Translations under genes and position numbers: made by a program
Assembly: GCA_016200325.1 (NCBI GenBank)
Contig: JACQEZ010000005.1
Location: 62,001 to 126,000 of the forward strand
Length of the DNA: 64,000 bases
Direction: 5' to 3'
DNA from: Candidatus Manganitrophaceae bacterium
GTDB lineage: Bacteria > Nitrospirota > Nitrospiria > SBBL01 > Manganitrophaceae
In this document: positions 1 to 64,000 of the stretch, piece by piece
Layout of the letters: each line of letters starts with the position of its first letter
Numbering within the stretch: the stretch's first letter is position 1
Notes under the pieces: model-generated
Databases searched by the model: none
What the model was told of the DNA's origin: nothing
The model's input: only the letters and a program-made list of their open reading frames with translations

Positions 1-1966
1 CGAACTTGAAACCTCTGACGGTATTGATGCCGCCGACAAAGAAGCGCTCTCCGGCCGGGAGCTCTTTTCCGGCGATGCCGATGGCATATCCGAAGCGGCC
101 ATGCACGGAGAGGACATGCTCCCACCAGAGGGGAAAATACCGGCTGGAGTCGACGATGACCTTGTAGTAATCGTTGTCGCCGCCGAGAAAAGTGCCGGCA
201 TACTCGAAAGAGATGGAGTTGCGGCTCCCCTCCTTCGGATCGAAAATAAAATCACGGGTGTCCCTCGCGAGTGAGAAGCCGAGTGCGCTCGTCAGCGTTT
301 TTCCCAGTTTGGCCTGCTCTTTAATTAGATCAGGCGCCTGGTCTTGGACATTACGGATATTGAGCGTTTCCAAGGTGTAGCTGACGCTTGCACTGACATA
401 CTCCCCGAATTGGCGTCCGAAGATGAGATCGCCGCCGACCCGCTTCTCCTCATAGGAGTTGAAGCTCCGAACCGAGTTAAAGAGATCGGTGGTCTCCGAG
501 ACATTCGTGTCGAAAAGATAGGGCTCCCTGAAGGTGAGGCTATATGTTTTTCGGCGCCCTCCGATTTCGGCCTTCGCGCGCACGAGCTGCCCCCGGCCGA
601 AGAGATTCCCCTGGGTGATCTCCGTCGTCGCGATAAACCGATCGACCGAGCTGTAGCCGCCGCCGATGCTAAAGGTGCCGGTCGGCTTCTCCTTCAATTT
701 TACATTCAGATCGACCCATCCCTTCTCGACCTGCTCCGGGACAATTTCGATGTTCTCGAAGAAATTAAGGTTGTTCAGCCGCTGAAAGCTCCGCCGCAAC
801 AATTTGGTATTAATCAGCTCCCCTTCGTTGACACGGACCTCCCTTCGAATCACCTTGTCACGGGTCTTATCATTGCCGGTGATCCGGATCTCCCGGACCT
901 TGACCGGGTCATCCTCGGCGACCTGAAAGGTGATGTCGACCGTTTTATCTTCAAGATGCGGGTTGAGTTGGGGGACGACGTTGGCAAAGATATAGCCTCG
1001 CTCTCCATAGAGGTCGACCATGCTCACAATGTCTTGCCGGACCTGTCCCCGATTGAAGATCTCCCCCTCTTTGCTCTTCGTCAATTCAACCAGCCGATCG
1101 GTGTCGAAGAGCTGATTTCCCTCATAGTGGATCTCTTTGACTTTGAATTGGTCCCCTTCTACGATCGGAAAGGTGATGTCGAACCACTGCTTGTCCTCGC
1201 TCAAGTCGACCTTCGGCGGCGCCACCTGGACCTGAAGGTAGCCGTGGTTCAGATAAAACTCTCGGAGACGATCGACGTCGCCGTCGATTGTCTCCGCTTT
1301 ATAGCGGCCCGACTCGGTCATCCAAGAGGTCAGCCAGAAATATTTCGATGTCTCGATCTGCTTTCTCAACTCCTTGTCGGTAAAGGTCTGGTTTCCCCTC
1401 ATCCGAATCTGACGGACATAGGCGCGATCCCCTTCTTTGATCAGGAAGGTCAACAACGCCTGGTCTTCCGAGACCCGTTGGATGATCGGGGTGACTTCTG
1501 CACTATAATACGCCTCCGCCTCATAGGCTTTCTTGATTTTTTCCACGTAGGTGTTGATCTCTTCCGTATCCAAGAAGGTCTGCGTTTTGATCGGCACCTT
1601 CTCCTTTAATTTGTCCTTATCGAGATGTTCATTTCCCTCGTAAACGACATCGATGAGAAGCGGCTTTTCATGAACCGAGAAGGTCATCGCGAGTCCCCCC
1701 TCAAATCCCTCGGTCTCCACATCGACCCGATCGAAATATCCCAATCGATACAGGGTCTTTACATCCTCCCGGATCTGCGCCGGGGAGAAGAGATCTCCCT
1801 CCTTGAGAGAGATCTTCGATAGGATCGTGGCCCTATCGATCTTTCGGTTCCCTTTCACGTCAATCAGCTTGATTCGAATCTCGTTGTCCTCTGCATGACC
1901 CAGGGAGGAAAAACCAACCAAGATAAGCACGAAAAGAAGGGAGACCGTGCCGAGAAATTTTAGCAA
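1..1966 (-). CDS. bamA: Outer membrane protein assembly factor BamA (C-terminus off window)
   Basis: BamA is the outer-membrane Omp85 barrel with periplasmic POTRA domains that inserts beta-barrel proteins. I read the frame directly: a TTG start at 1966, a signal peptide (LLKFLGTVSLLFVLILVGFSS), then POTRA-type sequence (IRIKLIDVKGNRKIDRATILSKI, a pattern repeated downstream). Near the window edge comes GERFFVGGINTVRGF, which contains the conserved VRGF loop motif of Omp85 barrels. About 655 codons are present; the last part of the barrel lies outside the window. A GGAGG stands 12 nt before the TTG, and no other in-frame start is close by. The long open frame on the opposite strand (344-1609) is a shadow of this gene. 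Confidence 0.93.
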   Translation of the reverse strand, partial: MLKFLGTVSLLFVLILVGFSSLGHAEDNEIRIKLIDVKGNRKIDRATILSKISLKEGDLFSPAQIREDVKTLYRLGYFDRVDVETEGFEGGLAMTFSVHEKPLLIDVVYEGNEHLDKDKLKEKVPIKTQTFLDTEEINTYVEKIKKAYEAEAYYSAEVTPIIQRVSEDQALLTFLIKEGDRAYVRQIRMRGNQTFTDKELRKQIETSKYFWLTSWMTESGRYKAETIDGDVDRLREFYLNHGYLQVQVAPPKVDLSEDKQWFDITFPIVEGDQFKVKEIHYEGNQLFDTDRLVELTKSKEGEIFNRGQVRQDIVSMVDLYGERGYIFANVVPQLNPHLEDKTVDITFQVAEDDPVKVREIRITGNDKTRDKVIRREVRVNEGELINTKLLRRSFQRLNNLNFFENIEIVPEQVEKGWVDLNVKLKEKPTGTFSIGGGYSSVDRFIATTEITQGNLFGRGQLVRAKAEIGGRRKTYSLTFREPYLFDTNVSETTDLFNSVRSFNSYEEKRVGGDLIFGRQFGEYVSASVSYTLETLNIRNVQDQAPDLIKEQAKLGKTLTSALGFSLARDTRDFIFDPKEGSRNSISFEYAGTFLGGDNDYYKVIVDSSRYFPLWWEHVLSVHGRFGYAIGIAGKELPAGERFFVGGINTVRGFKF

Positions 1967-2120
1967 CGGGTTTGCTTTCCTCCAAGTTCAAAATCTCCGT
2001 AATTTAACATTTTTGTCATTCTCTGTAAATAAAAAACACGCCGATTCAACTGGATGAATGCAGTCATCGGAGAGTAGAAGGGAAGGACACCATCGCGAAT
2101 TGAATAAGGTATCGGAGAGT

Positions 2121-3842
2121 TTATTTCTTCCTGTTCATCAAGTAAGATTGGATTTGATCCAGTGGAAGGGTGTTGATGACATCTTCTTTAGAGAGCCATC
2201 CTTTACGGGCAATGCCGACACCGAACGTCATATCGTTGATTCCCTCGATGCCGTGTGCATCCGGGTTGATGCTCAGCCGCACACCCGCTTCTTTGACCGG
2301 CCGGCACTGACGCCAATCGAGATCAAGCCGATACGGGCTGGCATTTAATTCGATAATTACCCCATGCCGACGCGCCGCATCGATCACCTCCGGAAGTGCC
2401 AGCGGATAACCTTGCCGGGAGAGAAGAATCCGCCCGGTCGGGTGCCCTAAGAAGGTCACTTTCGGGTGGCTCATCGCCCGGACGACCCGGTCGGTCATCT
2501 CCCGCTCGGACATGTTGAAACGGGAGTGGACGGAGGCAATCACGAAATCAAATGAGGATAAAACGCGATCGTCGTAATCGATGCGGCCGTCGGGAAGGAT
2601 ATCTGCTTCGATCCCTTTGAAGATGTGAATCTTCTTGAAACGTCCGCGAAGCCGCTCGATCTCTTCATGCTGCTGTTGAATCCGATCTTCTTTCAGCCCA
2701 TTGGCATAGCTGGCGGTCTCGCTGTGATCGGAGATGCCGATATATTCAAGGCCTGCGCGCTCCGCCGCTTCGATCATGTCGGAGAGCGAGGCGGAGCCGT
2801 CGCTGTAGGTGCTGTGAACATGGAAGATGCCGCGAATGTCCTTTTCTTCGATCAGCGGAGGAAGCAGACGGCGCGCCGCCGCCTCGATCTCACCCCGGTT
2901 TTCTCTCAGCTCCGGCTCGATGTAATCCAACTCCAAGGTGGAGAAGATCTCCTTTTCCTCCTGGCAGGGCAAAATATGGTCTTCCAAAAAGAGACCATAT
3001 TCGCTGATCCTGATTCCGTAGCGTTTTGCCCTCTCTTCCAGCGCGGCGTGATACTCTTTGCTCCCTGTGCAGTGGTGCAAGACATGAGGGAACCGATCGT
3101 CCGTCGTCGCATGGAGGTCGGCCTGGATCCCCGACTTTAAGGTCACCCTCGCCCGCTCTTCCGACCGCGCGACTTCCCGCTCCACCTCCGGCAAGGCGCA
3201 GAAAAAAGAAATCAACTCGGAGGGAGAATCGCCGCTGACGATCAGGTCGATGTCCTGGACGATTTCATTTCTCCTCCGGAGACTCCCCCCCAGCGCGGCG
3301 CGAATCACCGAGGGGTTCCCCTTCACCTTCTCCAACAGCGCTTCCCCCGCTCGGCGCGCGACATGAACGTGATAAAATCCGATCCGCTTCTTCAGAGAGG
3401 CGATCTCTTGCAACGTTTTCTCTTGAATTTTTTTTCCAAATCCGGTCAGGTCGGCCAGACGGTTTTCAATGCAGGCATATTCCAAATCGACGAGATCTTT
3501 GATGCCGAGCTTTTCGTAAATGGTCCGAACCCGCTTCGTACCGAGCCCTTTGATCTTCAACATTTCCAGAAGGCCGGGGGGGGTCGTCGCCTTCAGCTCG
3601 TCATAAGCGCCGAGCCGGCCGGTGGCGGCGGCCTCCGAGATTTTCTCAAACATCGCTTTGCCGATCCCTTTGCGCTCCAACAGAGATCGATCCTTAATCG
3701 CTTCATTCAGGTCGGTTTCCATCTCTGCAATCGCGCGGGCGGCGTTCAGGTAAGCGCGGCATTTAAAGGGATTTTCCCCCTGCAACTCCAGCAGGAGCGC
3801 CGACGCTTCAAGTTGTTCGATGAGGAGTTCTTTCGTAATCAT
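2121..3842 (-). CDS. polX: DNA polymerase/3'-5' exonuclease PolX
   Basis: This is a bacterial family X DNA polymerase fused to a PHP phosphoesterase domain, used in base-excision repair and gap filling. The 573 aa are typical for the family. Residues 1-150 hold helix-hairpin-helix segments (RKGIGKAMFEKI, IKGLGTKRVRTIYEKLGI). Residues 185-200 form the nucleotidyltransferase motif, with Gly185-Gly186-Ser187 and catalytic Asp197 and Asp199. The PHP domain starts near residue 338 (HVHSTYSDGS, metal ligands His341, His343 and Asp348) and runs to the C-terminus. It lies immediately downstream of a small membrane-protein gene, 5 nt from that gene's stop codon. Confidence 0.95.
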   Translation of the reverse strand: MITKELLIEQLEASALLLELQGENPFKCRAYLNAARAIAEMETDLNEAIKDRSLLERKGIGKAMFEKISEAAATGRLGAYDELKATTPPGLLEMLKIKGLGTKRVRTIYEKLGIKDLVDLEYACIENRLADLTGFGKKIQEKTLQEIASLKKRIGFYHVHVARRAGEALLEKVKGNPSVIRAALGGSLRRRNEIVQDIDLIVSGDSPSELISFFCALPEVEREVARSEERARVTLKSGIQADLHATTDDRFPHVLHHCTGSKEYHAALEERAKRYGIRISEYGLFLEDHILPCQEEKEIFSTLELDYIEPELRENRGEIEAAARRLLPPLIEEKDIRGIFHVHSTYSDGSASLSDMIEAAERAGLEYIGISDHSETASYANGLKEDRIQQQHEEIERLRGRFKKIHIFKGIEADILPDGRIDYDDRVLSSFDFVIASVHSRFNMSEREMTDRVVRAMSHPKVTFLGHPTGRILLSRQGYPLALPEVIDAARRHGVIIELNASPYRLDLDWRQCRPVKEAGVRLSINPDAHGIEGINDMTFGVGIARKGWLSKEDVINTLPLDQIQSYLMNRKK

Positions 3843-3847
3843 GAATG

Positions 3848-4045
3848 CTAGGTGGTCGGCTTCTTCCGCTTTTTCTTAATGAGCCAATTGACGAACATGT
3901 AAAGAAAGTAGGAGCCGAAAAATGCCCCGATCAAGAAATAGAAGTTACCGATAATGTGCGAGTAGTTCTCGGCCATATAAAAAATAACCGATAGGATGAG
4001 TGTAATTGAGAGAACCAGCAGCCATAAGATGAGCAGTGGATTCAT
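3848..4045 (-). CDS. Small two-helix membrane protein of unknown function
   Basis: A 65-aa protein with two predicted transmembrane segments (about residues 3-25 and 34-57) and a very basic tail (KKKRKKPTT). No family recognised. It sits between radC and polX on the same strand and ends 5 nt before the polX start codon, so it is probably co-transcribed with polX. The composition (hydrophobic helices, basic end placed as expected for a cytoplasmic tail) supports a real gene, but there is no functional clue. Confidence 0.6.
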   Translation of the reverse strand: MNPLLILWLLVLSITLILSVIFYMAENYSHIIGNFYFLIGAFFGSYFLYMFVNWLIKKKRKKPTT

Positions 4046-4077
4046 AGACCCCCTTGCGTCAATTTAAATAATTTATT

Positions 4078-4797
4078 TTAGTGCTCTTTTTGTAAAACGG
4101 CAACCCTCGAAGGGGGAGTGCGGATATATCCCGCGTCCGAAAAGCTGAAGTAACGTGAATCTCCGATGATCACATGGTCTAATACATGAATTCCCATCAG
4201 ATCACCGGCCGAAACCAGACGCTTCGTTAGCTCCTTGTCCTCCTGACTCGGAGCCGGATCACCACTTGGATGATTGTGTAAAAAGATCACCGACGCCGCG
4301 GAGTCACGGACGGCGGGGTTAAATACCTCTCTCGGATGAACGACGGTCAGCGTCAAGCTCCCCTCGGAAACCACCACATCTCGGATGACTTTGTTCTTTT
4401 GATCGAGCAGAACAATTTTGAATATTTCTTTTTTTACATTCTGAAAAAATCCTGAAAAATGGCGGAAGATATCTTGACTGGAGTTGATTTTTATTTTTTG
4501 GGCGGCCGGCGGTGCGAGGGCCCTTCTGCCGAGTTCAAATGCCGCTTTCAACTGTGCCGCCTTGGCAGGACCGATGCCTCGGATCGAACAAAGCTCCTTT
4601 ATACTTAAATTAGCAAAGTTCTGCAATTCCCGGAATTGATCGAGAAGCTCTATCGCCAGCTGGACCACATTGGTCCGGTCGGAGCCTGTCCGGAGAAGAA
4701 TCGCCAGGAGCTGCGCGTCGGAGAGGACATGGGGACCCTCTTTGATGAGTCGCTCCCGGGGTCTCTCGCCCGTCGGCCAATCTTTGATTTTGACCAT
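4078..4797 (-). CDS. radC: RadC family protein (JAB/MPN metalloprotease-like fold)
   Basis: RadC-family protein with an N-terminal helix-hairpin-helix (IRGIGPAKAAQLKAAFELGRRA) and a C-terminal JAB1/MPN-like domain carrying the His-x-His...Ser...Asp zinc motif (HNHPSGDPAPSQED). The cellular role of the family remains debated despite its 'DNA repair' label. The start is placed at 4797 because MVKIKDWPTGERPRERL matches the usual RadC N-terminus and GAGGT lies 5 nt upstream; an in-frame start at 4845 would add 16 atypical residues. The 239 aa are normal for the family. A perfect palindrome lies 42 bp upstream. Confidence 0.93.
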   Translation of the reverse strand: MVKIKDWPTGERPRERLIKEGPHVLSDAQLLAILLRTGSDRTNVVQLAIELLDQFRELQNFANLSIKELCSIRGIGPAKAAQLKAAFELGRRALAPPAAQKIKINSSQDIFRHFSGFFQNVKKEIFKIVLLDQKNKVIRDVVVSEGSLTLTVVHPREVFNPAVRDSAASVIFLHNHPSGDPAPSQEDKELTKRLVSAGDLMGIHVLDHVIIGDSRYFSFSDAGYIRTPPSRVAVLQKEH

Positions 4798-4838
4798 CCA
4801 GACCTCTAGAATTTTTCGGTAGATTCTTACCCAACGAG

Positions 4839-4855
4839 GTGACAAATTTTGTCAC
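4839..4855. promoter_or_regulatory. Perfect 8-bp-arm palindrome between radC and a zinc-ribbon gene
   Basis: GTGACAAATTTTGTCAC: two exact 8-bp arms around one central base, in the divergent gap between radC (minus) and the gene at 4995 (plus). It does not fit CRP spacing (9 bp instead of 6 between GTGA and TCAC). It could be a repressor operator for radC, or an upstream activator site, since it lies about 90 bp upstream of the -24/-12 element at 4941. Confidence 0.5.
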
Positions 4856-4940
4856 AATCTAGAAAAAATAAGACTATTTCCAATCGATGTTTTATTTTAT
4901 TTAATAGTTATTTCAGTAGCATAGAACATTTTAACTTCAG

Positions 4941-4956
4941 TGGCATGTCAATTGCT
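4941..4956 (+). promoter_or_regulatory. Sigma-54 (-24/-12) promoter for the zinc-ribbon gene
   Basis: TGGCATGTCAATTGCT has the invariant GG-N10-GC spacing and differs from the TGGCAC-N5-TTGCW consensus at a single position. Transcription would start near 4967, about 28 nt before the ATG at 4995. The rpoN gene is in this window. Confidence 0.7.
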
Positions 4957-4994
4957 AATCTAGAATAATTACACCCCTAATTCAGGAGCGGCCA

Positions 4995-5180
4995 ATGAAG
5001 TGTCCCAAATGTGACGGTTTAATGTATTTAGAGCGACTCTCTGACTTCTTCATCGTTTTCCACGCTTGGAAGTGTATTAACTGCGGCGCTTTGATGGATA
5101 AAACGATCATTGATAATCAGAAAAAGAGCGCCCCTTTCTTGGAACCGGTGGCGACGGCAGCGGACGGCGAAGAGATCTAG
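4995..5180 (+). CDS. Small zinc-ribbon protein
   Basis: A 61-aa protein with two Cys-x-x-Cys knuckles (CPKC near residue 3, CINC near residue 27) that should bind one zinc ion; the rest is a short acidic tail. AGGAG lies 6 nt before the ATG. It stands alone behind a sigma-54-type promoter, which suggests conditional expression (for example nitrogen, envelope or motility signals). Function unknown; the fold alone cannot distinguish nucleic-acid binding from protein binding. Confidence 0.75.
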   Translation: MKCPKCDGLMYLERLSDFFIVFHAWKCINCGALMDKTIIDNQKKSAPFLEPVATAADGEEI

Positions 5181-5212
5181 GGAATCACTCCAGTGAACGC
5201 CTTCTTTCAGAA

Positions 5213-5797
5213 TTAGCTTGTCCCGTCACAGGAGAATGGAAACGAGAAGCTTTTTTTCTCGCCACTTTCTCGGACGGCCACATCCAGCTCGAGTGTCACC
5301 TCTTTACATTTTTTAGGGCTCACCTTCTTAAAGAAGATGAGCCCTTCTTTTTTGCCTCCCGATTCAATCTCGCCCCCTCTGACCCTCGCCGCCCGGATCT
5401 TCTTTGTTTCATCTTCGATAATGGCGCTCGATTTTGGAATCAGGGTGACGACCGGCTCTCCGCTGCTATTCATATAATATTGAATTGCCTCTTTTTCATT
5501 CAGGGAGAAACTCTTTTGGTCTACGCTGGCGAGACGGGCCGATCCGGGATCGAATGTGATCTCCGTATTGGTTCGATTAATAATCCGAACTTCAAAGGCG
5601 GTAAAGTAAGAAGAGAGATCGACCCCCCATTTTTGTTCGTCTTCCGATCGAATCCCGCTGGTCACGACCGGCTTCACCACAACCTGGATCGTTTCCGAGC
5701 CATCAGGTGCGTTCGAATGATCCAGAGGCGACAAGGAGGGGGATAAGGAAGTACATGCGACAACGAGGGTAAATAAAAGAAAGATCAGGGACTTCAT
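5213..5797 (-). CDS. Putative lipoprotein, unknown family
   Basis: A 194-aa protein with a lipoprotein signal (MKSLIFLLFTLVVAC; lipobox Cys15), followed by a Ser/Pro-rich linker and a beta-rich domain. The start at 5797 is chosen because GGAGG lies 5 nt upstream and the signal peptide begins there; an upstream in-frame start at 5854 would add 19 residues. The body (FEVRIINRTNTEITFDPGSARL...) resembles an immunoglobulin-like periplasmic or outer-membrane domain, but no specific family is recognised. It is convergent with the zinc-ribbon gene. Confidence 0.75.
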   Translation of the reverse strand: MKSLIFLLFTLVVACTSLSPSLSPLDHSNAPDGSETIQVVVKPVVTSGIRSEDEQKWGVDLSSYFTAFEVRIINRTNTEITFDPGSARLASVDQKSFSLNEKEAIQYYMNSSGEPVVTLIPKSSAIIEDETKKIRAARVRGGEIESGGKKEGLIFFKKVSPKKCKEVTLELDVAVRESGEKKSFSFPFSCDGTS

Positions 5798-5901
5798 AAG
5801 GTCCTCCGAGCGTGGTATTATAGTTAAACTTAAAATGAAAGTCAAAAGAAGCAATTTATTATTCTACGCGCTTTCTTACAAATTTCAACCATAGATAACC
5901 G

Positions 5902-6450
5902 ATGCGAATCGTCTCCGGTGCTTTAAAGGGAAGAAAGCTCTACGCGCCACCCGGCTTGGATGTGCGCCCGACCTCCAACAAGGTGAAACAGGCGCTCTTT
6001 AACATTTTATCCGACCGAATCCAGGAAGCCTCCTTTCTCGATCTTTATGCAGGCATCGGGTCGGTCGGCATCGAGGCGCTGAGCCGGGGCGCCGGCGAGG
6101 TGACGTTCATCGAGAAGAGCAAGCGGCACATCCAATATCTCAAGAAGAATCTTTCCATCGCCTCCTTTGATGATCATTTCAGAATCTTATGTATGGAGGC
6201 CGTTCAATTTCTACGGAAAAAAGAGGCCGCGCGCCCCTTCGATTTTGTTTTTGTCGATCCCCCTTATGAGGGCGAAGAGATTGAAAAAACGTTGCCATTG
6301 CTGGGAGAGGGTGATATGATAGCCGACAACGGATGGGTCATTGTCCAACACTTCCATAAGAAGGTCTTCTCCGAAGCATTCGGTCGGCTGCACTTTCTGA
6401 AGAAGTACAAGTACGGTGAAACGATCCTCTCTTTTTATGGCAAAAGCTGA
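5902..6450 (+). CDS. rsmD: 16S rRNA (guanine(966)-N(2))-methyltransferase RsmD
   Basis: Methylates G966 (E. coli numbering) of 16S rRNA using S-adenosylmethionine. The 182 aa are the family length. The Rossmann SAM motif DLYAGIGSVGIEAL is at residues 47-60, and the catalytic DPPY motif at 119-122. It overlaps the start of coaD, the pairing seen in many bacteria, and begins a plus-strand run of four genes. Confidence 0.96.
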   Translation: MRIVSGALKGRKLYAPPGLDVRPTSNKVKQALFNILSDRIQEASFLDLYAGIGSVGIEALSRGAGEVTFIEKSKRHIQYLKKNLSIASFDDHFRILCMEAVQFLRKKEAARPFDFVFVDPPYEGEEIEKTLPLLGEGDMIADNGWVIVQHFHKKVFSEAFGRLHFLKKYKYGETILSFYGKS

Positions 6451-6943
6451 AAAACTTAAACTCGCCGTCTATCCCGGGACATTCGATCCAATCACAAATG
6501 GGCACATCGATATCATCCGACGGGTCTCACGGATCTTCCCGAGCGTGCTGGTTGCGGTGGCTCCCAATCCGAAGAAAGCGCCCCTTTTTACCCTTGAAGA
6601 ACGTCTCAGGATGATCCGAACGGCAACCGAAGGGTTGTCCGACCTCGCCATCGAGCCGTTTCAGGGCCTCCTCACCCATTACCTGCGCGAAAAAGGGGCC
6701 ACCGCGATTGTAAGGGGGGTCCGGGCGATCTCCGATTTTGAATTTGAATTTCAGATGGCGATGATGAACCGAAAGCTCGACCCGAACATTGAGACGGTCT
6801 TCCTCATGCCGAGCGAGGAACACTCTTATATCACATCGACGTTAATCAAAGAGGTCGCAAGTTATGGAGGCGATGTCTCCGACTTCGTCCCCAAAGGGGT
6901 CTCTCAAAAACTCTTGGAGAAGTTTCCAACAGGAAAAAAATGA
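6437..6943 (+). CDS. coaD: Phosphopantetheine adenylyltransferase
   Basis: Catalyses ATP + 4'-phosphopantetheine to dephospho-CoA, the penultimate step of coenzyme A synthesis. The N-terminal nucleotidyltransferase signature YPGTFDPITNGHIDII (T/HxGH) and the later SSEEHSYITSTLIKEVA-type block are present. The ATG at 6437 gives 168 aa, close to the family norm; a GTG at 6416 would add seven residues and increase overlap with rsmD. Its stop overlaps the next start (ATGA), implying translational coupling. Confidence 0.95.
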   Translation: MAKAEKLKLAVYPGTFDPITNGHIDIIRRVSRIFPSVLVAVAPNPKKAPLFTLEERLRMIRTATEGLSDLAIEPFQGLLTHYLREKGATAIVRGVRAISDFEFEFQMAMMNRKLDPNIETVFLMPSEEHSYITSTLIKEVASYGGDVSDFVPKGVSQKLLEKFPTGKK

Positions 6944-8136
6944 AGTTTGCCCGACGCATTGATCAGATCAAACCCTCCCCTACGATGGCGATGGCGGCCA
7001 AAGCAAAGGCAATGTTGGCCAAAGGGATTCCGATCACCGACTTTGGACTCGGAGAGCCCGACTTCAATACCCCCGAGGTCGCCGCGGAAGCGGCGATCCG
7101 CGCCATCCGAGATGGTTTCACCAAATACACCCCTCCCTCCGGAATCGAGGAGCTCAAGGAGGCGGTCTCTAAAAAGTTAAAGTCGGAGAACCGCCTTGAC
7201 TATGAGAAAAAAGAAATTATTATCTCTTGTGGGGCAAAACATACACTTTACAATATTGCGCAGGTGCTCTTTGAGCAGGGAGATGAGGTCATTATCCCCG
7301 CCCCGTATTGGGTCTCCTACCCCGATCAGGTTTTGCTGAACGATGCAACCCCGGTCATCGTTCAGACGCGGGAGGCAGATCAATTCTTGATGACCCCGGA
7401 GCAGCTCAAGCGGGCGATCACGCCGAGAACCAAGGCGGTCATTCTGAATTATCCGTCCAATCCAACCGGATCGGCCTATGCCGCAAAACAGCTCGAGGGG
7501 TTGGCCGAAGTTCTGACCGGTGCATCTGTTTGGATTGTCTCGGACGAGATTTACGAGAAATTTCTCTATGACGGCGCAGCACACACCAGCATCGCCTCGT
7601 TGGGGCCGGAGTTGAAGAAAAAAACCGTTGTCGTCAATGGCATCTCGAAAGCCTATGCGATGACCGGATGGCGGATCGGATACGCGGCCGGTCCCAAGGA
7701 GATCATCGACGCCATGGGAACCGTTCAGAGCCAGAGCACCTCCAACCCAACCTCTATCTCTCAAAAGGCGGCGGTGGCGGCGCTGACGGGAGGGGTGACT
7801 TTTATTAACACGATGGTCGAAGAGTTCAATCAAAGGCGACTGTTGATGGTCGATCAGCTCAATGCGATCTCCGGCGTCCGCTGTCCCCGTCCCGCCGGAA
7901 GCTTTTATGTCTTCCCGAATATCAAGGGACTGCTTGGCACCCGGTATAAGGGATATCAGATCGATCGCTCGAGCGATCTGGCCTCCTTCCTGCTTGAAGA
8001 AGGAGGGGTCTCGACGATCCCTGGAGAAGCCTTTGGCGCCGACGGATACCTGCGACTCTCCTACGCGGTTTCGAAAGAGGTCATCAACGAAGGCCTTAAA
8101 AAGATTAAGAGCGCAGTGTCGAAGCTCTCTCGGTAA
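6940..8136 (+). CDS. aspC: Pyridoxal-phosphate aspartate/aromatic aminotransferase (class I)
   Basis: A 398-aa fold-type I aminotransferase of the Ib subgroup, making aspartate and related amino acids from 2-oxo acids. Visible motifs: substrate segment GLGEPDFNTP (about 37-46), SNPTG (about 173-177), and the PLP-binding lysine Lys237 in SKAYAMTGWRIGY. The start overlaps the coaD stop by 4 nt. Substrate range (aspartate, prephenate or aromatic) cannot be settled from sequence, so the symbol is provisional. Confidence 0.9.
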   Translation: MKFARRIDQIKPSPTMAMAAKAKAMLAKGIPITDFGLGEPDFNTPEVAAEAAIRAIRDGFTKYTPPSGIEELKEAVSKKLKSENRLDYEKKEIIISCGAKHTLYNIAQVLFEQGDEVIIPAPYWVSYPDQVLLNDATPVIVQTREADQFLMTPEQLKRAITPRTKAVILNYPSNPTGSAYAAKQLEGLAEVLTGASVWIVSDEIYEKFLYDGAAHTSIASLGPELKKKTVVVNGISKAYAMTGWRIGYAAGPKEIIDAMGTVQSQSTSNPTSISQKAAVAALTGGVTFINTMVEEFNQRRLLMVDQLNAISGVRCPRPAGSFYVFPNIKGLLGTRYKGYQIDRSSDLASFLLEEGGVSTIPGEAFGADGYLRLSYAVSKEVINEGLKKIKSAVSKLSR

Positions 8137-8152
8137 GAAGGAGGTATCTGGT

Positions 8153-8470
8153 TTGCCAATTTATGAGTACGAATGTGAGAAGTGTAAAAAGCGGATTGAA
8201 ATGCTGCAACGGATCGCCGATCCCCCTTTGGCGGCCTGCACCGAATGTGGGGGACCGGTTCATAAAGTGATCTCCTCCCCCTCCGGTCTCCTCTTCAAGG
8301 GGAACGGATGGTACGTCACCGACTATGCCAGAAAAGGGGAGAAAAAGGACGGCGACGCCGCACCGGCGGCAAAGGCAAAGGGAGAGGAAAAATCGACCTC
8401 CAACGGCACCAGCGGAAGCGCCCCGAAGGAAGCGGCCCCCAAACCGAAGCCAACCTCCCCGTCCGAATAA
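8153..8470 (+). CDS. FmdB-family zinc-ribbon protein
   Basis: A 105-aa protein starting at TTG 8153, with AAGGAGG 7 nt upstream. The N-terminus PIYEYECEKCKKRIEMLQ...CTECGGPVHKVISSPSGLLFKGNGWYVTDYA is the FmdB/CxxC-CxxC regulatory-protein signature, with a zinc ribbon of four cysteines. The last 35-40 residues are low-complexity Lys/Ala/Pro/Ser, common in this family. Described in other bacteria as a putative regulator; the real role is unknown. It closes the rsmD-coaD-aminotransferase run. Confidence 0.88.
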   Translation: MPIYEYECEKCKKRIEMLQRIADPPLAACTECGGPVHKVISSPSGLLFKGNGWYVTDYARKGEKKDGDAAPAAKAKGEEKSTSNGTSGSAPKEAAPKPKPTSPSE

Positions 8471-8488
8471 TCGTTTTTTTCTAAAGAA

Positions 8489-8529
8489 TAAAAAAGAGGA
8501 GGGGTCGACAAAGACCCATCCTCTTTTTC
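8489..8529. terminator. Bidirectional rho-independent terminator
   Basis: A-tract, stem AGAGGAgGGGTC/GACCCatCCTCT with a short loop, then T-tract; it works in both directions between the convergent FmdB-like gene and the DUF5666-like gene. Confidence 0.85.
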
Positions 8530-8560
8530 GTTGTAGATGAACGGACTGCTTCGATGCGGC

Positions 8561-8986
8561 TTATTTTTTTCCGGTGGTGCTCGCCTTGCCGGCCGATGCC
8601 ATCCGGATGGAGCGCGCGACCATTTTCCCATCTTCCTCCGTCGCCTTGGCGACGACTTTGTCCCCCGCCTTCAGATCGGCAAGCGATTTCTTAATCTTAC
8701 CGGCCGTAATGACCGTCTTGTCGGTCACATTCATCGTGACCTCTTTGTCCTTGTCTTTGATCTTTAGATTATTCCCTGCCGGATCCACCTCAGTGACCTC
8801 TCCCTTGATGCTGGTCAATTTCCCCTTTTTGGCGGCCGGCATCGCCTTCATGTCACCCGACTTCATCTCGCCGGCCGGCTTTTCCGTCGCCATCTTTCCG
8901 CCCGCGGCCTCTTCCGCCGTCACCGTTGCGGCGGTGAAAGCGCCGACACACAACAACGAGAGAATGAAAGAGATTGATTTACGCAT
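8561..8986 (-). CDS. Secreted DUF5666-like beta-rich protein
   Basis: A 141-aa exported protein: Sec signal peptide (MRKSISFILSLLCVGAFTAATVTA), then a Lys/Met/Gly linker, then an OB-like domain (GEVTEVDPAGNNLKIKDKDKEVTMNVTDKT...LADLKAGDKVVAKATEEDGKMVARSI) typical of DUF5666 and similar periplasmic proteins. AGGAGG lies 7 nt before the ATG. A -24/-12 type promoter is 68 bp upstream, and the gene next upstream is an NtrC-type activator, so activator-controlled expression is plausible. Function unknown. Confidence 0.75.
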   Translation of the reverse strand: MRKSISFILSLLCVGAFTAATVTAEEAAGGKMATEKPAGEMKSGDMKAMPAAKKGKLTSIKGEVTEVDPAGNNLKIKDKDKEVTMNVTDKTVITAGKIKKSLADLKAGDKVVAKATEEDGKMVARSIRMASAGKASTTGKK

Positions 8987-9053
8987 TTTAAAACCTCCTG
9001 CTCAAATAAATGATGAATGGATCTAATCTAAACGTGCTCACAACCTGAATTTG

Positions 9054-9069
9054 AGCAATCCCTATGCCA
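9054..9069 (-). promoter_or_regulatory. Sigma-54 (-24/-12) promoter for the DUF5666-like gene
   Basis: On the minus strand the site reads TGGCATAGGGATTGCT, with exact GG-N10-GC spacing and one departure from consensus. Predicted transcription start near 9043, about 55 nt before the ATG at 8986. It lies in the gap directly downstream of the NtrC-type regulator gene. Confidence 0.68.
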
Positions 9070-9149
9070 ACCGTGGATCAAAAGCAAAGGGAATGATTTC
9101 ATTATACTTATGCAAATTATCGCGAAGGATTCCAAAAGCGCCGCGAGTT

Positions 9150-10562
9150 TTATTTCCCTTTTGGTGCGGGAGGTATCCCTTTTGGAACAGATTCTTCCTC
9201 TTTTCGGAGATTAAACTTCTCAAGCCGATACTGCAGTGTCCGATAGCTGATTCCGAGGAGCTTCGCCGCCTTTGCAATGACCCCGCCGCTCTTCTCCATC
9301 GCCTTGATCAGCAATTCCTTTTCAAAATCTTCGAGAGAAAATCCTTGGGGCGGAATGTCGAAAGGGATCCGATCGTTCGCAAAGGTTTTCAACCGGACCT
9401 CCTGCGGAAGATCTTCCGGCTCGAGCGTCTCTCCCTCACAGAGGAGAACCGCCCGCTCGATGGTCGACTCGAGCTCCCGGACATTCCCCGGCCAGCTGTA
9501 ATCGAGAAGAAGGCGAAGCGCCGGGCGGGCGATTCCCCGGATCTTCTTGTCCGAGCGCTGGTTGTATTTCTCTAAAAAATGATGGGTCAGTGCGGGAATG
9601 TCGGTGGCGCGCTCGGCGAGCGACGGAAGGCGAATCGAGATGACATTGAGCCGGTAAAAGAGATCTTCCCTGAAATTCCCCTCTTGAATCTCCATCTTCA
9701 GATTCTTGTTCGTGGCGGCGATCACCCGGACATCGATCTTGATCTCTTCTCTCCCGCCGACGCGGCGGACCTCGCGCTGCTGAATCGTCCGGAGGATCTT
9801 CGCCTGCATCGTCAGAGAGAGGTCCCCGACCTCATCGAGAAACAAGGTTCCGCCGTCGGCCGCCTCGAAGAGCCCGATGCCCCGGCCGGTCGCCCCGGTG
9901 AACGCCCCCTTCTCGTAGCCGAAGAGCTCGCTCTCAATGAGGGTGTCGGGAATCGCGGCGCAGTTGATGGCGAGAAACGGCCGATCTTTTCGAAGGCTGT
10001 TGTAGTGGATCGCCCGCGCGATCAGCTCTTTGCCGGTGCCACTCTCTCCCAACACCAAGACCGTCGCCGTGCTGTTGGCAATCTTCAAGATCGTTTTAAA
10101 AATATCCTGCATCTTGATATGGTTGCCGATGATGTTCGAGAGGCCGAACCGCTCGGAGAGCTGCTCTTTCAAGAGCTTGTTTTGGGTGACCAGGTTCATC
10201 TTTTCAAAAGCCCGCGCCACCGAAATGAGGAGCTCCTCCCGGTCGAGCGGCTTCGTCAGATAATCAAACGCCCCCTTCTTAATCGCCTCGACGGCCGAGT
10301 CGATCGTCCCATGCGCCGTCATGATGATCACACAGGCGCCGGCATTGATCTTGAAGAGACGATCGAGGATGAAGAGGCCATCGTTGTCGGGCATTTTCAA
10401 ATCGCTGAGGACCAGATCGAACGACTCGTCTTCAAATAACTTCAGCGCCTCGGTCGTGCTCCCGGCGGTCTGAACGCCGTATCCCTCCGACTTGAGAATG
10501 ACCTTGAGAATATCCCGTTGCGACTTCTCGTCATCGATAACGAGGATCTGCCCCTTTCTCAA
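9150..10562 (-). CDS. NtrC-family sigma-54-dependent response regulator
   Basis: A 470-aa enhancer-binding protein. Receiver domain residues 1-120 with phospho-acceptor Asp54 (VLSDLKMPDNDG); AAA+ domain with Walker A GESGTGKE (172-179), sigma-54-contact loop GAFTGA (219-224) and GGTLFLDEVGDL; C-terminal Fis-type helix-turn-helix (AKAAKLLGISYRTLQYRLEKFNL). Its ATG overlaps the stop of the histidine kinase by 4 nt, so the two are coupled. Likely targets include sigma-54-type promoters in this window, one of them next door; that link is inference. Confidence 0.95.
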   Translation of the reverse strand: MRKGQILVIDDEKSQRDILKVILKSEGYGVQTAGSTTEALKLFEDESFDLVLSDLKMPDNDGLFILDRLFKINAGACVIIMTAHGTIDSAVEAIKKGAFDYLTKPLDREELLISVARAFEKMNLVTQNKLLKEQLSERFGLSNIIGNHIKMQDIFKTILKIANSTATVLVLGESGTGKELIARAIHYNSLRKDRPFLAINCAAIPDTLIESELFGYEKGAFTGATGRGIGLFEAADGGTLFLDEVGDLSLTMQAKILRTIQQREVRRVGGREEIKIDVRVIAATNKNLKMEIQEGNFREDLFYRLNVISIRLPSLAERATDIPALTHHFLEKYNQRSDKKIRGIARPALRLLLDYSWPGNVRELESTIERAVLLCEGETLEPEDLPQEVRLKTFANDRIPFDIPPQGFSLEDFEKELLIKAMEKSGGVIAKAAKLLGISYRTLQYRLEKFNLRKEEESVPKGIPPAPKGK

Positions 10563-12046
10563 ATAGACCTCCTTCGGACCGGCAGTTTCATGGTGACGAT
10601 GGTCCCCTGTTGAAGTTGACTTTGAACCAGGATGCTGCCGCCATGCTCCTCCACGATTCTCTGGGTCATGGCCAAGCCGAGTCCGATCCCCAACTTCTTC
10701 GTCGTAAAATAAGGCTCGAAGATCTTCCTCAAGTCCTCCTCACTGATCCCCGCCCCATTGTCGCGAAAGGTCAATTCAACCTGTTCGGAGACGGCCGGCT
10801 CCTCCTTCTCCCCCGCTTCGGACGGCACCCTGTGGATTTGAATCTCCAGCTTCCCCCCCTGGGGCATCGCTTGGATCGCATTCAGGATGACATTGATTAA
10901 ACATGTTTTCAAGAGCTCTGGATCGCCGTCGATCTTCGGAAGGACGGCGACCTCGCCGACAACGATTTCGACTCTCTGCTCGCCGGCCTTATGTTGGGCC
11001 AATCCGAGCACCTCTTGAAGGAGGGTTTCGAGGTCGACCTCGGCGTAACTCAATCGAAGCGGCTTCCCATATTTGAGAAAGTTCTCGATCATGTGATTGA
11101 GCCGGTAGATTTCCACCTTCACGTTCGAGATAATCTCCTCCGCCTCTTTTTGCTTGAGGGTATTCCAATCCGGGAATTGCGATTTGAGATGATCGATGCT
11201 CAAGTTGATGAGGTTCAGCGGATTCCGGATTTCATGGGCAATGCTGGAGGCCATCTGGCCCAAGACGGAGAGCTGCTCCGCATGCCGAAGCCGCTCCTCC
11301 AACTCTCTCTGCCGGCGAAGCTTATCGACCATCTCGTTAAAACTCCGCGTCAAGTCGCCGATCTCGTCGCGGCGCTGCGCGGGAAGGGTTTGGGAGAGGT
11401 CTCCCGAAGCGACCTTCTTGGCCGCCTGAACCACCTCCGCGATCGGCTGGGTATATTTGATCGAGAGAAAAATCGAAAGACCGATGCCGACCATGAAGAT
11501 GAAAAGGGTGGTGATCAGCCGGCGCTCGTGGTTGTCTTTCAAAAACTGACCATAATCTTCGAGCCGCATGTCGACATGGACGAAGCCCATCCGCTCGCCG
11601 TCGACGACGATCGGCACCAGCAGGTTGTACTCCCGGTGCGGTCCGGTGCTGTCCTGCTCATCCCCGACCTTCGCCGTGATGAAGAGGTCTTTATGTTTCG
11701 GATCGACCTTTGTAATGATCTTCGACCCGACCCGCTTCGGGTTGGAGCTGGCGATCACCTCCTGCTCGTTGCTGATAATCGAGATCTCCTTGACCCCTTT
11801 GTTCTTCAGGCGGCCGACGTAATCGGCCAGGCGCGCCTCGTCGCTCCGCTCCGTGCTGGTCAACTCCTCCACGCTGATCTTGATCGCCGTGGAAAGATCT
11901 CCGATATTCTCCTCCACCTTTCGAATAAACTCATTCTCGCTCCGGACGTTGTAAATGTAGGAGACCGCCAGCGATAGGAGGGTCAGGAGGATCATCATCA
12001 AAACGAGCTTGGTGGTGAGATTGACCCGGTCTAAGAAATAACGCAT
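10559..12046 (-). CDS. Membrane sensor histidine kinase (HAMP-HisKA-HATPase)
   Basis: A 495-aa sensor kinase. Transmembrane helix 1 at about 13-32, a periplasmic sensor of about 145 residues, helix 2 at about 178-196, HAMP at about 198-250, phospho-acceptor His271 in AHEIRNPLNLI, and a C-terminal ATPase with DNGAGI and GIGLGLAMTQRI. It pairs with the NtrC-type regulator downstream (4-nt overlap). The signal is unknown; the periplasmic domain looks like a double-Cache or PAS-like extracytoplasmic sensor, so an envelope or small-molecule cue is possible. Confidence 0.95.
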   Translation of the reverse strand: MRYFLDRVNLTTKLVLMMILLTLLSLAVSYIYNVRSENEFIRKVEENIGDLSTAIKISVEELTSTERSDEARLADYVGRLKNKGVKEISIISNEQEVIASSNPKRVGSKIITKVDPKHKDLFITAKVGDEQDSTGPHREYNLLVPIVVDGERMGFVHVDMRLEDYGQFLKDNHERRLITTLFIFMVGIGLSIFLSIKYTQPIAEVVQAAKKVASGDLSQTLPAQRRDEIGDLTRSFNEMVDKLRRQRELEERLRHAEQLSVLGQMASSIAHEIRNPLNLINLSIDHLKSQFPDWNTLKQKEAEEIISNVKVEIYRLNHMIENFLKYGKPLRLSYAEVDLETLLQEVLGLAQHKAGEQRVEIVVGEVAVLPKIDGDPELLKTCLINVILNAIQAMPQGGKLEIQIHRVPSEAGEKEEPAVSEQVELTFRDNGAGISEEDLRKIFEPYFTTKKLGIGLGLAMTQRIVEEHGGSILVQSQLQQGTIVTMKLPVRRRSI

Positions 12047-12064
12047 CTCTGTCCTTATCCGAAC

Positions 12065-12694
12065 TTATTCGATTATGGCGGCGAGCTGCGCCGCGGAAAC
12101 ACGCCCTTCGCGCACGATCCGCGGCGGGGTGACGGTGACGTCCAACACGGTCGATGGAAGGGGGGTGCAGGGGCCGCCGTCTAGAATCGCGTCGACTGAT
12201 TCACCGAGGGTCTGCTCGACCTCTTGCGCCGACGCCGGCGACGCGTCGCCGGAGCGATTGGCGCTCGTGGCGGTAATCGGGATACCGACCGTTTGGATCA
12301 GTTGAAGCGGAAGGGGTGCGCTTGGCAGACGAACGCCGATCTTTCCGCTCCCGCCGGTTAATAAAGGGGATAAGCGCTTCGACGCCTGAAAAACGAGCGT
12401 AAGGGGACCGGGCCAAAAAGCGTCGATGAGTTTCTCCGCGATCGGAGGGATCTCTTCAATCAAAGGGGAGAGCATCGCCCGATCGGCGATGAGGAGGAGG
12501 ATCGGTTTGGAGTAGGCCCTCCCCTTGATCGTAAAGAGGCGGCGGACGGCATCGGCGTCGAAGGGGTCGGCGGCAAGTCCGTAGAAGGTGTCTGTCGGAA
12601 TGGCAACCACCCCCCCCTTATGGATCAGCGCGGCAATTTCTTGAAGGACCCGCCGCTCCGGATGGTTCGGATCAACCGGGATGACCTTTCTCAT
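12065..12694 (-). CDS. tsaC: L-threonylcarbamoyladenylate synthase (YrdC/Sua5 domain)
   Basis: Makes threonylcarbamoyl-AMP from threonine, bicarbonate and ATP for the t6A37 modification of ANN-decoding tRNAs. The YrdC core is clear: GGVVAIPTDTFYGLAADPFDADAVRRLFTIKGRAYSKPILLLI, then WPGPLTLVF and the SANRSGDASP block. The start at 12694 (MRKVIPVDPNHPERRVLQEIA) gives 209 aa, the short TsaC form without the Sua5 extra domain. It overlaps the purE end by 23 nt. Confidence 0.92.
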   Translation of the reverse strand: MRKVIPVDPNHPERRVLQEIAALIHKGGVVAIPTDTFYGLAADPFDADAVRRLFTIKGRAYSKPILLLIADRAMLSPLIEEIPPIAEKLIDAFWPGPLTLVFQASKRLSPLLTGGSGKIGVRLPSAPLPLQLIQTVGIPITATSANRSGDASPASAQEVEQTLGESVDAILDGGPCTPLPSTVLDVTVTPPRIVREGRVSAAQLAAIIE

Positions 12695-13184
12695 GAAACC
12701 GTTTCCCCTTGGCTTCGACTTCTTCAGCAAGGGACTTCTTGTAAGAGAGAAGGCGCTTGGCGAGATCGGAGGAGCGGCGCGCGAGAATCTGCGTCGCCAG
12801 AATCCCGGCGTTTTTGGCGCCGGCCTTGCCGATTGCCACCGTCGCAACCGGAATGCCGCTCGGCATCTGGACGGTGGAGAGTAGGGAGTCCAGACCATTC
12901 AACGGGGAAGAGCTGATCGGAACGCCGATCACGGGAAGAATCGTCTCTGCCGCGATCACCCCGGCCAGATGGGCCGCGCCCCCCGCCCCGGCGATGATCA
13001 CATCGACCCCGCGCGTTTCGGCTTCGTGGATCAGCCTTTTCGTTCGCTCGGGAGAGCGGTGGGCGGAAGAGAGGGTCATCTCATACGGCACCTCGAATTC
13101 CTTCAAGATTTTGGCCGCCTCCTGCATGACTTCCCAATCCGAATCGCTCCCCATCAAAATGAGAACAGAACCTTTTTCCGTCAT
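12672..13184 (-). CDS. purE: N5-carboxyaminoimidazole ribonucleotide mutase PurE
   Basis: Class I PurE converts N5-CAIR to CAIR in purine synthesis. Signature: LMGSDSDWEVMQEAAKILKEFEVPYEMTLSSAHRSPERT, then GAGGAAHLAGVIAAETILPVIGVPI. The ATG at 13184 is preceded by GAGGGG, and the 170 aa are normal. Upstream one would expect purD, but purD starts 6.2 kb away across an accessory island, so purE now sits at the head of the purE-tsaC-kinase-regulator run and must have gained its own promoter or be read from the island. Confidence 0.95.
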   Translation of the reverse strand: MTEKGSVLILMGSDSDWEVMQEAAKILKEFEVPYEMTLSSAHRSPERTKRLIHEAETRGVDVIIAGAGGAAHLAGVIAAETILPVIGVPISSSPLNGLDSLLSTVQMPSGIPVATVAIGKAGAKNAGILATQILARRSSDLAKRLLSYKKSLAEEVEAKGKRFHEKGHPG

Positions 13185-13220
13185 CGCATCCCCTCGTAAA
13201 TGAATACGCCAAGTTAACAT

Positions 13221-13560
13221 AGCTTTAAGAAGGGTGTCAAGGGAACCGGCGGCTAAGGGAGGCCCTTATTATTAGCGGAGACGGGTTGGATAACCCCTGG
13301 CTTTGAATGCCGAAAGTGGAGGAGTAATATGATGATAACTCGGTCGGAATCGGCAGCTCCTTCCGACTCAGCTCCTACATGTTTTTATTGAGATCGCCTC
13401 AAGCAGAGCCGCTCATCCTCCATCATTTATCATTAACGATGTAAAATTTTTATACTACTCCTTCATAGAATACCGTCCCTTCTTTGCTCACTCCGTTTCG
13501 GATCATTAGATCTTCCTTCGCTCCGATCTCTCACCTCCACTCTATTGGCTTATCTCCCAT
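13221..13560. other. Left island border; no established gene
   Basis: Gap between purE and the sigma-54 promoter at 13561. It holds a possible 20-codon frame at 13329-13391 (described separately), a 7-bp hairpin inside that frame, and A/T-rich stretches (about 13430-13460). No known gene or clear insertion-sequence end seen. Confidence 0.5.
13329..13391 (+). CDS. Possible 20-residue peptide (weak)
   Basis: A short frame (MMITRSESAAPSDSAPTCFY) with GGAGGAG 4 nt before the first ATG. The interior carries a hairpin with 7-bp arms, 13343-13349 and 13361-13367. It could be a leader peptide, a relic, or chance. No homology claim is made. Confidence 0.2.
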   Translation: MMITRSESAAPSDSAPTCFY

Positions 13561-13576
13561 TGGCATTGATCTTGCT
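13561..13576 (+). promoter_or_regulatory. Sigma-54 (-24/-12) promoter for the CBS protein
   Basis: TGGCATTGATCTTGCT keeps GG-N10-GC and differs from consensus only at the base after TGGCA and the next position. The start of transcription would be near 13587. That rules out the in-frame start at 13545 and supports the ATG at 13632. Confidence 0.65.
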
Positions 13577-13631
13577 GATTCCCAGGTTAGGTATTGAACG
13601 AAACAGGATAATCCAGGGAGAGGTATTGCTT

Positions 13632-14051
13632 ATGTTACCGACGATAGAAAAGTTAGTCTCGGGAAAGATTCATTCCATCGAATCAGAGCAGAGCGTCCGG
13701 AATGCGGCGGAAGCAATGGCGGCGAACCGGATCGGAAGCCTTCTCGTCGCAGAAGATGGAACCTATATCGGAATTATTACGGAAGTCGATATCATCCGGA
13801 AGGTGGTGGCGAAGGGACTCGATCCGGCCACCATGGCAGTTCAGAAAGTGATGACCTCGCCGCTGATCACGATCGACGCCGACCGGTCGGTCCTCGATGC
13901 GAACGACATCATGGAGCGGAAGAAGATCCGCCACCTGGTGGTAACCCGAAGAGGAAAGGTGATCGGGATGGTCTCCGTCCGGGACTTTCTCCATCCCCTC
14001 GATTTTGAGGAAGACGAAGAGAGCGGGTATGAACGGGCGAGCGGCTTTTGA
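13632..14051 (+). CDS. Tandem CBS-domain protein
   Basis: A 139-aa protein made of two CBS motifs (a Bateman module) and little else: CBS1 about residues 10-65 (EQSVRNAAEAMAANRIGSLLVAEDGTYIGIITEVDIIRKVV), CBS2 about 72-125 (PLITIDADRSVLDANDIMERKKIRHLVVTRRGKVIGMVSVRDFL). Such proteins sense adenine nucleotides or other small ligands. An AGG-rich ribosome site lies about 8 nt before 13632. With the sigma-54-type promoter and the next membrane gene it looks like a small stress or energy-sensing operon. Confidence 0.88.
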   Translation: MLPTIEKLVSGKIHSIESEQSVRNAAEAMAANRIGSLLVAEDGTYIGIITEVDIIRKVVAKGLDPATMAVQKVMTSPLITIDADRSVLDANDIMERKKIRHLVVTRRGKVIGMVSVRDFLHPLDFEEDEESGYERASGF

Positions 14052-14080
14052 TTTGGATTTTTAAGTGAGGAGGAATTGCA

Positions 14081-14371
14081 ATGTATCAGATGCGTTTTTT
14101 GAAAACTTTCTTCCTGAGCACGAGCTTTCTACTTTTCGGAATACTCGGACTTGCGCAGGCGGCCGGTCGGCCAGTTGAGCCTGATCAATGGGTGCTCGGG
14201 GATTATCTTCTGGCTGGCGCGCTGTTTCTGATTGTGATTGCTTTTCTGACGGGCGCTTATGCGCTGCTGTTCAGCAACAGCCGGCCATTAATCAAACGGG
14301 CGTTTCTTTATCCTTTGTTTAAGGTAATAGGAATGGAGGGGGAGAAGAAGCCGCTGATTACGAAAAAATAA
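14081..14371 (+). CDS. Small exported/membrane protein
   Basis: A 96-aa protein with a signal-like first helix (FLKTFFLSTSFLLFGILGLAQAA), a short polar region (GRPVEPDQWVLGDY) and a second helix (LLAGALFLIVIAFLTGAYALLF), ending in a basic tail. GAGGAGG precedes the ATG. It follows the CBS gene by 29 nt and is probably its operon partner. No family recognised. Confidence 0.6.
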   Translation: MYQMRFLKTFFLSTSFLLFGILGLAQAAGRPVEPDQWVLGDYLLAGALFLIVIAFLTGAYALLFSNSRPLIKRAFLYPLFKVIGMEGEKKPLITKK

Positions 14372-14434
14372 GCTTATCCAAAAACTCGTTGTCACGAATA
14401 ATCATCAGAAACGTCGGAGAGGAATAGAACCACA

Positions 14435-14510
14435 TCAAGAACAAGAGGACGAACCACCCCCGCAGCCACCGGATCCGGATGAGGTACCTCCCGAAGAAGG
14501 GTATCTAGGC
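14435..14510 (-). pseudogene. Orphan C-terminal tail of a small Gly/Ser/Cys-rich protein
   Basis: On the minus strand this encodes YPSSGGTSSGSGGCGGGSSSCS followed by a stop, nearly the same as the end of the intact small gene at 17461-17646. Upstream sequence that would encode the membrane segment is absent. It is therefore read as the truncated remnant of a second copy, 3 kb away and in the same orientation. Confidence 0.6.
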
Positions 14511-14543
14511 AAAAAGTTCGACACGTGTTAACGAAAGGGCTTC

Positions 14544-14586
14544 GAGAGGGGCCGTCGGATTGTCTCCGACGGCCCCTCTCCTTTTT
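14544..14586 (+). terminator. Strong rho-independent terminator
   Basis: A perfect 16-bp stem (14544-14559 with 14565-14580), 5-nt loop, then CTTTTTGTTTTT. It ends the CBS/membrane-protein transcript. Confidence 0.9.
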
Positions 14587-14984
14587 GTTTTTACAACAGA
14601 ATCTCAATGTGCATTCTGAGCGTTACAAATCATTCTCCAAGACCCCAGATAGGACTCGAACCGATCTTACCTCTGTGGGATTAAATATTCTTCCAAAGGA
14701 GGGTCGAGTTCAGGACGGAAAGAATCATTCATTAACACGAATCTCCCACTTGTTGACAACTGCATTTGAACCTCTCTTTCCAACCGGTCCTCTCCAGCTT
14801 GACGACACAGTACCAGGAGAAGGCTGAGATCGCCTGTACCTTAGGGAGGCAATTCTTTGACTCCGGAGATTTTGAAGTCGCGCTCCTTCAATGGGAACGA
14901 GCAAAGGTTCTTCTGCCCTCGCTTGAAGCATACTCAGGCATCTCCCAAAACGCTTCGTTACGCCATCAGATTCTGGGCGCACGC
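14587..14984. other. Gene-free stretch with possible decayed coding remnants
   Basis: No intact gene. On the plus strand about 14805-14940 encodes a TPR-like segment (ACTLGRQFFDSGDFEVALLQWERAKVLLP), which suggests a remnant of a repeat protein. On the minus strand near 14641-14675 a tRNA T-arm-like stretch (GGTTCGAGTCC) occurs without the rest of a tRNA. Both are weak. Confidence 0.3.
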
Positions 14985-15620
14985 TTAGCGAATCACCTGC
15001 TGCTTCCGGAGAGATTTCATAATCACGGACACATAGTTCTCGATCAGGTCCCGATGATCGCTCCGGATCAGGGTCTCGCTGGCCGCGGACCAGATGAGCT
15101 TGTCCGTGGCGACGTCGTAGAGGTTCGCTTCCGCAATGGCATATTCGTCCTCCGTCATGTAAGCCGGTTGGTAGATCGTGTCGTAGCCTCGGCTGTAATA
15201 ACCGCCCCAGGAATTGTAGTATGCGGGGTATCCCGGGCTGTGGTGTCCCGCTGCAGGAACATAATTCAGGTCGGTGCGCCTATCGACCACCCTCGTCAAG
15301 AAAAGGACGTCGGCGCCCACTTCTTTGAGCTGCGCGGCAATCACCTCTTTTTCGGCCAGTTCTTCACCAGGCAAAATCGTATAGCCCGCCACGGCGTCAA
15401 CCCCGCCCGCCTTCAACTGTTGAACGAAAGTGTCTTCAATGAGCCGCCGGTTCGCCGGCTTTTGGAGCATCCCCAGAACCAGAATCTTTCGGGGCGTATT
15501 TTCATAGTCGGGATCCTTCCAGACGGACGTCAGCTTTGTCGATGCGCACGAGGTCGCCAGGAGCGATGCCGCGAGCAGCCACGAGACCAGACCGGTACAA
15601 ATGTTCCTATTCTTCTTCAT
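14985..15620 (-). CDS. Putative outer-membrane lipoprotein
   Basis: A 211-aa protein with a lipoprotein signal (MKKNRNICTGLVSWLLAASLLATSC). The mature part opens with ASTKLTSVWKDPDYENTPRKILVLGMLQKPANRRLIEDTFVQQLKAGGVDAVAGYTILPG, a pattern seen in conserved hypothetical lipoproteins of metal-reducing and nitrite-oxidising bacteria, with a Tyr/Gly-rich insert (HHSPGYPAYYNSWGGYYSRGYD). AGGAG lies 6 nt before the start at 15620; an upstream start at 15800 would add 60 unlikely residues. Function unknown. Confidence 0.75.
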   Translation of the reverse strand: MKKNRNICTGLVSWLLAASLLATSCASTKLTSVWKDPDYENTPRKILVLGMLQKPANRRLIEDTFVQQLKAGGVDAVAGYTILPGEELAEKEVIAAQLKEVGADVLFLTRVVDRRTDLNYVPAAGHHSPGYPAYYNSWGGYYSRGYDTIYQPAYMTEDEYAIAEANLYDVATDKLIWSAASETLIRSDHRDLIENYVSVIMKSLRKQQVIR

Positions 15621-16464
15621 CTCTTTCTCCTTTTTTGGATCTGCACCGCAGGCGCGCTCCCCGCCTGTGAGGGCGCGGTTGGCGAGCGGATAAAACAAGG
15701 GCAAACCCACTCCGATCGAAGAATTCCTCGGATGGAAGGCGTTTCCTTCTTCCCCCTCCCGAGGGGCAGAGAACGCGACCAGCATGGGTACGCCTCTCAC
15801 GACGCAGATTCGTAAACGTTCATATCGTTCTACTTGTGGAAAGAGATACTCTTACAGCATCCAGGAAATGACATCCAACCTCCAGGTGTTGAAATCCGGG
15901 AGATGCGACGCCTCGTCGATATCGATCCATACCTTATTGTAATTGGCCCGTCATCCGAACGGGCGGTTGATCTCGAACAGAACGGCGACGGCGGTGTTGT
16001 AGCTCAGGTCGTTTTCCGTCTTGGTCGAAACATCGTCGCTCCGTGAGCTCCTGCTGATGACACCGTTTAATTGAAAATGATCGTTGAAGTTGTAGCCGAG
16101 GGTTCGCCCGCCCGCAATCATGGCCTGTCACGCTTCGGCCCGGATCGGCTGGAGCAATCCCTCTGTCAGAGCACTCGCCGTCCCTTCGGCTCAAAAATTT
16201 TAAATCAATTTTAAGAGAATCGTTCCCCTCGCGATGCAACGGCTCTTACAGACCAGATCAGACGGACTAAGCAAAAATGGAAGATAGTTTCACCGAGGCA
16301 AACCACTCCATAAAGAAAGCCCCGGCGAAGGAGAGGAAGATAACGGGCTGCCCCAAGCCGAATGCTTACGTCGTCGTCTGTCCGGAGGGGGCCGTTCCTG
16401 ACCCAGATCGGGTAGGCCCTTCCGGCCGAGAAGACAGGGTTCGTGAAGGCATGGAGGAGGGCAG
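15621..16464. other. Island interior without an intact gene
   Basis: Apart from the barrel fragment at 15951-16130, the stretch shows only short frames. Minus strand 15860-15945 encodes a plausible short end (NKVWIDIDEASHLPDFNTWRLDVISWML, then stop), possibly another relic. A 63-codon plus frame at 16277-16468 overlaps the MarC start, lacks a ribosome site and is not accepted. Confidence 0.4.
15951..16130 (-). pseudogene. C-terminal fragment of an outer-membrane beta-barrel protein
   Basis: The minus frame reads GRTLGYNFNDHFQLNGVISRSSRSDDVSTKTENDLSYNTAVAVLFEINRPFG then stop: alternating polar/hydrophobic strands, as in the last two strands of an outer-membrane barrel. A stop lies just upstream (near 16130) and there is no start or signal peptide, so the gene is broken. 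Parent family not identified. Confidence 0.45.
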
Positions 16465-17109
16465 GTGACGGTTTTTCTACAGAGCTTCGGCCACGTGTTT
16501 GCAGCCCTTTTTCCCGTGGTCAATCCCCCGGGCATGGCGTTGCTTTTTCTTGCCATGACCCGACGGGCGAGTCGGGCAGAGCGGACCCTCCTCGCCGGAC
16601 GGATTGCGGTATACGCATTCTTGGTCGTGAACGTGGCCTACTATGTCGGAACGGTGATTCTCCATTTTTTTGATATCTCGTTGCCGGTGCTTCGGGTGGC
16701 CGGCGGTATCGTGCTCGCCTCCTCCGGCTGGCGTCTTCTGAATGAAACCCGATCGGGCAGCGACGCCGGCCTGGACGTCGGCGGCGGTTCGGGCGATTGG
16801 GCCCGTGTGGCGTTTTATCCGCTGACGATGCCGGTCACCACCGGACCCGGGACAATTTCGGTGGCGATTGCGTTGGGCGCCATTCTGCCGAAGAAAGTTC
16901 CGGTCATGCTGGGAGCCCTGGCGGCGAGCGGTCTCGTATCGGGCGCCATCTATCTCTGCTACCGATATGCGGACCGGATCGAAAACCGGCTGGGGCAGAC
17001 CGGCTCTGAAGCGCTCTCCCGCCTCTTTGCCTTCATCCTCATCTGCATCGGCATTCAGATTTTGTGGAACGGGTTCTCGGAGCTGTGGGCCTCGTTGCCC
17101 GCGAAATAA
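16465..17109 (+). CDS. MarC-family integral membrane protein
   Basis: A 214-aa protein with about six transmembrane helices and the MarC/YhgN signatures FPVVNPPGMALLFLAMT near the start and FYPLTMPVTTGPGTISVAI in the middle. The family is broad, with no settled transport function; the old multiple-antibiotic-resistance link is not supported. The start is GTG at 16465 with GGAGG upstream. It is the only large intact membrane gene in the island. Confidence 0.88.
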   Translation: MTVFLQSFGHVFAALFPVVNPPGMALLFLAMTRRASRAERTLLAGRIAVYAFLVVNVAYYVGTVILHFFDISLPVLRVAGGIVLASSGWRLLNETRSGSDAGLDVGGGSGDWARVAFYPLTMPVTTGPGTISVAIALGAILPKKVPVMLGALAASGLVSGAIYLCYRYADRIENRLGQTGSEALSRLFAFILICIGIQILWNGFSELWASLPAK

Positions 17110-17141
17110 GAGTCCTCAACGGCGTGGAAGGTCGGTCACAC

Positions 17142-17409
17142 AAGAAGGGGTCAGATCTTATCTTTTGACATTTCTATTAGACAATAGGCCTGGCACAGCC
17201 AGTAATATCGCCGGTTGATCTTGTATAGAATGCGTCTAAAAAGAGCTCCCGGTCTTCTTTACTCTGTAAGGATGGCTTTTTTGTCGTTCCCTCGGGTGGT
17301 GATGTGGTAGAGGGCTCCGTCATATTCGATACTCAAGGGTCTGGCCATGAGGCTTATTTAATGCTCCTCCAGTGAAAAATGCCAAGATCAAAGACCTGAC
17401 CCTTCTTCT
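17142..17409 (-). mobile_element. Relic of a REP-associated tyrosine transposase element
   Basis: The ends are inverted: AGAAGGGGTCAGATCTT on the left (from 17143) and, read from the right end inwards, AGAAGGGTCAGGTCTTTG (to about 17408). Between them is a truncated, frameshifted transposase start on the minus strand. This is the usual layout of TnpA-REP loci, here internally deleted to about 270 bp. Confidence 0.7.
17211..17348 (-). pseudogene. REP-associated tyrosine transposase (Y1_Tnp), N-terminal remnant
   Basis: From ATG 17348 the frame reads MARPLSIEYDGALYHITTRGNDKKAILTE, the family's hallmark N-terminus, then meets TAA. Shifting one base restores KEDRELFLDAFYTRSTG, matching the next segment of the family. 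Thus one frameshift plus loss of the catalytic HUH/Tyr region and the C-terminus. The enzyme normally handles single-stranded REP ends; this copy cannot be active. Confidence 0.75.
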
Positions 17410-17460
17410 ACAAAGTTTTCTAGACGTTTTTAAATGACCATGGACAGAAGTAGGAATGAA

Positions 17461-17646
17461 TCAAGAACAAGAGGACGGGCCACCCCCGCAGCCACCCGAT
17501 GACGTACCTCCTGATGAAGGATATCTATTTTCACCTGCCCTCAGCTTGGGAGGTTGCATGGGGGGTGGATTAAAAAAGCCGGCGAAAAAAACGGGACCGA
17601 GAATTGGAACAAAGATAATAATTGTCCAGAATAATTTTTCTGACAC
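17461..17646 (-). CDS. Small one-helix protein with Gly/Ser/Cys-rich tail (PLDc_N-like)
   Basis: A 61-aa protein: one hydrophobic helix (LFWTIIIFVPILGPVFFAGF) with the Pro-Ile-Leu-Gly-Pro pattern seen in PLDc_N-type short membrane proteins, a linker PPPMQPPKLRA, and a Gly/Ser/Cys tail (SSGGTSSGGCGGGPSSCS). A near-identical tail occurs at 14435-14510. A 71-codon plus-strand frame (17456-17671) covers the same DNA; the minus frame is preferred because it makes a coherent membrane protein. Function unknown. Confidence 0.5.
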   Translation of the reverse strand: MSEKLFWTIIIFVPILGPVFFAGFFNPPPMQPPKLRAGENRYPSSGGTSSGGCGGGPSSCS

Positions 17647-17819
17647 ATTTCTAGCTGCGCGCCATAGATAAAAACTGCATCCAAGTGAGACCAGTAAGCT
17701 TACTAATACGACAATATTCTAAATATTTAATAAAGGGGGTAAATCGAAAGGCTCGATTTAAAGTTCGCGCTTGCATACCCGGTCAGTAGGGCTCGGCACG
17801 GCGGGTGTGTTGCTGGAAA
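17647..17819. other. A/T-rich gap, no gene seen
   Basis: Stretch upstream of the small membrane gene and downstream of the Uma2 fragment. It is A/T-rich around 17690-17745; no promoter or repeat could be defended. A GGCAC...TTGCT pair near 17795 has the wrong spacing for a sigma-54 site. Confidence 0.4.
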
Positions 17820-18110
17820 TTACTCGAAGATGTGGCTGAGAGAAATTTGAAGTTCGGGAAGGAGGGAGGTGGAGAGGACATCATTCGTCTCTCGGGAGAG
17901 CTCGGCGGTGCGTAGACAACCTTGATCGGTCATCCGATAAACCTTCACCGTCTCCAGCTCCGGGTCAACGACCCGATATTCTGAGACGCTATATTGCTCA
18001 TAAAGCTTCCGCTTAATCACCTCGTCGATCTTCCGAGTCGATTCAGCGACAATTTCAATCACAAGGTCGGGCGGGCCCTGGACATTTCTGGCTACTCCGC
18101 CGATGCCCCA
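17820..18110 (-). pseudogene. Uma2-family (DUF820) endonuclease-like C-terminal fragment
   Basis: The minus frame gives QGPPDLVIEIVAESTRKIDEVIKRKLYEQYSVSEYRVVDPELETVKVYRM..., the C-terminal half of the PD-(D/E)xK-like Uma2 fold (PDLVIEI, then Tyr..SVSEYRVVDP). The N-terminal half is missing: upstream the frame runs straight into the reversed-frame 3' end of purD. It lacks a start codon and is a truncated remnant fused by recombination. Confidence 0.75.
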
Positions 18111-19354
18111 ATATCCTTCCGATATTGCATCCCCCGAAAGGAAATGCAATCGACCGCCTGATAGGCGCGGCGGCGCGCCTCCGGAACCGTCTTGCCGAGC
18201 GCGGTCACACCCAACACCCGCCCTCCTTGGGTGATCCACTCCTCCCCGCGCCGCGCGGTTCCGGCGTGGAAGACGACGACATCGGCGACGATATCGGATA
18301 GATCGATTCGGTCAAGGCCGGAGATCACTTCCCCTTTTTGGTAGGGGCCGGGATAGCCTTCGGAGGCGAGGACGATACAGACCGCTGCCTCTTCTCGCCA
18401 TTCCAGCTTCATCTGGTCGAGGCGATGATCGAGCGCCGCCTCCATCACATCGACCCAATCGGTTTTCAAACGAGGGAGAACCGCTTGCGTTTCCGGGTCG
18501 CCCCAACGGGCATTGAATTCTAAAACATGAGGACCGAGCGACGTAAGCATCAGCCCGGCATAGAGAACCCCGCGATAGGGCGTTCCCTCCGCCGCCAAGC
18601 CGCGCAGCGTCGGATAAATGATCCGCTCCATCACTTGCGCTTCAATCTCGGGAGTGATTCTCGGCGTCGGCGAGATCGCCCCCATCCCGCCGGTGTTCGG
18701 TCCCTGGTCGCCATCATAGATTCGCTTGTGATCTTGCGCGGAGGCGAGCGGCAGGGCGCGGATGCCGTCGGTGATCACGAAGAAGGTCGCCTCGATCCCT
18801 TTGAGATACCGCTCCAGAATAATTCGATTGGCCGCCTCTCCCATCGACCGGAAGCCGTCGAGCCCTTCTTTCGCCTCTTTCAAGTCGCGGGCGATCACCA
18901 CCCCCTTACCGGCGGCCAGCCCCTCGACCTTTAAAACAACCGGCATCGGAATCGAAGTGATCCGAGCGTAGGCTTCATCCAGAGTGACCACCTCCGCCGC
19001 GGCGGTTGGGATCTGATATTTTTGCATTAATTTTTTGGAGAAGACCTTGCTTGTCTCGATTTCGGCGGCGGCGCGGTGCGGCCCGAAGATCCGAAGCCCG
19101 TGCGCCTCGAACCGATCGACGATGCCATGCGACAGCGGCAGCTCCGGCCCGACGACGGTGAGATCGATCGGTTTCTCCTTGGCAAAAGCGAGGAGCTTTT
19201 CGACCTCGTCGACGGCGACCGGGACGATCTCGGCCTGCGCCGCGATCCCCGGATTTCCCGGCGCGCAATAGAGCTTGCGAACGCGCGGGCTCTGTGCGAT
19301 CTTCCAAACGAGCGCATGCTCCCGCCCTCCGCCTCCGATCACAAGAACATTCAT
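18092..19354 (-). CDS. purD: Phosphoribosylamine--glycine ligase PurD
   Basis: ATP-grasp enzyme joining phosphoribosylamine and glycine to form GAR, step 2 of purine synthesis. The N-terminus MNVLVIGGGGREHALVWKIAQSP and the ATP-grasp block (VEGLAAGKGVVIARDLKEA; GDQGPNTGGMGAISP; EFNARWGDPETQAVLPRL) are intact. The 420 aa are normal, but the last residues (RKDIGASAE) differ from the usual RRDIGxRAL end: the final few codons and the stop come from the adjoining Uma2-derived DNA. It should still be active, since only the extreme C-terminus is changed. Confidence 0.95.
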   Translation of the reverse strand: MNVLVIGGGGREHALVWKIAQSPRVRKLYCAPGNPGIAAQAEIVPVAVDEVEKLLAFAKEKPIDLTVVGPELPLSHGIVDRFEAHGLRIFGPHRAAAEIETSKVFSKKLMQKYQIPTAAAEVVTLDEAYARITSIPMPVVLKVEGLAAGKGVVIARDLKEAKEGLDGFRSMGEAANRIILERYLKGIEATFFVITDGIRALPLASAQDHKRIYDGDQGPNTGGMGAISPTPRITPEIEAQVMERIIYPTLRGLAAEGTPYRGVLYAGLMLTSLGPHVLEFNARWGDPETQAVLPRLKTDWVDVMEAALDHRLDQMKLEWREEAAVCIVLASEGYPGPYQKGEVISGLDRIDLSDIVADVVVFHAGTARRGEEWITQGGRVLGVTALGKTVPEARRRAYQAVDCISFRGMQYRKDIGASAE

Positions 19355-19385
19355 TTTGCGTTCGTCCTAAAATGGATGAGAGCGA

Positions 19386-20948
19386 TTAATGTCGGAAGTG
19401 TCTGAAGCCGGTCAAGACCATCGCTATGTCGTGCTCGTCGGCCGCCTGGACGATCTCCTGATCCCGGATCGACCCCCCCGGCTGAATCACCGCGGTAATC
19501 CCGGCCTGGGCTGCGGCATCGACCCCGTCGCGGAAGGGGAAGAAGGCATCGGAGGCCATCACGCAGCCGGCGGTCGGCATCTGCGCCTTCATCGTCGCGA
19601 GCTTTACCGAGTCGACCCGGCTCATCTGACCGGCGCCGATGCCGACCGTCTGTCCCGGTTTTGCGAAGATGATCGCGTTGGACTTCACATGTTTGCAGAC
19701 CCGCCAGGCGAAGAGCATCGCCGAGAGCTCTTCCGGGGTCGGCGGTCGGCGGCTGACGACCTTCAACGCCTTCGGATCGTCGATCATCGCGCTGTCGATC
19801 TCTTGGACCAGCAATCCCCCGCCGATCCGGCGGAAATCGAGCCGGCCGGCGTTCGAAGATGCAATCGAGCCACTTCCCGCCTCCAAGACACGCAGGTCTT
19901 TCTTCTTTTGTAGAATCGGGAGCGCCTCAGGTGCGATCGTCGGGGCGATGATCACTTCCATAAAGGTGGAGGTGATCTCCTGCGCCGTCTCGGCATCGAG
20001 CGGCCGATTGAAGGCGGCCACCCCGCCGAAGGCCGAGACCGGGTCGGTCGCCTTCGCCTTCTTGTATGCTTCGACGAGCGATGCGCCGGTCGCAACACCG
20101 CAAGGATTATTATGCTTGATGATGACGGCGGCCGGCTCTTTGAACTCTTTGACCAGCTCGAAGGCGGAGTGGGTGTCGAGGAAGTTGTTGTATGACATCT
20201 CCTTCCCCCAGATCTGTTTCGCGGCGGCAACACCCCCTTCGGTCCGTTGGAGCTCTCGGTAAAAGGCCGCCTGCTGATGCGGGTTCTCGCCGTAACGGAG
20301 CGATTGAACCTTTTCGAATTGGAGGACGAGGTGGTCCGGGAAGGCCTCCCCCTTCTTCACCCTTCCTTCCAGATAGGAGAAGATCGTTCGGTCGTAATCG
20401 GAGGTGGTGAAGAAGACCTTCTTGGCGAGATCGTACCGCTTCTCTTCCGAGAGGGCACCGCCGGAGCGCTTCATTTCATTGAGGACCGCGGCATAGTCCT
20501 TGGGGTCGATGATTACGGCGACATCGTGGTAGTTCTTGGCGGCGGAGCGGAGCATCGTCGGCCCGCCGATGTCGATGTTCTCGATCGCCTCTTCCAGCGT
20601 GACGTTCGGCTTGGAGATCGTCGCCTTGAAGGGGTAGAGGTTCACCGCGACGAGATCGATCGGCTCAATCCCCTGCGCCTTCATTTGAGCTTGGTGTTGG
20701 GGATCGTCGCGCCGCCCCAAAATCCCGCCGTGGATCTTCGGGTGAAGCGTCTTCACCCGGCCGTCGAGCATCTCCGGAAATCCGGTATGCTCCGAGACCT
20801 CCTTCACGGCGACGCCTTTTTCCTTGAGAAGCTTGAACGTTCCCCCGGTCGAGAGAAGTTCCACCCCCATCGCCTGCAGCCCTTGGGCAAACTCGACGAT
20901 TCCTTCTTTATCGTAGACACTCAGGATTGCTCTTTTTATTTTTCCCAT
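19386..20948 (-). CDS. purH: Bifunctional AICAR transformylase/IMP cyclohydrolase PurH
   Basis: Catalyses the last two steps to IMP. The N-terminal cyclohydrolase domain (about 1-195: [38 protein letters not shown]) and C-terminal transformylase domain ([20 protein letters not shown], and the late [16 protein letters not shown] block) are both complete; 520 aa. The ATG at 20948 is preferred (GAGGT 7 nt upstream) to the GTG one codon before. It precedes purD by 31 nt, so purH-purD form an operon. Confidence 0.96.
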
Positions 20949-20961
20949 CACCCAGACCTCG

Positions 20962-21690
20962 TTAGATCAATAAATTTTTATCTTTTCCGGTCGATGCTCC
21001 CCCCGGTTTGCGGCTGGAAGGAGCCACTCCCCCGAACAGCTTGCGAAGGAGGGCGCGCCCCTTCTGCTTTAAAAAAATCGCCTCTTTCTGAAGGAAGACC
21101 CCTTTCTCCAAGGCCTGCTGTTCTTCTTCGGTCAGCAGGTGCGGCGCGCGGTTGTGTTTTAATTTGGCAATTCCCAGCAGGTCATCCTGATGAAAAAGAC
21201 GATAGATTCCGTTTTTCAAAAAATTGAACCGACCCCCTCGTCCAAAGGCGGTCGCAAAGTCAATTAGATAGGGCTCGCCGTCATCCCCTAAGACGACATT
21301 CTTGATGTTCCTCAAATCGCAGAGAACGATCCCCCGATCATGAACCGAATCGATCAAGGCGCGCAGCTTTTCAAAAAACCGAGGGGTCAGCTCTCCCGGC
21401 TGAAGCTCGGAGGCATTCCTTCCTGGAATATATCCAACGGCGATGGCGTAGCGGTCGATCGCACCGATATACGGCGGAATGCCCTTCAATCCGCCGAGCT
21501 TCTGATAGATTAGTCGCTCTCTGCGGTTGGAGAGGGCCCCGACGAACATCCGAAAGAAGAACGGCTTTGCGGCATAATCCTTCACGATCAGCCGCTTTCC
21601 ATCTTTCATCAAGAGAAAAACATCGGGCTTCCAGGGATACCCCTGGCGAAGGGTCTCCTTCACATGCTGATGGAATGTGGCCCGCTGCAA
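20962..21690 (-). CDS. Kinase-like protein (lipopolysaccharide-kinase/RIO-like fold)
   Basis: A 242-aa protein with a degenerate protein-kinase core. A catalytic-loop-like motif ([22 protein letters not shown]) is followed by a metal-binding-like motif (LIDFATAF), as in the Kdo/WaaP/RIO-like families; an N-terminal Lys in [10 protein letters not shown] could bind ATP. It may phosphorylate a lipid-A/core sugar or a protein. The start is TTG 21690 (weak ribosome site). It follows a methyltransferase-like membrane gene by 18 nt. Confidence 0.75.
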
Positions 21691-21708
21691 TTCGATGAGA
21701 AATCCCCT

Positions 21709-22251
21709 TTAAACAAAGAATCGAATCGATAAGATGATGATCCCCACCGCCGTCACCAGGGCGGTTTGATGCTCGCTGTTGGAGACCACCCGGGACCACT
21801 CCCAGGGATGCCGGCCCCGCTTCTCATAAGGGGTCCATCGAGGGATATAATCGGGGACGCTCCGATCGTATTCATCCCAGCTCGATCCGAAGATCTTCCG
21901 GAGCCGGTCCGACTCCGCCTTCTTTTTGAAGGGCGCATAATAAGAGAAAAACCCGATAAGACCGACCCCCAGGATAATCCACTGGCTGGCAAGCAAACAG
22001 AAACCGACCATAATCAAAAAGGTGCCGAGGTAGAGCGGATTTTTCACGTAGGCGTATGGACCGGTCGTGGTCACCTCCCGGTTCTTGCTGAGATGCCCCG
22101 CCGCCCAAAGACGGAGCGCCTCTCCCGCAAGAATCAGCGGCAATCCGAAGACAAAAAAGCTCAGCTTCGGCCTGGCCAGATAAACCAGGGCGGCCAGGAG
22201 AAGATAGACCGGAATCGTCTTCAGGGTGATTTTTCGAGCCAGGTTCTTCAA
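21709..22251 (-). CDS. Isoprenylcysteine carboxyl methyltransferase-family membrane protein
   Basis: A 180-aa membrane protein with four or five helices and the ICMT/PEMT-type motif TTGPYAYVKNPLYLGTFLIMVGF, which contacts SAM in the family, plus a conserved Glu/Arg-rich end (IFGSSWDEYDRSVPDYIPR). The substrate is unknown; in bacteria such proteins methylate lipids or small molecules. Start TTG 22251 behind GGGAG. Confidence 0.85.
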   Translation of the reverse strand: MKNLARKITLKTIPVYLLLAALVYLARPKLSFFVFGLPLILAGEALRLWAAGHLSKNREVTTTGPYAYVKNPLYLGTFLIMVGFCLLASQWIILGVGLIGFFSYYAPFKKKAESDRLRKIFGSSWDEYDRSVPDYIPRWTPYEKRGRHPWEWSRVVSNSEHQTALVTAVGIIILSIRFFV

Positions 22252-22422
22252 GCTAACTTCTCCCGGAATTGAGATGGAGGGAGTATATCAAATCAATCCA
22301 AAAATTCAAGCAAAGTATGACCAATCCAGACCTCTATAATCAACTAGAATCTGGCTCAATTTAAGGAAAGGTCCACCCGTCTTAAGGTAAAGGAAGGAAA
22401 TGAGGCAAGCGCTTTATTCGGT

Positions 22423-22458
22423 AAAAAAAAGGGGGAAGATCTTTCGATCTTCCCCCTT
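22423..22458 (-). terminator. Rho-independent terminator of the lipoprotein pair
   Basis: An 11-bp stem (22431-22441 with 22446-22456), 4-nt loop; on the minus strand it is followed by a run of eight T. Confidence 0.88.
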
Positions 22459-22499
22459 CCCATTCGCAATCTGTGATTAACGAATTGAAAATACCTCTT

Positions 22500-24203
22500 C
22501 TACTGGACCGTACCCGATATCGTTTTGGTCGCTACAATAGGACCATAGCCGGTTACATTCCAGGTGACGGTAATCGTCAAAACGGCGGCCTTCGCACCTG
22601 GGGCAGGGACTGTCGCAGGATCGGTCGCGCTAGAGAGGATAAAGTCAAAACAGGTTGGACCCAGGATGATATCGGCCAACGTGAATGAACTTGAGCCGGA
22701 AAGCGTTCCCACACCATTGGTGGTCACTGCAATGGTGCTTCCCGCCATTAGCGAATTGCCGTTGCCATCGGCGACGCAGGCGGTAAACGTACGGCTGTTC
22801 CCAGATGTTATTACAAAAGCATTCCCATTATTCAGAATCTGAGTCGGCGCGCCTGAGAAGGTCATCGGAACCGTTCTCCAAATCATGATATCGCCATCCC
22901 AGGTCCCATTTGGCCCGTCATAGACTCCATTACTATTAGCATCTACAAAAAACTCTCCCGCATCATACTGGCCATTATTGTTCGCATCAATATAGGGTTC
23001 TCCCAGATCACAAGAGGCCGGAAAGGCATCCACAACAGGGCCGTCATAGACTCCATTCCCGTTGCTATCGGTAAAACACTCCTCTCCTCTCGTCGCGGCA
23101 ATCACTGTTGAGATACCGTCCAGCGGATTACCTGTTCCTCCTAAGCCGGTAAAAGTGGCCATCGCCGGCGCCGCCGTTGAGACGGGGTGGACCGGAAGAG
23201 GATCTTGCGTTCGGAAGGTCACCGTTGTCGCTCCTGTTGCATCTGTGACATTGTTCCGGTCTACGGCTCCCCCTTCTGCATAAAAAGAAACGGACGTTCC
23301 CTGGAGGACGTTAAAGTTTCCGAATCGATCGGCAAGAAAGGCGGAGATCGTCGACTGCAGATTCACATAGTTCAACCCAGCAAGGTTATGCTGATTCGTT
23401 ACCAGTGAGAAGTGAGAATAAGAGGGAAGCCCGCCGCCGATCGATACACCCGTGGAGGAGGATGAAATCGTCACCCCCCTCACGACGGTGCTCCCGGCAA
23501 TCCGAACAGGTCCGGCCACTGTGCCGCTCTGAAGCGTTGTCTTGGCGAGACCCCCACTTGTAGATGCGATGAGGGGATTCAAAGCCTCTCCCCCCTGCGG
23601 ACCGGAAAGAGTAAAGATGACGCTGGTTCCATCTGCCACCGGCTGTCCATTCACATCATTCACTGAAAAAGTCACTACCGAATTTTCTGCCTGTCCGGAA
23701 CCTTTCAGACCGATTACATTCGGTGTTGCCGAGACGAACTGGATGCTGCCGACATCGGCGCCCAAGATGGTGATCGAAGCCGAAGCGGAGACGGTGCCCG
23801 CCTTAACCGTGATGCCCTCCGTCCCTGCGATGTTTCCCGCGGTAAAGGTGGCATTTGCAATCCCGGACACCGTGGTGGCCGTCGGCGTAATAGAGCCCAG
23901 TGTGGCGCTGCTCACCGTAAAGGTCACCGTCGTTCCATCCGCCACGACCGCTCCTGCTGCATCTTTCACTGTAACGGAGACGGTGGCGGTACCCAATGCA
24001 CTTAATCCGCTTGACGGAGTAATGGAAGCGACAACCGTTGCGGGAACGCTTCCGCTGACGGTGCCGCCCGTAAGACTCGCCGCGCTGAAGGTCGTATTTC
24101 CGGTTGGTTTAAAATCGGTGACGGAAGAATCAGAGGAGCAGCCGCCGATCGTGAAGTAACCGAGAAGAAGAAACCCTGGGACAAGATAAAATAATTTTCG
24201 CAT
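22500..24203 (-). CDS. Large lipoprotein with Ig-like (Big_1-type) domains
   Basis: A 567-aa protein with a lipoprotein signal (MRKLFYLVPGFLLLGYFTIGGC). It then carries at least two bacterial Ig-like Big_1 domains (VTVKDAAGAVVADGTTVTFTVSSATLGS and FSVNDVNGQPVADGTSVIFTLSGPQGG), then a stretch with Asp/Asn-Gly calcium-loop repeats (DSNGNGVYDG, DANNNGQYDAGEFF, DANSNGVYDG) and a final beta domain. Likely a surface or periplasmic scaffold or adhesin. GAGGGG lies 4 nt before 24203; an upstream start at 24323 would overlap the preceding gene. It is expressed with the small lipoprotein upstream. Confidence 0.85.
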   Translation of the reverse strand: MRKLFYLVPGFLLLGYFTIGGCSSDSSVTDFKPTGNTTFSAASLTGGTVSGSVPATVVASITPSSGLSALGTATVSVTVKDAAGAVVADGTTVTFTVSSATLGSITPTATTVSGIANATFTAGNIAGTEGITVKAGTVSASASITILGADVGSIQFVSATPNVIGLKGSGQAENSVVTFSVNDVNGQPVADGTSVIFTLSGPQGGEALNPLIASTSGGLAKTTLQSGTVAGPVRIAGSTVVRGVTISSSSTGVSIGGGLPSYSHFSLVTNQHNLAGLNYVNLQSTISAFLADRFGNFNVLQGTSVSFYAEGGAVDRNNVTDATGATTVTFRTQDPLPVHPVSTAAPAMATFTGLGGTGNPLDGISTVIAATRGEECFTDSNGNGVYDGPVVDAFPASCDLGEPYIDANNNGQYDAGEFFVDANSNGVYDGPNGTWDGDIMIWRTVPMTFSGAPTQILNNGNAFVITSGNSRTFTACVADGNGNSLMAGSTIAVTTNGVGTLSGSSSFTLADIILGPTCFDFILSSATDPATVPAPGAKAAVLTITVTWNVTGYGPIVATKTISGTVQ

Positions 24204-24217
24204 GGAGCCCCTCTTTG

Positions 24218-24679
24218 TTATGAACATTTCGTGACGGTGAATGTTCCCGTCCAGAGCTTGCTTCCGCCGCCGGCGCTCGCGCTCACTGTTCCGGTGATCA
24301 CCAGATCCTCCGTCGCAGAACAAGCCGGAAGGGCAATGAGGAAAGAGGCGCGCGCCAGACCGCGCGCATCGGTCTTGGTTTTGAAGTAGGACGGCGTATT
24401 GGCGTCCAATGGGTTTCCGTCGAGATCGGTTAAGATACCCCCGCCGCCCGCGAACATTTCCACCTCTACCCCCGGCAGCGCCATCGTGGCATCTTTATCG
24501 TGCACCTGAAAGTCGAGCGCTTGAACGATCTGTGTGCCGCCCCCGGGAGGATTGACCTTAAAATCGGCGTCATCCGGTCCGGTCACCGTGGCATCGAATG
24601 GAGCGCGCGGGGTGTCGCCACATCCCGAAAAAAACAAGACCCCATAAAGTAAAATGGCCAAAGCCGCTTGTCTTCTCAT
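24218..24679 (-). CDS. Small lipoprotein, Ig-like
   Basis: A 153-aa protein with signal and lipobox (MRRQAALAILLYGVLFFSGC) and a single Ig-like beta domain (LDFQVHDKDATMALPGVEVEMFAGGGGILTDLDGNPL...KTDARGLARASFLIALPAC). It reads like a one-domain relative of the protein encoded downstream, 14 nt away, so the pair may work together at the cell surface. GAGGGG is 7 nt before 24679. Confidence 0.78.
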   Translation of the reverse strand: MRRQAALAILLYGVLFFSGCGDTPRAPFDATVTGPDDADFKVNPPGGGTQIVQALDFQVHDKDATMALPGVEVEMFAGGGGILTDLDGNPLDANTPSYFKTKTDARGLARASFLIALPACSATEDLVITGTVSASAGGGSKLWTGTFTVTKCS

Positions 24680-24772
24680 TTGGATTCCCCTCATCGTAGA
24701 CTCCACCTCTCAGAATATTCTTTCACTCGACTTCTCGGTCCCTCATGGATCCAGAGGGAAACTCCGAAACAT

Positions 24773-25852
24773 TTATGCGCTCAAAAATGCTTTCAATACT
24801 TTTCGGTCGACCGGCGCGATTCGAACGGAGCCGATCTTCTCGGGCAAGATGAAAAAGATTTCTCCGCCGGCCACTTTTTTGTCATTTTCCATGACCTCCA
24901 GTATACTGCTGGGGTCTAATTTCGGCAACTCCGTCGGGAGGTTGAATGCCCTGAGCAGCGCGATCTGTCTCTGGACAACCGGCAGCGTCGTCATGCCGAG
25001 CAGATAAGAGAGCTTGGCCGCCGACGCCATCCCGATCGCCACCGCCTCGCCATGCTTGTATCTTCGATAACCGGTCAGCGTCTCGACGGCATGGCCCAGC
25101 GTGTGTCCGTAATTTAGAATTTTTCTCAGCCCCGATTCCCGCTCATCCGCCGCCACCACGCGGGCTTTGGCTGCAGCCGACTTTTTAATACAAAAGTAGA
25201 GCTTCTCCGGATTCATTTTCAGGATCGCCGCGGCGTTCGATTCCAGGTATCGGAAGAAACCGGCGTCCTGAATCACCCCGTACTTCACGACCTCCGCCAG
25301 GCCGGCGATAAACTCCCTTTTCGGGAGGGAGGCGAGGGTTGAGGGGTCGACGCAAACGAGCTTCGGCTGATGAAACGCGCCGATTAAATTCTTCCCCCGC
25401 GGATGATCGACGCCGGTTTTTCCGCCGATGCTCGCATCGACCTGCGCCACCACGGTGGTCGGCACCTGGACATAACGGATGCCGCGCAGGAAGGTCGCCG
25501 CCGCGAACCCGGTCATGTCTCCGATGACCCCGCCGCCCAGGGCGATCAGAGTAGAGCTTCGCTCGAATCGGTGGTGAACCAGCTGGTCATAGATCCGCTC
25601 AACCTCGTCGGTCGTTTTATACCGTTCTCCGTCCCGGACGCGGATCGTCGTCGGCGAAAAGCGGGCCGCCTGGAGGCTCTTTCGAACGCCTGCGCCATAG
25701 AGTCGATCGACCACCGGGTTGGTGACGATTGCCACCTTTCCTCCCAGAGACAGCTCTTGAAGGTATCTTCCCAGCCGGTTTCGGACCCCGTTTCCGATCA
25801 CGATGTCGTAGCTGTTGGCACCTAAATTAAGATGAACTTTTTCGACTTTCAC
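24773..25852 (-). CDS. aroB: 3-dehydroquinate synthase AroB
   Basis: Second step of the shikimate pathway: DAHP to 3-dehydroquinate, using NAD and a divalent metal. 359 aa. Visible blocks: GGGVIGDMTGFAAATFLRGIRYVQVPTTVVAQVDASIGGKTGVDH, the Glu/His metal ligands in YGHTLGHAVE and HGEAVAIGM, and a Lys/Arg-rich C-terminus. GTG start at 25852 overlaps the end of aroK by 26 nt. Confidence 0.96.
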   Translation of the reverse strand: MKVEKVHLNLGANSYDIVIGNGVRNRLGRYLQELSLGGKVAIVTNPVVDRLYGAGVRKSLQAARFSPTTIRVRDGERYKTTDEVERIYDQLVHHRFERSSTLIALGGGVIGDMTGFAAATFLRGIRYVQVPTTVVAQVDASIGGKTGVDHPRGKNLIGAFHQPKLVCVDPSTLASLPKREFIAGLAEVVKYGVIQDAGFFRYLESNAAAILKMNPEKLYFCIKKSAAAKARVVAADERESGLRKILNYGHTLGHAVETLTGYRRYKHGEAVAIGMASAAKLSYLLGMTTLPVVQRQIALLRAFNLPTELPKLDPSSILEVMENDKKVAGGEIFFILPEKIGSVRIAPVDRKVLKAFLSA

Positions 25853-26357
25853 TCTCTAAAACCTTTCTCTTGATCTGTTTAACCACATCCGCCAAACTCA
25901 TTTCCGAGGTATCTAAGGCGAAGTCGGCCCGCTGATAGAAGGGCTCTCGTTCGGCCAGCAGCCGTTTGATCTCCGACAAGGGATCGGGCGACTTTAACAG
26001 CGGCCGCTGTCCGACCCGCTTTTGTACCCGCTTAAAGATCACCTCGGGGGTCGATCGGAGAAGGACCAACATGCCATTCCGGCCCAACACCTCCAGGTTC
26101 GCCGGGTTCAGAACGATCCCTCCCCCGGTTGAAATCACACATTTTGTTCGATCGGCCAGGGTGAGGACCACTTCCGATTCCAGACGCCGGAACGCCGGCT
26201 CCCCCTGCTCGGAGAAGATCTCCGCTATTTTTTTCTGCGTCTTCTCCTCAATGACTTGATCGGTATCGACAAACTGATAATGGAACTCCCCAGCAAGCCG
26301 TCTCCCGACGGCGCTCTTCCCTGTTCCCATAAAACCGAGCAATACGATATTTTTCAT
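25827..26357 (-). CDS. aroK: Shikimate kinase AroK
   Basis: Phosphorylates shikimate at C3 with ATP. A 176-aa P-loop kinase: Walker A GFMGTGKS (residues 8-15), shikimate-binding DTD (about 32-34), GGGIVL and RPLL blocks. It is followed by aroB with overlap, the common aroK-aroB order. The pil cluster ends 24 nt upstream. Confidence 0.95.
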   Translation of the reverse strand: MKNIVLLGFMGTGKSAVGRRLAGEFHYQFVDTDQVIEEKTQKKIAEIFSEQGEPAFRRLESEVVLTLADRTKCVISTGGGIVLNPANLEVLGRNGMLVLLRSTPEVIFKRVQKRVGQRPLLKSPDPLSEIKRLLAEREPFYQRADFALDTSEMSLADVVKQIKRKVLESESRKSSS

Positions 26358-26381
26358 CCGACGACCAGCAACGAATCGATG

Positions 26382-28814
26382 TTATTTCATGATTCGGGGG
26401 GTCAAGAAGACGAGGAGTTCGGAGACATCCTCCCGTTTGGTCGTTGTTTTAAAGAGCCAGCCCAAGACCGGGATATCCATCAGGTAGGGAATCCCGCTGA
26501 TCGAATCCGATTTGGTGGTCTCGTAAATGCCGCCGATGACCGTCGTCTCACCATCCCGGACGAGGACGTTCGTGGTGGCTTCTTTCCTCAAAATGCTCGG
26601 ACCCGATGCGCCGGGCCGGGTCTCGGCCGGGGCATTCTTCGTCACCTTCACCTTCATGATGATCCCTCCGTCGGGAGAGATATGCGGGGTAACGAGAAGG
26701 GTCAGGTTCGCATCGACGAAGGTCGTCTGCGTTCCCTGCTGAGAGGTGGTCGCAAACGGGATCGATTCACCCTGCTCGATTTTCGCTTCCTGATTATTCA
26801 GGACGGAGACCTTCGGTGTGGAGATCACCCGGGTCAATCCTTGCGACTCGCCCGCCGAAAGACGGAGGTCGAGGTTGAAAGGGTTGTCGGTAAACCGACC
26901 GAAGGTAAATCCAAGACCGCCGAAGTTCGGAGCGGAAGGCAAATTGACCGCAAAAGAGGGGTCGGGTGTGCCGAAGACCGCATTCGGCGTTCCGCCGCCG
27001 CCGCTCAATCCGATCACATTAGGACTTCTCACATCACGCAGGGTCGCTCCCCACTGAATTCCCAAGCTTCTATTAAAGGTCGGTGCAACCTGGACGATGC
27101 GCGCCTCGATCACCACCTGAGGGGTCTCTTTATCGATCTTCTTCACCAGACGCCCGATCTCATCGATATTTTTCTCGATGTCCTTCACGATGAGGGCGTT
27201 GGTTCGATCATCGATCGTCAGATCTCCCCGGGTCGAGAGGACTTTCTTCATCGATTCCACCAGGTCTCTTGCCTTGCCGTAATTGACATAGATGATGCGC
27301 GTCTGGAGATCCTCCGCCCGGACCTTCGTCTCCTTCGCCTTGGCTTCCTCATCCTGTTGGCGGGCGATGTTCGTCAGCGTGGCGATCCGGATGATATTCC
27401 CCTCCCGAATCTGGCCCAGATTGTTCATCTTCAAAATCATATCAAGGGCCTGGTCCCAAGGAACGTTGATCAATTTCAGCGTCACCTTCCCTTTGATATC
27501 CTCTCCGAGAACGACATTTAGGTTGCTCACATCGGAAATCAGGCGAATGACATTGGCAATGTCGGCATCCTGGAAGTCGAGCGAGACCCGTCTCCCGACA
27601 TACTTGGGCGAAGTGACTGCATCTACTTTCCCCTTCTTCTCAGACTCATCGGATGATTTTCCCTGCTCTTCCGGCGCCTCGGCGCTCTCAGGGGCAGTCT
27701 CAGCTGTCTCGGCAACCGGCGGCGCCGGCACCTCGGTTTTGGGTGCTTCTTCTTTGGACGCCGGCTTGGAAGGCGCCGGAGCGGGCGTTTCCGCTTTCAG
27801 CTCCGCCTTCGATCCGGGAGAGGCCACCGGCTCGGCTTTGGCATCGGCGCTCGCCAGCGTCACCGGCGGCGGCTCCACCTTCGGGAGGGTCATCCCCGCG
27901 AGCGGCGCAGGGGAAGGAGGAGAGACGACTGCCGCTGCCACCTCGGAAGAAGGAGCGGTCTCCTGCTTCTCCTTTTTAGGCTTGGAGGAAGCCGCTTTAA
28001 TGTGAACATAGAATTGATTCCCCTCCTGGTGAAGGGTATAGATCACCGGTGCGGCAAGATCGAGGACGAGCCGGACCTTGTCGGAATGAAGCCCGATCCG
28101 GGCCTGTTTTACGATCTGATCTTTCACCGGAACCGCTTTCATCTTGGAGGCGAGCTTGACGTTGGGAAGGTCGATGACAAGCCGCTTCGGATCGAGGAGA
28201 AAAACATTGGGAGAAAGCTGTCCGTCCGAGGCGATCACGAGCTGAAGATCTTCTTTCCGATCGAACCGGATGCTTTTTACGACCTTCGCAGGCTGGAGAT
28301 TTTGCTCTTCCCGGATCGGCGCCTGGATCACCGCCTTGTTTTCTTCGGGTGTTGCATTTTCTGCAGGCTTCGCCGCGGCGGTGTCTGCCGTTTTCAGACC
28401 GGCGCGGGAAACGTCGATAATCAGATTGGTCCCTTCGGTCCGGACATTGGTTTCCGCGGAGGGGTCGACCTCGATTTCAAGACGCCCGACCTGGTTCTCC
28501 TCGCCGGCCACGGGAAGGATGGAATGGACCGGGCCTTCAGCGACCGGAATCTTCTCTTTGAATTTTCCGAGACTGACGCCGGCCAGGTCGACGATGAGGC
28601 GATTTGGATCGGTCAGATGGAAGGTGGTGTAAATCATCGCCTGTTGACCGGCCACCACCACCTCGGTTTTCTCGGCGCCGTTCACCACCCGGATATCGAC
28701 AATCTCCGTCGGAGCGGCCGATTCGGTCTTCACCTGAGAGGTCTTGGGAGAGCAAGACTGTAGGAGTATCAGCGATAAAAATAAAAAGACCCATCTATTT
28801 CTCTGCCCGATCAT
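26382..28814 (-). CDS. pilQ: Type IV pilus secretin PilQ
   Basis: Outer-membrane secretin through which the type IV pilus passes. 810 aa: lipobox Cys21 (SLILLQSC), two AMIN domains (about 40-130 and 175-265) that bind peptidoglycan, a long Pro/Ala/Glu linker (about 280-400), STN/N0 and N1 domains (DIANVIRLISDVSNLNVVLGEDIKGKVTLKL), then the secretin barrel (VIEARIVQVAPTFNRSLGIQWG ... GGIYETTKSDSISGIPYLMDIPVLGWLF). Its ATG overlaps the pilP stop by 4 nt. Confidence 0.96.
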   Translation of the reverse strand: MIGQRNRWVFLFLSLILLQSCSPKTSQVKTESAAPTEIVDIRVVNGAEKTEVVVAGQQAMIYTTFHLTDPNRLIVDLAGVSLGKFKEKIPVAEGPVHSILPVAGEENQVGRLEIEVDPSAETNVRTEGTNLIIDVSRAGLKTADTAAAKPAENATPEENKAVIQAPIREEQNLQPAKVVKSIRFDRKEDLQLVIASDGQLSPNVFLLDPKRLVIDLPNVKLASKMKAVPVKDQIVKQARIGLHSDKVRLVLDLAAPVIYTLHQEGNQFYVHIKAASSKPKKEKQETAPSSEVAAAVVSPPSPAPLAGMTLPKVEPPPVTLASADAKAEPVASPGSKAELKAETPAPAPSKPASKEEAPKTEVPAPPVAETAETAPESAEAPEEQGKSSDESEKKGKVDAVTSPKYVGRRVSLDFQDADIANVIRLISDVSNLNVVLGEDIKGKVTLKLINVPWDQALDMILKMNNLGQIREGNIIRIATLTNIARQQDEEAKAKETKVRAEDLQTRIIYVNYGKARDLVESMKKVLSTRGDLTIDDRTNALIVKDIEKNIDEIGRLVKKIDKETPQVVIEARIVQVAPTFNRSLGIQWGATLRDVRSPNVIGLSGGGGTPNAVFGTPDPSFAVNLPSAPNFGGLGFTFGRFTDNPFNLDLRLSAGESQGLTRVISTPKVSVLNNQEAKIEQGESIPFATTSQQGTQTTFVDANLTLLVTPHISPDGGIIMKVKVTKNAPAETRPGASGPSILRKEATTNVLVRDGETTVIGGIYETTKSDSISGIPYLMDIPVLGWLFKTTTKREDVSELLVFLTPRIMK

Positions 28815-29356
28815 TCTAGACCCTCCTTTTGGGGATGCAATTCCATGACGACACTTCTCACCTTGGTCTCCCCAAAAATATCCTGAAATTTTTCCTCGAC
28901 CACCATCTCTTTATTCGTAATCTGGCTGACGAGACCGTTGTTGGTTCCAATCCGCGTTCCTTTTCGAACCGGGTAGCCTTTTCCGTCCGGCGTCTGAACG
29001 ATCGCGCCGTGCCCGAAATTTCCCCAAACGATGCCGATTAACCTCATCTCGGAGAGCTCCTTTCTCTGTAAAGGAGGAAGACTCTCGGAGATCGTCCGCT
29101 TCCCAGAGGCGACAATAATCGACTTGAATGGATCTCTTCTCCCCTCCGGATTATATTGGAAGAGGGCGGCCGGATCCTCTTTCTTAACCAATCCCGTCGA
29201 GGGAGCAGCCTCTTCGATCTTCGGCTTCGGCACCACCGCCGAGATGGGAGACGGGGTTGCCTTCGGCACCGCCGGCGGAGCGGCTTCTCCGCACCCGAAG
29301 GAGAGAAGCCCCAGGGAAAGTAGGGCGCCGTTTAGAAAAATGCGTCCGTTTCTCAT
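28811..29356 (-). CDS. pilP: Type IV pilus assembly lipoprotein PilP
   Basis: Inner-membrane lipoprotein that links the PilMNO platform to PilQ. 181 aa with signal and lipobox (ALLSLGLLSFGC), a Pro-rich linker and the beta-domain PilP core (MRLIGIVWGNFGHGAIVQTPDGKGYPVRKGTRIGTNNGLVSQI). Start overlaps the pilO stop by 4 nt. Confidence 0.95.
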   Translation of the reverse strand: MRNGRIFLNGALLSLGLLSFGCGEAAPPAVPKATPSPISAVVPKPKIEEAAPSTGLVKKEDPAALFQYNPEGRRDPFKSIIVASGKRTISESLPPLQRKELSEMRLIGIVWGNFGHGAIVQTPDGKGYPVRKGTRIGTNNGLVSQITNKEMVVEEKFQDIFGETKVRSVVMELHPQKEGLE

Positions 29357-29976
29357 GGCGTTTTTCCTTTTTCTGAAACCGGAGGCGGCGGCGCGGCGGC
29401 CCCTCCCTCCACCACGGCAAAGGCCGTTGCGCTGAAGCTGGTTTGGATCGAGACCCGATGCTGATCCGGTTTTGAACTTCCCATCCGAATATTCGAAACA
29501 TTCACAATCCGGGGAAGCTTGCTGATTTTATCAAAGAAAACCCCCAGCGCATGGTATCCCCCCGCCACCTCGACATCGACCGGAATCTCGACATAAAGTC
29601 CGGAGGCGTTCGGCTTCCGTTGCGCCGGTCTCCAGAGCTTAAAATCGAGACCGGTTCTCGCTCCCAACTCGGAGACCTGCTTTAAGAGAATCTCCACCTC
29701 CGCTTCCGGGGGGAGCTGCTCCTTTAATTGGGTCAATTGGTGTTTCAGCTCCCGATTCTCGCTGACCAGCTCATCCAACCGTTTCACTTTGGTTCGATGA
29801 ACATTGATCTCATTGTTCAATTCCGCGATGTCTGAATTAAATGCCGCAATCTCCGCGCTCTTCGGAATGAAGACAAACCAGACAAACGCGCCGGAGGCGA
29901 TCACGATAATCAGAACCAGCGAAACAAACTTCTGGGTGTTCGTTAAATTCTTTAATCGTTCCAGATTTAATGCCAT
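29353..29976 (-). CDS. pilO: Type IV pilus alignment protein PilO
   Basis: Bitopic inner-membrane protein that pairs with PilN. 207 aa: one N-terminal transmembrane helix (FVSLVLIIVIASGAFVWFVFIP), a coiled coil (residues about 45-95) and a ferredoxin-like end (VEIPVDVEVAGGYHALGVFFDKISKLPRIVNVSNIRM). Confidence 0.93.
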   Translation of the reverse strand: MALNLERLKNLTNTQKFVSLVLIIVIASGAFVWFVFIPKSAEIAAFNSDIAELNNEINVHRTKVKRLDELVSENRELKHQLTQLKEQLPPEAEVEILLKQVSELGARTGLDFKLWRPAQRKPNASGLYVEIPVDVEVAGGYHALGVFFDKISKLPRIVNVSNIRMGSSKPDQHRVSIQTSFSATAFAVVEGGAAAPPPPVSEKGKTP

Positions 29977-30000
29977 AGTCGCGAGCCGCTCCCGATCGTT

Positions 30001-30546
30001 CTAAACCAAAGACCATTTCAATTTAAATGTATAAACGGAGATGGTCCCCTCCAAATTCTGTCTTGACTCCAAGATCTGGATGTCTTTAAAGAGAGGAGAT
30101 TTCTTGAGACTGTTGATGAAGTCGACGATCTCGCCGTTCGTTGTCGCCTTTCCTTCCAGGTCGACCGTTCCATTCTGCTGGTTGATGTTCACCAGCCAAA
30201 CTTTGTCGGGAAGGCTTTTGCTGATCTGATCGAGGAGAAAGACCGGAACCGATTGATTCTTCCGGAGCTGCTCGATGATATTAATCTTCTCTTCGACCGC
30301 CTTTTTATCCTTCTCGTAATTCTCGACCTCTTTGACCTTCCCCTTGAGGACGCCGAGTTCCGAGGTCAATTTTGTTTTCTCGGCCGCCAAACCGTCCACC
30401 TTTTCATTAAGAACGATTCCGATATAACCTAAAACCAAGAGGAGCATCGACAGAACCACCGACGCGATGATGATCTGCGATTGGAACTCGACCTTCTTCT
30501 TGGTCTTCTTTGTCTTTTGCGTTGAGAGCAGATTGATCTTGATCAT
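30001..30546 (-). CDS. pilN: Type IV pilus assembly protein PilN
   Basis: Fimbrial-assembly family membrane protein. 181 aa: short cytoplasmic N-terminus with the PilM-binding INLL motif (MIKINLLST), one transmembrane helix (IIIASVVLSMLLLVLGYIGI), a coiled coil and a ferredoxin-like domain. Ends 25 nt before pilO and starts 3 nt after pilM. Confidence 0.94.
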   Translation of the reverse strand: MIKINLLSTQKTKKTKKKVEFQSQIIIASVVLSMLLLVLGYIGIVLNEKVDGLAAEKTKLTSELGVLKGKVKEVENYEKDKKAVEEKINIIEQLRKNQSVPVFLLDQISKSLPDKVWLVNINQQNGTVDLEGKATTNGEIVDFINSLKKSPLFKDIQILESRQNLEGTISVYTFKLKWSLV

Positions 30547-30549
30547 GAA

Positions 30550-31626
30550 TCAACGATCTCCCACTTTTCGAATCGCCAAACCCATCCCGACCGCGGCCAA
30601 AGGGGCGACTTCCTGGATGTAATCCAGATCGAATAGCTTCTTTGGAATATCAACCTTATGGAACGGATTCGTCATTTCAACCGGAATCCCCGACTTCTCC
30701 GCAAGCTGTGAAAGAAAATCGGGAAGCTTCGATGCGCCGCCGCTGAGAAGGATGCGATCGATATTTTCATTCGTCGAGGTCGTCTTAAAATAATCGAAGG
30801 AGCGGATCACCTCCGAGGCAATTTCGGCATTGAGGTTTGTGATGATCGTGGAAAGGGCCTGGGGATCGACCCCTTCTACCGCCTCGCCCCGCTTTGCCTT
30901 TTCAGCCTGTTCGTAGCTGAGGTTAAACTCTCTCTGAATGGTCTCGTTATAGCGGTTGCCGCCGATCGAAATGTCGCGCGTAAAGGCGAAGGTGCCTCCC
31001 TTCAGGACATTGATATTCATCACGCTCGCACCGATGTTCACCAGGGCGACCACCTCCCCTTCCCGCAGGTCATAATTGACGCCATACATATTCTCCAGGG
31101 TAAATGCATCGACGTCGACGATCACCGGATTGAGGCCGGCCTCCGTCACCAGGGTCGTATATTCGGTCAGCTTGTCTTTCTTCACCGCCACCAGGAGAAC
31201 CGCCATCTGCTCCTTCGACTCCTGCGGGTCGGCCGTTCCCAAGATATGAAAGTCGATGTTGACGTCGTTAATATCGAACGGGATGTACTGCTCCGCTTCC
31301 CATTTGATCGACTCTTCCAGCTCTTCTTCCGTCATCGCGGGAAGACTGATCTTCTTTACGATCACCGAGTGACCCGACACCGAAACAGCCACGTCCTTGG
31401 TTTTAACCGCCTGCTCTTCCAACAACTCTTTGATCGCCGACACCACCCGGCCCGCGTCCATGATGGTTCCATCGACGATCAACTCGGAGTCGAGCGGCTT
31501 GACGCCGAACTTCTGTAATTGATAGCCTTTTGCGGTTTCTTTCAATTGAACCAGTTTGATTGCACCGGAGCCGATATCGAGTCCGATTAAATCCCTTTTT
31601 TTGGAGAAGGAAAGCGAAAGTCCCAT
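30550..31626 (-). CDS. pilM: Type IV pilus inner-membrane platform ATPase PilM
   Basis: Actin-like (FtsA-fold) cytoplasmic protein that binds the PilN tail. 358 aa from the ATG at 31626: phosphate-1 motif LIGLDIGSGAIKLVQLK, mid-domain KWEAEQYIPFDINDV and late NIGASVMNINV, LLSGGASKLPDF. An in-frame start 60 codons further upstream would overlap the regulator gene. First gene of pilM-N-O-P-Q; neither pilA nor the motor genes are nearby. Confidence 0.95.
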   Translation of the reverse strand: MGLSLSFSKKRDLIGLDIGSGAIKLVQLKETAKGYQLQKFGVKPLDSELIVDGTIMDAGRVVSAIKELLEEQAVKTKDVAVSVSGHSVIVKKISLPAMTEEELEESIKWEAEQYIPFDINDVNIDFHILGTADPQESKEQMAVLLVAVKKDKLTEYTTLVTEAGLNPVIVDVDAFTLENMYGVNYDLREGEVVALVNIGASVMNINVLKGGTFAFTRDISIGGNRYNETIQREFNLSYEQAEKAKRGEAVEGVDPQALSTIITNLNAEIASEVIRSFDYFKTTSTNENIDRILLSGGASKLPDFLSQLAEKSGIPVEMTNPFHKVDIPKKLFDLDYIQEVAPLAAVGMGLAIRKVGDR

Positions 31627-31639
31627 CAGATTAAACACC

Positions 31640-31858
31640 TCAACTCTTCTTAAAAGATCCCTGACTCGGCAAACGGCGGGAGATAATCCTTTTGATCTCC
31701 TTAATATTCTGCTCGGAGTAGATCCGCCAGTTTCTCCAGTCCCGCCCGACATTGGATATCCGCCCCTCGCTCTCCCAACGGAACAAGGTCGCCTTGGAAA
31801 TATCAAAAAGGCTGCAGATATCTTTTGTTTTATATTTTTCGTTTTTTCTTTGAGCCAT
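31640..31858 (-). CDS. Small MerR-like helix-turn-helix regulator
   Basis: A 72-aa protein (MAQRKNEKYKTKDICSLFDISKATLFRWESEGRISNVGRDWRNWRIYSEQNIKEIKRII): a winged helix-turn-helix of MerR type without effector domain, like excisionase- or BldC-type proteins. It ends 14 nt before pilM, so it is likely to regulate itself and the pil operon. Upstream are a strong sigma-70 promoter, a palindrome on the -10 and a tandem repeat in the leader. A GAGG lies about 10 nt before the start. Confidence 0.82.
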   Translation of the reverse strand: MAQRKNEKYKTKDICSLFDISKATLFRWESEGRISNVGRDWRNWRIYSEQNIKEIKRIISRRLPSQGSFKKS

Positions 31859-31872
31859 TCGCTGTGGTCCTC

Positions 31873-31892
31873 GAATATCCCGGAATATCCCG
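31873..31892. promoter_or_regulatory. Tandem 10-bp direct repeat in the leader
   Basis: Two exact copies of GAATATCCCG on the plus strand, end to end, between the predicted transcription start and the regulator's start codon. Exact 10-bp phasing places them on the same face of the helix, as in operators bound by small MerR/BldC-like proteins. Confidence 0.55.
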
Positions 31893-31909
31893 CTGTGCAA
31901 TTTGACGAT

Positions 31910-31941
31910 AGTAAGTATACTTACTATTTGTTGTTTGTCAA
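31910..31941 (-). promoter_or_regulatory. Sigma-70 promoter with palindromic -10 region
   Basis: Minus strand: TTGACA (31936-31941), 16-bp spacer, TATACT (31914-31919). The -10 lies inside a perfect 16-bp palindrome AGTAAGTATACTTACT (31910-31925). Likely drives the small regulator and pilM-N-O-P-Q, with repression by a dimer on the palindrome. Confidence 0.8.
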
Positions 31942-32049
31942 GAAAGCGGAGATTTTAAATCAAAACTTAATTATTTAGGAAGACGGTGAAGAGAGAAAAA
32001 AGACAAGAGATCTGACTTTTAACCGGATCGCGACGAAGGAAGCAAGCCA

Positions 32050-32751
32050 TTATTGTCCCGCCCGCTTCGCCTGCAGCATCCTCGCTGCCGTACCGCGAAT
32101 GACTTCCGGAATTCCTTTGTTTTTTGAGAGGCCGGCGAGTTCCTTCACTTTTATTAATTTAATGAAATTGAGAGAAATACCGACGGGTGTTTTGGGGTTG
32201 TTGACCAGACCGACGATCACCGCATAATTCTTGGTCCAGTTCCGATTGTTGGCGACCACCCGTAAAATTTCATCCGAGACACTTTTCGATTGGGCGATCG
32301 TCACGATTTCTTGTTCCGTGATTCTGGGGCTGTTCAACACGGCGAGCACCACCTGTTTATTCGTATCCTTTAAGAGAAGGGCCCTTGCCTCTTTATTTCC
32401 CTTCAGAGCGAGATGAATTTTTTCGGACGCGCCCATTTTTTGGACCTGCCGAAAAAGGCTTAGCTTTTGGATCTCCTCTTCTGGGACCGTCTCGGAAGAC
32501 GCCTGTCTCCCCGCCATCCATTGGCGATCGGAATAATCTCCGAACACCCGAATGTACTGGAGCGTCGTCTCCCAAGTCCGAGGATGACGGAAGAGCTTTT
32601 CGATCAGCGATTCCGTCGTCAAAAAGTATTTTGCAATCAGATCGAGGAGCGCCGCCTCGGTGGCGGAGTCTTCCACGAGAAAGAGAAGTGTTTCCGACTG
32701 AAGAAGCTCTACTTGAAGGTGGGGTAAAAAGAGACGCGACTGAGAAACCAC
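32050..32751 (-). CDS. Conserved hypothetical helical-repeat protein
   Basis: A 233-aa, largely alpha-helical protein with HEAT-like spacing (IHLALKGNKEARALLLKDTNKQVVLAVLNSPRITEQEIVTIAQSKSVSDEILRVVANNRNW). The 'L..NP/SP..E.E...A' pattern resembles leucine-rich-variant or DUF2336-type proteins, but I cannot assign a family. GTG start at 32751, 14 nt after a lipoprotein gene stop. It may be a scaffold linked to polar or pilus functions, given the neighbours; that is only context. Confidence 0.7.
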   Translation of the reverse strand: MVSQSRLFLPHLQVELLQSETLLFLVEDSATEAALLDLIAKYFLTTESLIEKLFRHPRTWETTLQYIRVFGDYSDRQWMAGRQASSETVPEEEIQKLSLFRQVQKMGASEKIHLALKGNKEARALLLKDTNKQVVLAVLNSPRITEQEIVTIAQSKSVSDEILRVVANNRNWTKNYAVIVGLVNNPKTPVGISLNFIKLIKVKELAGLSKNKGIPEVIRGTAARMLQAKRAGQ

Positions 32752-32765
32752 TTTTTACCTGGCGG

Positions 32766-33242
32766 TTAATATCGCGAGGACGGCAAGGTCTCATCGCGCG
32801 GGTTATTGGATTTTGGGATCGGCTTGACCTTCTTCTCGGCCAGCCCGAGCGTCGCCTTAAAATTCTCCCCCAAGAAGAGCTCCGTGAGAACCTCAATCCC
32901 GTTCTCTTTATTGTCGGTTCGGATAATCTTCGCTCCCTTCACAAAGGAGGAGATCTTTTTACCCAGCTGAGGGTCTTTCCCCGCCAATTCCGAAACGGTT
33001 TTTTTCGAATCGGTCTGCAGCATCATCACTTGCGATTCCAACTTTACATACGCGTCGACCTTGGCGCGCTGCACCGCTTGAATCCGCTCCGAAATCGACC
33101 ACTCTCCTTGAATCGGGCCGACGCCGACCGCATGGAGGGTTACATCGGCCCAGTCGGCATGCGGTGCGAGCTCCGGGGTCGATTCGCAAGAGACGATGAA
33201 GAGCGCGGAGAGAGCTAAAAAGAACGGCTTCCAATAAGACAT
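32766..33242 (-). CDS. LPP20-like lipoprotein
   Basis: A 158-aa protein with a lipoprotein signal (MSYWKPFFLALSALFIVSC) and a body (WADVTLHAVGVGPIQGEWSISERIQAVQRAKVDAYVKLESQVMML) like LPP20-family outer-membrane lipoproteins, in which 'A...RAA..DAYRKLAE.V.G' is typical. GGAAG precedes the start at 33242. It follows ubiX at 4 nt distance. Confidence 0.72.
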   Translation of the reverse strand: MSYWKPFFLALSALFIVSCESTPELAPHADWADVTLHAVGVGPIQGEWSISERIQAVQRAKVDAYVKLESQVMMLQTDSKKTVSELAGKDPQLGKKISSFVKGAKIIRTDNKENGIEVLTELFLGENFKATLGLAEKKVKPIPKSNNPRDETLPSSRY

Positions 33243-33246
33243 TTGT

Positions 33247-33843
33247 TTATTCTTCCTTCCATCGTGCATAGAGCCGGTTTTCGATTCGCAGACTGTCCAA
33301 GACCCGTCCCACGATGAAGTGGATCAGATCGTCGATCGACCGGGGGTGGTTGTAAAAAGCGGGCATCGCCGGAATCAAAATCGCCCCCATTTCGGCCAGC
33401 AGGAGCATGTTCCGAAGATGGATCTGGCTGAGCGGCGTCTCCCTGGGAACCAGCACCAGCGGCCGCCGCTCCTTGAGGGTGACATCGGCGGCCCGCTCGA
33501 TCAGATTGGAAGAGAATCCGTGCGCAATCGCCGCCAAGGTCTTCATCGAGCAGGGTGCGATCACCATGCCTTGCGTCGGAACCGATCCGCTGGCGATCGG
33601 AGCGGTCATATCCTTCTCGTCACAATAGGTCAAGTCAACGCCGGAGTATTTCTTTTTGAGGATCTGAGCGGTCTCGGGAAAAGCGGCTCCCCAATCGAGC
33701 CCCATCTCCTCTTTGATGATGATCCGCGCTTCGTGAGAGAGGGTTAAGTAGACTTTATGTTTTTCCTTGAGGAGGTAGTCGAGAAGGCGAACGCCATAGA
33801 CGGCGCCGCTCGCTCCTGAAATCGCCACCACGTAGCTCGGCAT
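33247..33843 (-). CDS. ubiX: Flavin prenyltransferase UbiX
   Basis: Makes prenylated FMN, the cofactor of UbiD-type decarboxylases, from FMN and dimethylallyl phosphate. 198 aa: VVAISGASGAVYGVRLLDYL, then SGSVPTQGMVIAPCSMKTLAAIAHGFSSNLIERAADVTLKERRPLVLVPRETPLSQIHLRNMLLLAEMGAILIPAMPAFY, the family core. Its UbiD partner is not in this window. It starts 3 nt after the rapZ stop. Confidence 0.95.
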   Translation of the reverse strand: MPSYVVAISGASGAVYGVRLLDYLLKEKHKVYLTLSHEARIIIKEEMGLDWGAAFPETAQILKKKYSGVDLTYCDEKDMTAPIASGSVPTQGMVIAPCSMKTLAAIAHGFSSNLIERAADVTLKERRPLVLVPRETPLSQIHLRNMLLLAEMGAILIPAMPAFYNHPRSIDDLIHFIVGRVLDSLRIENRLYARWKEE

Positions 33844-33846
33844 GAT

Positions 33847-34725
33847 TTACCCCGGCTGTCCCAGGTCCCGATGTCGGCAATGAACCTGCAGTCCCTTTCC
33901 TTGAAGGTGCTCCCGCAAGAAATTGACGATCGAGACGGAGCGGTGCCTCCCGCCGGTGCAGCCGATTCCGATCGTGAGATAGCTCTTCCCCTCTTTCTCA
34001 TAGAGCGGAACGAGAAAGTCGAGAAAATCATATAGCTTTTCCAGGAAGAACTTTGCCTCCGGTTGGGCCGTGATGTAGTTTTGAACCCGGGAGTGTTCCC
34101 CCGTGAGCGACTTTAAATCCCGCTCAAAGTTGGGATTGGCCAAAAAGCGGACGTCAAAAAGCAGATCGAGATCGTAAGGAATGCCGAATTTGTATCCGAA
34201 TGAAATAAGGGAGATGTTGAGGTGCCGATTGTCGCCCTTCTCCAAATAGTATTGGGTGATCACCTCTTTGAGCTGGTGGACATGGTAGTTGGAGGTGTCG
34301 AGGATTTTATCGGCCCGCCGCCGCAGGTCATTCATCTTTTGGCGCTCGAGACGAATTCCCTCAACGATCGATCCATCCCGGGCCAGCGGATGCGGCCGCC
34401 GCGTTTCTGAGAAGCGTCTGACGAGGACCTCATCGTCCGCCTCCAGAAAGAGAAGCTCCATCTGGTAGCCTTCTTCCTTGAGCTGGTCAAAGATATTGAG
34501 GAAGTGGCCGAGAAAATCCCGTTCTCGGATGTCGATGCCGAGCGCCGCCTTGGTAATGTTACTTCTCGATTGGTTGCAAAGTTCTACGAATTTGGGAAGG
34601 AGCGGGGGAGGAAGGTTGTCGATGCAGAAAAAGCCGAGGTCTTCGAAATATTTAATGACATAGCTCTTCCCGGAACCGGAAAGGCCGCTGATAACAACCA
34701 GGCGGACATTTTTCGCACCACCCAT
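33847..34725 (-). CDS. rapZ: RNase adapter protein RapZ
   Basis: P-loop protein of the RapZ/YvcJ family, an adapter for small-RNA decay in enterobacteria and a nucleotide-binding regulator elsewhere. 292 aa: Walker A GLSGSGKS (residues 14-21), FCIDNLPPPLLP, LDTSNYHVHQLK, and the C-terminal GIGCTGGRHRSVSIV block. It is in the usual rpoN neighbourhood, but hpf and PTS genes are absent between them. Confidence 0.94.
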   Translation of the reverse strand: MGGAKNVRLVVISGLSGSGKSYVIKYFEDLGFFCIDNLPPPLLPKFVELCNQSRSNITKAALGIDIRERDFLGHFLNIFDQLKEEGYQMELLFLEADDEVLVRRFSETRRPHPLARDGSIVEGIRLERQKMNDLRRRADKILDTSNYHVHQLKEVITQYYLEKGDNRHLNISLISFGYKFGIPYDLDLLFDVRFLANPNFERDLKSLTGEHSRVQNYITAQPEAKFFLEKLYDFLDFLVPLYEKEGKSYLTIGIGCTGGRHRSVSIVNFLREHLQGKGLQVHCRHRDLGQPG

Positions 34726-34841
34726 AGAGAGGACGCCGAGATCAATCGGCGTGATGTCACGAAGCCAGGTTAATAAATGGGCTCAAGGAGCCCCGATGTT
34801 CGATCTTTCCCCTCCAGAGAAGACGATCATGACCCCGCCCG

Positions 34842-36311
<1,470 letters not shown>

Positions 36312-36344
36312 ACCTAAACCTCTATATCAAACGAAATAAGCCAA

Positions 36345-37091
36345 TTAAGGTTGAAGAGATCTCGCATTTCGATCCTGCCAATGGAATCGCTCGCCCAGAT
36401 AGATCGCCCTCGCTTGAGGGCTGTTGGCAATTTCCGAGGAGGTCCCGGAAATCAAGATCTCCCCTTCGTAAATAATATAGGATCGATCCGTAATCTCCAG
36501 CGTCTCCTGAACATTATGGTCGGTAATTAAGACGCCGATTCCTCGCTGTTTTAGTTGAAAAATAATTTTTTGGATGTCGATTACAACAATCGGATCAATG
36601 CCGGCGAACGGCTCGTCGAGAAGGATAAATTGGGGGGAGATAACTAGCGCCCGGGTGATTTCAAGCCGCCGCCGCTCTCCCCCGGAGAGGGTGTATGCTC
36701 TGTTCTTCGCCAAATGTGCAATATTCAATTCACCCAGCAAGGCCTGGAGCCGCGATTGTCTTTCGGAAGCGGAGAGATCGAGGGTCTCCAAAATCGCCAT
36801 GATGTTCTCTTCGACCGTCAGCTTCCGGAAGATGGAGGCTTCCTGTGGAAGATAGCTGATCCCCTTTCGCGCCCGAAGGTACATCGGCATTCCGGTGATC
36901 TTCTCCCCATTCAAGGAGATCTCCCCCCGGTCCGGAGGGGTCAGACCGACCATCATATAAAAGGAAGTGGTTTTCCCGGCGCCGTTCGGCCCCAACAGGC
37001 CGACGACCTCCCCCCGATTGACCTTGAGGGTGGCATTTCGAACCACCTTGCGTCCTTGATAACTTTTTTCGAGTCCCGTTGCTTCCAGCAT
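36345..37091 (-). CDS. lptB: LPS export ABC transporter ATP-binding protein LptB
   Basis: Cytoplasmic ATPase of the LptB2FG complex that pulls lipopolysaccharide from the inner membrane. 248 aa: Walker A GPNGAGKT (34-41), Q-loop LPQEASIF, signature LSGGERRR, Walker [14 protein letters not shown], switch His in LITDHNVQE. It follows lptA by 27 nt; rpoN follows by 33 nt. Confidence 0.97.
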
Positions 37092-37118
37092 CTCGTTTTT
37101 CGTTTTAAGACCGATAGA

Positions 37119-37706
37119 CTACTTGGTTCCCAGGTTCAAATTCTTCGCCCCGGACTGAATGAGGACCTGGCTTCCCCCCTCGACCACGCTTCGGTTTTCC
37201 GCGATATAAAGGGTAATCATTTTCCCTTTGACCCGATAATCGTTCTCCCACGCCTCGGGGTTCGGATCCCCCGTCAAGATAATGGTGTCTTTCTTCTGAT
37301 CGTAGACTCCCTTTTGCGCCTTGGCATGTTTGTCGCCTTGTTGGATATCGACGTTCCCGAACGCTTCAATCCGAGAGATATCTTTCCCCCCTTTGGCCGT
37401 CGGGTTCTCGAAAAGAGAGGGGGTTTTGGAAGACCCTCCCCCTCCTTGCTGCTCGGCTAAAAAGACTTCGGCTCGGTCGGAATGGATCGTTAAGTCCCCT
37501 TTTTTGATAAACACATTCCCTTCAAAGATAATTTTATTTTCCTGGTTCTTAATGGTCATCTTATTAGAGGTAATGGAAACCGGGTCCAGCGTGTTATCTT
37601 TCGCCGGTATCTCTCCCGCGGTCACGAGTCCGCTCCGCCACAGGTAGATGAGGATGATGAGGAGGAGAAGAAAAAAATCGAATTTAATGGACCAACGCTT
37701 GAACAC
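37119..37706 (-). CDS. lptA: Lipopolysaccharide transport periplasmic protein LptA
   Basis: Periplasmic OstA-like bridge for LPS. 195 aa: an N-terminal membrane/signal helix (FFLLLLIILIYLWRSGLVTAG) then the beta-jellyroll (ITSNKMTIKNQENKIIFEGNVFIKKGDLTIHSDRAEVFL ... IEAFGNVDIQQGDKHAKAQKGVYDQKKDTIILTGDP). GTG start overlaps the lptC end by 23 nt. Export by this helix is likely, with possible retention at the membrane. Confidence 0.93.
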   Translation of the reverse strand: MFKRWSIKFDFFLLLLIILIYLWRSGLVTAGEIPAKDNTLDPVSITSNKMTIKNQENKIIFEGNVFIKKGDLTIHSDRAEVFLAEQQGGGGSSKTPSLFENPTAKGGKDISRIEAFGNVDIQQGDKHAKAQKGVYDQKKDTIILTGDPNPEAWENDYRVKGKMITLYIAENRSVVEGGSQVLIQSGAKNLNLGTK

Positions 37707-38250
37707 GGCCCGAGATGGTTACCTCTTGAGTTTCGGCTGCGATCTGCAGCTCGCTTCCGTCAATTTCTATCTGAGGGCCGGTGATGTGCGCGGGTCCGTC
37801 TGCCACGATGACTTTCCGATCATTAAACCAAGAAATGGCGGGAGTCTTAATGATATAGCCGTTGCTCATTTGAATGGCCATCAGGTCGGCTTGTTTTTGG
37901 AGGTGGAAGTCTTTTCGTTCGGTATCGATCGAACCTGAATCTCCTTCCATCGAGAGCTCAAGCCCCTCCGGGGTCTTCATCTTCACGGCCACCGTTTCGA
38001 GCTGCGCTTTTTTATCCTTCTCGAAAATCTCGGCGCGATCGGCCTTCAACTCCCAATTTTTTATCCCGTCTTGCGATTGAACAAAAGAAAACCGTCCGAT
38101 TTTTACATCCGCTTTTCCGCCAATGTCATTAAAGATGACCGATATATTTCTTTTCTTCATGCCGGAGAAAAGCGAAAAAGATAAAAACAGGAGAAACATC
38201 ATGATGAGTGCGAGCAAGATCTGTTTCGACTGTATCCGCAGCGTAAACAC
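37684..38250 (-). CDS. lptC: LPS export protein LptC
   Basis: Bitopic inner-membrane protein that passes LPS to LptA. 188 aa: one N-terminal helix (ILLALIMMFLLFLSFSLFSG) and a jellyroll of the LptC family (DGIKNWELKADRAEIFEKDKKAQLETVAVKM ... IKTPAISWFNDRKVIVADGPAHITGPQIEIDGSELQIA). GTG start at 38250 without a clear ribosome site, so the true start may be slightly downstream. Confidence 0.9.
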   Translation of the reverse strand: MFTLRIQSKQILLALIMMFLLFLSFSLFSGMKKRNISVIFNDIGGKADVKIGRFSFVQSQDGIKNWELKADRAEIFEKDKKAQLETVAVKMKTPEGLELSMEGDSGSIDTERKDFHLQKQADLMAIQMSNGYIIKTPAISWFNDRKVIVADGPAHITGPQIEIDGSELQIAAETQEVTISGRVQALVH

Positions 38251-38579
38251 GGTCTAAATATAACACAAAAGAAAATACGAGTAAAGCAAATCCCCACCGC
38301 ACGCCTGCGCTCTGATCGCACCTGCGATTCCCTCACAACCAGACGGCGATTCTCATCGATTCGAAGAAATTTCGACGGCTGAAAATATACCATAATGAGA
38401 TTTTACAGAAACCCATTTCAGCCCATTTATTCTTCCGATGGCCGACTCAGATTCCATCCAAACCGATGCCGGAATCCGGGAAACCGGGACGAGATCAGGA
38501 CCCCAGACAAGGTATCGGGAGAGACGGTCGGCCCCCTTACCCTTCCCGTTTTCAAAAACCGCTACGGCATCGATTTCTC
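38251..38579. other. Gap upstream of lptC and of a secreted protein; no gene accepted
   Basis: Two short opposing frames exist (38353-38586 minus, 38395-38583 plus), but neither has a ribosome site, and they shadow each other. The region presumably holds divergent promoters; one clear plus-strand promoter starts at 38580. Confidence 0.5.
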
Positions 38580-38608
38580 TTGACACCCATCGTGAAAAAA
38601 GCTAGAAA
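38580..38608 (+). promoter_or_regulatory. Sigma-70 promoter for the secreted Ala/Lys-rich protein
   Basis: TTGACA (38580-38585), 17-bp spacer, TAGAAA (38603-38608); transcript would begin near 38615, ahead of AGGAGAGG and the ATG at 38648. Confidence 0.7.
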
Positions 38609-38647
38609 TAGCGGTAACTGCCACCCACCCGTTAGGAGAGGATAAGG

Positions 38648-39355
38648 ATGAGCAAAAAATCGAGCTTTTTGTTTTTTCTTCTGTTTTTTCTATTGACGGC
38701 CTCCTTGATCTTCATTCAGGCCGTCGAAGCCCAAGCCCCCAAAGGTCCTGTCGAAAAAATCTATGCATTGCCCTACGAACAAGTGTGGGATAAGGTGGTC
38801 GAGGTGTTAACGGAAAAAGGGCTGTCCGAGCATCCGCACGGCAAGATGTCTGCCGATAAGGAAAACGGAAAAATCACAACCCCGACCTTCCGCTACTTTA
38901 AAATTTACTCGGCCAAGCCAGTGGTGAAAGAGATCGATTACCGGGACACCTATACGATTACGGTATTAGAGGAATCGGCCGCCAAGGCGAGAGAAGCCAA
39001 GAAAAAAGCCGAGGAAGCAAAAGCGAAAGAAGAGGAAGCCAAAACCTTAACGGGAGACGAGGCGAAACAGGCCGAAGCCGAGGCCAAAACGATCTCGGAA
39101 GCAGCGAAGAAAGCCGATCAGGAAGCCAAAGTGCTGTCGGGAAAACCGAAGGTCGTAAAGGTGGCGATTCATCGGAAGTTTGAAATCCACGACGACACCA
39201 AGCGGCAATGGGTCGAGTCGGATCCGAACGTTGAAAAATTGGGAATCAGCGAGGATGTCCTCTTCAACGCGCTGGATGCAAAGTTGGCCCCCCCCGCCGC
39301 CGCAGCGGCGGATGCGAAGGGGGACGCGGCCAAGAAAGAGGATGCGAAGAAATAA
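38648..39355 (+). CDS. Secreted protein with Ala/Lys/Glu coiled-coil insert
   Basis: A 235-aa protein: signal peptide (FLFFLLFFLLTASLIFIQAVEAQA), an N-terminal domain (VEKIYALPYEQVWDKVVEVLTEKGLSEHPHGKMSADKENGKITTPTF), a highly charged Ala/Lys/Glu coil (about residues 112-165), then a beta segment (VKVAIHRKFEIHDDTKRQWVESDPN) and an Ala-rich tail. The N-domain plus the later beta segment look like one split fold with the coil inserted. Strong AGGAG site. Unknown family, convergent with rplQ. Confidence 0.75.
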   Translation: MSKKSSFLFFLLFFLLTASLIFIQAVEAQAPKGPVEKIYALPYEQVWDKVVEVLTEKGLSEHPHGKMSADKENGKITTPTFRYFKIYSAKPVVKEIDYRDTYTITVLEESAAKAREAKKKAEEAKAKEEEAKTLTGDEAKQAEAEAKTISEAAKKADQEAKVLSGKPKVVKVAIHRKFEIHDDTKRQWVESDPNVEKLGISEDVLFNALDAKLAPPAAAAADAKGDAAKKEDAKK

Positions 39356-39395
39356 AAAGAGTGGGATTTAGGTTTACGTTCTAAGGAAGTTTTCT

Positions 39396-39872
39396 TTATG
39401 AGGCAGGTTTTGCGGAGGCCGCTTCTTCCGCGCCTGCCTCTTTTTCTTTCTTTTCTTTTGTCGCCTTGGTCGTCTTGGCTCCCTTTGTTTCTTTCTTTGC
39501 CGACTTCTCGGCTTTCTTTGCCTCCGTCAACTCCACGATCACCATCGGCGCTCCGTCGCCATAACGGACCCGTGTTTTAATTAAACGGGTGTAGCCTCCC
39601 TGTCGGCTCATAAAACGGGGCGCCACATCGGCAAAGAGGGTGGAGACCACATCCTTGTCGAGAATATAGGAGGCCGCCATCCGCCGCGCATGAAGATCGC
39701 CCCGCTTTCCCAGCGTGATCATCTGATCGGCGATCGCTCGAAGCTCTTTTGCTTTCGCCTCGGTCGTCTCGATCCGCTCATAACGAAGGAACGAGGTAAC
39801 CAAGTTTCGAAAAAGCGCCTTGCGGTGCGCGCTGTTCCGCCCTAAAGGACGGCCTGCTTTTCGATGACGCAT
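39396..39872 (-). CDS. rplQ: 50S ribosomal protein L17
   Basis: [45 protein letters not shown] is the L17 N-terminus. At 158 aa it is about 40 residues longer than the usual core, with a Lys/Ala/Glu-rich tail (about 117-158). Last gene of the alpha operon; rpoA is 39 nt upstream. Confidence 0.97.
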
Positions 39873-39911
39873 TTCATTCCCTTTCTAACAGATTTTCCCA
39901 GAGGAGGTTAA

Positions 39912-40904
39912 TTACCCTTCTTTCTGTGCCGCTTCGTTCGAATAGCCGTCGAGCTTCATCCCGAGCGAGAGTCCCATCTCGGAGAGAATCTCTTTGATCT
40001 CGTTTAACGACTTTCGCCCGAAATTCTTTGTCTTGAGCATTTCTGCTTCGGATCGCTGAACCAAATCGGCGATCGTCCGGATATTGGCGTTTTTCAAACA
40101 GTTCGCCGCCCGGACCGAGAGCTCTAATTCGTGGACGCTTCGAAGCAGATTTTTATTGAACTCCTTCGCCTCATCCCGCGCCAGCTCGACCGGCTGCTCC
40201 TGCTCTTCAAAATTGATGAAGATGCTCAGGTGATCTTTTAAGATCTTGGCCGCAAAACCGAGGACGTCGTCCGGCTTCACGCTCCCGTCGGTCCAAATTT
40301 CGATCACCAGCTTGTCATAATCGGTCACCCGGCCAACGCGGGCATTCTCTACGGTAAAATTGACTTTTCGAATCGGAGAGAAAATCGCGTCAATCGGAAT
40401 CACACCGATCGGCATCCCCTCTTCCTTGTTTCGCTCGGAGGGGACGTAACCCCGGCCCATTTTCACCACCAGCTCCATATCGAGATTTCCGTCTTTATCG
40501 AGTGTGGCGATATGAAGATCGGGTGTCAGGATCTCGACATCGGCATCATGGCTGATGTCCTTTGCAAGCACCTCTCCCGCCCCTTTTTTCTTGATGTGAA
40601 TGACCTTCGGCTTATCGGTGTGGAGCTTGAGACGGAGGTTTTTGATGTTGAGAATAATATCGGTGACATCTTCCTTCACACCCGCGATCGAAGAAAACTC
40701 GTGCAGCACCCCCTCGATTTTGATCGAGGTGACCGACGCACCCGCAATGGAAGAGAGAAGGACGCGCCGAAGCGAATTCCCGATCGTGCTGCCGAAACCC
40801 CGCTCAAACGGCTCGGCGTAAAACTTTCCGTAGGTCTTTGTCAGCGTCTCTTTCTCGACTTCAAGTTTCTTTGGAATCTGAAAATCTTTTGTTCTAATAA
40901 TCAT
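39912..40904 (-). CDS. rpoA: RNA polymerase alpha subunit
   Basis: 330 aa: N-terminal dimerisation/assembly domain ([28 protein letters not shown]) and C-terminal DNA/activator-binding domain ([48 protein letters not shown]). The ATG at 40904 ([19 protein letters not shown]) has TGAGG upstream; the longer frame to 41099 is not used. Confidence 0.97.
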
Positions 40905-40984
40905 AAGATCCTCACCCGTTTTGAGTGGGAGCGACCGATGATCCTCAGGGAGATCACTCCCGATCACCGGATTGCTCAATGCTT

Positions 40985-41611
40985 TTATCTGGAGTAGAGC
41001 TCCACAACCAGCTGTTCGTTGACAGGAAGCGCAATTTCTTCCTTGCTCGGCTGTGATTTCACCATCCCCTTCATCTGGTTCTGATCCAATTCCAACCAAG
41101 AAGGAACACCCCGGGTTCCAATTCCCTCGAGCGCGCTTTGGATTGCCAGAAGAGTGCGGCTTCCCTCCTTCACCTCGATCGCGTCGTTCACACTGACCAG
41201 ATAGGACGGAATATTAACCGCTTTCCCATTGACCATAAAATGATTTTGCCGAATCAGCATCCGACCCTGCTTCCTCGATGACGACAGCCCGAGACGATAG
41301 ACGACATTATCTAGCCTTGATTCGAGGAGCCTCAACAGGTTCTCGCCGGTGATCCCCTTCTTCCGTTCCGCCTTAAAGAAGTATTGCCTGAATTGGCGCT
41401 CCAGAAGTCCGTAAATCCGCTTCAGCTTCTGCTTCTCACGCAGCTGTGCGCTGTACTCCGAGGCGCGCGGCCGCGCCTGACCATGCTGGCCGGGCGGATA
41501 GCTGCGCCGATCGATGGCACATTTTTCGGAATAACAGCGGGTCCCTTTAAGAAAGAGCTTAATCCCTTCCCTTCGACACAACCGACATACTGGACCGACA
41601 TATCTAGCCAA
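40985..41611 (-). CDS. rpsD: 30S ribosomal protein S4
   Basis: 208 aa from a TTG start at 41611, 7 nt after AGGAGGT (the frame reads [16 protein letters not shown]). It is the zinc-binding (C+) form with CxxC near the start (CRLC) and Cys pair CYSEKC. The S4 RNA-binding domain ([41 protein letters not shown]) is complete. Confidence 0.97.
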
Positions 41612-41666
41612 GCAAACACCTCCTTGAGAATAAAAAAGAAACGACGAATCTTCCGCCGGATCGACG

Positions 41667-42053
41667 CTACACCCGTCTCCGCTTGGGAGGACGACAGCCG
41701 TTGTGGGGGATCGGGGTGACATCTTTGATCAAGTTGATCTTCAACCCCGTCGCCTGAAGCGCCCGAATCGCCGATTCCCGGCCCGAGCCCGGCCCCTTCA
41801 CATAAACATCGACCTGCTTCATGCCGTTGTCCATCGCCTTTTTCGCGACGATTTCCGCAGCCCGTTGCGCCGCGAAGGGGGTGCTCTTCCGAGAGCCTTT
41901 AAACCCTTGGCTGCCGGCGCTCGCCCAGACGATCACGTTTCCCGCCATGTCGGTAATCGTCACCAGCGTGTTGTTAAAAGAGGCCTGGATATGTGCGACC
42001 CCGGTTTGGACATTCCGTTTCTCTTTCTTCTTCGCTCCCTTTTTGGCAACCAT
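41667..42053 (-). CDS. rpsK: 30S ribosomal protein S11
   Basis: 128 aa; Lys-rich N-terminus, [46 protein letters not shown], and the C-terminal [18 protein letters not shown] typical of S11. Lies in the normal place between S13 and S4. Confidence 0.98.
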
Positions 42054-42084
42054 TCGGAACCCTTTCTTTGACTATGAAACGCGC

Positions 42085-42468
42085 TTAAGCCTTCGTCTCT
42101 TTCCTTTTTGCACCGACCGTCTGCTTCTTCCGGCCCTTTCGGGTCCGGGCATTGGTGCGCGTCCGCTGACCCCGCACCGGCAGGCCGCGGCGATGACGAA
42201 GGCCCCTGTAGCAGCCGATATCCATCAAACGTTTGATGTTCATGGAGACTTCACGGCGAAGATCCCCCTCGACCCGATGCCCCCGCTCGATCGCCTCGCG
42301 GAGCCGGACCACCTGGTCCTCCTGGAGGTCTTTCACCCGGATGGCCGGATCAATGTTGGTCTCCTTCAAAATCTTGAGGGCGGTCGGACGGCCGATTCCA
42401 AAAATGTAGGTCAGACCGATTTCGACCCGCTTCTCCCTCGGCAAATCAATTCCTGCGATTCTAGCCAT
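42085..42468 (-). CDS. rpsM: 30S ribosomal protein S13
   Basis: 127 aa; [33 protein letters not shown], then [23 protein letters not shown]. Usual length and position after L36. Confidence 0.98.
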
Positions 42469-42485
42469 GAACGCTCCTTAACTGA

Positions 42486-42599
42486 TTAACCTTGCCGCTG
42501 TTTGTGACGGGGATTCTCGCAAATCACGCGGATCACCCCTTTTCTTTTTATAATTTTGCATTTGGCGCAAATCGCCTTGACGGATGACCGGACCTTCAT
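42486..42599 (-). CDS. rpmJ: 50S ribosomal protein L36
   Basis: A 37-codon gene found by reading the gap between infA and rps[38 protein letters not shown]. It is the zinc-binding form, with Cys11, Cys14, Cys27 and His32. Confidence 0.97.
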
Positions 42600-42632
42600 C
42601 TTAACTCCAATCTTTTGTCTACCCGCTTCCGG

Positions 42633-42854
42633 TTACTTACTGAAGCGGTATGTAATTCGACCTCGGGTTAAATCATACGGGGAAAGCTCCAGCGTCACCT
42701 TATCCCCAGGTAGAATTTTAATATAATGCATCCTCATTTTCCCGGAGATGTGGGCCAGGACGCGATGGCCGTTCTCAAGCGCCACGCGGAACATGGCGTT
42801 CGGCAAGGTCTCAATAATCGTCCCTTGCACTTCAATTACATCTTCTTTCGCCAT
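42633..42854 (-). CDS. infA: Translation initiation factor IF-1
   Basis: A 73-aa OB-fold protein ([71 protein letters not shown]). An in-frame start seven codons upstream is less typical. Normal place between map and rpmJ. Confidence 0.97.
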
Positions 42855-42887
42855 TTTGTTTCCCGAAGTACTCAAATAAATGTCAGG

Positions 42888-43649
42888 TTAAATTACGCCC
42901 GCCCCAAGCTGGGTCAAAATAACAGGACCCTCTTTCGTGACGGCAACGGTATGCTCGAAATGGGCGGAGAGGCTTCCGTCGACCGTGACCGCCGTCCAAT
43001 GATCATCCAATACCCGAACGGCGGCGCTTCCAATATTCACCATCGGCTCAATCGCCAGGACCATTCCCTCGCGCAATCTCGGTCCCCGACCCGGCGAGCC
43101 GAAGTTGGGAACCTGCGGCTCTTCATGCAGCGCGCGGCCGATCCCATGCCCGACAAAGTCGGTCACCACCGAAAAGCCGGCGCGTTCAATGTGCGATTGC
43201 ACCGCATGCGAAATATCCGAGAGCCGGTTCCCCTCCCGGGCCTGCTCGATCCCGGCATAGAGTGACTCACGCGTCACCTCGATCAGCCGCTCCGCTTCAG
43301 GCGTCACTGCTCCCACCGGAACGGTCACGGCGGAATCACCGTAGAAGCCGTCATAAATCGCGCCCAGATCGAGCCCCACGATGTCCCCCTCTTTGAGCAC
43401 CTTTCCAGAAGGGATTCCGTGAACCACCTCCTCATTGACCGAAATACAAAGAGTGGCCGGATAGTTCCGGTAGCCTTTGAACGCCGGAATCCCGCCCCGT
43501 TTCCGGATTTCTTTCTCCACGAAGAGGTCGAGCTCTTTCGTCGTCATCCCCGGCTTCAAATAGGCACGGAGCGCTTCAAGCGATTCCGCGACAATCCGAG
43601 AGGCGGTGGCGATCTTTGTGACTTCCGCTTTAGACTTTAAAATAATCAT
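42888..43649 (-). CDS. map: Methionine aminopeptidase type I
   Basis: Removes N-terminal methionine; needs two metal ions. 253 aa, short type Ia: HGIPSGKVLKEGDIVGLDLGAIYDGFYGDSAVTV gives two Asp ligands, GHGIGRALHEEP the His, and EPMVNIG and the late VTKEGPVILT Glu/Glu segment the rest. In the spc operon between adk and infA. Confidence 0.97.
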   Translation of the reverse strand: MIILKSKAEVTKIATASRIVAESLEALRAYLKPGMTTKELDLFVEKEIRKRGGIPAFKGYRNYPATLCISVNEEVVHGIPSGKVLKEGDIVGLDLGAIYDGFYGDSAVTVPVGAVTPEAERLIEVTRESLYAGIEQAREGNRLSDISHAVQSHIERAGFSVVTDFVGHGIGRALHEEPQVPNFGSPGRGPRLREGMVLAIEPMVNIGSAAVRVLDDHWTAVTVDGSLSAHFEHTVAVTKEGPVILTQLGAGVI

Positions 43650-43686
43650 TTTCTTCCCTTGGGGTCAACCAGCCCGGCCGAGCCCA

Positions 43687-44343
43687 TCAGGGTCTCTTTT
43701 TCTGTAAGAGGGCGGCGTCTTCGACCCGCTTTGTAATGGTGTCGACGCTCCCGTCTGAATCGATCTGCGACAATAGCCCCCGGTCACGGTAGAATTGGAT
43801 GAGAGGGGTCGTCTCATTTCGATAGACCGCCAGGCGTTCCTTCACCGTCTCGGGCCGATCATCCTTGCGTTGGATCAGCGCCGTGCCGCAGCTGCAGACC
43901 CCTTCTTTCGGAGGAGGGTTGAACACCGTATGATACACCTTCTGACAGGAAGGACAACTCCTCCGCCCCGCAATTCGCTTTACCAATTCTTCTTCGGCCA
44001 AATCAAAATAGAGAACCCGATCGATCTGCCGGCCGCTCTCCTCTAAGATTTTCGAAAGCGCTTCGGCCTGCTTGATCGTCCTCGGAAACCCGTCGAGGAT
44101 ATATCCTTCCTTGGTATCCGGCTCCTTCAGCCGCTCGCGGATGATATTGATGATGACATCATCGGGAACCAGCTTTCCGGCATCGATATAGGATTTCGCT
44201 TCCAAGCCGACAGGGGTCTTTCGGGCGATCGCCCCCCTCAAGATATCTCCGGTCGCAATGTGGGGCGTCCGGTAACGCTCCGATAACTGTCCCGCCTGTG
44301 TCCCTTTTCCGACCCCCGGCGGTCCGAGGAAAATCAACCGCAT
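43687..44343 (-). CDS. adk: Adenylate kinase
   Basis: Interconverts AMP, ADP and ATP. 218 aa with P-loop GPPGVGKGTQ, AMP-binding TGDILRGAIARKTPVG, a long LID with a zinc knuckle (CPSCQKVYH...CSCG), and the DDRPETVKERL block. Zinc-bearing LID is typical of Gram-positive and some diderm lineages. Confidence 0.97.
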   Translation of the reverse strand: MRLIFLGPPGVGKGTQAGQLSERYRTPHIATGDILRGAIARKTPVGLEAKSYIDAGKLVPDDVIINIIRERLKEPDTKEGYILDGFPRTIKQAEALSKILEESGRQIDRVLYFDLAEEELVKRIAGRRSCPSCQKVYHTVFNPPPKEGVCSCGTALIQRKDDRPETVKERLAVYRNETTPLIQFYRDRGLLSQIDSDGSVDTITKRVEDAALLQKKRP

Positions 44344-44427
44344 TGCTCGATCCTACTCATGAAATAGCGACCCAATCAAACGAAAAAGGATGCCGTATTA
44401 TAAAATACTATCAATCGGTGCGGCGGG

Positions 44428-45741
44428 CTAAAACCCTCGACCCTTCATCTTCCCTTTTTTAAGAAAGCCCTCATAGTTCCGGGTCAGCATATGGGTCTCA
44501 ATCTGCTGGGCCGTATCCAAGCCGACGCCGATTACAATCAGAAGCGAGGTGCCCCCAAAGGAAAACGGGACGTTAAATCGATAGATCAAAATCTCCGGAA
44601 TGATCGCCACCATCGCCAGGTAGATCGCGCCGGCAAAGGTAATTCGCGTTAAGACGCGATAAATATAATCCGAGGTCCTCTGGCCGGGGCGGATGCCGGG
44701 GATAAACCCGCCGTACTTCTTCATGTTATCGGCCATATCGACCGGGTTGAGAACAACCGCCGTATAGAAAAAGGCGAAGAAGATGATCAACAGCGCATAA
44801 AGGATCGTGTGAAAAACGGTTCCCGGGGTCAAATTCCTTCCGATCGCCTGCACCCAAGGCACGGTGATAAACCCGGCGATCGTCGCCGGAAAGGCGATGA
44901 TCGAGGAGGCGAAGATCGGCGGAATCACGCCGGCCGTGTTGATCTTCAACGGAATGTGCGTGCTCTGGCCGCCATAAACCCGCCGGCCGACCACCCGTTT
45001 CGCATATTGAACCGGAATTTTTCGCCGGCCGCTCTCCAAAAAGACGATGGCGACAATCGTTGCGATCATTAAGAGCGTCAGGAAAAGGATCAGGAAGAAG
45101 CTGATCTGTCCCGCCTGAAAGAGCTCAAACGTATTGTACATGGCGGCCGGCATCCGGGAGACGATCCCGGCGAAGATGATCAGCGAGATGCCGTTTCCGA
45201 TTCCCCGCTCCGTGATCTGCTCGCCGAGCCACATCAAAAAACCGGTACCGGCGGTGATCGTGATCATCGTCATCAGCCGGAAGCTCCAACCGGGGTTCTG
45301 AACAAACGCCCCCTGGTTCATCCCTTCCAGCCCGATCGCGATCCCAAGCGCCTGGACCATTCCAATGCCGATCGTTCCGATCCGGGTATATTGGATGATC
45401 TTCTTTCGACCCCGCTCCCCCTCTTTTGCCAGCTTGGAGAGGGTGGGGATCACCACCGTCAACAGCTGCAGGATGATCGATGCCGAAATATACGGCATGA
45501 TCCCCAAGGCAAAGATCGTCAAGCGAGAGAGTCCGCCGCCGGAGAAGATATCGAGGAAGCCCATCAAGGCGCCACCGCGCTCAGTTAAAAACTGGCTCAG
45601 CGCTTCATTGTTGATCCCCGGGGTCGGAATATGCGACCCGATCCGGTAGACCACCATCATGATCGCGGTGAAGAGGATCCGTTGTCGAAGCTCGGCAATC
45701 TTGAAAATATTTTGAACGCTGGTGATAAATCTTTCGAGCAA
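44428..45741 (-). CDS. secY: Preprotein translocase subunit SecY
   Basis: Ten-helix channel of the Sec translocon. 437 aa from a TTG start at 45741: AAGGAG stands 6 nt upstream, and the protein then begins LLERFITSVQNIF as in other SecY. The longer frame to 45765 lacks a ribosome site. Includes the family motifs GIGNGISLIIFAGIVSR and GRRVYGGQSTHIPLKINTAGVIPPIFASS. Confidence 0.95.
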   Translation of the reverse strand: MLERFITSVQNIFKIAELRQRILFTAIMMVVYRIGSHIPTPGINNEALSQFLTERGGALMGFLDIFSGGGLSRLTIFALGIMPYISASIILQLLTVVIPTLSKLAKEGERGRKKIIQYTRIGTIGIGMVQALGIAIGLEGMNQGAFVQNPGWSFRLMTMITITAGTGFLMWLGEQITERGIGNGISLIIFAGIVSRMPAAMYNTFELFQAGQISFFLILFLTLLMIATIVAIVFLESGRRKIPVQYAKRVVGRRVYGGQSTHIPLKINTAGVIPPIFASSIIAFPATIAGFITVPWVQAIGRNLTPGTVFHTILYALLIIFFAFFYTAVVLNPVDMADNMKKYGGFIPGIRPGQRTSDYIYRVLTRITFAGAIYLAMVAIIPEILIYRFNVPFSFGGTSLLIVIGVGLDTAQQIETHMLTRNYEGFLKKGKMKGRGF

Positions 45742-45785
45742 TGGATTCTCCTTCAGCCCCGGCAATGTCCCAGGGGCGCCTCTCC

Positions 45786-46229
45786 TTAAGAGAGGACTTC
45801 GGCACGCCCTCCGGCCGCCTCGATCTTCTTCAACGCTTCCTGGCTGAACTTATGGGCGGCAATCACGAGCGGCTTCGTCAGCGTCCCCTGACCCAACACC
45901 TTAATATTCTCATTCAACTTTTTGACGATCCCCGCCTCATGGAGAAATTGAGGATTGATCACCGTGTCGGCCGAGAACTGTTCGAGTCGGTCCAGATTAA
46001 CAATCGCATACTCTTTCCGGAAGATATTCCGAAAGCCCCGTTTCGGAACCCGGCGGATCAGCGGCTGCTGTCCCCCCTCAAATCCGGGCGCTTTCGTTCC
46101 CCCGGAGCGCGCCGCCTGGCCTTTGTGGCCCTTGGTCGACGTTTTGCCATGTCCCGATCCGGGCCCGCGACCGATCCGCTTCTCTTTTTTCTTCGCCCCG
46201 GCCTGGGGTTTCAAATCCGATATTTTCAC
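45786..46229 (-). CDS. rplO: 50S ribosomal protein L15
   Basis: 147 aa; RIGRGPGSGHGKTSTKGHKGQAARSGG is the L15 N-terminal signature. GTG start overlaps the L30 stop by 4 nt (GTGA). Confidence 0.97.
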   Translation of the reverse strand: MKISDLKPQAGAKKKEKRIGRGPGSGHGKTSTKGHKGQAARSGGTKAPGFEGGQQPLIRRVPKRGFRNIFRKEYAIVNLDRLEQFSADTVINPQFLHEAGIVKKLNENIKVLGQGTLTKPLVIAAHKFSQEALKKIEAAGGRAEVLS

Positions 46230-46438
46230 GAGAGCTCCTTTACCTCGAGCAGATGCGCAATCTTCGCAACCATTCCCCGGGTCTGAGGGGTGTCGACGCG
46301 GATGACGGTCTGGTTCATCTTACGCAGTCCCAGCCCCGCGACGACCTTTTTGTGTTTCCCCGGACGTCCGATGAAGCTTCGCACCAACTTAATCGATAAT
46401 TGCTTGTCTGTCGATTTTGGCTTTCCGGTCCTTGGCAT
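46226..46438 (-). CDS. rpmD: 50S ribosomal protein L30
   Basis: 70 aa; LSIKLVRSFIGRPGKHKKVVAGLGLRKMNQTVIRVDTPQTRGMVAKIAHLLEV. Follows rpsE directly. Confidence 0.96.
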   Translation of the reverse strand: MPRTGKPKSTDKQLSIKLVRSFIGRPGKHKKVVAGLGLRKMNQTVIRVDTPQTRGMVAKIAHLLEVKELS

Positions 46439-46440
46439 CT

Positions 46441-46944
46441 TTATCTCTCCGACAGAGCGAGGGCCGTTGTCTGCCGCCGCCGTACGATTTCCGCAGGATC
46501 CCTCAACTTCGAGAAACCCTCCAGCGTCGCTTTAACGACATTGAGCGGATTTCCGCTGCCGAGCGACTTGCAGAGGATATTTGAAATTCCGACCATTTCC
46601 ATTACGGCACGGACCGGCCCTCCCGCGATGATTCCGGTTCCATCGACCGCCGGCTTCAGCATCACCTCTTCGGCGCCGTAGTGGCCGGTGATCTCAAAGG
46701 GGATCGTCGATTCTTTAAGGGGAACCTCTATCAAGTTCTTTTTTCCGTTCTCGATCGCTTTGCGGATCGCTTCAGGAACCTCGGCCGCCTTTCCCTTTCC
46801 AACACCGACATGTCCTTGGCCGTCTCCCACCACCACGACCGCAGAAAAGGAGAATCGCTTTCCCCCCTTCACCACCTTCGCAACGCGGTTGATGAAGACC
46901 ACCTTGTCCTTTAACGTCAGCTCTTCTGGATTAATCTTTGCCAA
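46441..46944 (-). CDS. rpsE: 30S ribosomal protein S5
   Basis: 167 aa; [43 protein letters not shown] and [45 protein letters not shown] start at 46944 behind GGGAGG. The 81-nt gap before it carries a CCGGC-AAA-GCCGG hairpin like those in the S10-region repeats. Confidence 0.97.
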
Positions 46945-47025
46945 GTATTGCCTCCCTCATCCGGCAAAGCCGGGAAAAATAATTCGTGAGGACAACCTCT
47001 CTTCCCGCCCTTGATATTAAGGACG

Positions 47026-47385
47026 CTAGAAAAGAAGTCCCCCTTCTCGGGCCCCATCCGCCAGCGCCTTCACCCTTCCATGATAAAGGTAGCCGCCTCG
47101 GTCAAAAACCACCTTGGTGATATTTTTTTCCTTGGCCAGCGACGCGAGCTTCGTGCCGATCTTCTTCGCCGATTCGAGGTTTCCCCCGCTCTCGCCCCCC
47201 TTGGTCAGGCTCGACGCAGCGGCCAGGGTCTTTCCGGAAAGGTCATCGATAATCTGCGCATAAATGTGGTTCAAACTCCGAAACACCGAGAGACGCGGCC
47301 GCTCGGGGGTCCCGAGGATCTTCCGACGGACCCGACGGTGCCTTCGCTCTCGTGCAATCGCTTTCTCTTTTGCCATGATCGTCAT
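47026..47385 (-). CDS. rplR: 50S ribosomal protein L18
   Basis: About 119 aa; [45 protein letters not shown] is the L18 core that binds 5S rRNA. Start uncertain among GTG 47388, ATG 47385 and ATG 47376; 47385 has the best-spaced GGGG. Confidence 0.95.
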
Positions 47386-47433
47386 CACAAAACCCCAATA
47401 AGAAGGCGGGAGGATTCACCCACCCTTGCTTTT

Positions 47434-47970
47434 CTATTTACCGGTCTTTCCTTCTTTCCGGATGATCTTCTCTTCGCGGTACTTGATCCCTTTTCCCTTG
47501 TACGGCTCCGGCTCGCGCAAGGCGCGGATGTTCGCCGCCACCTGTCCGACCAGATACTTATCGATCCCCTTGATCGTGACGATCGTCTGCTTCTCAACAG
47601 AGGCGTCAATCCCCTTCGGAAGCTCAAAATGAATTTGGTGCGAATAGCCGAGGTTTAAAAGGAGCGTCCTCCCCTGGACGACGGCACGGAAGCCGACGCC
47701 GTTGATCTCCAGAATCCGCTCGAACCCTTGGGTCACCCCGACGATCATGTTCTGGATCTCGTTTCGAGTCAAGCCATGGAGGGATCGGATGAAGCGATCT
47801 TCCGAGGAGCGGGAAACGGTTAAGTCGCTTCCCTCGACCGCCACTTTGATCTCGGGCCGGAGCGGCTTCTGGTTCTCTCCTTTGGGACCTTTCACCTGGA
47901 CAGAATCGGGATTGACCTTGACCGTCACTCCATTTGGGACTGTAATTTTCTTTAAACCGACTCGCGACAT
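47434..47970 (-). CDS. rplF: 50S ribosomal protein L6
   Basis: 178 aa from ATG 47970 (MSRVGLKKITVPNGVTVKV); GAGG upstream. The family end YKGKGIKYREEKIIRKEGKTGK is intact. Preceded by repeat copy E, whose 3' end is 17 nt before the start. Confidence 0.97.
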   Translation of the reverse strand: MSRVGLKKITVPNGVTVKVNPDSVQVKGPKGENQKPLRPEIKVAVEGSDLTVSRSSEDRFIRSLHGLTRNEIQNMIVGVTQGFERILEINGVGFRAVVQGRTLLLNLGYSHQIHFELPKGIDASVEKQTIVTIKGIDKYLVGQVAANIRALREPEPYKGKGIKYREEKIIRKEGKTGK

Positions 47971-47987
47971 GATATCAACCTCTACTT

Positions 47988-48076
47988 TATGTGAGGGCCT
48001 CTGCGGCAACTGTAAGGAGAAGGTCCTCCAATGCCGCCGCGCCCCGCGGCTGCGCATCGGCGCAGCCTGCTCCTCG
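47988..48076 (-). repeat. Ribosomal-leader repeat, copy E (before rplF)
   Basis: Most diverged copy of the S10/spc-region repeat. In operon sense it keeps GGAG..CTCC and the GTTGCCGCAgAGGC core, and ends CCTCACATA just before the L6 ribosome site. The outer stem is weakened (two mismatches). Confidence 0.6.
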
Positions 48077-48106
48077 TCTTCTTTATCTAATGAGCCGATG
48101 TCGAGA

Positions 48107-48499
48107 TTACCAAACGTAGCAGAGAACTTCTCCGCCCACTTTTGCCTCGCGCGACTTCTGATCGGTCAGGAGTCCCTTCGGCGTCGAAAGGATCGCGATT
48201 CCGATCCCCCCTTTGACCGAAGGAATTTTGTTTTTTCCGACGTAAAGCCGTCTTCCCGGCTTGCTGACCCGCTGCAGATCGGTAATGACCGATTCCTCTT
48301 GATCGATGTATTTGAGGTAGACCCGCAAATCTTTCTTCACCGCTTCTCCGACCACGCGGTAATTTCGGATGAACCCTTCTTCTTTCAGAATCCGAGCGAT
48401 TTCCACCTTCAACTTGGAAAGCGGCATATCAACGACCTCATGTCGTCGCTCTTTGGCATTCCTGATTCTTGTCAGCATGTCTGCGATAGGATCTGTCAT
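48107..48499 (-). CDS. rpsH: 30S ribosomal protein S8
   Basis: 130 aa; MTDPIADMLTRIRNAKERRHEVVDMPLSKLKVEIARILKEEGFI and the C-terminal GIAILSTPKGLLTDQKSREAKVGGEVLCYVW. No repeat copy lies in its 70-nt leader. Confidence 0.98.
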   Translation of the reverse strand: MTDPIADMLTRIRNAKERRHEVVDMPLSKLKVEIARILKEEGFIRNYRVVGEAVKKDLRVYLKYIDQEESVITDLQRVSKPGRRLYVGKNKIPSVKGGIGIAILSTPKGLLTDQKSREAKVGGEVLCYVW

Positions 48500-48569
48500 T
48501 CTCTACTCCAAAACGATAATACCAACCGGCGCCATCCCGATCAAAGGGCTGAGATCAAGGAGGCTCACC

Positions 48570-48755
48570 CTACCAGCTCGATTTGACCACCCCGGGAATC
48601 TCCCCCTTCAAACTCAGCAAGCGAAAACAGATCCGGCACATCGTGAACTTTCTCAGGTAGCCCCGAACCCGGCCGCAGACGGCGCAGCGACTATATTTCC
48701 TCACCGCAAACTTTGGTTCTCTCTTCGCTTTTGCAATCAACGATTTCTTTGCCAT
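48570..48755 (-). CDS. rpsN: 30S ribosomal protein S14, zinc-binding type
   Basis: 61 aa, short (type Z) form with two CxxC pairs (CAVC and CRIC). AGAGGA lies before the ATG, itself just after repeat copy D. Confidence 0.97.
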
Positions 48756-48770
48756 TTATTCCTCTATTTA

Positions 48771-48860
48771 TATGTGGGGCACGTGCGGACACTGAAGAAG
48801 AAAAGTCCTCCGATGCCCCCACGCCCCGGCGGGTCACCGGCAAAGCCGGATGTCCAGCCC
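48771..48860 (-). repeat. Ribosomal-leader repeat, copy D (before rpsN)
   Basis: Full copy: operon-sense GTGGGGGC arm, GGAG hairpin (CTTC partner), GTG-TCCG-CAC alternative to GCC-GCACA-GGC, closing CCCCAC, then ATA and 15 nt to the S14 start. Ends in the GCCGG module. An additional half-module lies at about 48905-48937. Confidence 0.7.
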
Positions 48861-48941
48861 TCTTCTATTCTCGAGTCCATCAAGTCTGATGGATTCCACG
48901 TTATTCTCGCGGCTCGCATCGGCTAAGCAGGATGCGCACCT

Positions 48942-49508
48942 TTATTTGTTTTCGCCCGGCTTTCGAAAGGGGAAGCCGAGGAGCCTTAAGAGCGCTCTTC
49001 CTTCGGCGTCGTTGGGGGCGGTCGTCACGATCACGATATCCATTCCGTGGATCGCCGCCACCTCGTCATAGTTGATCTCCGGAAAGATCAACTGTTCCTT
49101 GACCCCGAGGGTGTAATTTCCCTTGCCGTCAAACGCCTTCAGCGAGATCCCTCTGAAGTCGCGGATGCGGGGGAGCGCCGCATAGAGAAGCCGATCCAAA
49201 AACTCATACATCCGCGCTCGGCGGAGCGTCACTTTGCTGCCGATCGGCATTCCTTCCCGGAGCTTGAATCCGGCGATCGATTTTTTCGCCTTCGTCACCA
49301 CCGGTCTCTGACCGGTAATCTGGCCGAGCTCTTTCACCGCCGCATCGAGCAATTTCACATTGGCAATCGCTTCGCCCATTCCGACATTCACGACGATCTT
49401 CTCAATTTTGGGCACCTGCATTGTGTTCTTGTACCCAAACTCTTTCATCATCGCCGGAACGACTTCCTGGAGATAACGCTCTTTCACTGTCGCAATCGTG
49501 GTCTTCAT
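48942..49508 (-). CDS. rplE: 50S ribosomal protein L5
   Basis: 188 aa; [36 protein letters not shown], and [32 protein letters not shown]. Normal length. Confidence 0.98.
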
Positions 49509-49568
49509 AATCGGGTGTCCGTCTCTCTAAAATGTCTGGCTAAAATATCCGGGATCGATCTAGCTGGC

Positions 49569-49916
49569 CTAGGCGCCCTTATCGAGGCCTTCGCCGCACT
49601 CTTTGCAACTTCTCAGTTTTTTTCCGTCGGACAACAGCTTACTGCCGACGCGGGTCGTTTTATTGCAATTACCGCAAACCAGCATCACGTTGGAGATCGC
49701 GATTCGCCCCTCCCGCTCGATGATACCCCCTTTGGGATTCGTCTGATTCGGACGGGTATGCCGCTTCAGCATATTGAGCTTCTCAATGACCACCGCGTTC
49801 TTATCCGTCAGGATATGAAGGACTTTGCCCTCTTTCCCTTTTTCTTTTCCTGCGATCACCCGAACGTGATCGCCCTTCTTCAGCTTGGTCTTAAACAAAG
49901 TGGAATCTCCCATCAT
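49569..49916 (-). CDS. rplX: 50S ribosomal protein L24
   Basis: 115 aa; KOW motif ([21 protein letters not shown]) and a C-terminal Cys-pair zinc ribbon ([11 protein letters not shown]...CKECGE). Two adjacent ATG codons at the start. Confidence 0.96.
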
Positions 49917-49924
49917 GACGATCC

Positions 49925-50293
49925 TTATAAAACCTCAGGCGCAAGCGAGATAATCTTCGTGAACTTCTTCCACCGCAGCTCCCTCGCCACCGGGCCGAAG
50001 ATGCGGGTTCCAATCGGCTCGCCTTGCGCATTGATCAGAACGGCGGCGTTGCGATCGAATTTGATGTAGGAGCCGTCGTCTCTGCGAACTTCTTTCGTCG
50101 TCCGGACGACCACCGCGCGCACGACCTCGCCCTTCTTCACACTCCCCTGCGGAATCGCCTCTTTGACGGTGGCCACGATGATATCGCCCAATCGCGCATA
50201 GCGCTTCTTGGATCCCCCCTTGACATGAAAGCACATCACTTTCTTCGCCCCGGAGTTATCAGCGACATCGAGCATTGTGTAAATCTGTACCAT
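49925..50293 (-). CDS. rplN: 50S ribosomal protein L14
   Basis: 122 aa from ATG 50293 ([27 protein letters not shown]), the standard size; an upstream in-frame start would add three residues. [30 protein letters not shown] and GPVARELR present. Confidence 0.97.
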
Positions 50294-50339
50294 ACCACGC
50301 ACCTGCTTCTGTTAAAGGATGATCCAAAGGACTCGGCTC

Positions 50340-50597
50340 TTAAACCTCGTTCGCCCGCTCCAGCACTTCGATGACGACCCAGCGTTTCTCCCGGCTCAAG
50401 GGACGCGTCTCGATCAGCTTTACCCGATCGCCGACGTGACATTCATTCTTTTCATCGTGCGCTTTAAACTTGCTGGTCCTGCGGATGAATTTCTTATAAC
50501 GCGGGTCTTGCACCATTCGATCGATCGCAACCACCACCGTTTTATCCATCTTGTCGCCAACGACCTGGCCGATAAACTCTTTTTTCTTATTCTGCAT
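50340..50597 (-). CDS. rpsQ: 30S ribosomal protein S17
   Basis: 85 aa; [75 protein letters not shown], the S17 OB fold. Confidence 0.97.
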
Positions 50598-50625
50598 GTT
50601 GTCCCTATGCTTTTTTCAATGAACG

Positions 50626-50844
50626 TTATTTCGACGCGGCGCTCTTTTCAGCCGTCTCTTTTTTCTTCTGTCCGGAAAAGGTCATCAGCCGAGCGATCTC
50701 CCGCTTGATCTGTTTCATCCGATTGGGATTCTCGACATGGCCCGAAACCGCCTGGAAGCGCAAGTTGAAGAGCTCTTTCCGCAGCTCTTTCTCTTTCTCT
50801 GCAAGCTCCTCGACCGTCATCTCTTTATAGTCTTTGGCTTCCAT
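50626..50844 (-). CDS. rpmC: 50S ribosomal protein L29
   Basis: 72 aa; two-helix L29 (MTVEELAEKEKELRKELFNLRFQAVSGHVENPNRMKQIKREIARL) with a short Lys/Ala tail. Confidence 0.97.
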   Translation of the reverse strand: MEAKDYKEMTVEELAEKEKELRKELFNLRFQAVSGHVENPNRMKQIKREIARLMTFSGQKKKETAEKSAASK

Positions 50845-50847
50845 CTC

Positions 50848-51261
50848 TTATGCCTCTCCGCGCGATACGAACTGGGTTGCAATCGGAAGTTTATAGGCGG
50901 CCAGTCGAAAGGCCTCCTTCGCCACTTCCGGGGTCACCCCCTCCATTTCGTAGATAATCCGGCCCGGCTTTACGACGGCCACCCAATATTCGGGCGCCCC
51001 TTTTCCTTTGCCCATACGGGTCTCGGCCGGCTTTTTCGTGATCGGCTTGTCCGGAAAGATTCGAATCCAGATCTTTCCTCCCCGCTTCACGAAACGGGTC
51101 ATCGCGATACGGGCCGCCTCGATCTGCCTGGCCGTAATCCACCCCGGCTCCATCGCCTTGAGGCCGAAATCTCCAAAACTCAAATCGGAGCCCCGATAAG
51201 CCTTGCCGGACATCCGACCCTTCATCCGCTTTCGATACTTTACTTTCTTAGGAGCCAGCAT
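50848..51261 (-). CDS. rplP: 50S ribosomal protein L16
   Basis: 137 aa; [57 protein letters not shown]. Standard size; 3 nt from rpmC. Confidence 0.98.
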
Positions 51262-51277
51262 GCTTTCCTCTCACCTC

Positions 51278-51946
51278 TTACTTTCTTGTCGTGGCGGCGA
51301 GCTCGCGTTCCTTCTCCGTCTCGGGAAGGATATCGCCTCGATAAATCCAAACCTTCACGCCGATCTGTCCCATGGTCGTCGCCGCCTCGGCCAACCCGAA
51401 ATCGATGTCGGCCCGGAGGGTGTGAAGCGGAACCCGTCCCTCGCGATACCACTCGGTCCGGGCAATCACAGCACCGGCCAAACGTCCCGCGCAGTAGACT
51501 TTAATCCCCAAAGCGCCCAAGCGGAGCGCGGAGGCGACCGCTTTCTTCATGGCCCTCCGATAAGCGACCCGCTTTTCCAGCTGCATTGCGATGTTCTCGG
51601 CGACGAGCTGCGCATCCAACTCCGGCTTCTTGATCTCTTTGATGTTGATGTAGACCTGCCGCTTGGTCATCGCCTCAAGTTCAACCTTGAGTTTGTCGAC
51701 CTCCGCCCCTTTTCTCCCGATGATAATGCCGGGACGGGCGGTGTGGATGGTGATCTTGATCTGGTTTCCGGAGCGCTCGATTTCCACGCGAGCAACCCCC
51801 GCGTGGTAGAGCTTCTTTTTGACGATCTTCCGGATCTTTAAATCTTCATGGAGGAGCTTGGCATAGTCTTTCTCGGCATACCAACGCGAGCTCCACGTTT
51901 TGATGTAGCCTAACCGAAACCCCAATGGATGGACTTTCTGACCCAT
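51278..51946 (-). CDS. rpsC: 30S ribosomal protein S3
   Basis: 222 aa; [28 protein letters not shown] and the KH domain ([25 protein letters not shown]). Start codon overlaps the rplV stop by one base (TAATG). Confidence 0.98.
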
Positions 51947-52494
51947 TATTTCTCCTTATCGGCAGCGGCCGATTTTCCTTCGGTCTTCTTTTTTCCGCTC
52001 TTTTTTTCCGGTTTCTTTTCCGTCTTCTCACTCTTTTTCGCCGTCGTCTTCTTCGCGGCGGTCTTCTTTTTTACCGTTCTCTTCGCCGCCGGCTTCTCTT
52101 CCACCACCTTTGTCTCAGCGGCGGGGGCGACGCGGGAAGCTTTCGGCTTCTTTAACCCATTCTCCGAGCCGGAGATAATCAAGGTGATGTGGCTCGTGCG
52201 ATGCCGGATGATATTGGCCCGGCCCATCGCCCGCGGCTGCATCCGCTTCATCACCGGTCCGCCGTCGACGAAGACTTTGGAGACCTGGAGCGTATCGACA
52301 TCTCCCATCTCTTTCTGTGTCGCATTCGCCACGGCCGATTTTAAAATCTTCTCCACCACACGCGCGGCATGCCGCGGCGTAAATTTAAGGATGATCAGTG
52401 CTTCCGCAGCGCTCTTGCCTCGGATGAGATCGACCACCAGCCTTGCCTTCCGGGGCGCTACACGGACAAACCGTAAAATGGCTTTCGCTTCCAT
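51946..52494 (-). CDS. rplV: 50S ribosomal protein L22 with long basic tail
   Basis: 182 aa, about 70 longer than usual. Residues 1-115 are standard L22 ([42 protein letters not shown] ... [22 protein letters not shown]). The tail (about 116-182) is Lys/Ala/Thr/Glu-rich ([24 protein letters not shown]). L22 lines the exit tunnel, so the tail would lie at the ribosome surface. Confidence 0.95.
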
Positions 52495-52556
52495 TTAAAC
52501 TCCACTCCTCAACCGTCCAGGACAGCGGGATCGCTGCGGAACGCTGGAACAAACGA

Positions 52557-52844
52557 TTACTTTAAGGCCGTCGCCTTCTCGGTTTTTGCAGCGCCGTGCC
52601 CCTTGAAGAAGCGGGTCGCCGCAAATTCACCCAGCTTGTGACCGACCATGTTTTCCGTCACATAGACCGGAATAAACTTCTTACCGTTATGGACGGCCAT
52701 GGTATGGCCGATCATCTCCGGAATGATCGTCGACCGTCGCGACCATGTCTTGATGATCTTCTTATCATTCGACGCGTTCATCTTGGTAATTTTATCGGCC
52801 AGATGATTATCGACGAAAGGTCCCTTTTTTACCGATCTCGGCAT
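52557..52844 (-). CDS. rpsS: 30S ribosomal protein S19
   Basis: 95 aa; [75 protein letters not shown]. Preceded by repeat copy C1 (22 nt to the start). Confidence 0.98.
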
Positions 52845-52866
52845 CGCTCACCTTTTAGTCTATTTT

Positions 52867-52961
52867 TATGTGAGGGCCTGTGCGGCAACTGAAGGAGATA
52901 TGTCCTCCACTGCCCCCACGCCCCGCGCTCGCATGGGCCAAGCCCACTGCTCGCTTTATTT
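52867..52961 (-). repeat. Ribosomal-leader repeat, copy C1 (before rpsS)
   Basis: Full copy. Operon-sense outer stem GTGGGGGC pairs with GCCCTCAC (one G-U); inner GGAG pairs with CTCC exactly; then GCC-GCACA-GGC; hairpin GGGC-TTG-GCCC at the 5' side. It lies directly 5' of the S19 ribosome-site region. Confidence 0.75.
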
Positions 52962-52987
52962 ACAACTCGTCTCCGGGATAGCGATCT

Positions 52988-53030
52988 CGCGCCCCGCGGC
53001 TCGCACCGGCAAAGCCGGCTGCTCGCCTTA
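52988..53030 (-). repeat. Half-module of the repeat, copy C2
   Basis: Only the 5' module (GCGAGCAGCCGGCTTTGCCGG... in operon sense), with the CCGGC/GCCGG hairpin; tandem with C1 behind rplB. Confidence 0.55.
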
Positions 53031-53042
53031 ATGGATCCTTGA

Positions 53043-53873
53043 CTACTTCTTATTTCTTCGTTTGATAATAAAAGCGTCGGTATATTTTCTTCGGCGCGTT
53101 TTATAACCTTTTGTCAGCTGTCCCCAAGGAGAGACCGGATGGGGATTTCCCTGACCCGCCTTCCCCTCGCCCCCGCCGTGCGGATGGTCGACCGGGTTCA
53201 TCGCAACCCCTCTTACCGTCGGCCGACGGCCGAGCCAGCGGCTTCGGCCGGCCTTTCCCAGCGTGTAATTCTCATGATCGATATTTCCGACTTGACCGAT
53301 CGTCGCCATACACTCGGAGTGAATCAAACGAACCTCGCCCGACCCGAGCCGGACCTGCGCCCACTCGTTTTCCTTCGCCATGAGCTGCGCGGAGACGCCG
53401 GCGCTTCTCGCGATCTGGCCCCCCTTCCCCTTCTTGAGCTCGATGTTATGAATCATCGAACCGACGGGGATATTCGCCAGCGGAAGGGCATTGCCGGTCC
53501 GGACTTCTGCATTCGGTCCCGACATCACCTGATCTCCGACTTTCAGACTGTCGGGGGCGATCATGTAGCGCTTCTCGCCGTCTGCATAGAAAAGCAACGC
53601 GATCCGAGCCGATCGATTGGGATCATACTCGATCGCAGCCACCTTCGCCGGAATGTCGAATTTCTCCCGTCTGAAATCGATCTGCCGGTAAGCCCGCTTG
53701 TGCCCGCCGCCGCGATGGCGAACGGTCAGCTTTCCCCGGTGATTCCGTCCTCCCGAGGAGGTTTTCGGGGAGATGAGCCGCTTCTCCGGCTCGGTTTTTG
53801 TAATTTCCTCAAAGGTCAGCCCCTGCGCGGAACGGCGACCGGGCGATGTCGGTTTATAGGTCTTGACTCCCAT
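53043..53873 (-). CDS. rplB: 50S ribosomal protein L2
   Basis: 276 aa; [66 protein letters not shown], and the peptidyl-transferase-associated [17 protein letters not shown] with its conserved His. Standard size. Confidence 0.98.
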
Positions 53874-53909
53874 CGATTGAATAACCTCTAGCTAAAATGA
53901 ACTTCGCTT

Positions 53910-54194
53910 TTATCCTTCGAACAGCGTCAGCTTCTCACCCTCTTTCAGGGTAACGATCGCCTTCTTCCAATCGGGACGCTTCCCGACAAACCGGCCGAGT
54001 CGCTTTTCCTTACCGAGGACGTTCACGATGTGAACGCTTTCGACCTTCACGTTCAAGGTCTCCTCGACGGCCCGCTTGACCTCGGTCTTGTTTGCCTTCG
54101 GACGAACCATAAAACAATATTTGTTATATCCTTCACGCAACAGCGTGCTCTTCTCCGTCAAAACCGGACGGACGATTAAATCATGCCGATTCAT
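53910..54194 (-). CDS. rplW: 50S ribosomal protein L23
   Basis: 94 aa; RHDLIVRPVLTEKSTLLREGYNKYCFMVRPKANKTEVKRAVEETLNVKVESVHIVNVLGKEKRLGRFVGKRPDWKKAIVTLKEGEKL. Overlaps the rplD end by 14 nt. Confidence 0.97.
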   Translation of the reverse strand: MNRHDLIVRPVLTEKSTLLREGYNKYCFMVRPKANKTEVKRAVEETLNVKVESVHIVNVLGKEKRLGRFVGKRPDWKKAIVTLKEGEKLTLFEG

Positions 54195-54819
54195 GGTTAC
54201 CCCACACTTCTACAAGCCTGGCGATGTCCCGCCGCGTGGTCAGGAGCGTATCCGCCAGAAGGAGATCATAGACGTTTAACTGCCGAACCTCCTGCACCTT
54301 CACCGCCGCGAGATTGCGGGTGACCCGGCCGAGGTTTTCCGTTATCTGAGAGACGACCAGGAGAATCTTTCCCTCCAGACCGAGCCGACTGAGCAGATTC
54401 ACCATCGACTTTGTCTTGGGCTCGGAAATCTCCAGATCCTCCAGAACGACCACCCGTCCCTCTTGAACTTTGGAGGAAAGGGCCGAGAAGAGCGCCTTCC
54501 TTGCTTTCTTCTTCGGGATGTCATAACCATAGCCGCGCGGGAGCGGTCCGAAGGTCGTCCCTCCCCCCCTCCAAATGGGAGATCGGTTCGATCCGGCACG
54601 CGCCCGTCCCGTTCCCTTCTGCTTCCACGGCTTTTTTCCGCCGCCGCTGACAAACCCTTTTGTCTTTGTCGCAGCCGTTCCCTGACGCATCGATGCCAGC
54701 TGCATCTGGACGATTTCGTGAAGAAGCCCTCTCGAAACTTCTGCGCCGAAGATCGGCTCGTCGAGCGTGAGGGTTCCGGTCTTCTCGTTCTGCATATTTT
54801 TAACTTCTACGTCAGGCAT
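54181..54819 (-). CDS. rplD: 50S ribosomal protein L4
   Basis: 212 aa; the tunnel loop GGGKKPWKQKGTGRARAGSNRSPIWRGGGTTFGPLPRGYGYDIPKKKARKAL and C-terminal globular domain. Follows rplC by 8 nt. Confidence 0.97.
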   Translation of the reverse strand: MPDVEVKNMQNEKTGTLTLDEPIFGAEVSRGLLHEIVQMQLASMRQGTAATKTKGFVSGGGKKPWKQKGTGRARAGSNRSPIWRGGGTTFGPLPRGYGYDIPKKKARKALFSALSSKVQEGRVVVLEDLEISEPKTKSMVNLLSRLGLEGKILLVVSQITENLGRVTRNLAAVKVQEVRQLNVYDLLLADTLLTTRRDIARLVEVWGNHESA

Positions 54820-54827
54820 GATCCCCT

Positions 54828-55490
54828 CTACTTCTTCGCCGCTTCGGCCGGCTGTTTCTTGATCTTCTGCTTCTTCGACTTGCGGATCAGCACCAATCCC
54901 TTTGGACTCCCGGGAACCGCTCCTTTAATGAAGATCAGGTTCTCGTCCAGCCGGATCTCGATGATCTGCAACCCTTCGGTCGTCACCTGCTCATTCCCCA
55001 TGTGTCCCGGCATTCCCTTGTTCTTCCAGACGCGGGAGGGGAAAGAGCTCGCTCCGATCGATCCGGGGTGCCGGTGGAACATCGAACCGTGTGTGGCGGG
55101 ACCGCCGGCATAATGGAAGCGTTTCATAACCCCCTGAAAACCTTTTCCCTTCGAGACGCCGGTGACATTGACGATCTCTCCCTTCTGGAAGATATCCGCC
55201 TTGATCACTTGGCCGAGGGTGATCCCATTGAGGTCTCCCTTGAATTCCTTCAGCACCCGCGCGGTGGTGACGTCCGCCTTTTTAAAATGGCCTCGTCCCG
55301 GGCGGTTGATCCGGTGTTCCTTGACCTCATCGAAGGAGAGCTGCGCCGATTGATATCCCTCTTTCTCGGCCGTCTTGATCTGAACGACCTTGCAGGGGCC
55401 GACCTCCAGGACGGTGACGGGGACCAACTTCCCCTCATCCGTATAGACCTGCGTCATTCCAAGCTTATATCCGATTAACCCGTTTACCAT
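54828..55490 (-). CDS. rplC: 50S ribosomal protein L3
   Basis: 220 aa from ATG 55490 (MVNGLIGYKLGMTQVYTDEGKLVPVTVLE), the usual L3 start; in-frame starts at 55502 and 55526 read into repeat copy B. GVSKGKGFQGVMKRFHYAGGPATHGSMFHRHPGSIG is the L3 loop near the peptidyl-transferase centre. Confidence 0.96.
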   Translation of the reverse strand: MVNGLIGYKLGMTQVYTDEGKLVPVTVLEVGPCKVVQIKTAEKEGYQSAQLSFDEVKEHRINRPGRGHFKKADVTTARVLKEFKGDLNGITLGQVIKADIFQKGEIVNVTGVSKGKGFQGVMKRFHYAGGPATHGSMFHRHPGSIGASSFPSRVWKNKGMPGHMGNEQVTTEGLQIIEIRLDENLIFIKGAVPGSPKGLVLIRKSKKQKIKKQPAEAAKK

Positions 55491-55504
55491 CTCTATCACC
55501 ATTT

Positions 55505-55600
55505 TATGTGGGGGCCTGTGCGGCAACTGAAGAAGATCCGTCCTCCATTGCCCCCACGCCCCGCGGCTTGCACCGGCAAAGCCGGCTGCTCGCCTTATTA
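55505..55600 (-). repeat. Ribosomal-leader repeat, copy B (before rplC)
   Basis: Full copy; the first 62 nt (plus strand) differ from copy A at about five positions. Outer stem GTGGGGGC/GCCCCCAC is perfect. The upstream hairpin is CCGGC/GCCGG where copy A has GGGC/GCCC, a compensatory change. It ends 14 nt before the L3 ATG. Confidence 0.8.
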
Positions 55601-55614
55601 AAACATCTCTCGCC

Positions 55615-55920
55615 TTAGAGTTTAATCTCCACGTTGACGCCGGCCGAAAGGTTGAGCTTCATCAAGGCATCGACCGTTTCGGGCGTCGGCTCCAAAATGT
55701 CGATGAGACGTTTATGGGTCCGGATCTCGAATTGCTCCCGGGACTTTTTGTCGACGTGCGGCGATCTGAGCACTGTGTATTTGTTGATTTTCGTCGGCAG
55801 AGGAATCGGACCGGCCACTTTGGCGCCGGTTCGCTTTACCGTATCGACAATTTCACCCACCGATTGGTCGAGAACACGGTAGTCATACGCCTTTAAACGA
55901 ATTCGAATTTTCTGATTCAC
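55615..55920 (-). CDS. rpsJ: 30S ribosomal protein S10 (NusE)
   Basis: 101 aa from GTG 55920 ([44 protein letters not shown]), the family start; GAGG lies 4 nt upstream. First gene of the S10 block; copy A of the repeat precedes it. Confidence 0.97.
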
Positions 55921-55934
55921 AATTCCTCTTTTTC

Positions 55935-56031
55935 TATGTGGGGGCCTGTGCGGCAACTGAAGAAGATATGTCCTCCAGTGCCCCCACGCCCCGCGCTCGC
56001 ATGGGCGAAGCCCACTGCTCGCTTTGTTTAT
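55935..56031 (-). repeat. Ribosomal-leader repeat, copy A (before rpsJ)
   Basis: Full copy between tuf and rpsJ. Operon sense: hairpin GGGC-TTC-GCCC, then GTGGGGGC, then GGAG with CTTC (G-U tolerated), then GCC-GCACA-GGC, then GCCCCCAC, ATA and 14 nt (with AGAGGA) to the S10 GTG. Confidence 0.8.
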
Positions 56032-56042
56032 CTACAACTGAC

Positions 56043-57224
56043 CTACTTAATGATTTTAGTAATAACGCCGGCGCCGACGGTTTTGCCCCCTTCGCGGATG
56101 GCGAATCGGAGGCCTTCTTGCATGGCGATCGGCATGATCAGCTCGACTTCCATGGTGACGTTGTCTCCGGGCATGATCATCTCCGGCAGCTTCACAACGC
56201 CGGTGACGTTGGTGGTGCGAAGGTAGAACTGAGGCCGATATCCGTTGAAGAAGGGGGTGTGTCGGCCTCCTTCTTCTTTGGTGAGGATGTAGGCTTCGGC
56301 GTTGAAGACGGTGTGCGGGGTGATACTCGCAGGCTTGGCGAGCACCATGCCGCGCTCGACGTCTTCTTTCTTCGTCCCTCTTAAGAGCACTCCGATGTTA
56401 TCTCCGGCTTGTCCCTGGTCTAAGATTTTGCGGAACATCTCTACTCCGGTAACAACGGTCTTCTGGGTCGGCTTGATGCCGACGATTTCGATCTCGTCTC
56501 CGACTTTGACGATCCCTTTCTCGCAGCGGCCGGTGACGACGGTGCCTCGCCCGGAGATGGAGAAGACGTCTTCGATCGGCATGATGAAGGGCTTGTCGAT
56601 CTCGCGCTGAGGGGTGGGAATATAGCTGTCGATGGCGTCCATCAATTTCATGATCGCCTGCTCTCCCATCTCCCCTTTGTCCCCCTCTAGGGCTTTCAGT
56701 GCAGAGCCGATGACGACGGGGATGTCATCGCCGGGGAATTCATATTTGCTCAGCAGCTCTCGGACTTCCAGCTCTACGAGTTCCAATAGCTCTTTGTCGT
56801 CGACCATGTCGGCTTTGTTCAAGAAGACGACAATATACGGCACTCCGACCTGGCGTGCAAGCAGAATATGCTCGCGCGTCTGGGGCATGGGACCGTCGGC
56901 CGCTGAGACGACTAAGATGGCGCCGTCCATCTGGGCCGCCCCGGTGATCATGTTCTTGACGTAGTCGGCATGCCCCGGGCAGTCGACATGGGCGTAGTGG
57001 CGCTTATCCGTCTGGTACTCTACATGCGCAATAGCAATGGTGATGCCGCGCTCTTTCTCCTCGGGGGCTTTGTCAATCTGATCATATGCTAAGTACTCGG
57101 CAAACTTCTTCTCCGCTAACACTTTCGTGATCGCAGAGGTCAACGTCGTCTTCCCATGGTCCACATGCCCAATCGTCCCAATGTTCACATGCGGCTTCGT
57201 CCGCTCAAATTTCGCCTTCGCCAT
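56043..57224 (-). CDS. tuf: Elongation factor Tu
   Basis: 393 aa GTPase: GHVDHGKTT (19-27), the G3 motif [13 protein letters not shown], and SALKALEG; domains II and III complete. One uncommon local variant, GRCEKG in place of the usual GRVERG, in domain II. Follows fusA by 50 nt. Confidence 0.97.
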
Positions 57225-57274
57225 CTATCCCTCCAAAAAAATTCAGGGTTGAATATAAAATTTATAAACCGGTG

Positions 57275-59362
57275 TTAAGCAGCGGTCCCTTGATTCTTTG
57301 CAATAATCTCATCGGAGATATTTTTCGGAACCACATCATAGTGGGCAAATTGCATTGTGAAGACGCCGCGCCCCTGCGTCATCGACCGAAGATCGGTCGC
57401 ATAACCGAACATCTCCGCGAGCGGGACCTGCGCGGAAATGACCTGCGCGCCTCCCCGCATTTTCATTCCAAGAATTTTTCCCCGCTTGGAGCTGAGGTTC
57501 CCGATGACATCGCCCATGTACTCTTCAGGAACGATCACCTCTAAATCCATGATCGGCTCCAACAGCGCCGGATTGGCCCGCTTCGTCGCTTCTTTGAAGC
57601 CCATCGACGCGGCAATCTTAAACGCCATCTCCGAGGAGTCGACCTCGTGGTACGATCCATCGGTAAGGATCGCTTTGAAATCGACCATCGGATAACCGGC
57701 CACCACGCCGGAGGTCATCGCTTCGCGAATCCCCTTCTCTACCGCAGGGATGTACTCTTTCGGAACCGAACCCCCGACGATCTTATTGACGAACTCGAAT
57801 CCTTTTCCCGGTTCCTGAGGCTCGACCGTCAACCAAACATGTCCATACTGTCCCCGGCCGCCCGACTGCCGGATATATTTTCCTTCCGCCTCGGCCCGGG
57901 TCTGGATCGTTTCCCGATAGGCGACCTGCGGCTTTCCGACGTTTGTCTCGACCTTAAATTCTCTTTTCAACCGATCGACGATGATCTCCAGGTGCAGCTC
58001 CCCCATTCCCGAGATGATCGTCTGCAACGTCTCTTCATCGGTGGAGACGCGCAGCGAGGGGTCTTCCTGAATCAGCTTCTGCAACGACAGCCCCAACTTT
58101 TCCTGGTCGGCTTTCGTCTTCGGCTCAATCGCCATCGCGATCACCGGCTCCGGGAACTTCATCACTTCCAGAAGGACCGGATGGTTTTCATCGCAGAGGG
58201 TATCTCCCGTCGTGGTATTTCTCAATCCAACCGCCGCGGCGATATCCCCGGCATAAACTTCCTTGATATCTTCCCGCTTATTCGCATGCATCTTCAGAAT
58301 CCGGCCGATCCGCTCTTTATTCTCCTTGGTCGAATTATAGATGTACGAGCCGGAGGTCAAGACGCCGGAGTAGACGCGGAAAAAGGTCAGCTGGCCAACG
58401 AACGAATCGGTCATAATTTTAAAAGCCAACGCGGAGAACGGCTCGTCGTCACGGACTTTTCGAATCAGCTCCGCGCCGGTTTTCGGATCAATCCCCTTCA
58501 TCGGCGGAACATCCAGCGGAGAAGGAAGATAATCGACCACCGCATCGATAAGAAGCTGAACCCCTTTGTTCTTAAAAGAAGCGCCGCAGAGGACCGGGAC
58601 GATCTTCATTGTCAGCGTCCCCTTGCGGAGCGCCGCCTTGATCTCTTCCGGCGTGATCGTCGCGCCGTTTAAAAACTTTTCCATCAGCGTATCGTCGATG
58701 TCGGCGAGCGCCTCGATCATCTTATCGCGATACTCCTGCGCCGTCGCGCGGAGCTCTTCCGGAATTTCATCGACGACATATTTCGCGCCGAGCGTCTCAT
58801 CATCGAAGAAGACCCCCTTCATGTTGATCAGATCGATCGGCCCCCGGAAAGCCCCTTCTTTCCCGATCGGGATCTGAATCGGAACGGGTCGCGCACCGAG
58901 CCGATCGACGATCGATTGAACGCTCGTGAAGAAGTCGGCACCCGTCCGGTCCATTTTATTCATGAAGGCGATTCGGGGAACACCGTATCGATCGGCCTGC
59001 CGCCAAACCGTTTCCGACTGCGGCTCGACCCCTTGCACGGAGTCGAATACCGCCACGGCCCCGTCGAGGACCCGAAGCGACCGCTCCACCTCAATGGTAA
59101 AGTCGACATGGCCGGGGGTGTCGATGATGTTGATCCGATGGCCTTTCCAGTAGCAGGTCGTTGCCGCGGAGGTGATGGTGATGCCCCGCTCCCGCTCCTG
59201 ATCCATCCAATCCATCGTCGTTGTTCCCTCGTCGACCTCGCCGATCCGATGCGTGACCCCGGTATAAAAAAGGATCCGCTCGGTCGTGGTCGTTTTTCCA
59301 GCGTCGATGTGTGCCATGATCCCGATGTTTCTAATTTTGTCTAAAGGATATTCGCGTGGCAT
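57275..59362 (-). CDS. fusA: Elongation factor G
   Basis: 695 aa translocase GTPase: [37 protein letters not shown] and the complete domains II-V (final [34 protein letters not shown]). 102 nt after rpsG. Confidence 0.97.
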
Positions 59363-59464
59363 TTTTTTACTCCCTTTTTTGCTTCTCCGGTGTCAAGATG
59401 CAAGGGGAGATAAGTAAAAAAGGTGAAGGCGCGTGCCTTCACCCGAAGGTATTCGATCGAACAA

Positions 59465-59935
59465 TTACCAGCGATAATGGGCAAAGGCTTTATTGGCCTC
59501 GGCCATCTTGTGCGTATCCTCTCGCTTCTTAACAGCGCCGCCCGTATTGTTCGACGCGTCCAGCAGCTCGGCGGCCAGCTTCTCTTCCATGCTTCTTCCC
59601 GAACGCTGTTTGGCGTAAAGAGTGATCCAACGGAGCGCCAGCGTGGTCCGGCGATTCTGACGAATCTCCACCGGAACCTGATAAGAGGCCCCGCCGACAC
59701 GACGGGACTTCACCTCCACCATCGGCTTTACATTATCGATGGCCGCCTTGAAAACCTTGATTGGATCTGAGCCGCTCTTCTGCTTAATGACATCAAGCGC
59801 GCTGTAACAGATCCCCTCAGCGATGCTCCGCTTCCCTTGCCGCATCAGCATGTTGATAAACTTTGCGATCAAGCGATCGCCGAATTTCAGATCCGGAAGA
59901 ATTTCTCTTTTTGCCGCTACTCTTCGCCTTGGCAT
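59465..59935 (-). CDS. rpsG: 30S ribosomal protein S7
   Basis: 156 aa; [47 protein letters not shown] and [37 protein letters not shown]. Standard size. Confidence 0.98.
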
Positions 59936-60080
59936 CTTATCCTCAATGGAAAATCAAAATCGAGGCACCCCGCCTTACATCGGCGGGGGCCTTCACACGA
60001 AAGACAATGGAACCTAATTTGATTTGTGCACCAAACCCGCGGCAAGTCGGAAACAACGCACTCTGCGGCGTTCAGTGGGC

Positions 60081-60097
60081 GGGCCGCGAAGCGGCCC
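60081..60097. other. Perfect hairpin between rpsL and rpsG
   Basis: GGGCCGC-GAA-GCGGCCC, 7-bp stem (8 with the next pair) in the 171-nt gap. Not followed by T-tract, so not a terminator; possibly an RNA-stability or S7-binding element. Confidence 0.4.
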
Positions 60098-60106
60098 GTC
60101 AGATTA

Positions 60107-60478
60107 CTATTTGGGCGTTTTAGCCCCGTATTTGGAACGACCCTGTTTCCTATTCGCGACGCCGACCGTGTCGAGCGCGCCGCGAACGATATGGTAGCGA
60201 ACGCCCGGGAGATCTTTCACCCTTCCACCCCGAACCAATACGATCGAGTGTTCCTGAAGGTTGTGGCCGACACCCGGAATATAAGAGGTCACTTCAATGC
60301 CGTTGGTCAGACGAACACGCGCCACTTTTCTCAAAGCGGAGTTCGGTTTCTTCGGTGTCGTCGTGTAGACGCGAACACAGACCCCCCTCTTTTGCGGAGA
60401 TTCCTTCAGGGCGGGACTTTTTGTTTTCGAGTGCGCTCTCTCGCGTCCCCGCTTGATCAGTTGGTTAATGGTCGGCAC
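60107..60478 (-). CDS. rpsL: 30S ribosomal protein S12
   Basis: 123 aa; [75 protein letters not shown], with the decoding-site Lys-Pro-Asn and GHNLQEH loops intact. GTG start; AGGAGGAAGG upstream. Has its own strong promoter. Confidence 0.98.
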
Positions 60479-60512
60479 AGACCTTCCTCCTCATAGGCAC
60501 CAAAACTGTGGA

Positions 60513-60541
60513 AGTATAGTGAAAGAATTCTGAAATGTCAA
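60513..60541 (-). promoter_or_regulatory. Strong sigma-70 promoter for the rpsL-rpsG-fusA-tuf operon
   Basis: Minus strand: TTGACA (60536-60541), 17-bp spacer, TATACT (60513-60518), followed by an A/G-rich leader to the rpsL GTG. Consensus -35, near-consensus -10. Confidence 0.85.
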
Positions 60542-60546
60542 GCAGT

Positions 60547-63500
60547 TTATTCCGATGCCGCAGGCTCCTCCGTCGGTGCCGGCAGCGCCGGGACCGCCTC
60601 CTGTGTGGCGACGGCCGCTTCCTCCTGCTGAGGCACCCTCACATAGACATCTCGATACGATCCGAGCCCCGTTCCGGCCGGGATGAGCCGCCCGACGATG
60701 ACATTCTCCTTCAGACCCAAGAGATCGTCGGTTTTTCCGCTGATCGCCGCTTCGGTCAACACCCGCGTCGTCTCCTGGAAGGAGGCCGCCGAGATGAAGC
60801 TGTCGGTCGAAAGGGCTGCCTTGGTGATGCCGAGCAGAATTGGTTTTCCGATCGCCGGCCGTCCACCCTTGGCCATGACCCGATCGTTCTCCGCCTGGAA
60901 GGCGAACTTGTCGACCTGGGTGCCGATCAGGAACTCGGTATCCCCCGGCTCTTCCACCTTCACCTTCCGGAGCATCTGACGGACGATGATCTCAATATGC
61001 TTGTCGTTGATCGAGACCCCCTGCAGCCGGTAGACCTCCTGCACTTCATCGACCAGATATTTCTGAAGTTCTTTCGGTCCGAGGACGTCGAGAATGTCGT
61101 GCGGATTGGCGGAGCCGTCCATCAACGGCTCTCCGGCATGGACCCAGTCTCCCTCATGGACGTTGACATGTTTTCCCTTCGGGATGTAATACTCGCGGGC
61201 GTCGCCCATCTCGTTCCGGACGATCACTTTCCGCATTCCTTTGACGAACCCGCCGTATTCGACGGTTCCATCGATTTCGGAGATGACCGCCTGCTCTTTC
61301 GGTTTTCTTGCCTCGAAGAGCTCGGCCACGCGGGGAAGACCGCCGGTGATGTCTTTGGTCTTCGTCGTTTCACGCGGAATTTTCGCCAGGACATCTCCCG
61401 GAGAAACCGTCTGCCCCCGTTCGACGAGAATATGAGCTCCCGCCGGCAACAGGTAGCGCGCCACGGCGGCGGAGCTGGAGATCTTCGCCGTCTTCCCGCC
61501 GTCGTCTTTAATAGAAACCCGGGGCCGAAGATTCGATCCGGGATAATCGACGATCACCCTTCTTGACAATCCGGTGACCTCATCGACCTCTTCCCGCATC
61601 GTCTGCCCTTCGACGATGTCTCCGAAGGCGACCTTTCCGCCGACCTCGGTCAAGATTGAGAGAGAATAGGGATCCCATTCGACCAGCTTCTGGCTCGCTT
61701 CGACCCGTCCGCCGTCTTTGACCTTGATCCGGGCGCCATAGACGACCGAGTATTTCTCTTTTTCACGGCCGGTATCATCATAGATGGCGATCTTTCCGTT
61801 CCGGTTCATGGCGACCATGTCGCCGTCTTTGTTTTTCACCGTGTTGAGGTTAAGGTATTTGAGAATACCGGTATTCTTCGCCTCCAGAACGGTCTGCTCG
61901 ATCACCTTGCTCGCCGTACCGCCGATGTGGAATGTTCTCATCGTCAGCTGTGTTCCCGGCTCGCCGATCGACTGTGCTGCAATGACGCCGACCGCCTCGC
62001 CCCGTTCCACCAACCGACCGCGGGCCAGATCCCGTCCGTAACATCGGACGCAGACACCGCGACGCGCCTGGCAGGTCAACACCGAGCGGATCTTCACCTT
62101 GTCGATACCGGCATCGATCACCTCTTGGGTTCGTCGCTCATCCAGTTCTTCGTTCAGGGCACAAATGAGCTCGCCGGTGATCGGGTCGCGAATCTCTTCC
62201 GCGGCGATCCGACCGAGGAGACGCTCTTCCAACGGCTCAATCACCTCTCCCCCTTCGACCAGGGAGGTGACGGTAATCCCATCGACCGTTCCGCAATCGA
62301 GGTCATTGATGATGACATCCTGGGCGATATCGACCAGACGCCGTGTCAGATAGCCGGAGTTCGCCGTCTTCAACGCGGTGTCGGCCAGACCCTTTCGGGC
62401 GCCGTGCGTCGAGATGAAGTACTGCAACACGGTCAACCCTTCCCGGAAGTTGGCGGTGATCGGGGTTTCGATGATCTCGCCGGACGGCTTCGCCATCAAC
62501 CCTCTCATTCCGCCGAGCTGACGGATCTGCTGCGTGCTGCCGCGGGCGCCGGAATCGGCCATCATGTAGATCGAGTTGAACTGCGCCCCCTTCGCCTTGT
62601 TGGAGCCTTTCTTGACATTCTCTTCTTCTTGGGCCAGCTCTTTCATCATCTCGCTGGCGACGACTTCGGTCACATGCGCCCAGATATCGACGACCTTGTT
62701 GTATCGCTCGCCGTTGGTGATGAGCCCTTCCGCATACTGCTTCTCGATCTCCAACACCTCTTTTTTGGCCTTTTCGATCGACACTTCCTTCTTTGACGGA
62801 ATATGCATGTCGTCGATGCAGATGGAGAGGCCCGCTCTGGTGGCGTAGTAGTAGCCCATCTCCTTCACCCGATCGAGAAGAAGGACGGTCTCGCGATGAC
62901 CTGCCTCGCGGTAGGCGGTGTCGATCAGCTTCATCAGCTCTTTCTTGTTGAGCACCTTGTTGATCGCCGCAAACGGAATCGAGGGGGGAAGAATCTCTCC
63001 CAGGATCACCCGTCCGACGGTCGTCTCGACCAAGCTGCCGTTTTTCTTGACCTTGATCCGAGCATGCTCTTCGACCTCTTCATGGTCGTACGCAATCCGC
63101 ACCTCCTCGTCGGAAGAGAAGGTCTTCCCTTCTCCCCGTGAGCCGGCGCGCTCTTTCGTCAGCCAATAGCAGCCGAGGACCATGTCTTGAGAGGGAACCA
63201 TGATCGGCTTGCCGCTGGCGGGCGAGAGGATGTTGTTGATCGACATCATCAGAATACGCGCTTCGATTTGTGCTTCGACCGAGAGCGGAACATGCACCGC
63301 CATCTGGTCTCCGTCGAAGTCGGCGTTGAATGCGGCGCAGACGAGCGGATGAAGACGAATCGCCTTCCCCTCGACCAACACCGGATCGAACGCCTGAATG
63401 CCGAGACGGTGCAGCGTCGGCGCCCGGTTCAACAGCACCGGATGCTCGCGGATCACCTCGTCGAGCACATCCCAAACCTCCGGCTTCTCTTTCTCCACCA

Positions 63501-64000
63501 TCTTCTTGGCGCTCTTGATCGTGGTGACATAACCGCGATCTTCCAGCTTCTGAAAGATGTAGGGTTTAAAGAGCTCGAGCGCCATCTTCTTCGGCAGGCC
63601 GCATTGATGGAGCTTGAGCTCCGGCCCGACGACGATCACCGACCGTCCCGAGTAATCGACCCGCTTTCCGAGGAGGTTCTGACGGAACCGCCCCTGTTTT
63701 CCCTTGAGCATGTCGGAGAGCGACTTCAACGGCCGCTTGTTCGGTCCGCGAATCGCGCGCCCGCGACGCCCATTGTCGAAGAGGGCATCGACCGATTCCT
63801 GCAGCATCCGCTTCTCGTTTCGGATGATGACCGCCGGCGCCTTCAGCTCGATCAGCCGCTTGAGCCGGTTGTTCCGGTTGATGACGCGGCGATAGAGATC
63901 GTTCAAATCCGATGTCGCAAACCGTCCCCCGTCCAACGGAACCAGTGGACGGAGCTCAGGCGGCAGGACCGGAACGACATCGAGGATCATCCACTCCGGA
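60547..64000 (-). CDS. rpoC: RNA polymerase beta' subunit (N-terminus off window)
   Basis: 1150 residues are inside the window; the frame is still open at the edge, where it reads [20 protein letters not shown]. Active-site Mg motif [49 protein letters not shown], and the C-terminal zinc site [19 protein letters not shown] are all present. The missing N-terminal part (about 220-250 aa) includes the first zinc finger. Ends in an Ala/Pro/Glu-rich tail. Confidence 0.98.

Follow-up and report, generated by a model that had tools for sequence, protein, structure and literature searches.

The window analysed here is a stretch of 64,000 nucleotides from a Candidatus Manganitrophaceae bacterium, which lies within a 134.6-kb contig of a 4.2-Mb genome in 20 contigs (G000). 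It was compared with the genomes G001 to G005, the genus sample thus consisting of six genomes, mostly drafts, with one per species. purH, purD and purE are all encoded on the minus strand and, as an earlier note on this DNA had observed, purE is parted from purD, by 4,907 bases (13,185–18,091, between the start of purE and the stop codon of purD) whose content lies in both orientations. purE is followed by a gene that we take to be of the sua5/ywlC type. The names sua5, GH15-like, porin, glycosyltransferase, PAP2 and RND were read from translations unless a Pfam match is given. The features are, in window coordinates:

19,386–20,951, minus strand: purH (open reading frame; tblastn to relatives)
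18,092–19,354, minus strand: purD, intact, with its stop codon at the junction (open reading frame; homology through the stop codon)
17,814–18,089, minus strand: 3′ fragment of a Uma2-family gene, adjoining the stop codon of purD (PF05685, positions 92–171 of 172)
17,461–17,700, minus strand: small membrane-protein gene or remnant with a weak PLDc_N-like match (Pfam); its 3′ tail is copy 2 of a direct repeat
16,465–17,109, plus strand: marC, intact (PF01914, positions 2–201 of 203; 88% DNA identity to G005 C1:3,995,854)
15,840–16,101, minus strand: broken outer-membrane beta-barrel gene (OMP), truncated, internally deleted and flipped relative to marC
14,985–15,620, minus strand: lipoprotein gene, family unassigned (homologues in other genomes of the same class)
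14,507–14,694, no strand assigned: relic with a strong terminator hairpin (14,544–14,580) and a flank resembling DNA downstream of tRNA-Asn
14,434–14,507, minus strand: direct-repeat copy 1, a relic in which only the tail of the small gene at 17,461 remains (repeat alignment)
14,081–14,371, plus strand: small membrane-protein gene, an old resident common to G002–G005
13,632–14,051, plus strand: CBS-domain gene, an old resident common to G002–G005 (PF00571)
13,212–13,240, minus strand: purE promoter-like sequence, TTGACA, 17 nt, TTAACT (element conserved in six of six genus genomes)
12,672–13,184, minus strand: purE, with an ATG start (open reading frame; relatives)
12,065–12,694, minus strand: presumed sua5/ywlC-type gene (open reading frame; homology)

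In the gap, Pfam matches were obtained for CBS (13,632–14,051), MarC (16,465–17,109) and the C-terminal part of Uma2 (17,820–18,089), together with a weak match for the outer-membrane beta-barrel piece (15,951–16,121). No integrase or transposase domain was recognised in a Pfam scan of 18 window open reading frames, in agreement with the previous observation that the stretch holds no complete gene of either kind. The tRNA search found no tRNA gene in the window, and the Rfam search returned sub-threshold matches only. The right-hand junction proved as precise as had been claimed, since homology to purD runs through its stop codon and homology to Uma2 starts at 18,080, 11 bases off. The limits formerly drawn around the stretch require correction at both ends: the one at 18,110 takes in the final 19 bases of purD, while the one at 13,221 lies in an over-extended purE open reading frame.

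A survey of 80 purD loci from species genomes indicates that the separation is a derived condition. purE lies downstream on the same strand in 28 of them, here called linked, and in 27 of these the gap does not exceed 234 bp (range 14–234 bp; Omnitrophota, Thermodesulfovibrionia, Zixibacteria and others), the lone exception being a Manganitrophaceae record with a gap of 7,598 bp. At the other loci purE was upstream (18), downstream on the opposite strand (1) or absent from the stretch examined (33). A tight purD-purE pair is thus the common arrangement in lineages where purE lies downstream, which argues that the distance has been acquired, and the order purH-purD-purE-sua5 without intervening DNA is likely to be the older state. 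Closer to the genus, purD and purE were within 10 kb of each other in none of 12 genomes of the same order outside the family, and in seven of these 12 sua5 is the next gene after purD and purE does not intervene. In the same class, the two genes are 88 bases apart in G019 and are separated by 2.1–4.5 kb of other genes in G022, G023, G027, G034, G036 and G040. It would seem, then, that the class broke or filled this joint more than once.

The earlier note had described the pur operon as apparently split by a 4.9-kb accessory island and had looked to gene order in close relatives, where an uninterrupted order would prove an insertion and the same spacing would refute it. The genus shows neither, the spacing being variable. 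Indeed, in all four relatives where purD and purE are visibly linked, they are already split, by 2.8 kb (G002), 7.6 kb (G003), 2.7 kb (G004) and 5.8 kb (G005). The locus of G001 is broken over two contigs, so that linkage cannot be seen there, and the 4.1 kb upstream of its purE carry different genes. purD and purE-sua5 are collinear in G000 and G002–G005, and so is purH, with a broken alignment in G004. The convergent small membrane-protein and CBS genes (13,632–14,371) occur in all four linked relatives, and so does a thiol-peroxidase-like gene of the Redoxin family, which is absent from the window genome (best match 25% identity). What is private to the window genome is only the segment 14,372–18,091, comprising the Uma2 3′ fragment, the relics, the lipoprotein gene, marC and the broken OMP gene.

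That the separation is derived and caused by added DNA therefore holds good, whereas the idea of one island in this genome does not: the split of 2.7–7.6 kb is present in four of four linked relatives, about 0.75 kb of the 4.9 kb, holding the CBS and membrane-protein genes, is of old standing and common to them, and the lineage-specific remainder, 14,372–18,091, is composite. That one accessory island entered a previously unbroken pur operon once, in this lineage, would accord with the many outgroups that keep purD and purE close and with the 3.7 kb private to the window genome. It is contradicted by the genus comparison, in which relatives already split share the same CBS and membrane genes, and by cargo drawn from several unrelated sources, and we regard it as highly improbable. 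Telling the old split apart from the recent cargo thus corrects a plausible reading of a recent island in an operon.

The variability of the junction is directly visible in a comparison of the 45 intervals between 46 genes that are collinear in the window, G002, G004 and G005, ranked by length spread. Within the window, the two sub-intervals of the gap occupy ranks 1 and 2 of 45, with spreads of 3,884 and 1,581 bp, the next being 973 bp. The first, between purD and the membrane-protein gene, measures 3,721 bp in G000, 132 bp in G002, 132 bp in G004 and 4,016 bp in G005; the second lies between the CBS gene and the purE/sua5 side. Among G002, G004 and G005, whose purine-gene flanks are about 92–98% identical, only G005 has the 4.0-kb insert at the first point, and that insert differs from the one in the window. 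The purD region of G005 is 95–96% identical to those of G002 and G004, yet the site is filled where those two are empty. At the second point, toxin-antitoxin pairs are found in G002 (ParE/Phd-type) and G004 (HicA/HicB-type) and none in G005. An empty and a filled site with purD regions this similar constitute a compact natural case for hotspot turnover without mobile elements.

The purD stop codon is where the inserted DNA starts both in the window and in G005, taking the place of a short spacer, and the cargo is different. Because the same junction recurs with different cargo in G005, its precision is more likely the result of selection for an intact purD than of a site-specific enzyme.

Some of the cargo can be traced. 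marC and the broken OMP gene match G005 and G004 at 78–88% DNA identity, and in those genomes the two lie side by side, next to a porin gene; no MarC match was found in G001–G003. In the window genome, the porin gene and the GH15-like gene downstream of it lie on another contig (C11:574,244–577,823), collinear with G005, but 488 bp replace MarC and OMP between them, and the sole MarC and OMP copy found in this genome is the one in the window, where the OMP piece is truncated, has an internal deletion and lies flipped with respect to MarC. The 488-bp stretch has no convincing match to the island. Identity to G005 at fourfold sites is 0.81 for MarC, compared with a median of 0.71 (0.46–0.88) for 16 genes of the C11 block and of 0.49 (0.29–0.62) for 34 window genes. 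The value thus falls outside the range of the window genes and within that of the C11 block, with which MarC belongs.

From this similarity and gene order, marC and the OMP gene probably moved within the genome from C11 (at about 575.5 kb), their neighbours being still in place. Relocation is the simplest reading of the origin of MarC, and it requires that MarC and OMP once stood in C11. Alternatively, marC may have been acquired separately from a donor resembling G004 or G005, which fits the fourfold values too; G001–G003, as noted, lack a MarC match, and in G004 some 6 kb separate the GH15-like gene from the MarC segment, which it does not adjoin. An interspecies transfer had at first been read from the excess of 0.81 over the purine genes, but the whole C11 block is similar, so that the value alone does not discriminate. 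Relocation, if it is correct, would offer a case of movement within a genome whose donor site is still recognisable.

The remaining pieces are of diverse affinity. The DNA of the Uma2 fragment is 72–73% identical to copies in G001 and G002. The lipoprotein gene (14,985–15,620) matches nothing in the five other genomes of the genus and nothing in Pfam, and its homologues (28–52%) were found in four other genomes of the same class. The terminator and flank at 14,507–14,694 are 82% identical, across roughly 100 bp, to the sequence that follows tRNA-Asn on C11, and similar relics occur in G001, G002 and G003. A search of the six genomes with the recurrent relic peptide beside the terminator gave one short match in each of four and none in the window genome, and did not find the parent gene. 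Finally, the direct repeat (14,434–14,507 and 17,460–17,527) has an alignment score of 88, where 300 shuffles gave 28 at most; between its copies there are two gaps and differences at 6 of the 68 aligned sites. It corresponds to the 3′ tail of a small gene on the minus strand, longer only at 17,461–17,700, and as such it was ruled out as an att site.

Integrative elements at tRNA genes are a familiar category, and the segment resembles them in having both a relic similar to a tRNA-Asn flank and a direct repeat; it differs in carrying no integrase, no tRNA gene and no clean att-like repeats. One could suppose a degenerate element of this kind, the 3.0 kb between the repeats having entered as a unit, with the terminator marking one of its ends and the integrase since lost. 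Unit insertion does predict a repeat bracketing about 3.0 kb, the repeat scores far above shuffled sequence, and the recurrence of the terminator relic in three relatives is in its favour. The repeat, however, is the end of a gene rather than an att-like core and its copies have diverged, the scanned reading frames lack an integrase domain, and the tRNA-Asn gene lies on C11 while the window has none, all of which makes a degenerate element unlikely. More doubtful still is the possibility that part of the patchwork is chimeric and reflects the assembly. The scrambled order and the flipped OMP and MarC pieces might suggest it, but the contig that contains the stretch is 134.6 kb long, all other copies found differ from the pieces here, which were therefore not copied from another contig, and other species independently carry variable cargo at the same locus.

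Whether the cargo also travels between species is a further matter. About 3.6 kb upstream of purE, G001 carries DNA that matches, in the same orientation and at 95.6% identity, 159 bp of the G005 insert, whereas identity between these two genomes is only 79–84% in the purH, purD and purE regions on either side. This fragment is the best sign that cargo at the site passes between species, although it is one short piece and the G001 locus is broken. As to a source of the insert within G005 itself, only one match of 65% over about 390 bp was found there. The window genome gives no direct indication that its flanks were replaced by homologous recombination: fourfold identity to G005 is 0.59 for purH and 0.55 for purD, within the background of 0.29–0.62. 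The junction could be an active site of exchange between species of this genus, its cargo (toxin-antitoxin pairs included) entering by recombination in the flanking purine genes; the site would also capture segments relocated within a genome, marC from C11 being one. We put this forward tentatively, as a possibility rather than as the expected outcome.

How the operon would have withstood such turnover may be seen upstream of purE, where six of six genus genomes carry TTGACA and, 17 nt further on, TTAACT, TTAATT or TTACTT. A stricter scan for consensus promoters did not flag this element. If, as we infer, it acts as a promoter, purE-sua5 would be independent of purD transcription and the gap could be tolerated.

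Altogether, we consider it probable that the purD|purE junction in this genus is a hotspot of gene turnover without mobility genes. An old insertion would have parted purH-purD from purE-sua5 before the sampled species split, and the conserved promoter-like sequence of purE would have allowed the gap to be tolerated. Each lineage would then have filled, emptied and refilled the junction on its own, at two points, one between purD and the convergent membrane-CBS pair and the other between that pair and purE. At the first point, the window genome holds a patchwork of 3.7 kb, including the marC and OMP segment, which most likely moved from C11.

Two known systems are close to this locus. The tight purD-purE(-sua5) cluster of Omnitrophota, Thermodesulfovibrionia and Zixibacteria has the same gene order and strand, and differs in that 14–234 bp separate purD from purE there and 2.7–7.6 kb of variable DNA do so in this genus. 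Among the titles listed in the literature search, none deals with the purD|purE junction. Chromosomal hotspots of gene transfer devoid of mobile elements have been described across 80 species, from within-species genomes and with a statistical threshold (Oliveira et al., 2017, PMC5635113), and a site within an ancestral purine gene cluster does not figure in the passages of that paper considered here. Unlike that study, the present analysis concerns one locus in six species of one genus, with one genome per species and no genome-wide threshold. As far as those passages describe them, such hotspots share with the present locus conserved flanking core genes, a high turnover of unrelated cargo and no integrase or transposase. 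Here, core genes stand on both sides (purD and purE-sua5, collinear in G000 and G002–G005), the length variation is unusual within the window (ranks 1 and 2 of 45) and the 18 window open reading frames scanned have no Pfam match to an integrase or transposase. As the category is set out in those passages, the purD|purE locus fits it, as one local case of an established type and not as a single new mobile element.

In seven of the 12 same-order genomes (loci L011, L013, L014, L016, L017, L018 and L020), sua5 lies directly after purH-purD, and purE sits elsewhere in the genome, with 49-53% identity to the purE of the window and no higher. This low identity, together with the position of sua5 immediately behind purD, suggests that purE has been lost and replaced in these seven genomes. 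Within the same class, the purD-purE joint of four loci (L074, L076, L077 and L078) is occupied by four co-directional genes, which, judged by their translations only, appear to be envelope-lipid/glycan genes.

Closer to the window, at the genus loci L066 and L068, differing toxin-antitoxin pairs (ParE/Phd-type versus HicA/HicB-type) separate the CBS and thiol-peroxidase-like genes; the breakpoints of the two pairs almost coincide, and the host genomes are closely related. At L068, in G004, purH is recovered by tblastn as three segments of 69-78% identity, and that of the other relatives as a one-piece alignment of 88-89%; frameshifts or assembly errors are possible causes of this segmentation.

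An intergenic relic, consisting of a hairpin terminator and a short conserved frame, recurs at window positions 14,507-14,694 and at L100 (G003, contig C395), L101 (G002) and L102 (G001), being either near the 3′ flank of tRNA-Asn or similar to that flank. A search of six genomes with the relic peptide found no parent gene.

On contig C11 of the window genome, G000, the stretch 563,000-596,000 (L226-L228), compared with 3.98-4.017 Mb of contig C1 of G005, contains at least 14 genes that form a block. The synonymous-site identity of this block to G005 (median 0.71, 16 rows) is far above that of the window core genes (0.49), and for this reason the block was probably exchanged between species as one unit.

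Follow-up and report, generated by a model that had tools for sequence, protein, structure and literature searches.

The pil operon of Nitrospirota is preceded by a conserved and apparently undescribed pair of a putative autoregulator and its operator, in which a gene for a small MerR-like protein lies directly ahead of pilM and a repeated, palindromic site covers the -10 element of the promoter. Relatives across the phylum have this protein and this site in the same arrangement. Judging from sequence comparison, this protein of 72 amino acids (aa) very probably recognises and binds a short repeated sequence in its own promoter, and we consider it probable that it is dedicated to the control of its own operon, regulator-pilM-N-O-P-Q, most likely as an autorepressor that acts via the operator at positions 31908-31927 of the window, i.e. 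of the whole stretch of 64,000 nucleotides (nt) that was analysed. The components are ordinary and the pair is well suited to testing: for Nitrospirota type IV pili, it provides a single conserved regulator and a single operator, and with them a testable prediction. Nitrospirota include nitrite, ammonia and manganese oxidisers living in biofilms; to our knowledge, type IV pilus control in this phylum has not been described, and a search of the literature for a MerR-type pilM regulator or for type IV pilus control in Nitrospirota found none.

Table 1 Features of the regulator-pilM locus (positions in the window)
Feature	Position	Strand	Basis
-35 hexamer TTGACA	31936..31941	-	sequence; kept throughout Nitrospiria
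Operator, 20-bp perfect palindrome and 9-bp direct repeat (ATAGTAAGT, ATACTTACT, AT in succession)	31908..31927	-	conserved motif
-10 hexamer TATACT, within operator, 16 bp from -35	31914..31919	-	sequence
10-bp tandem duplication, CGGGATATTC twice, leader	31873..31892	-	not conserved; likely without function
Shine-Dalgarno-like GAGGA, 9 nt before ATG	31868..31872	-	sequence; GAGGA in congeners too
Gene for 72-aa single-domain MerR-like winged-HTH regulator	31640..31858	-	Pfam MerR_1, orthologues, predicted structure
pilM	30550..31626	-	TIGR01175 6.5e-79
pilN-like ORF	30001..30546	-	ORF and gene order only
pilO-like ORF	29353..29976	-	ORF and gene order only
pilP-like ORF	28811..29356	-	ORF and gene order only
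pilQ-like secretin ORF	26382..28814	-	ORF and gene order only

A single-domain MerR-like protein encoded next to pilM

The coupling of a 72-aa MerR-like gene to pilMNOPQ, as originally predicted, is real: the protein matches Pfam MerR_1 above the cut-off (26.4 bits vs. 21.6), and 13 nt separate its stop codon from the pilM start at 31626. An alternative TTG start would yield a protein of 86 aa, but both the GAGGA and a comparison with aligned relatives favour the ATG. A 233-aa gene (window 32050-32751, minus strand) that lies upstream of the pil operon shows a sub-threshold match to DUF4274 only.

All 56 of the 56 orthologues tested match MerR_1 at E ≤ 0.01, and the AlphaFold2 model built from their alignment (mean pLDDT 77; 84-87 over residues 11-60) consists of a MerR-type winged helix-turn-helix (wHTH) and little besides, with the wHTH domains of HiNmlR, CadR, GlnR, RacA and others as the closest structural matches (Z 8-10); BldC is among the Foldseek matches. 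The MerR_1 score, the orthologue matches and the top structural matches together place the protein in the MerR superfamily. The C-terminal coiled-coil dimerisation helix and the effector domain that mark a classical MerR activator are both absent from it, the chain ending about 10 residues past the last wHTH helix (49-62). Orthologues are 64-76 aa long, which corresponds to the single wHTH of about 70 aa characteristic of the BldC family; the curated model of that family (NCBIfam NF033787) gives 15.6 bits vs. a cut-off of 77. Residues 1-8, where an extra N-terminal helix of the GlnR/TnrA type was looked for, are non-helical in the monomer model, at low confidence.

Average per-column identity in the 56-sequence alignment is 56%, and C15, T24, L25, W28, E29, R39, D40, W41, R42, W44, R45 and I55 are invariant. 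On a fair alignment the mean pairwise identities of the regulator (0.59) and of PilM (0.56) are similar, and the notion of a far higher conservation of the regulator was dropped.

Distribution and linkage to pilM

Orthologues of the regulator were identified in 40 of the 58 near relatives. In a phylum sample of 296 Nitrospirota genomes, 103 matched at E ≤ 1e-5, among which 95 were strong (>97 bits) and the remainder weak or fragmentary; genomes with the gene almost always have a single copy. It is followed directly by pilM at 101 of 103 strong loci, a count in which some genomes figure twice, at a distance of -23 (overlap) to +64 nt. A scan of contigs recovered the regulator from Nitrospirota and, as the sole exception, from a contig with the label Bacteroidetes (L080), where no pilM adjoins it; pilM is likewise not the next gene for the copies on L094 and L202 (G030), the G030 copy being a second one. 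The original prediction had named absence of the gene from relatives with the same pil cluster as evidence against it; most such relatives carry the gene, and several lineages have lost it.

In some relatives, a divergent second pilM locus (L051:1169-1462; also L045, L050 and L052) begins with a different MerR-type gene of ~97 aa that overlaps pilM, so that the pairing of MerR-type genes with pilM may have arisen more than once.

Promoter and leader

On the minus strand of this genome, which belongs to the genus of Candidatus Manganitrophus, the hexamers TTGACA and TATACT match 11 of 12 consensus positions with a 16-bp spacer, and the -10 hexamer lies within a perfect palindrome; the original prediction of such a promoter was correct in both respects. 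The palindrome, originally given as 16 bp, extends over 20 bp (ATAGTAAGTATACTTACTAT, 31908-31927). Promoter-like sites occur twice in the window (1.3 expected), and a 20-bp perfect palindrome also appeared in 2 of 20 simulated windows. Because the promoter and the palindrome are weak by sequence alone, the case rests on comparison across genomes, and both become significant through conservation. The TTGACA-N16-TATACT-type spacing of 16 bp is kept exactly at 48 of 69 non-redundant loci.

The two exact 10-bp tandem repeats that had been proposed as a further element of this control region are present at 31873-31892, where the window has its single exact tandem of period 10, and were ruled out as a binding site: leaders of all congeners have a single copy of the unit (GCGGGATA...), so the duplication is private to this genome. 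The leader tandem is probably not a functional element; from the sequence, the functional repeat is likely the 9-bp direct repeat inside the palindrome.

The operator motif and its conservation

Upstream regions of relatives carry TTGACA...ATAcTAAGTATACTTACTAT. De novo motif search in 69 non-redundant upstream regions yielded a 24-bp motif of 24.8 bits, with a log-likelihood of 859 compared to 79-88 in shuffled sets. At 67 of the 69 loci the motif precedes the regulator with a score of at least 14 bits; of the two exceptions, L019 is near a contig end, and in L084 the start was misplaced in the extraction and the site is recognisable. The promoter spacer is neither read nor needed by sigma-70 RNA polymerase; the half of the operator that lies in the spacer holds about 1.0-1.6 bits in most columns. 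In Nitrospiria the operator overlaps the -10 element of the TTGACA-N16-TATACT promoter, and in the lineages L078-L089 and L143-L158, where the -35 element is mostly unrecognisable, the operator is still present.

Among 247 genomes of the class, the strict promoter-plus-operator pattern was found in 13, once per genome, and 12 of these 13 sites are at the pil locus. Most matches of the AGTATACT type in other genera are no commoner than those of a reversed-pattern control; three close congeners have one identical site (L231), uninformative given their shared descent, and a match in G238 (L067, L201), located near an unrelated HTH_3 gene, was rejected. In family f11, the palindrome TGACTATACTAAATATAGTCA (L211, L239, L241), which from inspection by eye seems to lie ahead of an acyl-CoA-synthetase-like gene, is probably the site of another regulator.

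Fate of the operator after loss of the regulator

Eighteen relatives that lacked the regulator in the first search retain pilM-family genes. In 12 regulator-less pilM promoters, the -35 and -10 elements are kept and the spacer half of the operator has decayed, with a median score of 0.5 bits (n = 12) compared to 11.3 bits in the presence of the regulator (Mann-Whitney p = 9 × 10−7, with a matrix derived from the loci that have the regulator and statistics that ignore phylogeny); the right flank of the operator shows the same trend (1.9 vs. 5.2 bits). In G054 the regulator gene is broken and the operator intact, which fits a recent loss of the regulator, as expected.

Proposed autorepression and alternative interpretations

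Under autorepression, the 72-aa protein would bind 31908-31927, a stretch that takes in the downstream half of the spacer along with the -10 hexamer, and would thus compete with RNA polymerase for a sigma-70 promoter that is strong in itself. The pilus alignment complex would then be made at a fixed level, or not at all until some signal releases the protein. Blocking of the polymerase is the simplest reading because the operator covers the -10 element and the spacer, at 16 bp, is normal to short, a geometry that fits steric repression; as the regulator is the first gene of the operon that it would control, repression would amount to negative autoregulation. The presumed sign of the effect is repressive, and an activator role is conceivable. 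Comparative evidence strongly supports the originally proposed one-domain autoregulated pil switch, the details of the 16-bp palindrome and the tandem repeats having been wrong.

Activation of the classical MerR type, in which an over-long promoter spacer is untwisted, would be in keeping with a wHTH of the MerR family and with an operator located partly between -35 and -10. This mechanism requires a spacer of 19-20 bp, however, and here the spacer is a constant 16 bp, the centre of the operator falls on the -10 element and the protein has neither a coiled coil nor a sensor domain; spacing and domain content rule out the classical distortion, and a classical activator is accordingly quite unlikely. 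Alternatively, the operator could be the site of a different conserved transcription factor, with the small HTH gene merely linked to it, a view for which certain lineages speak. In the five species of genus g7 (L032, L033, L035, L040, L041), the operator core, CTAAGTATACTTAG or CTCAGTATACTTAG, is kept before pilM without the regulator, and one species of family f2 likewise retains the core without the gene; no unlinked regulator was found in the g7 genomes down to weak scores, and another protein could use the site there. Nevertheless, most lineages without the regulator show decay of the spacer half, more than 90 genomes from several classes have the gene ahead of pilM, and the operator lies before the gene at nearly all of the non-redundant loci, which makes ownership by another factor unlikely. 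A strong promoter that is palindromic by accident and free of regulation would be compatible with the occurrence of such palindromes in simulated windows, but hardly with the conservation of the half-site in the spacer, the persistence of the operator where the -35 element is missing and the single site per genome; we regard this explanation as highly improbable.

Palindrome or direct repeat

Within the autorepressor model, the mode of binding can be refined; what follows is not a full alternative to that model. The protein would bind cooperatively, and its target would probably be 9-bp direct repeats of the kind that BldC, the most thoroughly studied MerR-like regulator with a single domain, binds head to tail (PMC5859096). 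Whether a head-to-tail oligomer of this BldC-like type takes the place of a symmetric dimer here, the perfect palindrome of this genome being partly incidental, seems to us evenly balanced. The conserved core also reads as ATANTAAST followed by ATACTTACT, and in the 20-bp core of 67 loci the self-identity at lag 9 is 0.65 compared to a null of 0.31 (sd 0.015), all other lags from 3 to 14 giving 0.08-0.44. With C for G at motif position 12 (32 of the 67 loci), the dyad is weakened to 0.60, the repeat being unharmed at 0.63. In addition, a 9-bp unit trained on pil sites finds consecutive units 9 bp apart before wza in congeners, so that 9-bp direct repeats of the kind that BldC recognises, with a putative binder, are seen at both pil and wza sites (lag-9 peak); and the protein resembles BldC in having neither dimerisation helix nor effector domain. 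Against this mode, the dyad symmetry is 0.69 compared to a null of 0.33, and perfect in the window, and BldC is matched no better, in structure or in sequence, than HiNmlR, GlnR or RacA.

BldC of Streptomyces is, like the Nitrospirota protein, a winged HTH of ~70 aa without a dimerisation or effector domain (PMC5859096), it has 9-bp direct repeats in its site and, as may be the case here, acts on several promoters. Unlike BldC, which controls developmental genes, the Nitrospirota regulator is tied to pilM, shows no clear sequence membership in the family and has a site that is also strongly palindromic. GlnR/TnrA and HiNmlR share with it the lack of a sensor domain and, as proposed here, a wHTH on palindromic promoter DNA, and are among the closest matches of the predicted structure. 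HiNmlR dimerises through a C-terminal helix, and its targets and sites are different. GlnR/TnrA dimerise via an extra N-terminal helix (PMC9938897) and also differ in targets and sites. CvkR (at tnsB), HnoC and McdR are MerR-type repressors with a palindromic site that covers the -10 element or the start site (PMC9938897), which is the arrangement proposed here; their target genes are unrelated, and CvkR, in contrast to the Nitrospirota protein, has a dimerisation domain. As the putative site of one small wHTH protein is both a palindrome and a 9-bp direct repeat, MerR-like binding modes become directly comparable on it.

A possible wider regulon

Elsewhere in the same genome, the same 12-bp core occurs in sites that precede an export gene resembling wza (C11:501334) and a gene for a sugar transferase (C11:539946, a site also found in G004), and a related site is located close to a PEP-CTERM gene (C20:275626). 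In all 6 congeners, the wza promoter has the form TTGACA-N16-TATACT with a conserved stretch, TGGGCTATACT, and in 6 of 6 genomes of the Manganitrophus genus AGTATA-type 9-bp repeats lie at a fixed distance of ~50 nt upstream of it. The unit trained exclusively on pil sites detects consecutive units exactly 9 bp apart there, with a lag-9 identity of 0.49 compared to 0.29 expected (0 of 2000 shuffles, a significance that is overstated because the sequences are related). The wza site of the genome studied here is the weakest of these as a direct repeat (5/9) and the best as a dyad (8/10).

These similarities are suggestive of a small regulon of pilus and polysaccharide genes. The broader proposition, that phylum-specific single-domain BldC-like regulators control the pil operon together with capsule or exopolysaccharide export through arrays of 9-bp repeats, and repress at pil, is tentative and on present evidence rather doubtful; if true, it would describe a minimal surface-lifestyle regulon. 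The effect at wza could be activation, given that the site is upstream of the promoter.

The repeats ahead of the wza promoters, which belong to polysaccharide export operons of the wza/wzc type, are those at L197:4337, L198:4766 and L203-L208. In two congeners (L195:3949, L196:4364), the same palindromic core occurs before homologous sugar-transferase genes, just downstream of a conserved promoter-like sequence; the G000 copy of the sugar-transferase gene combines Bac_transf with Polysacc_synt_2.
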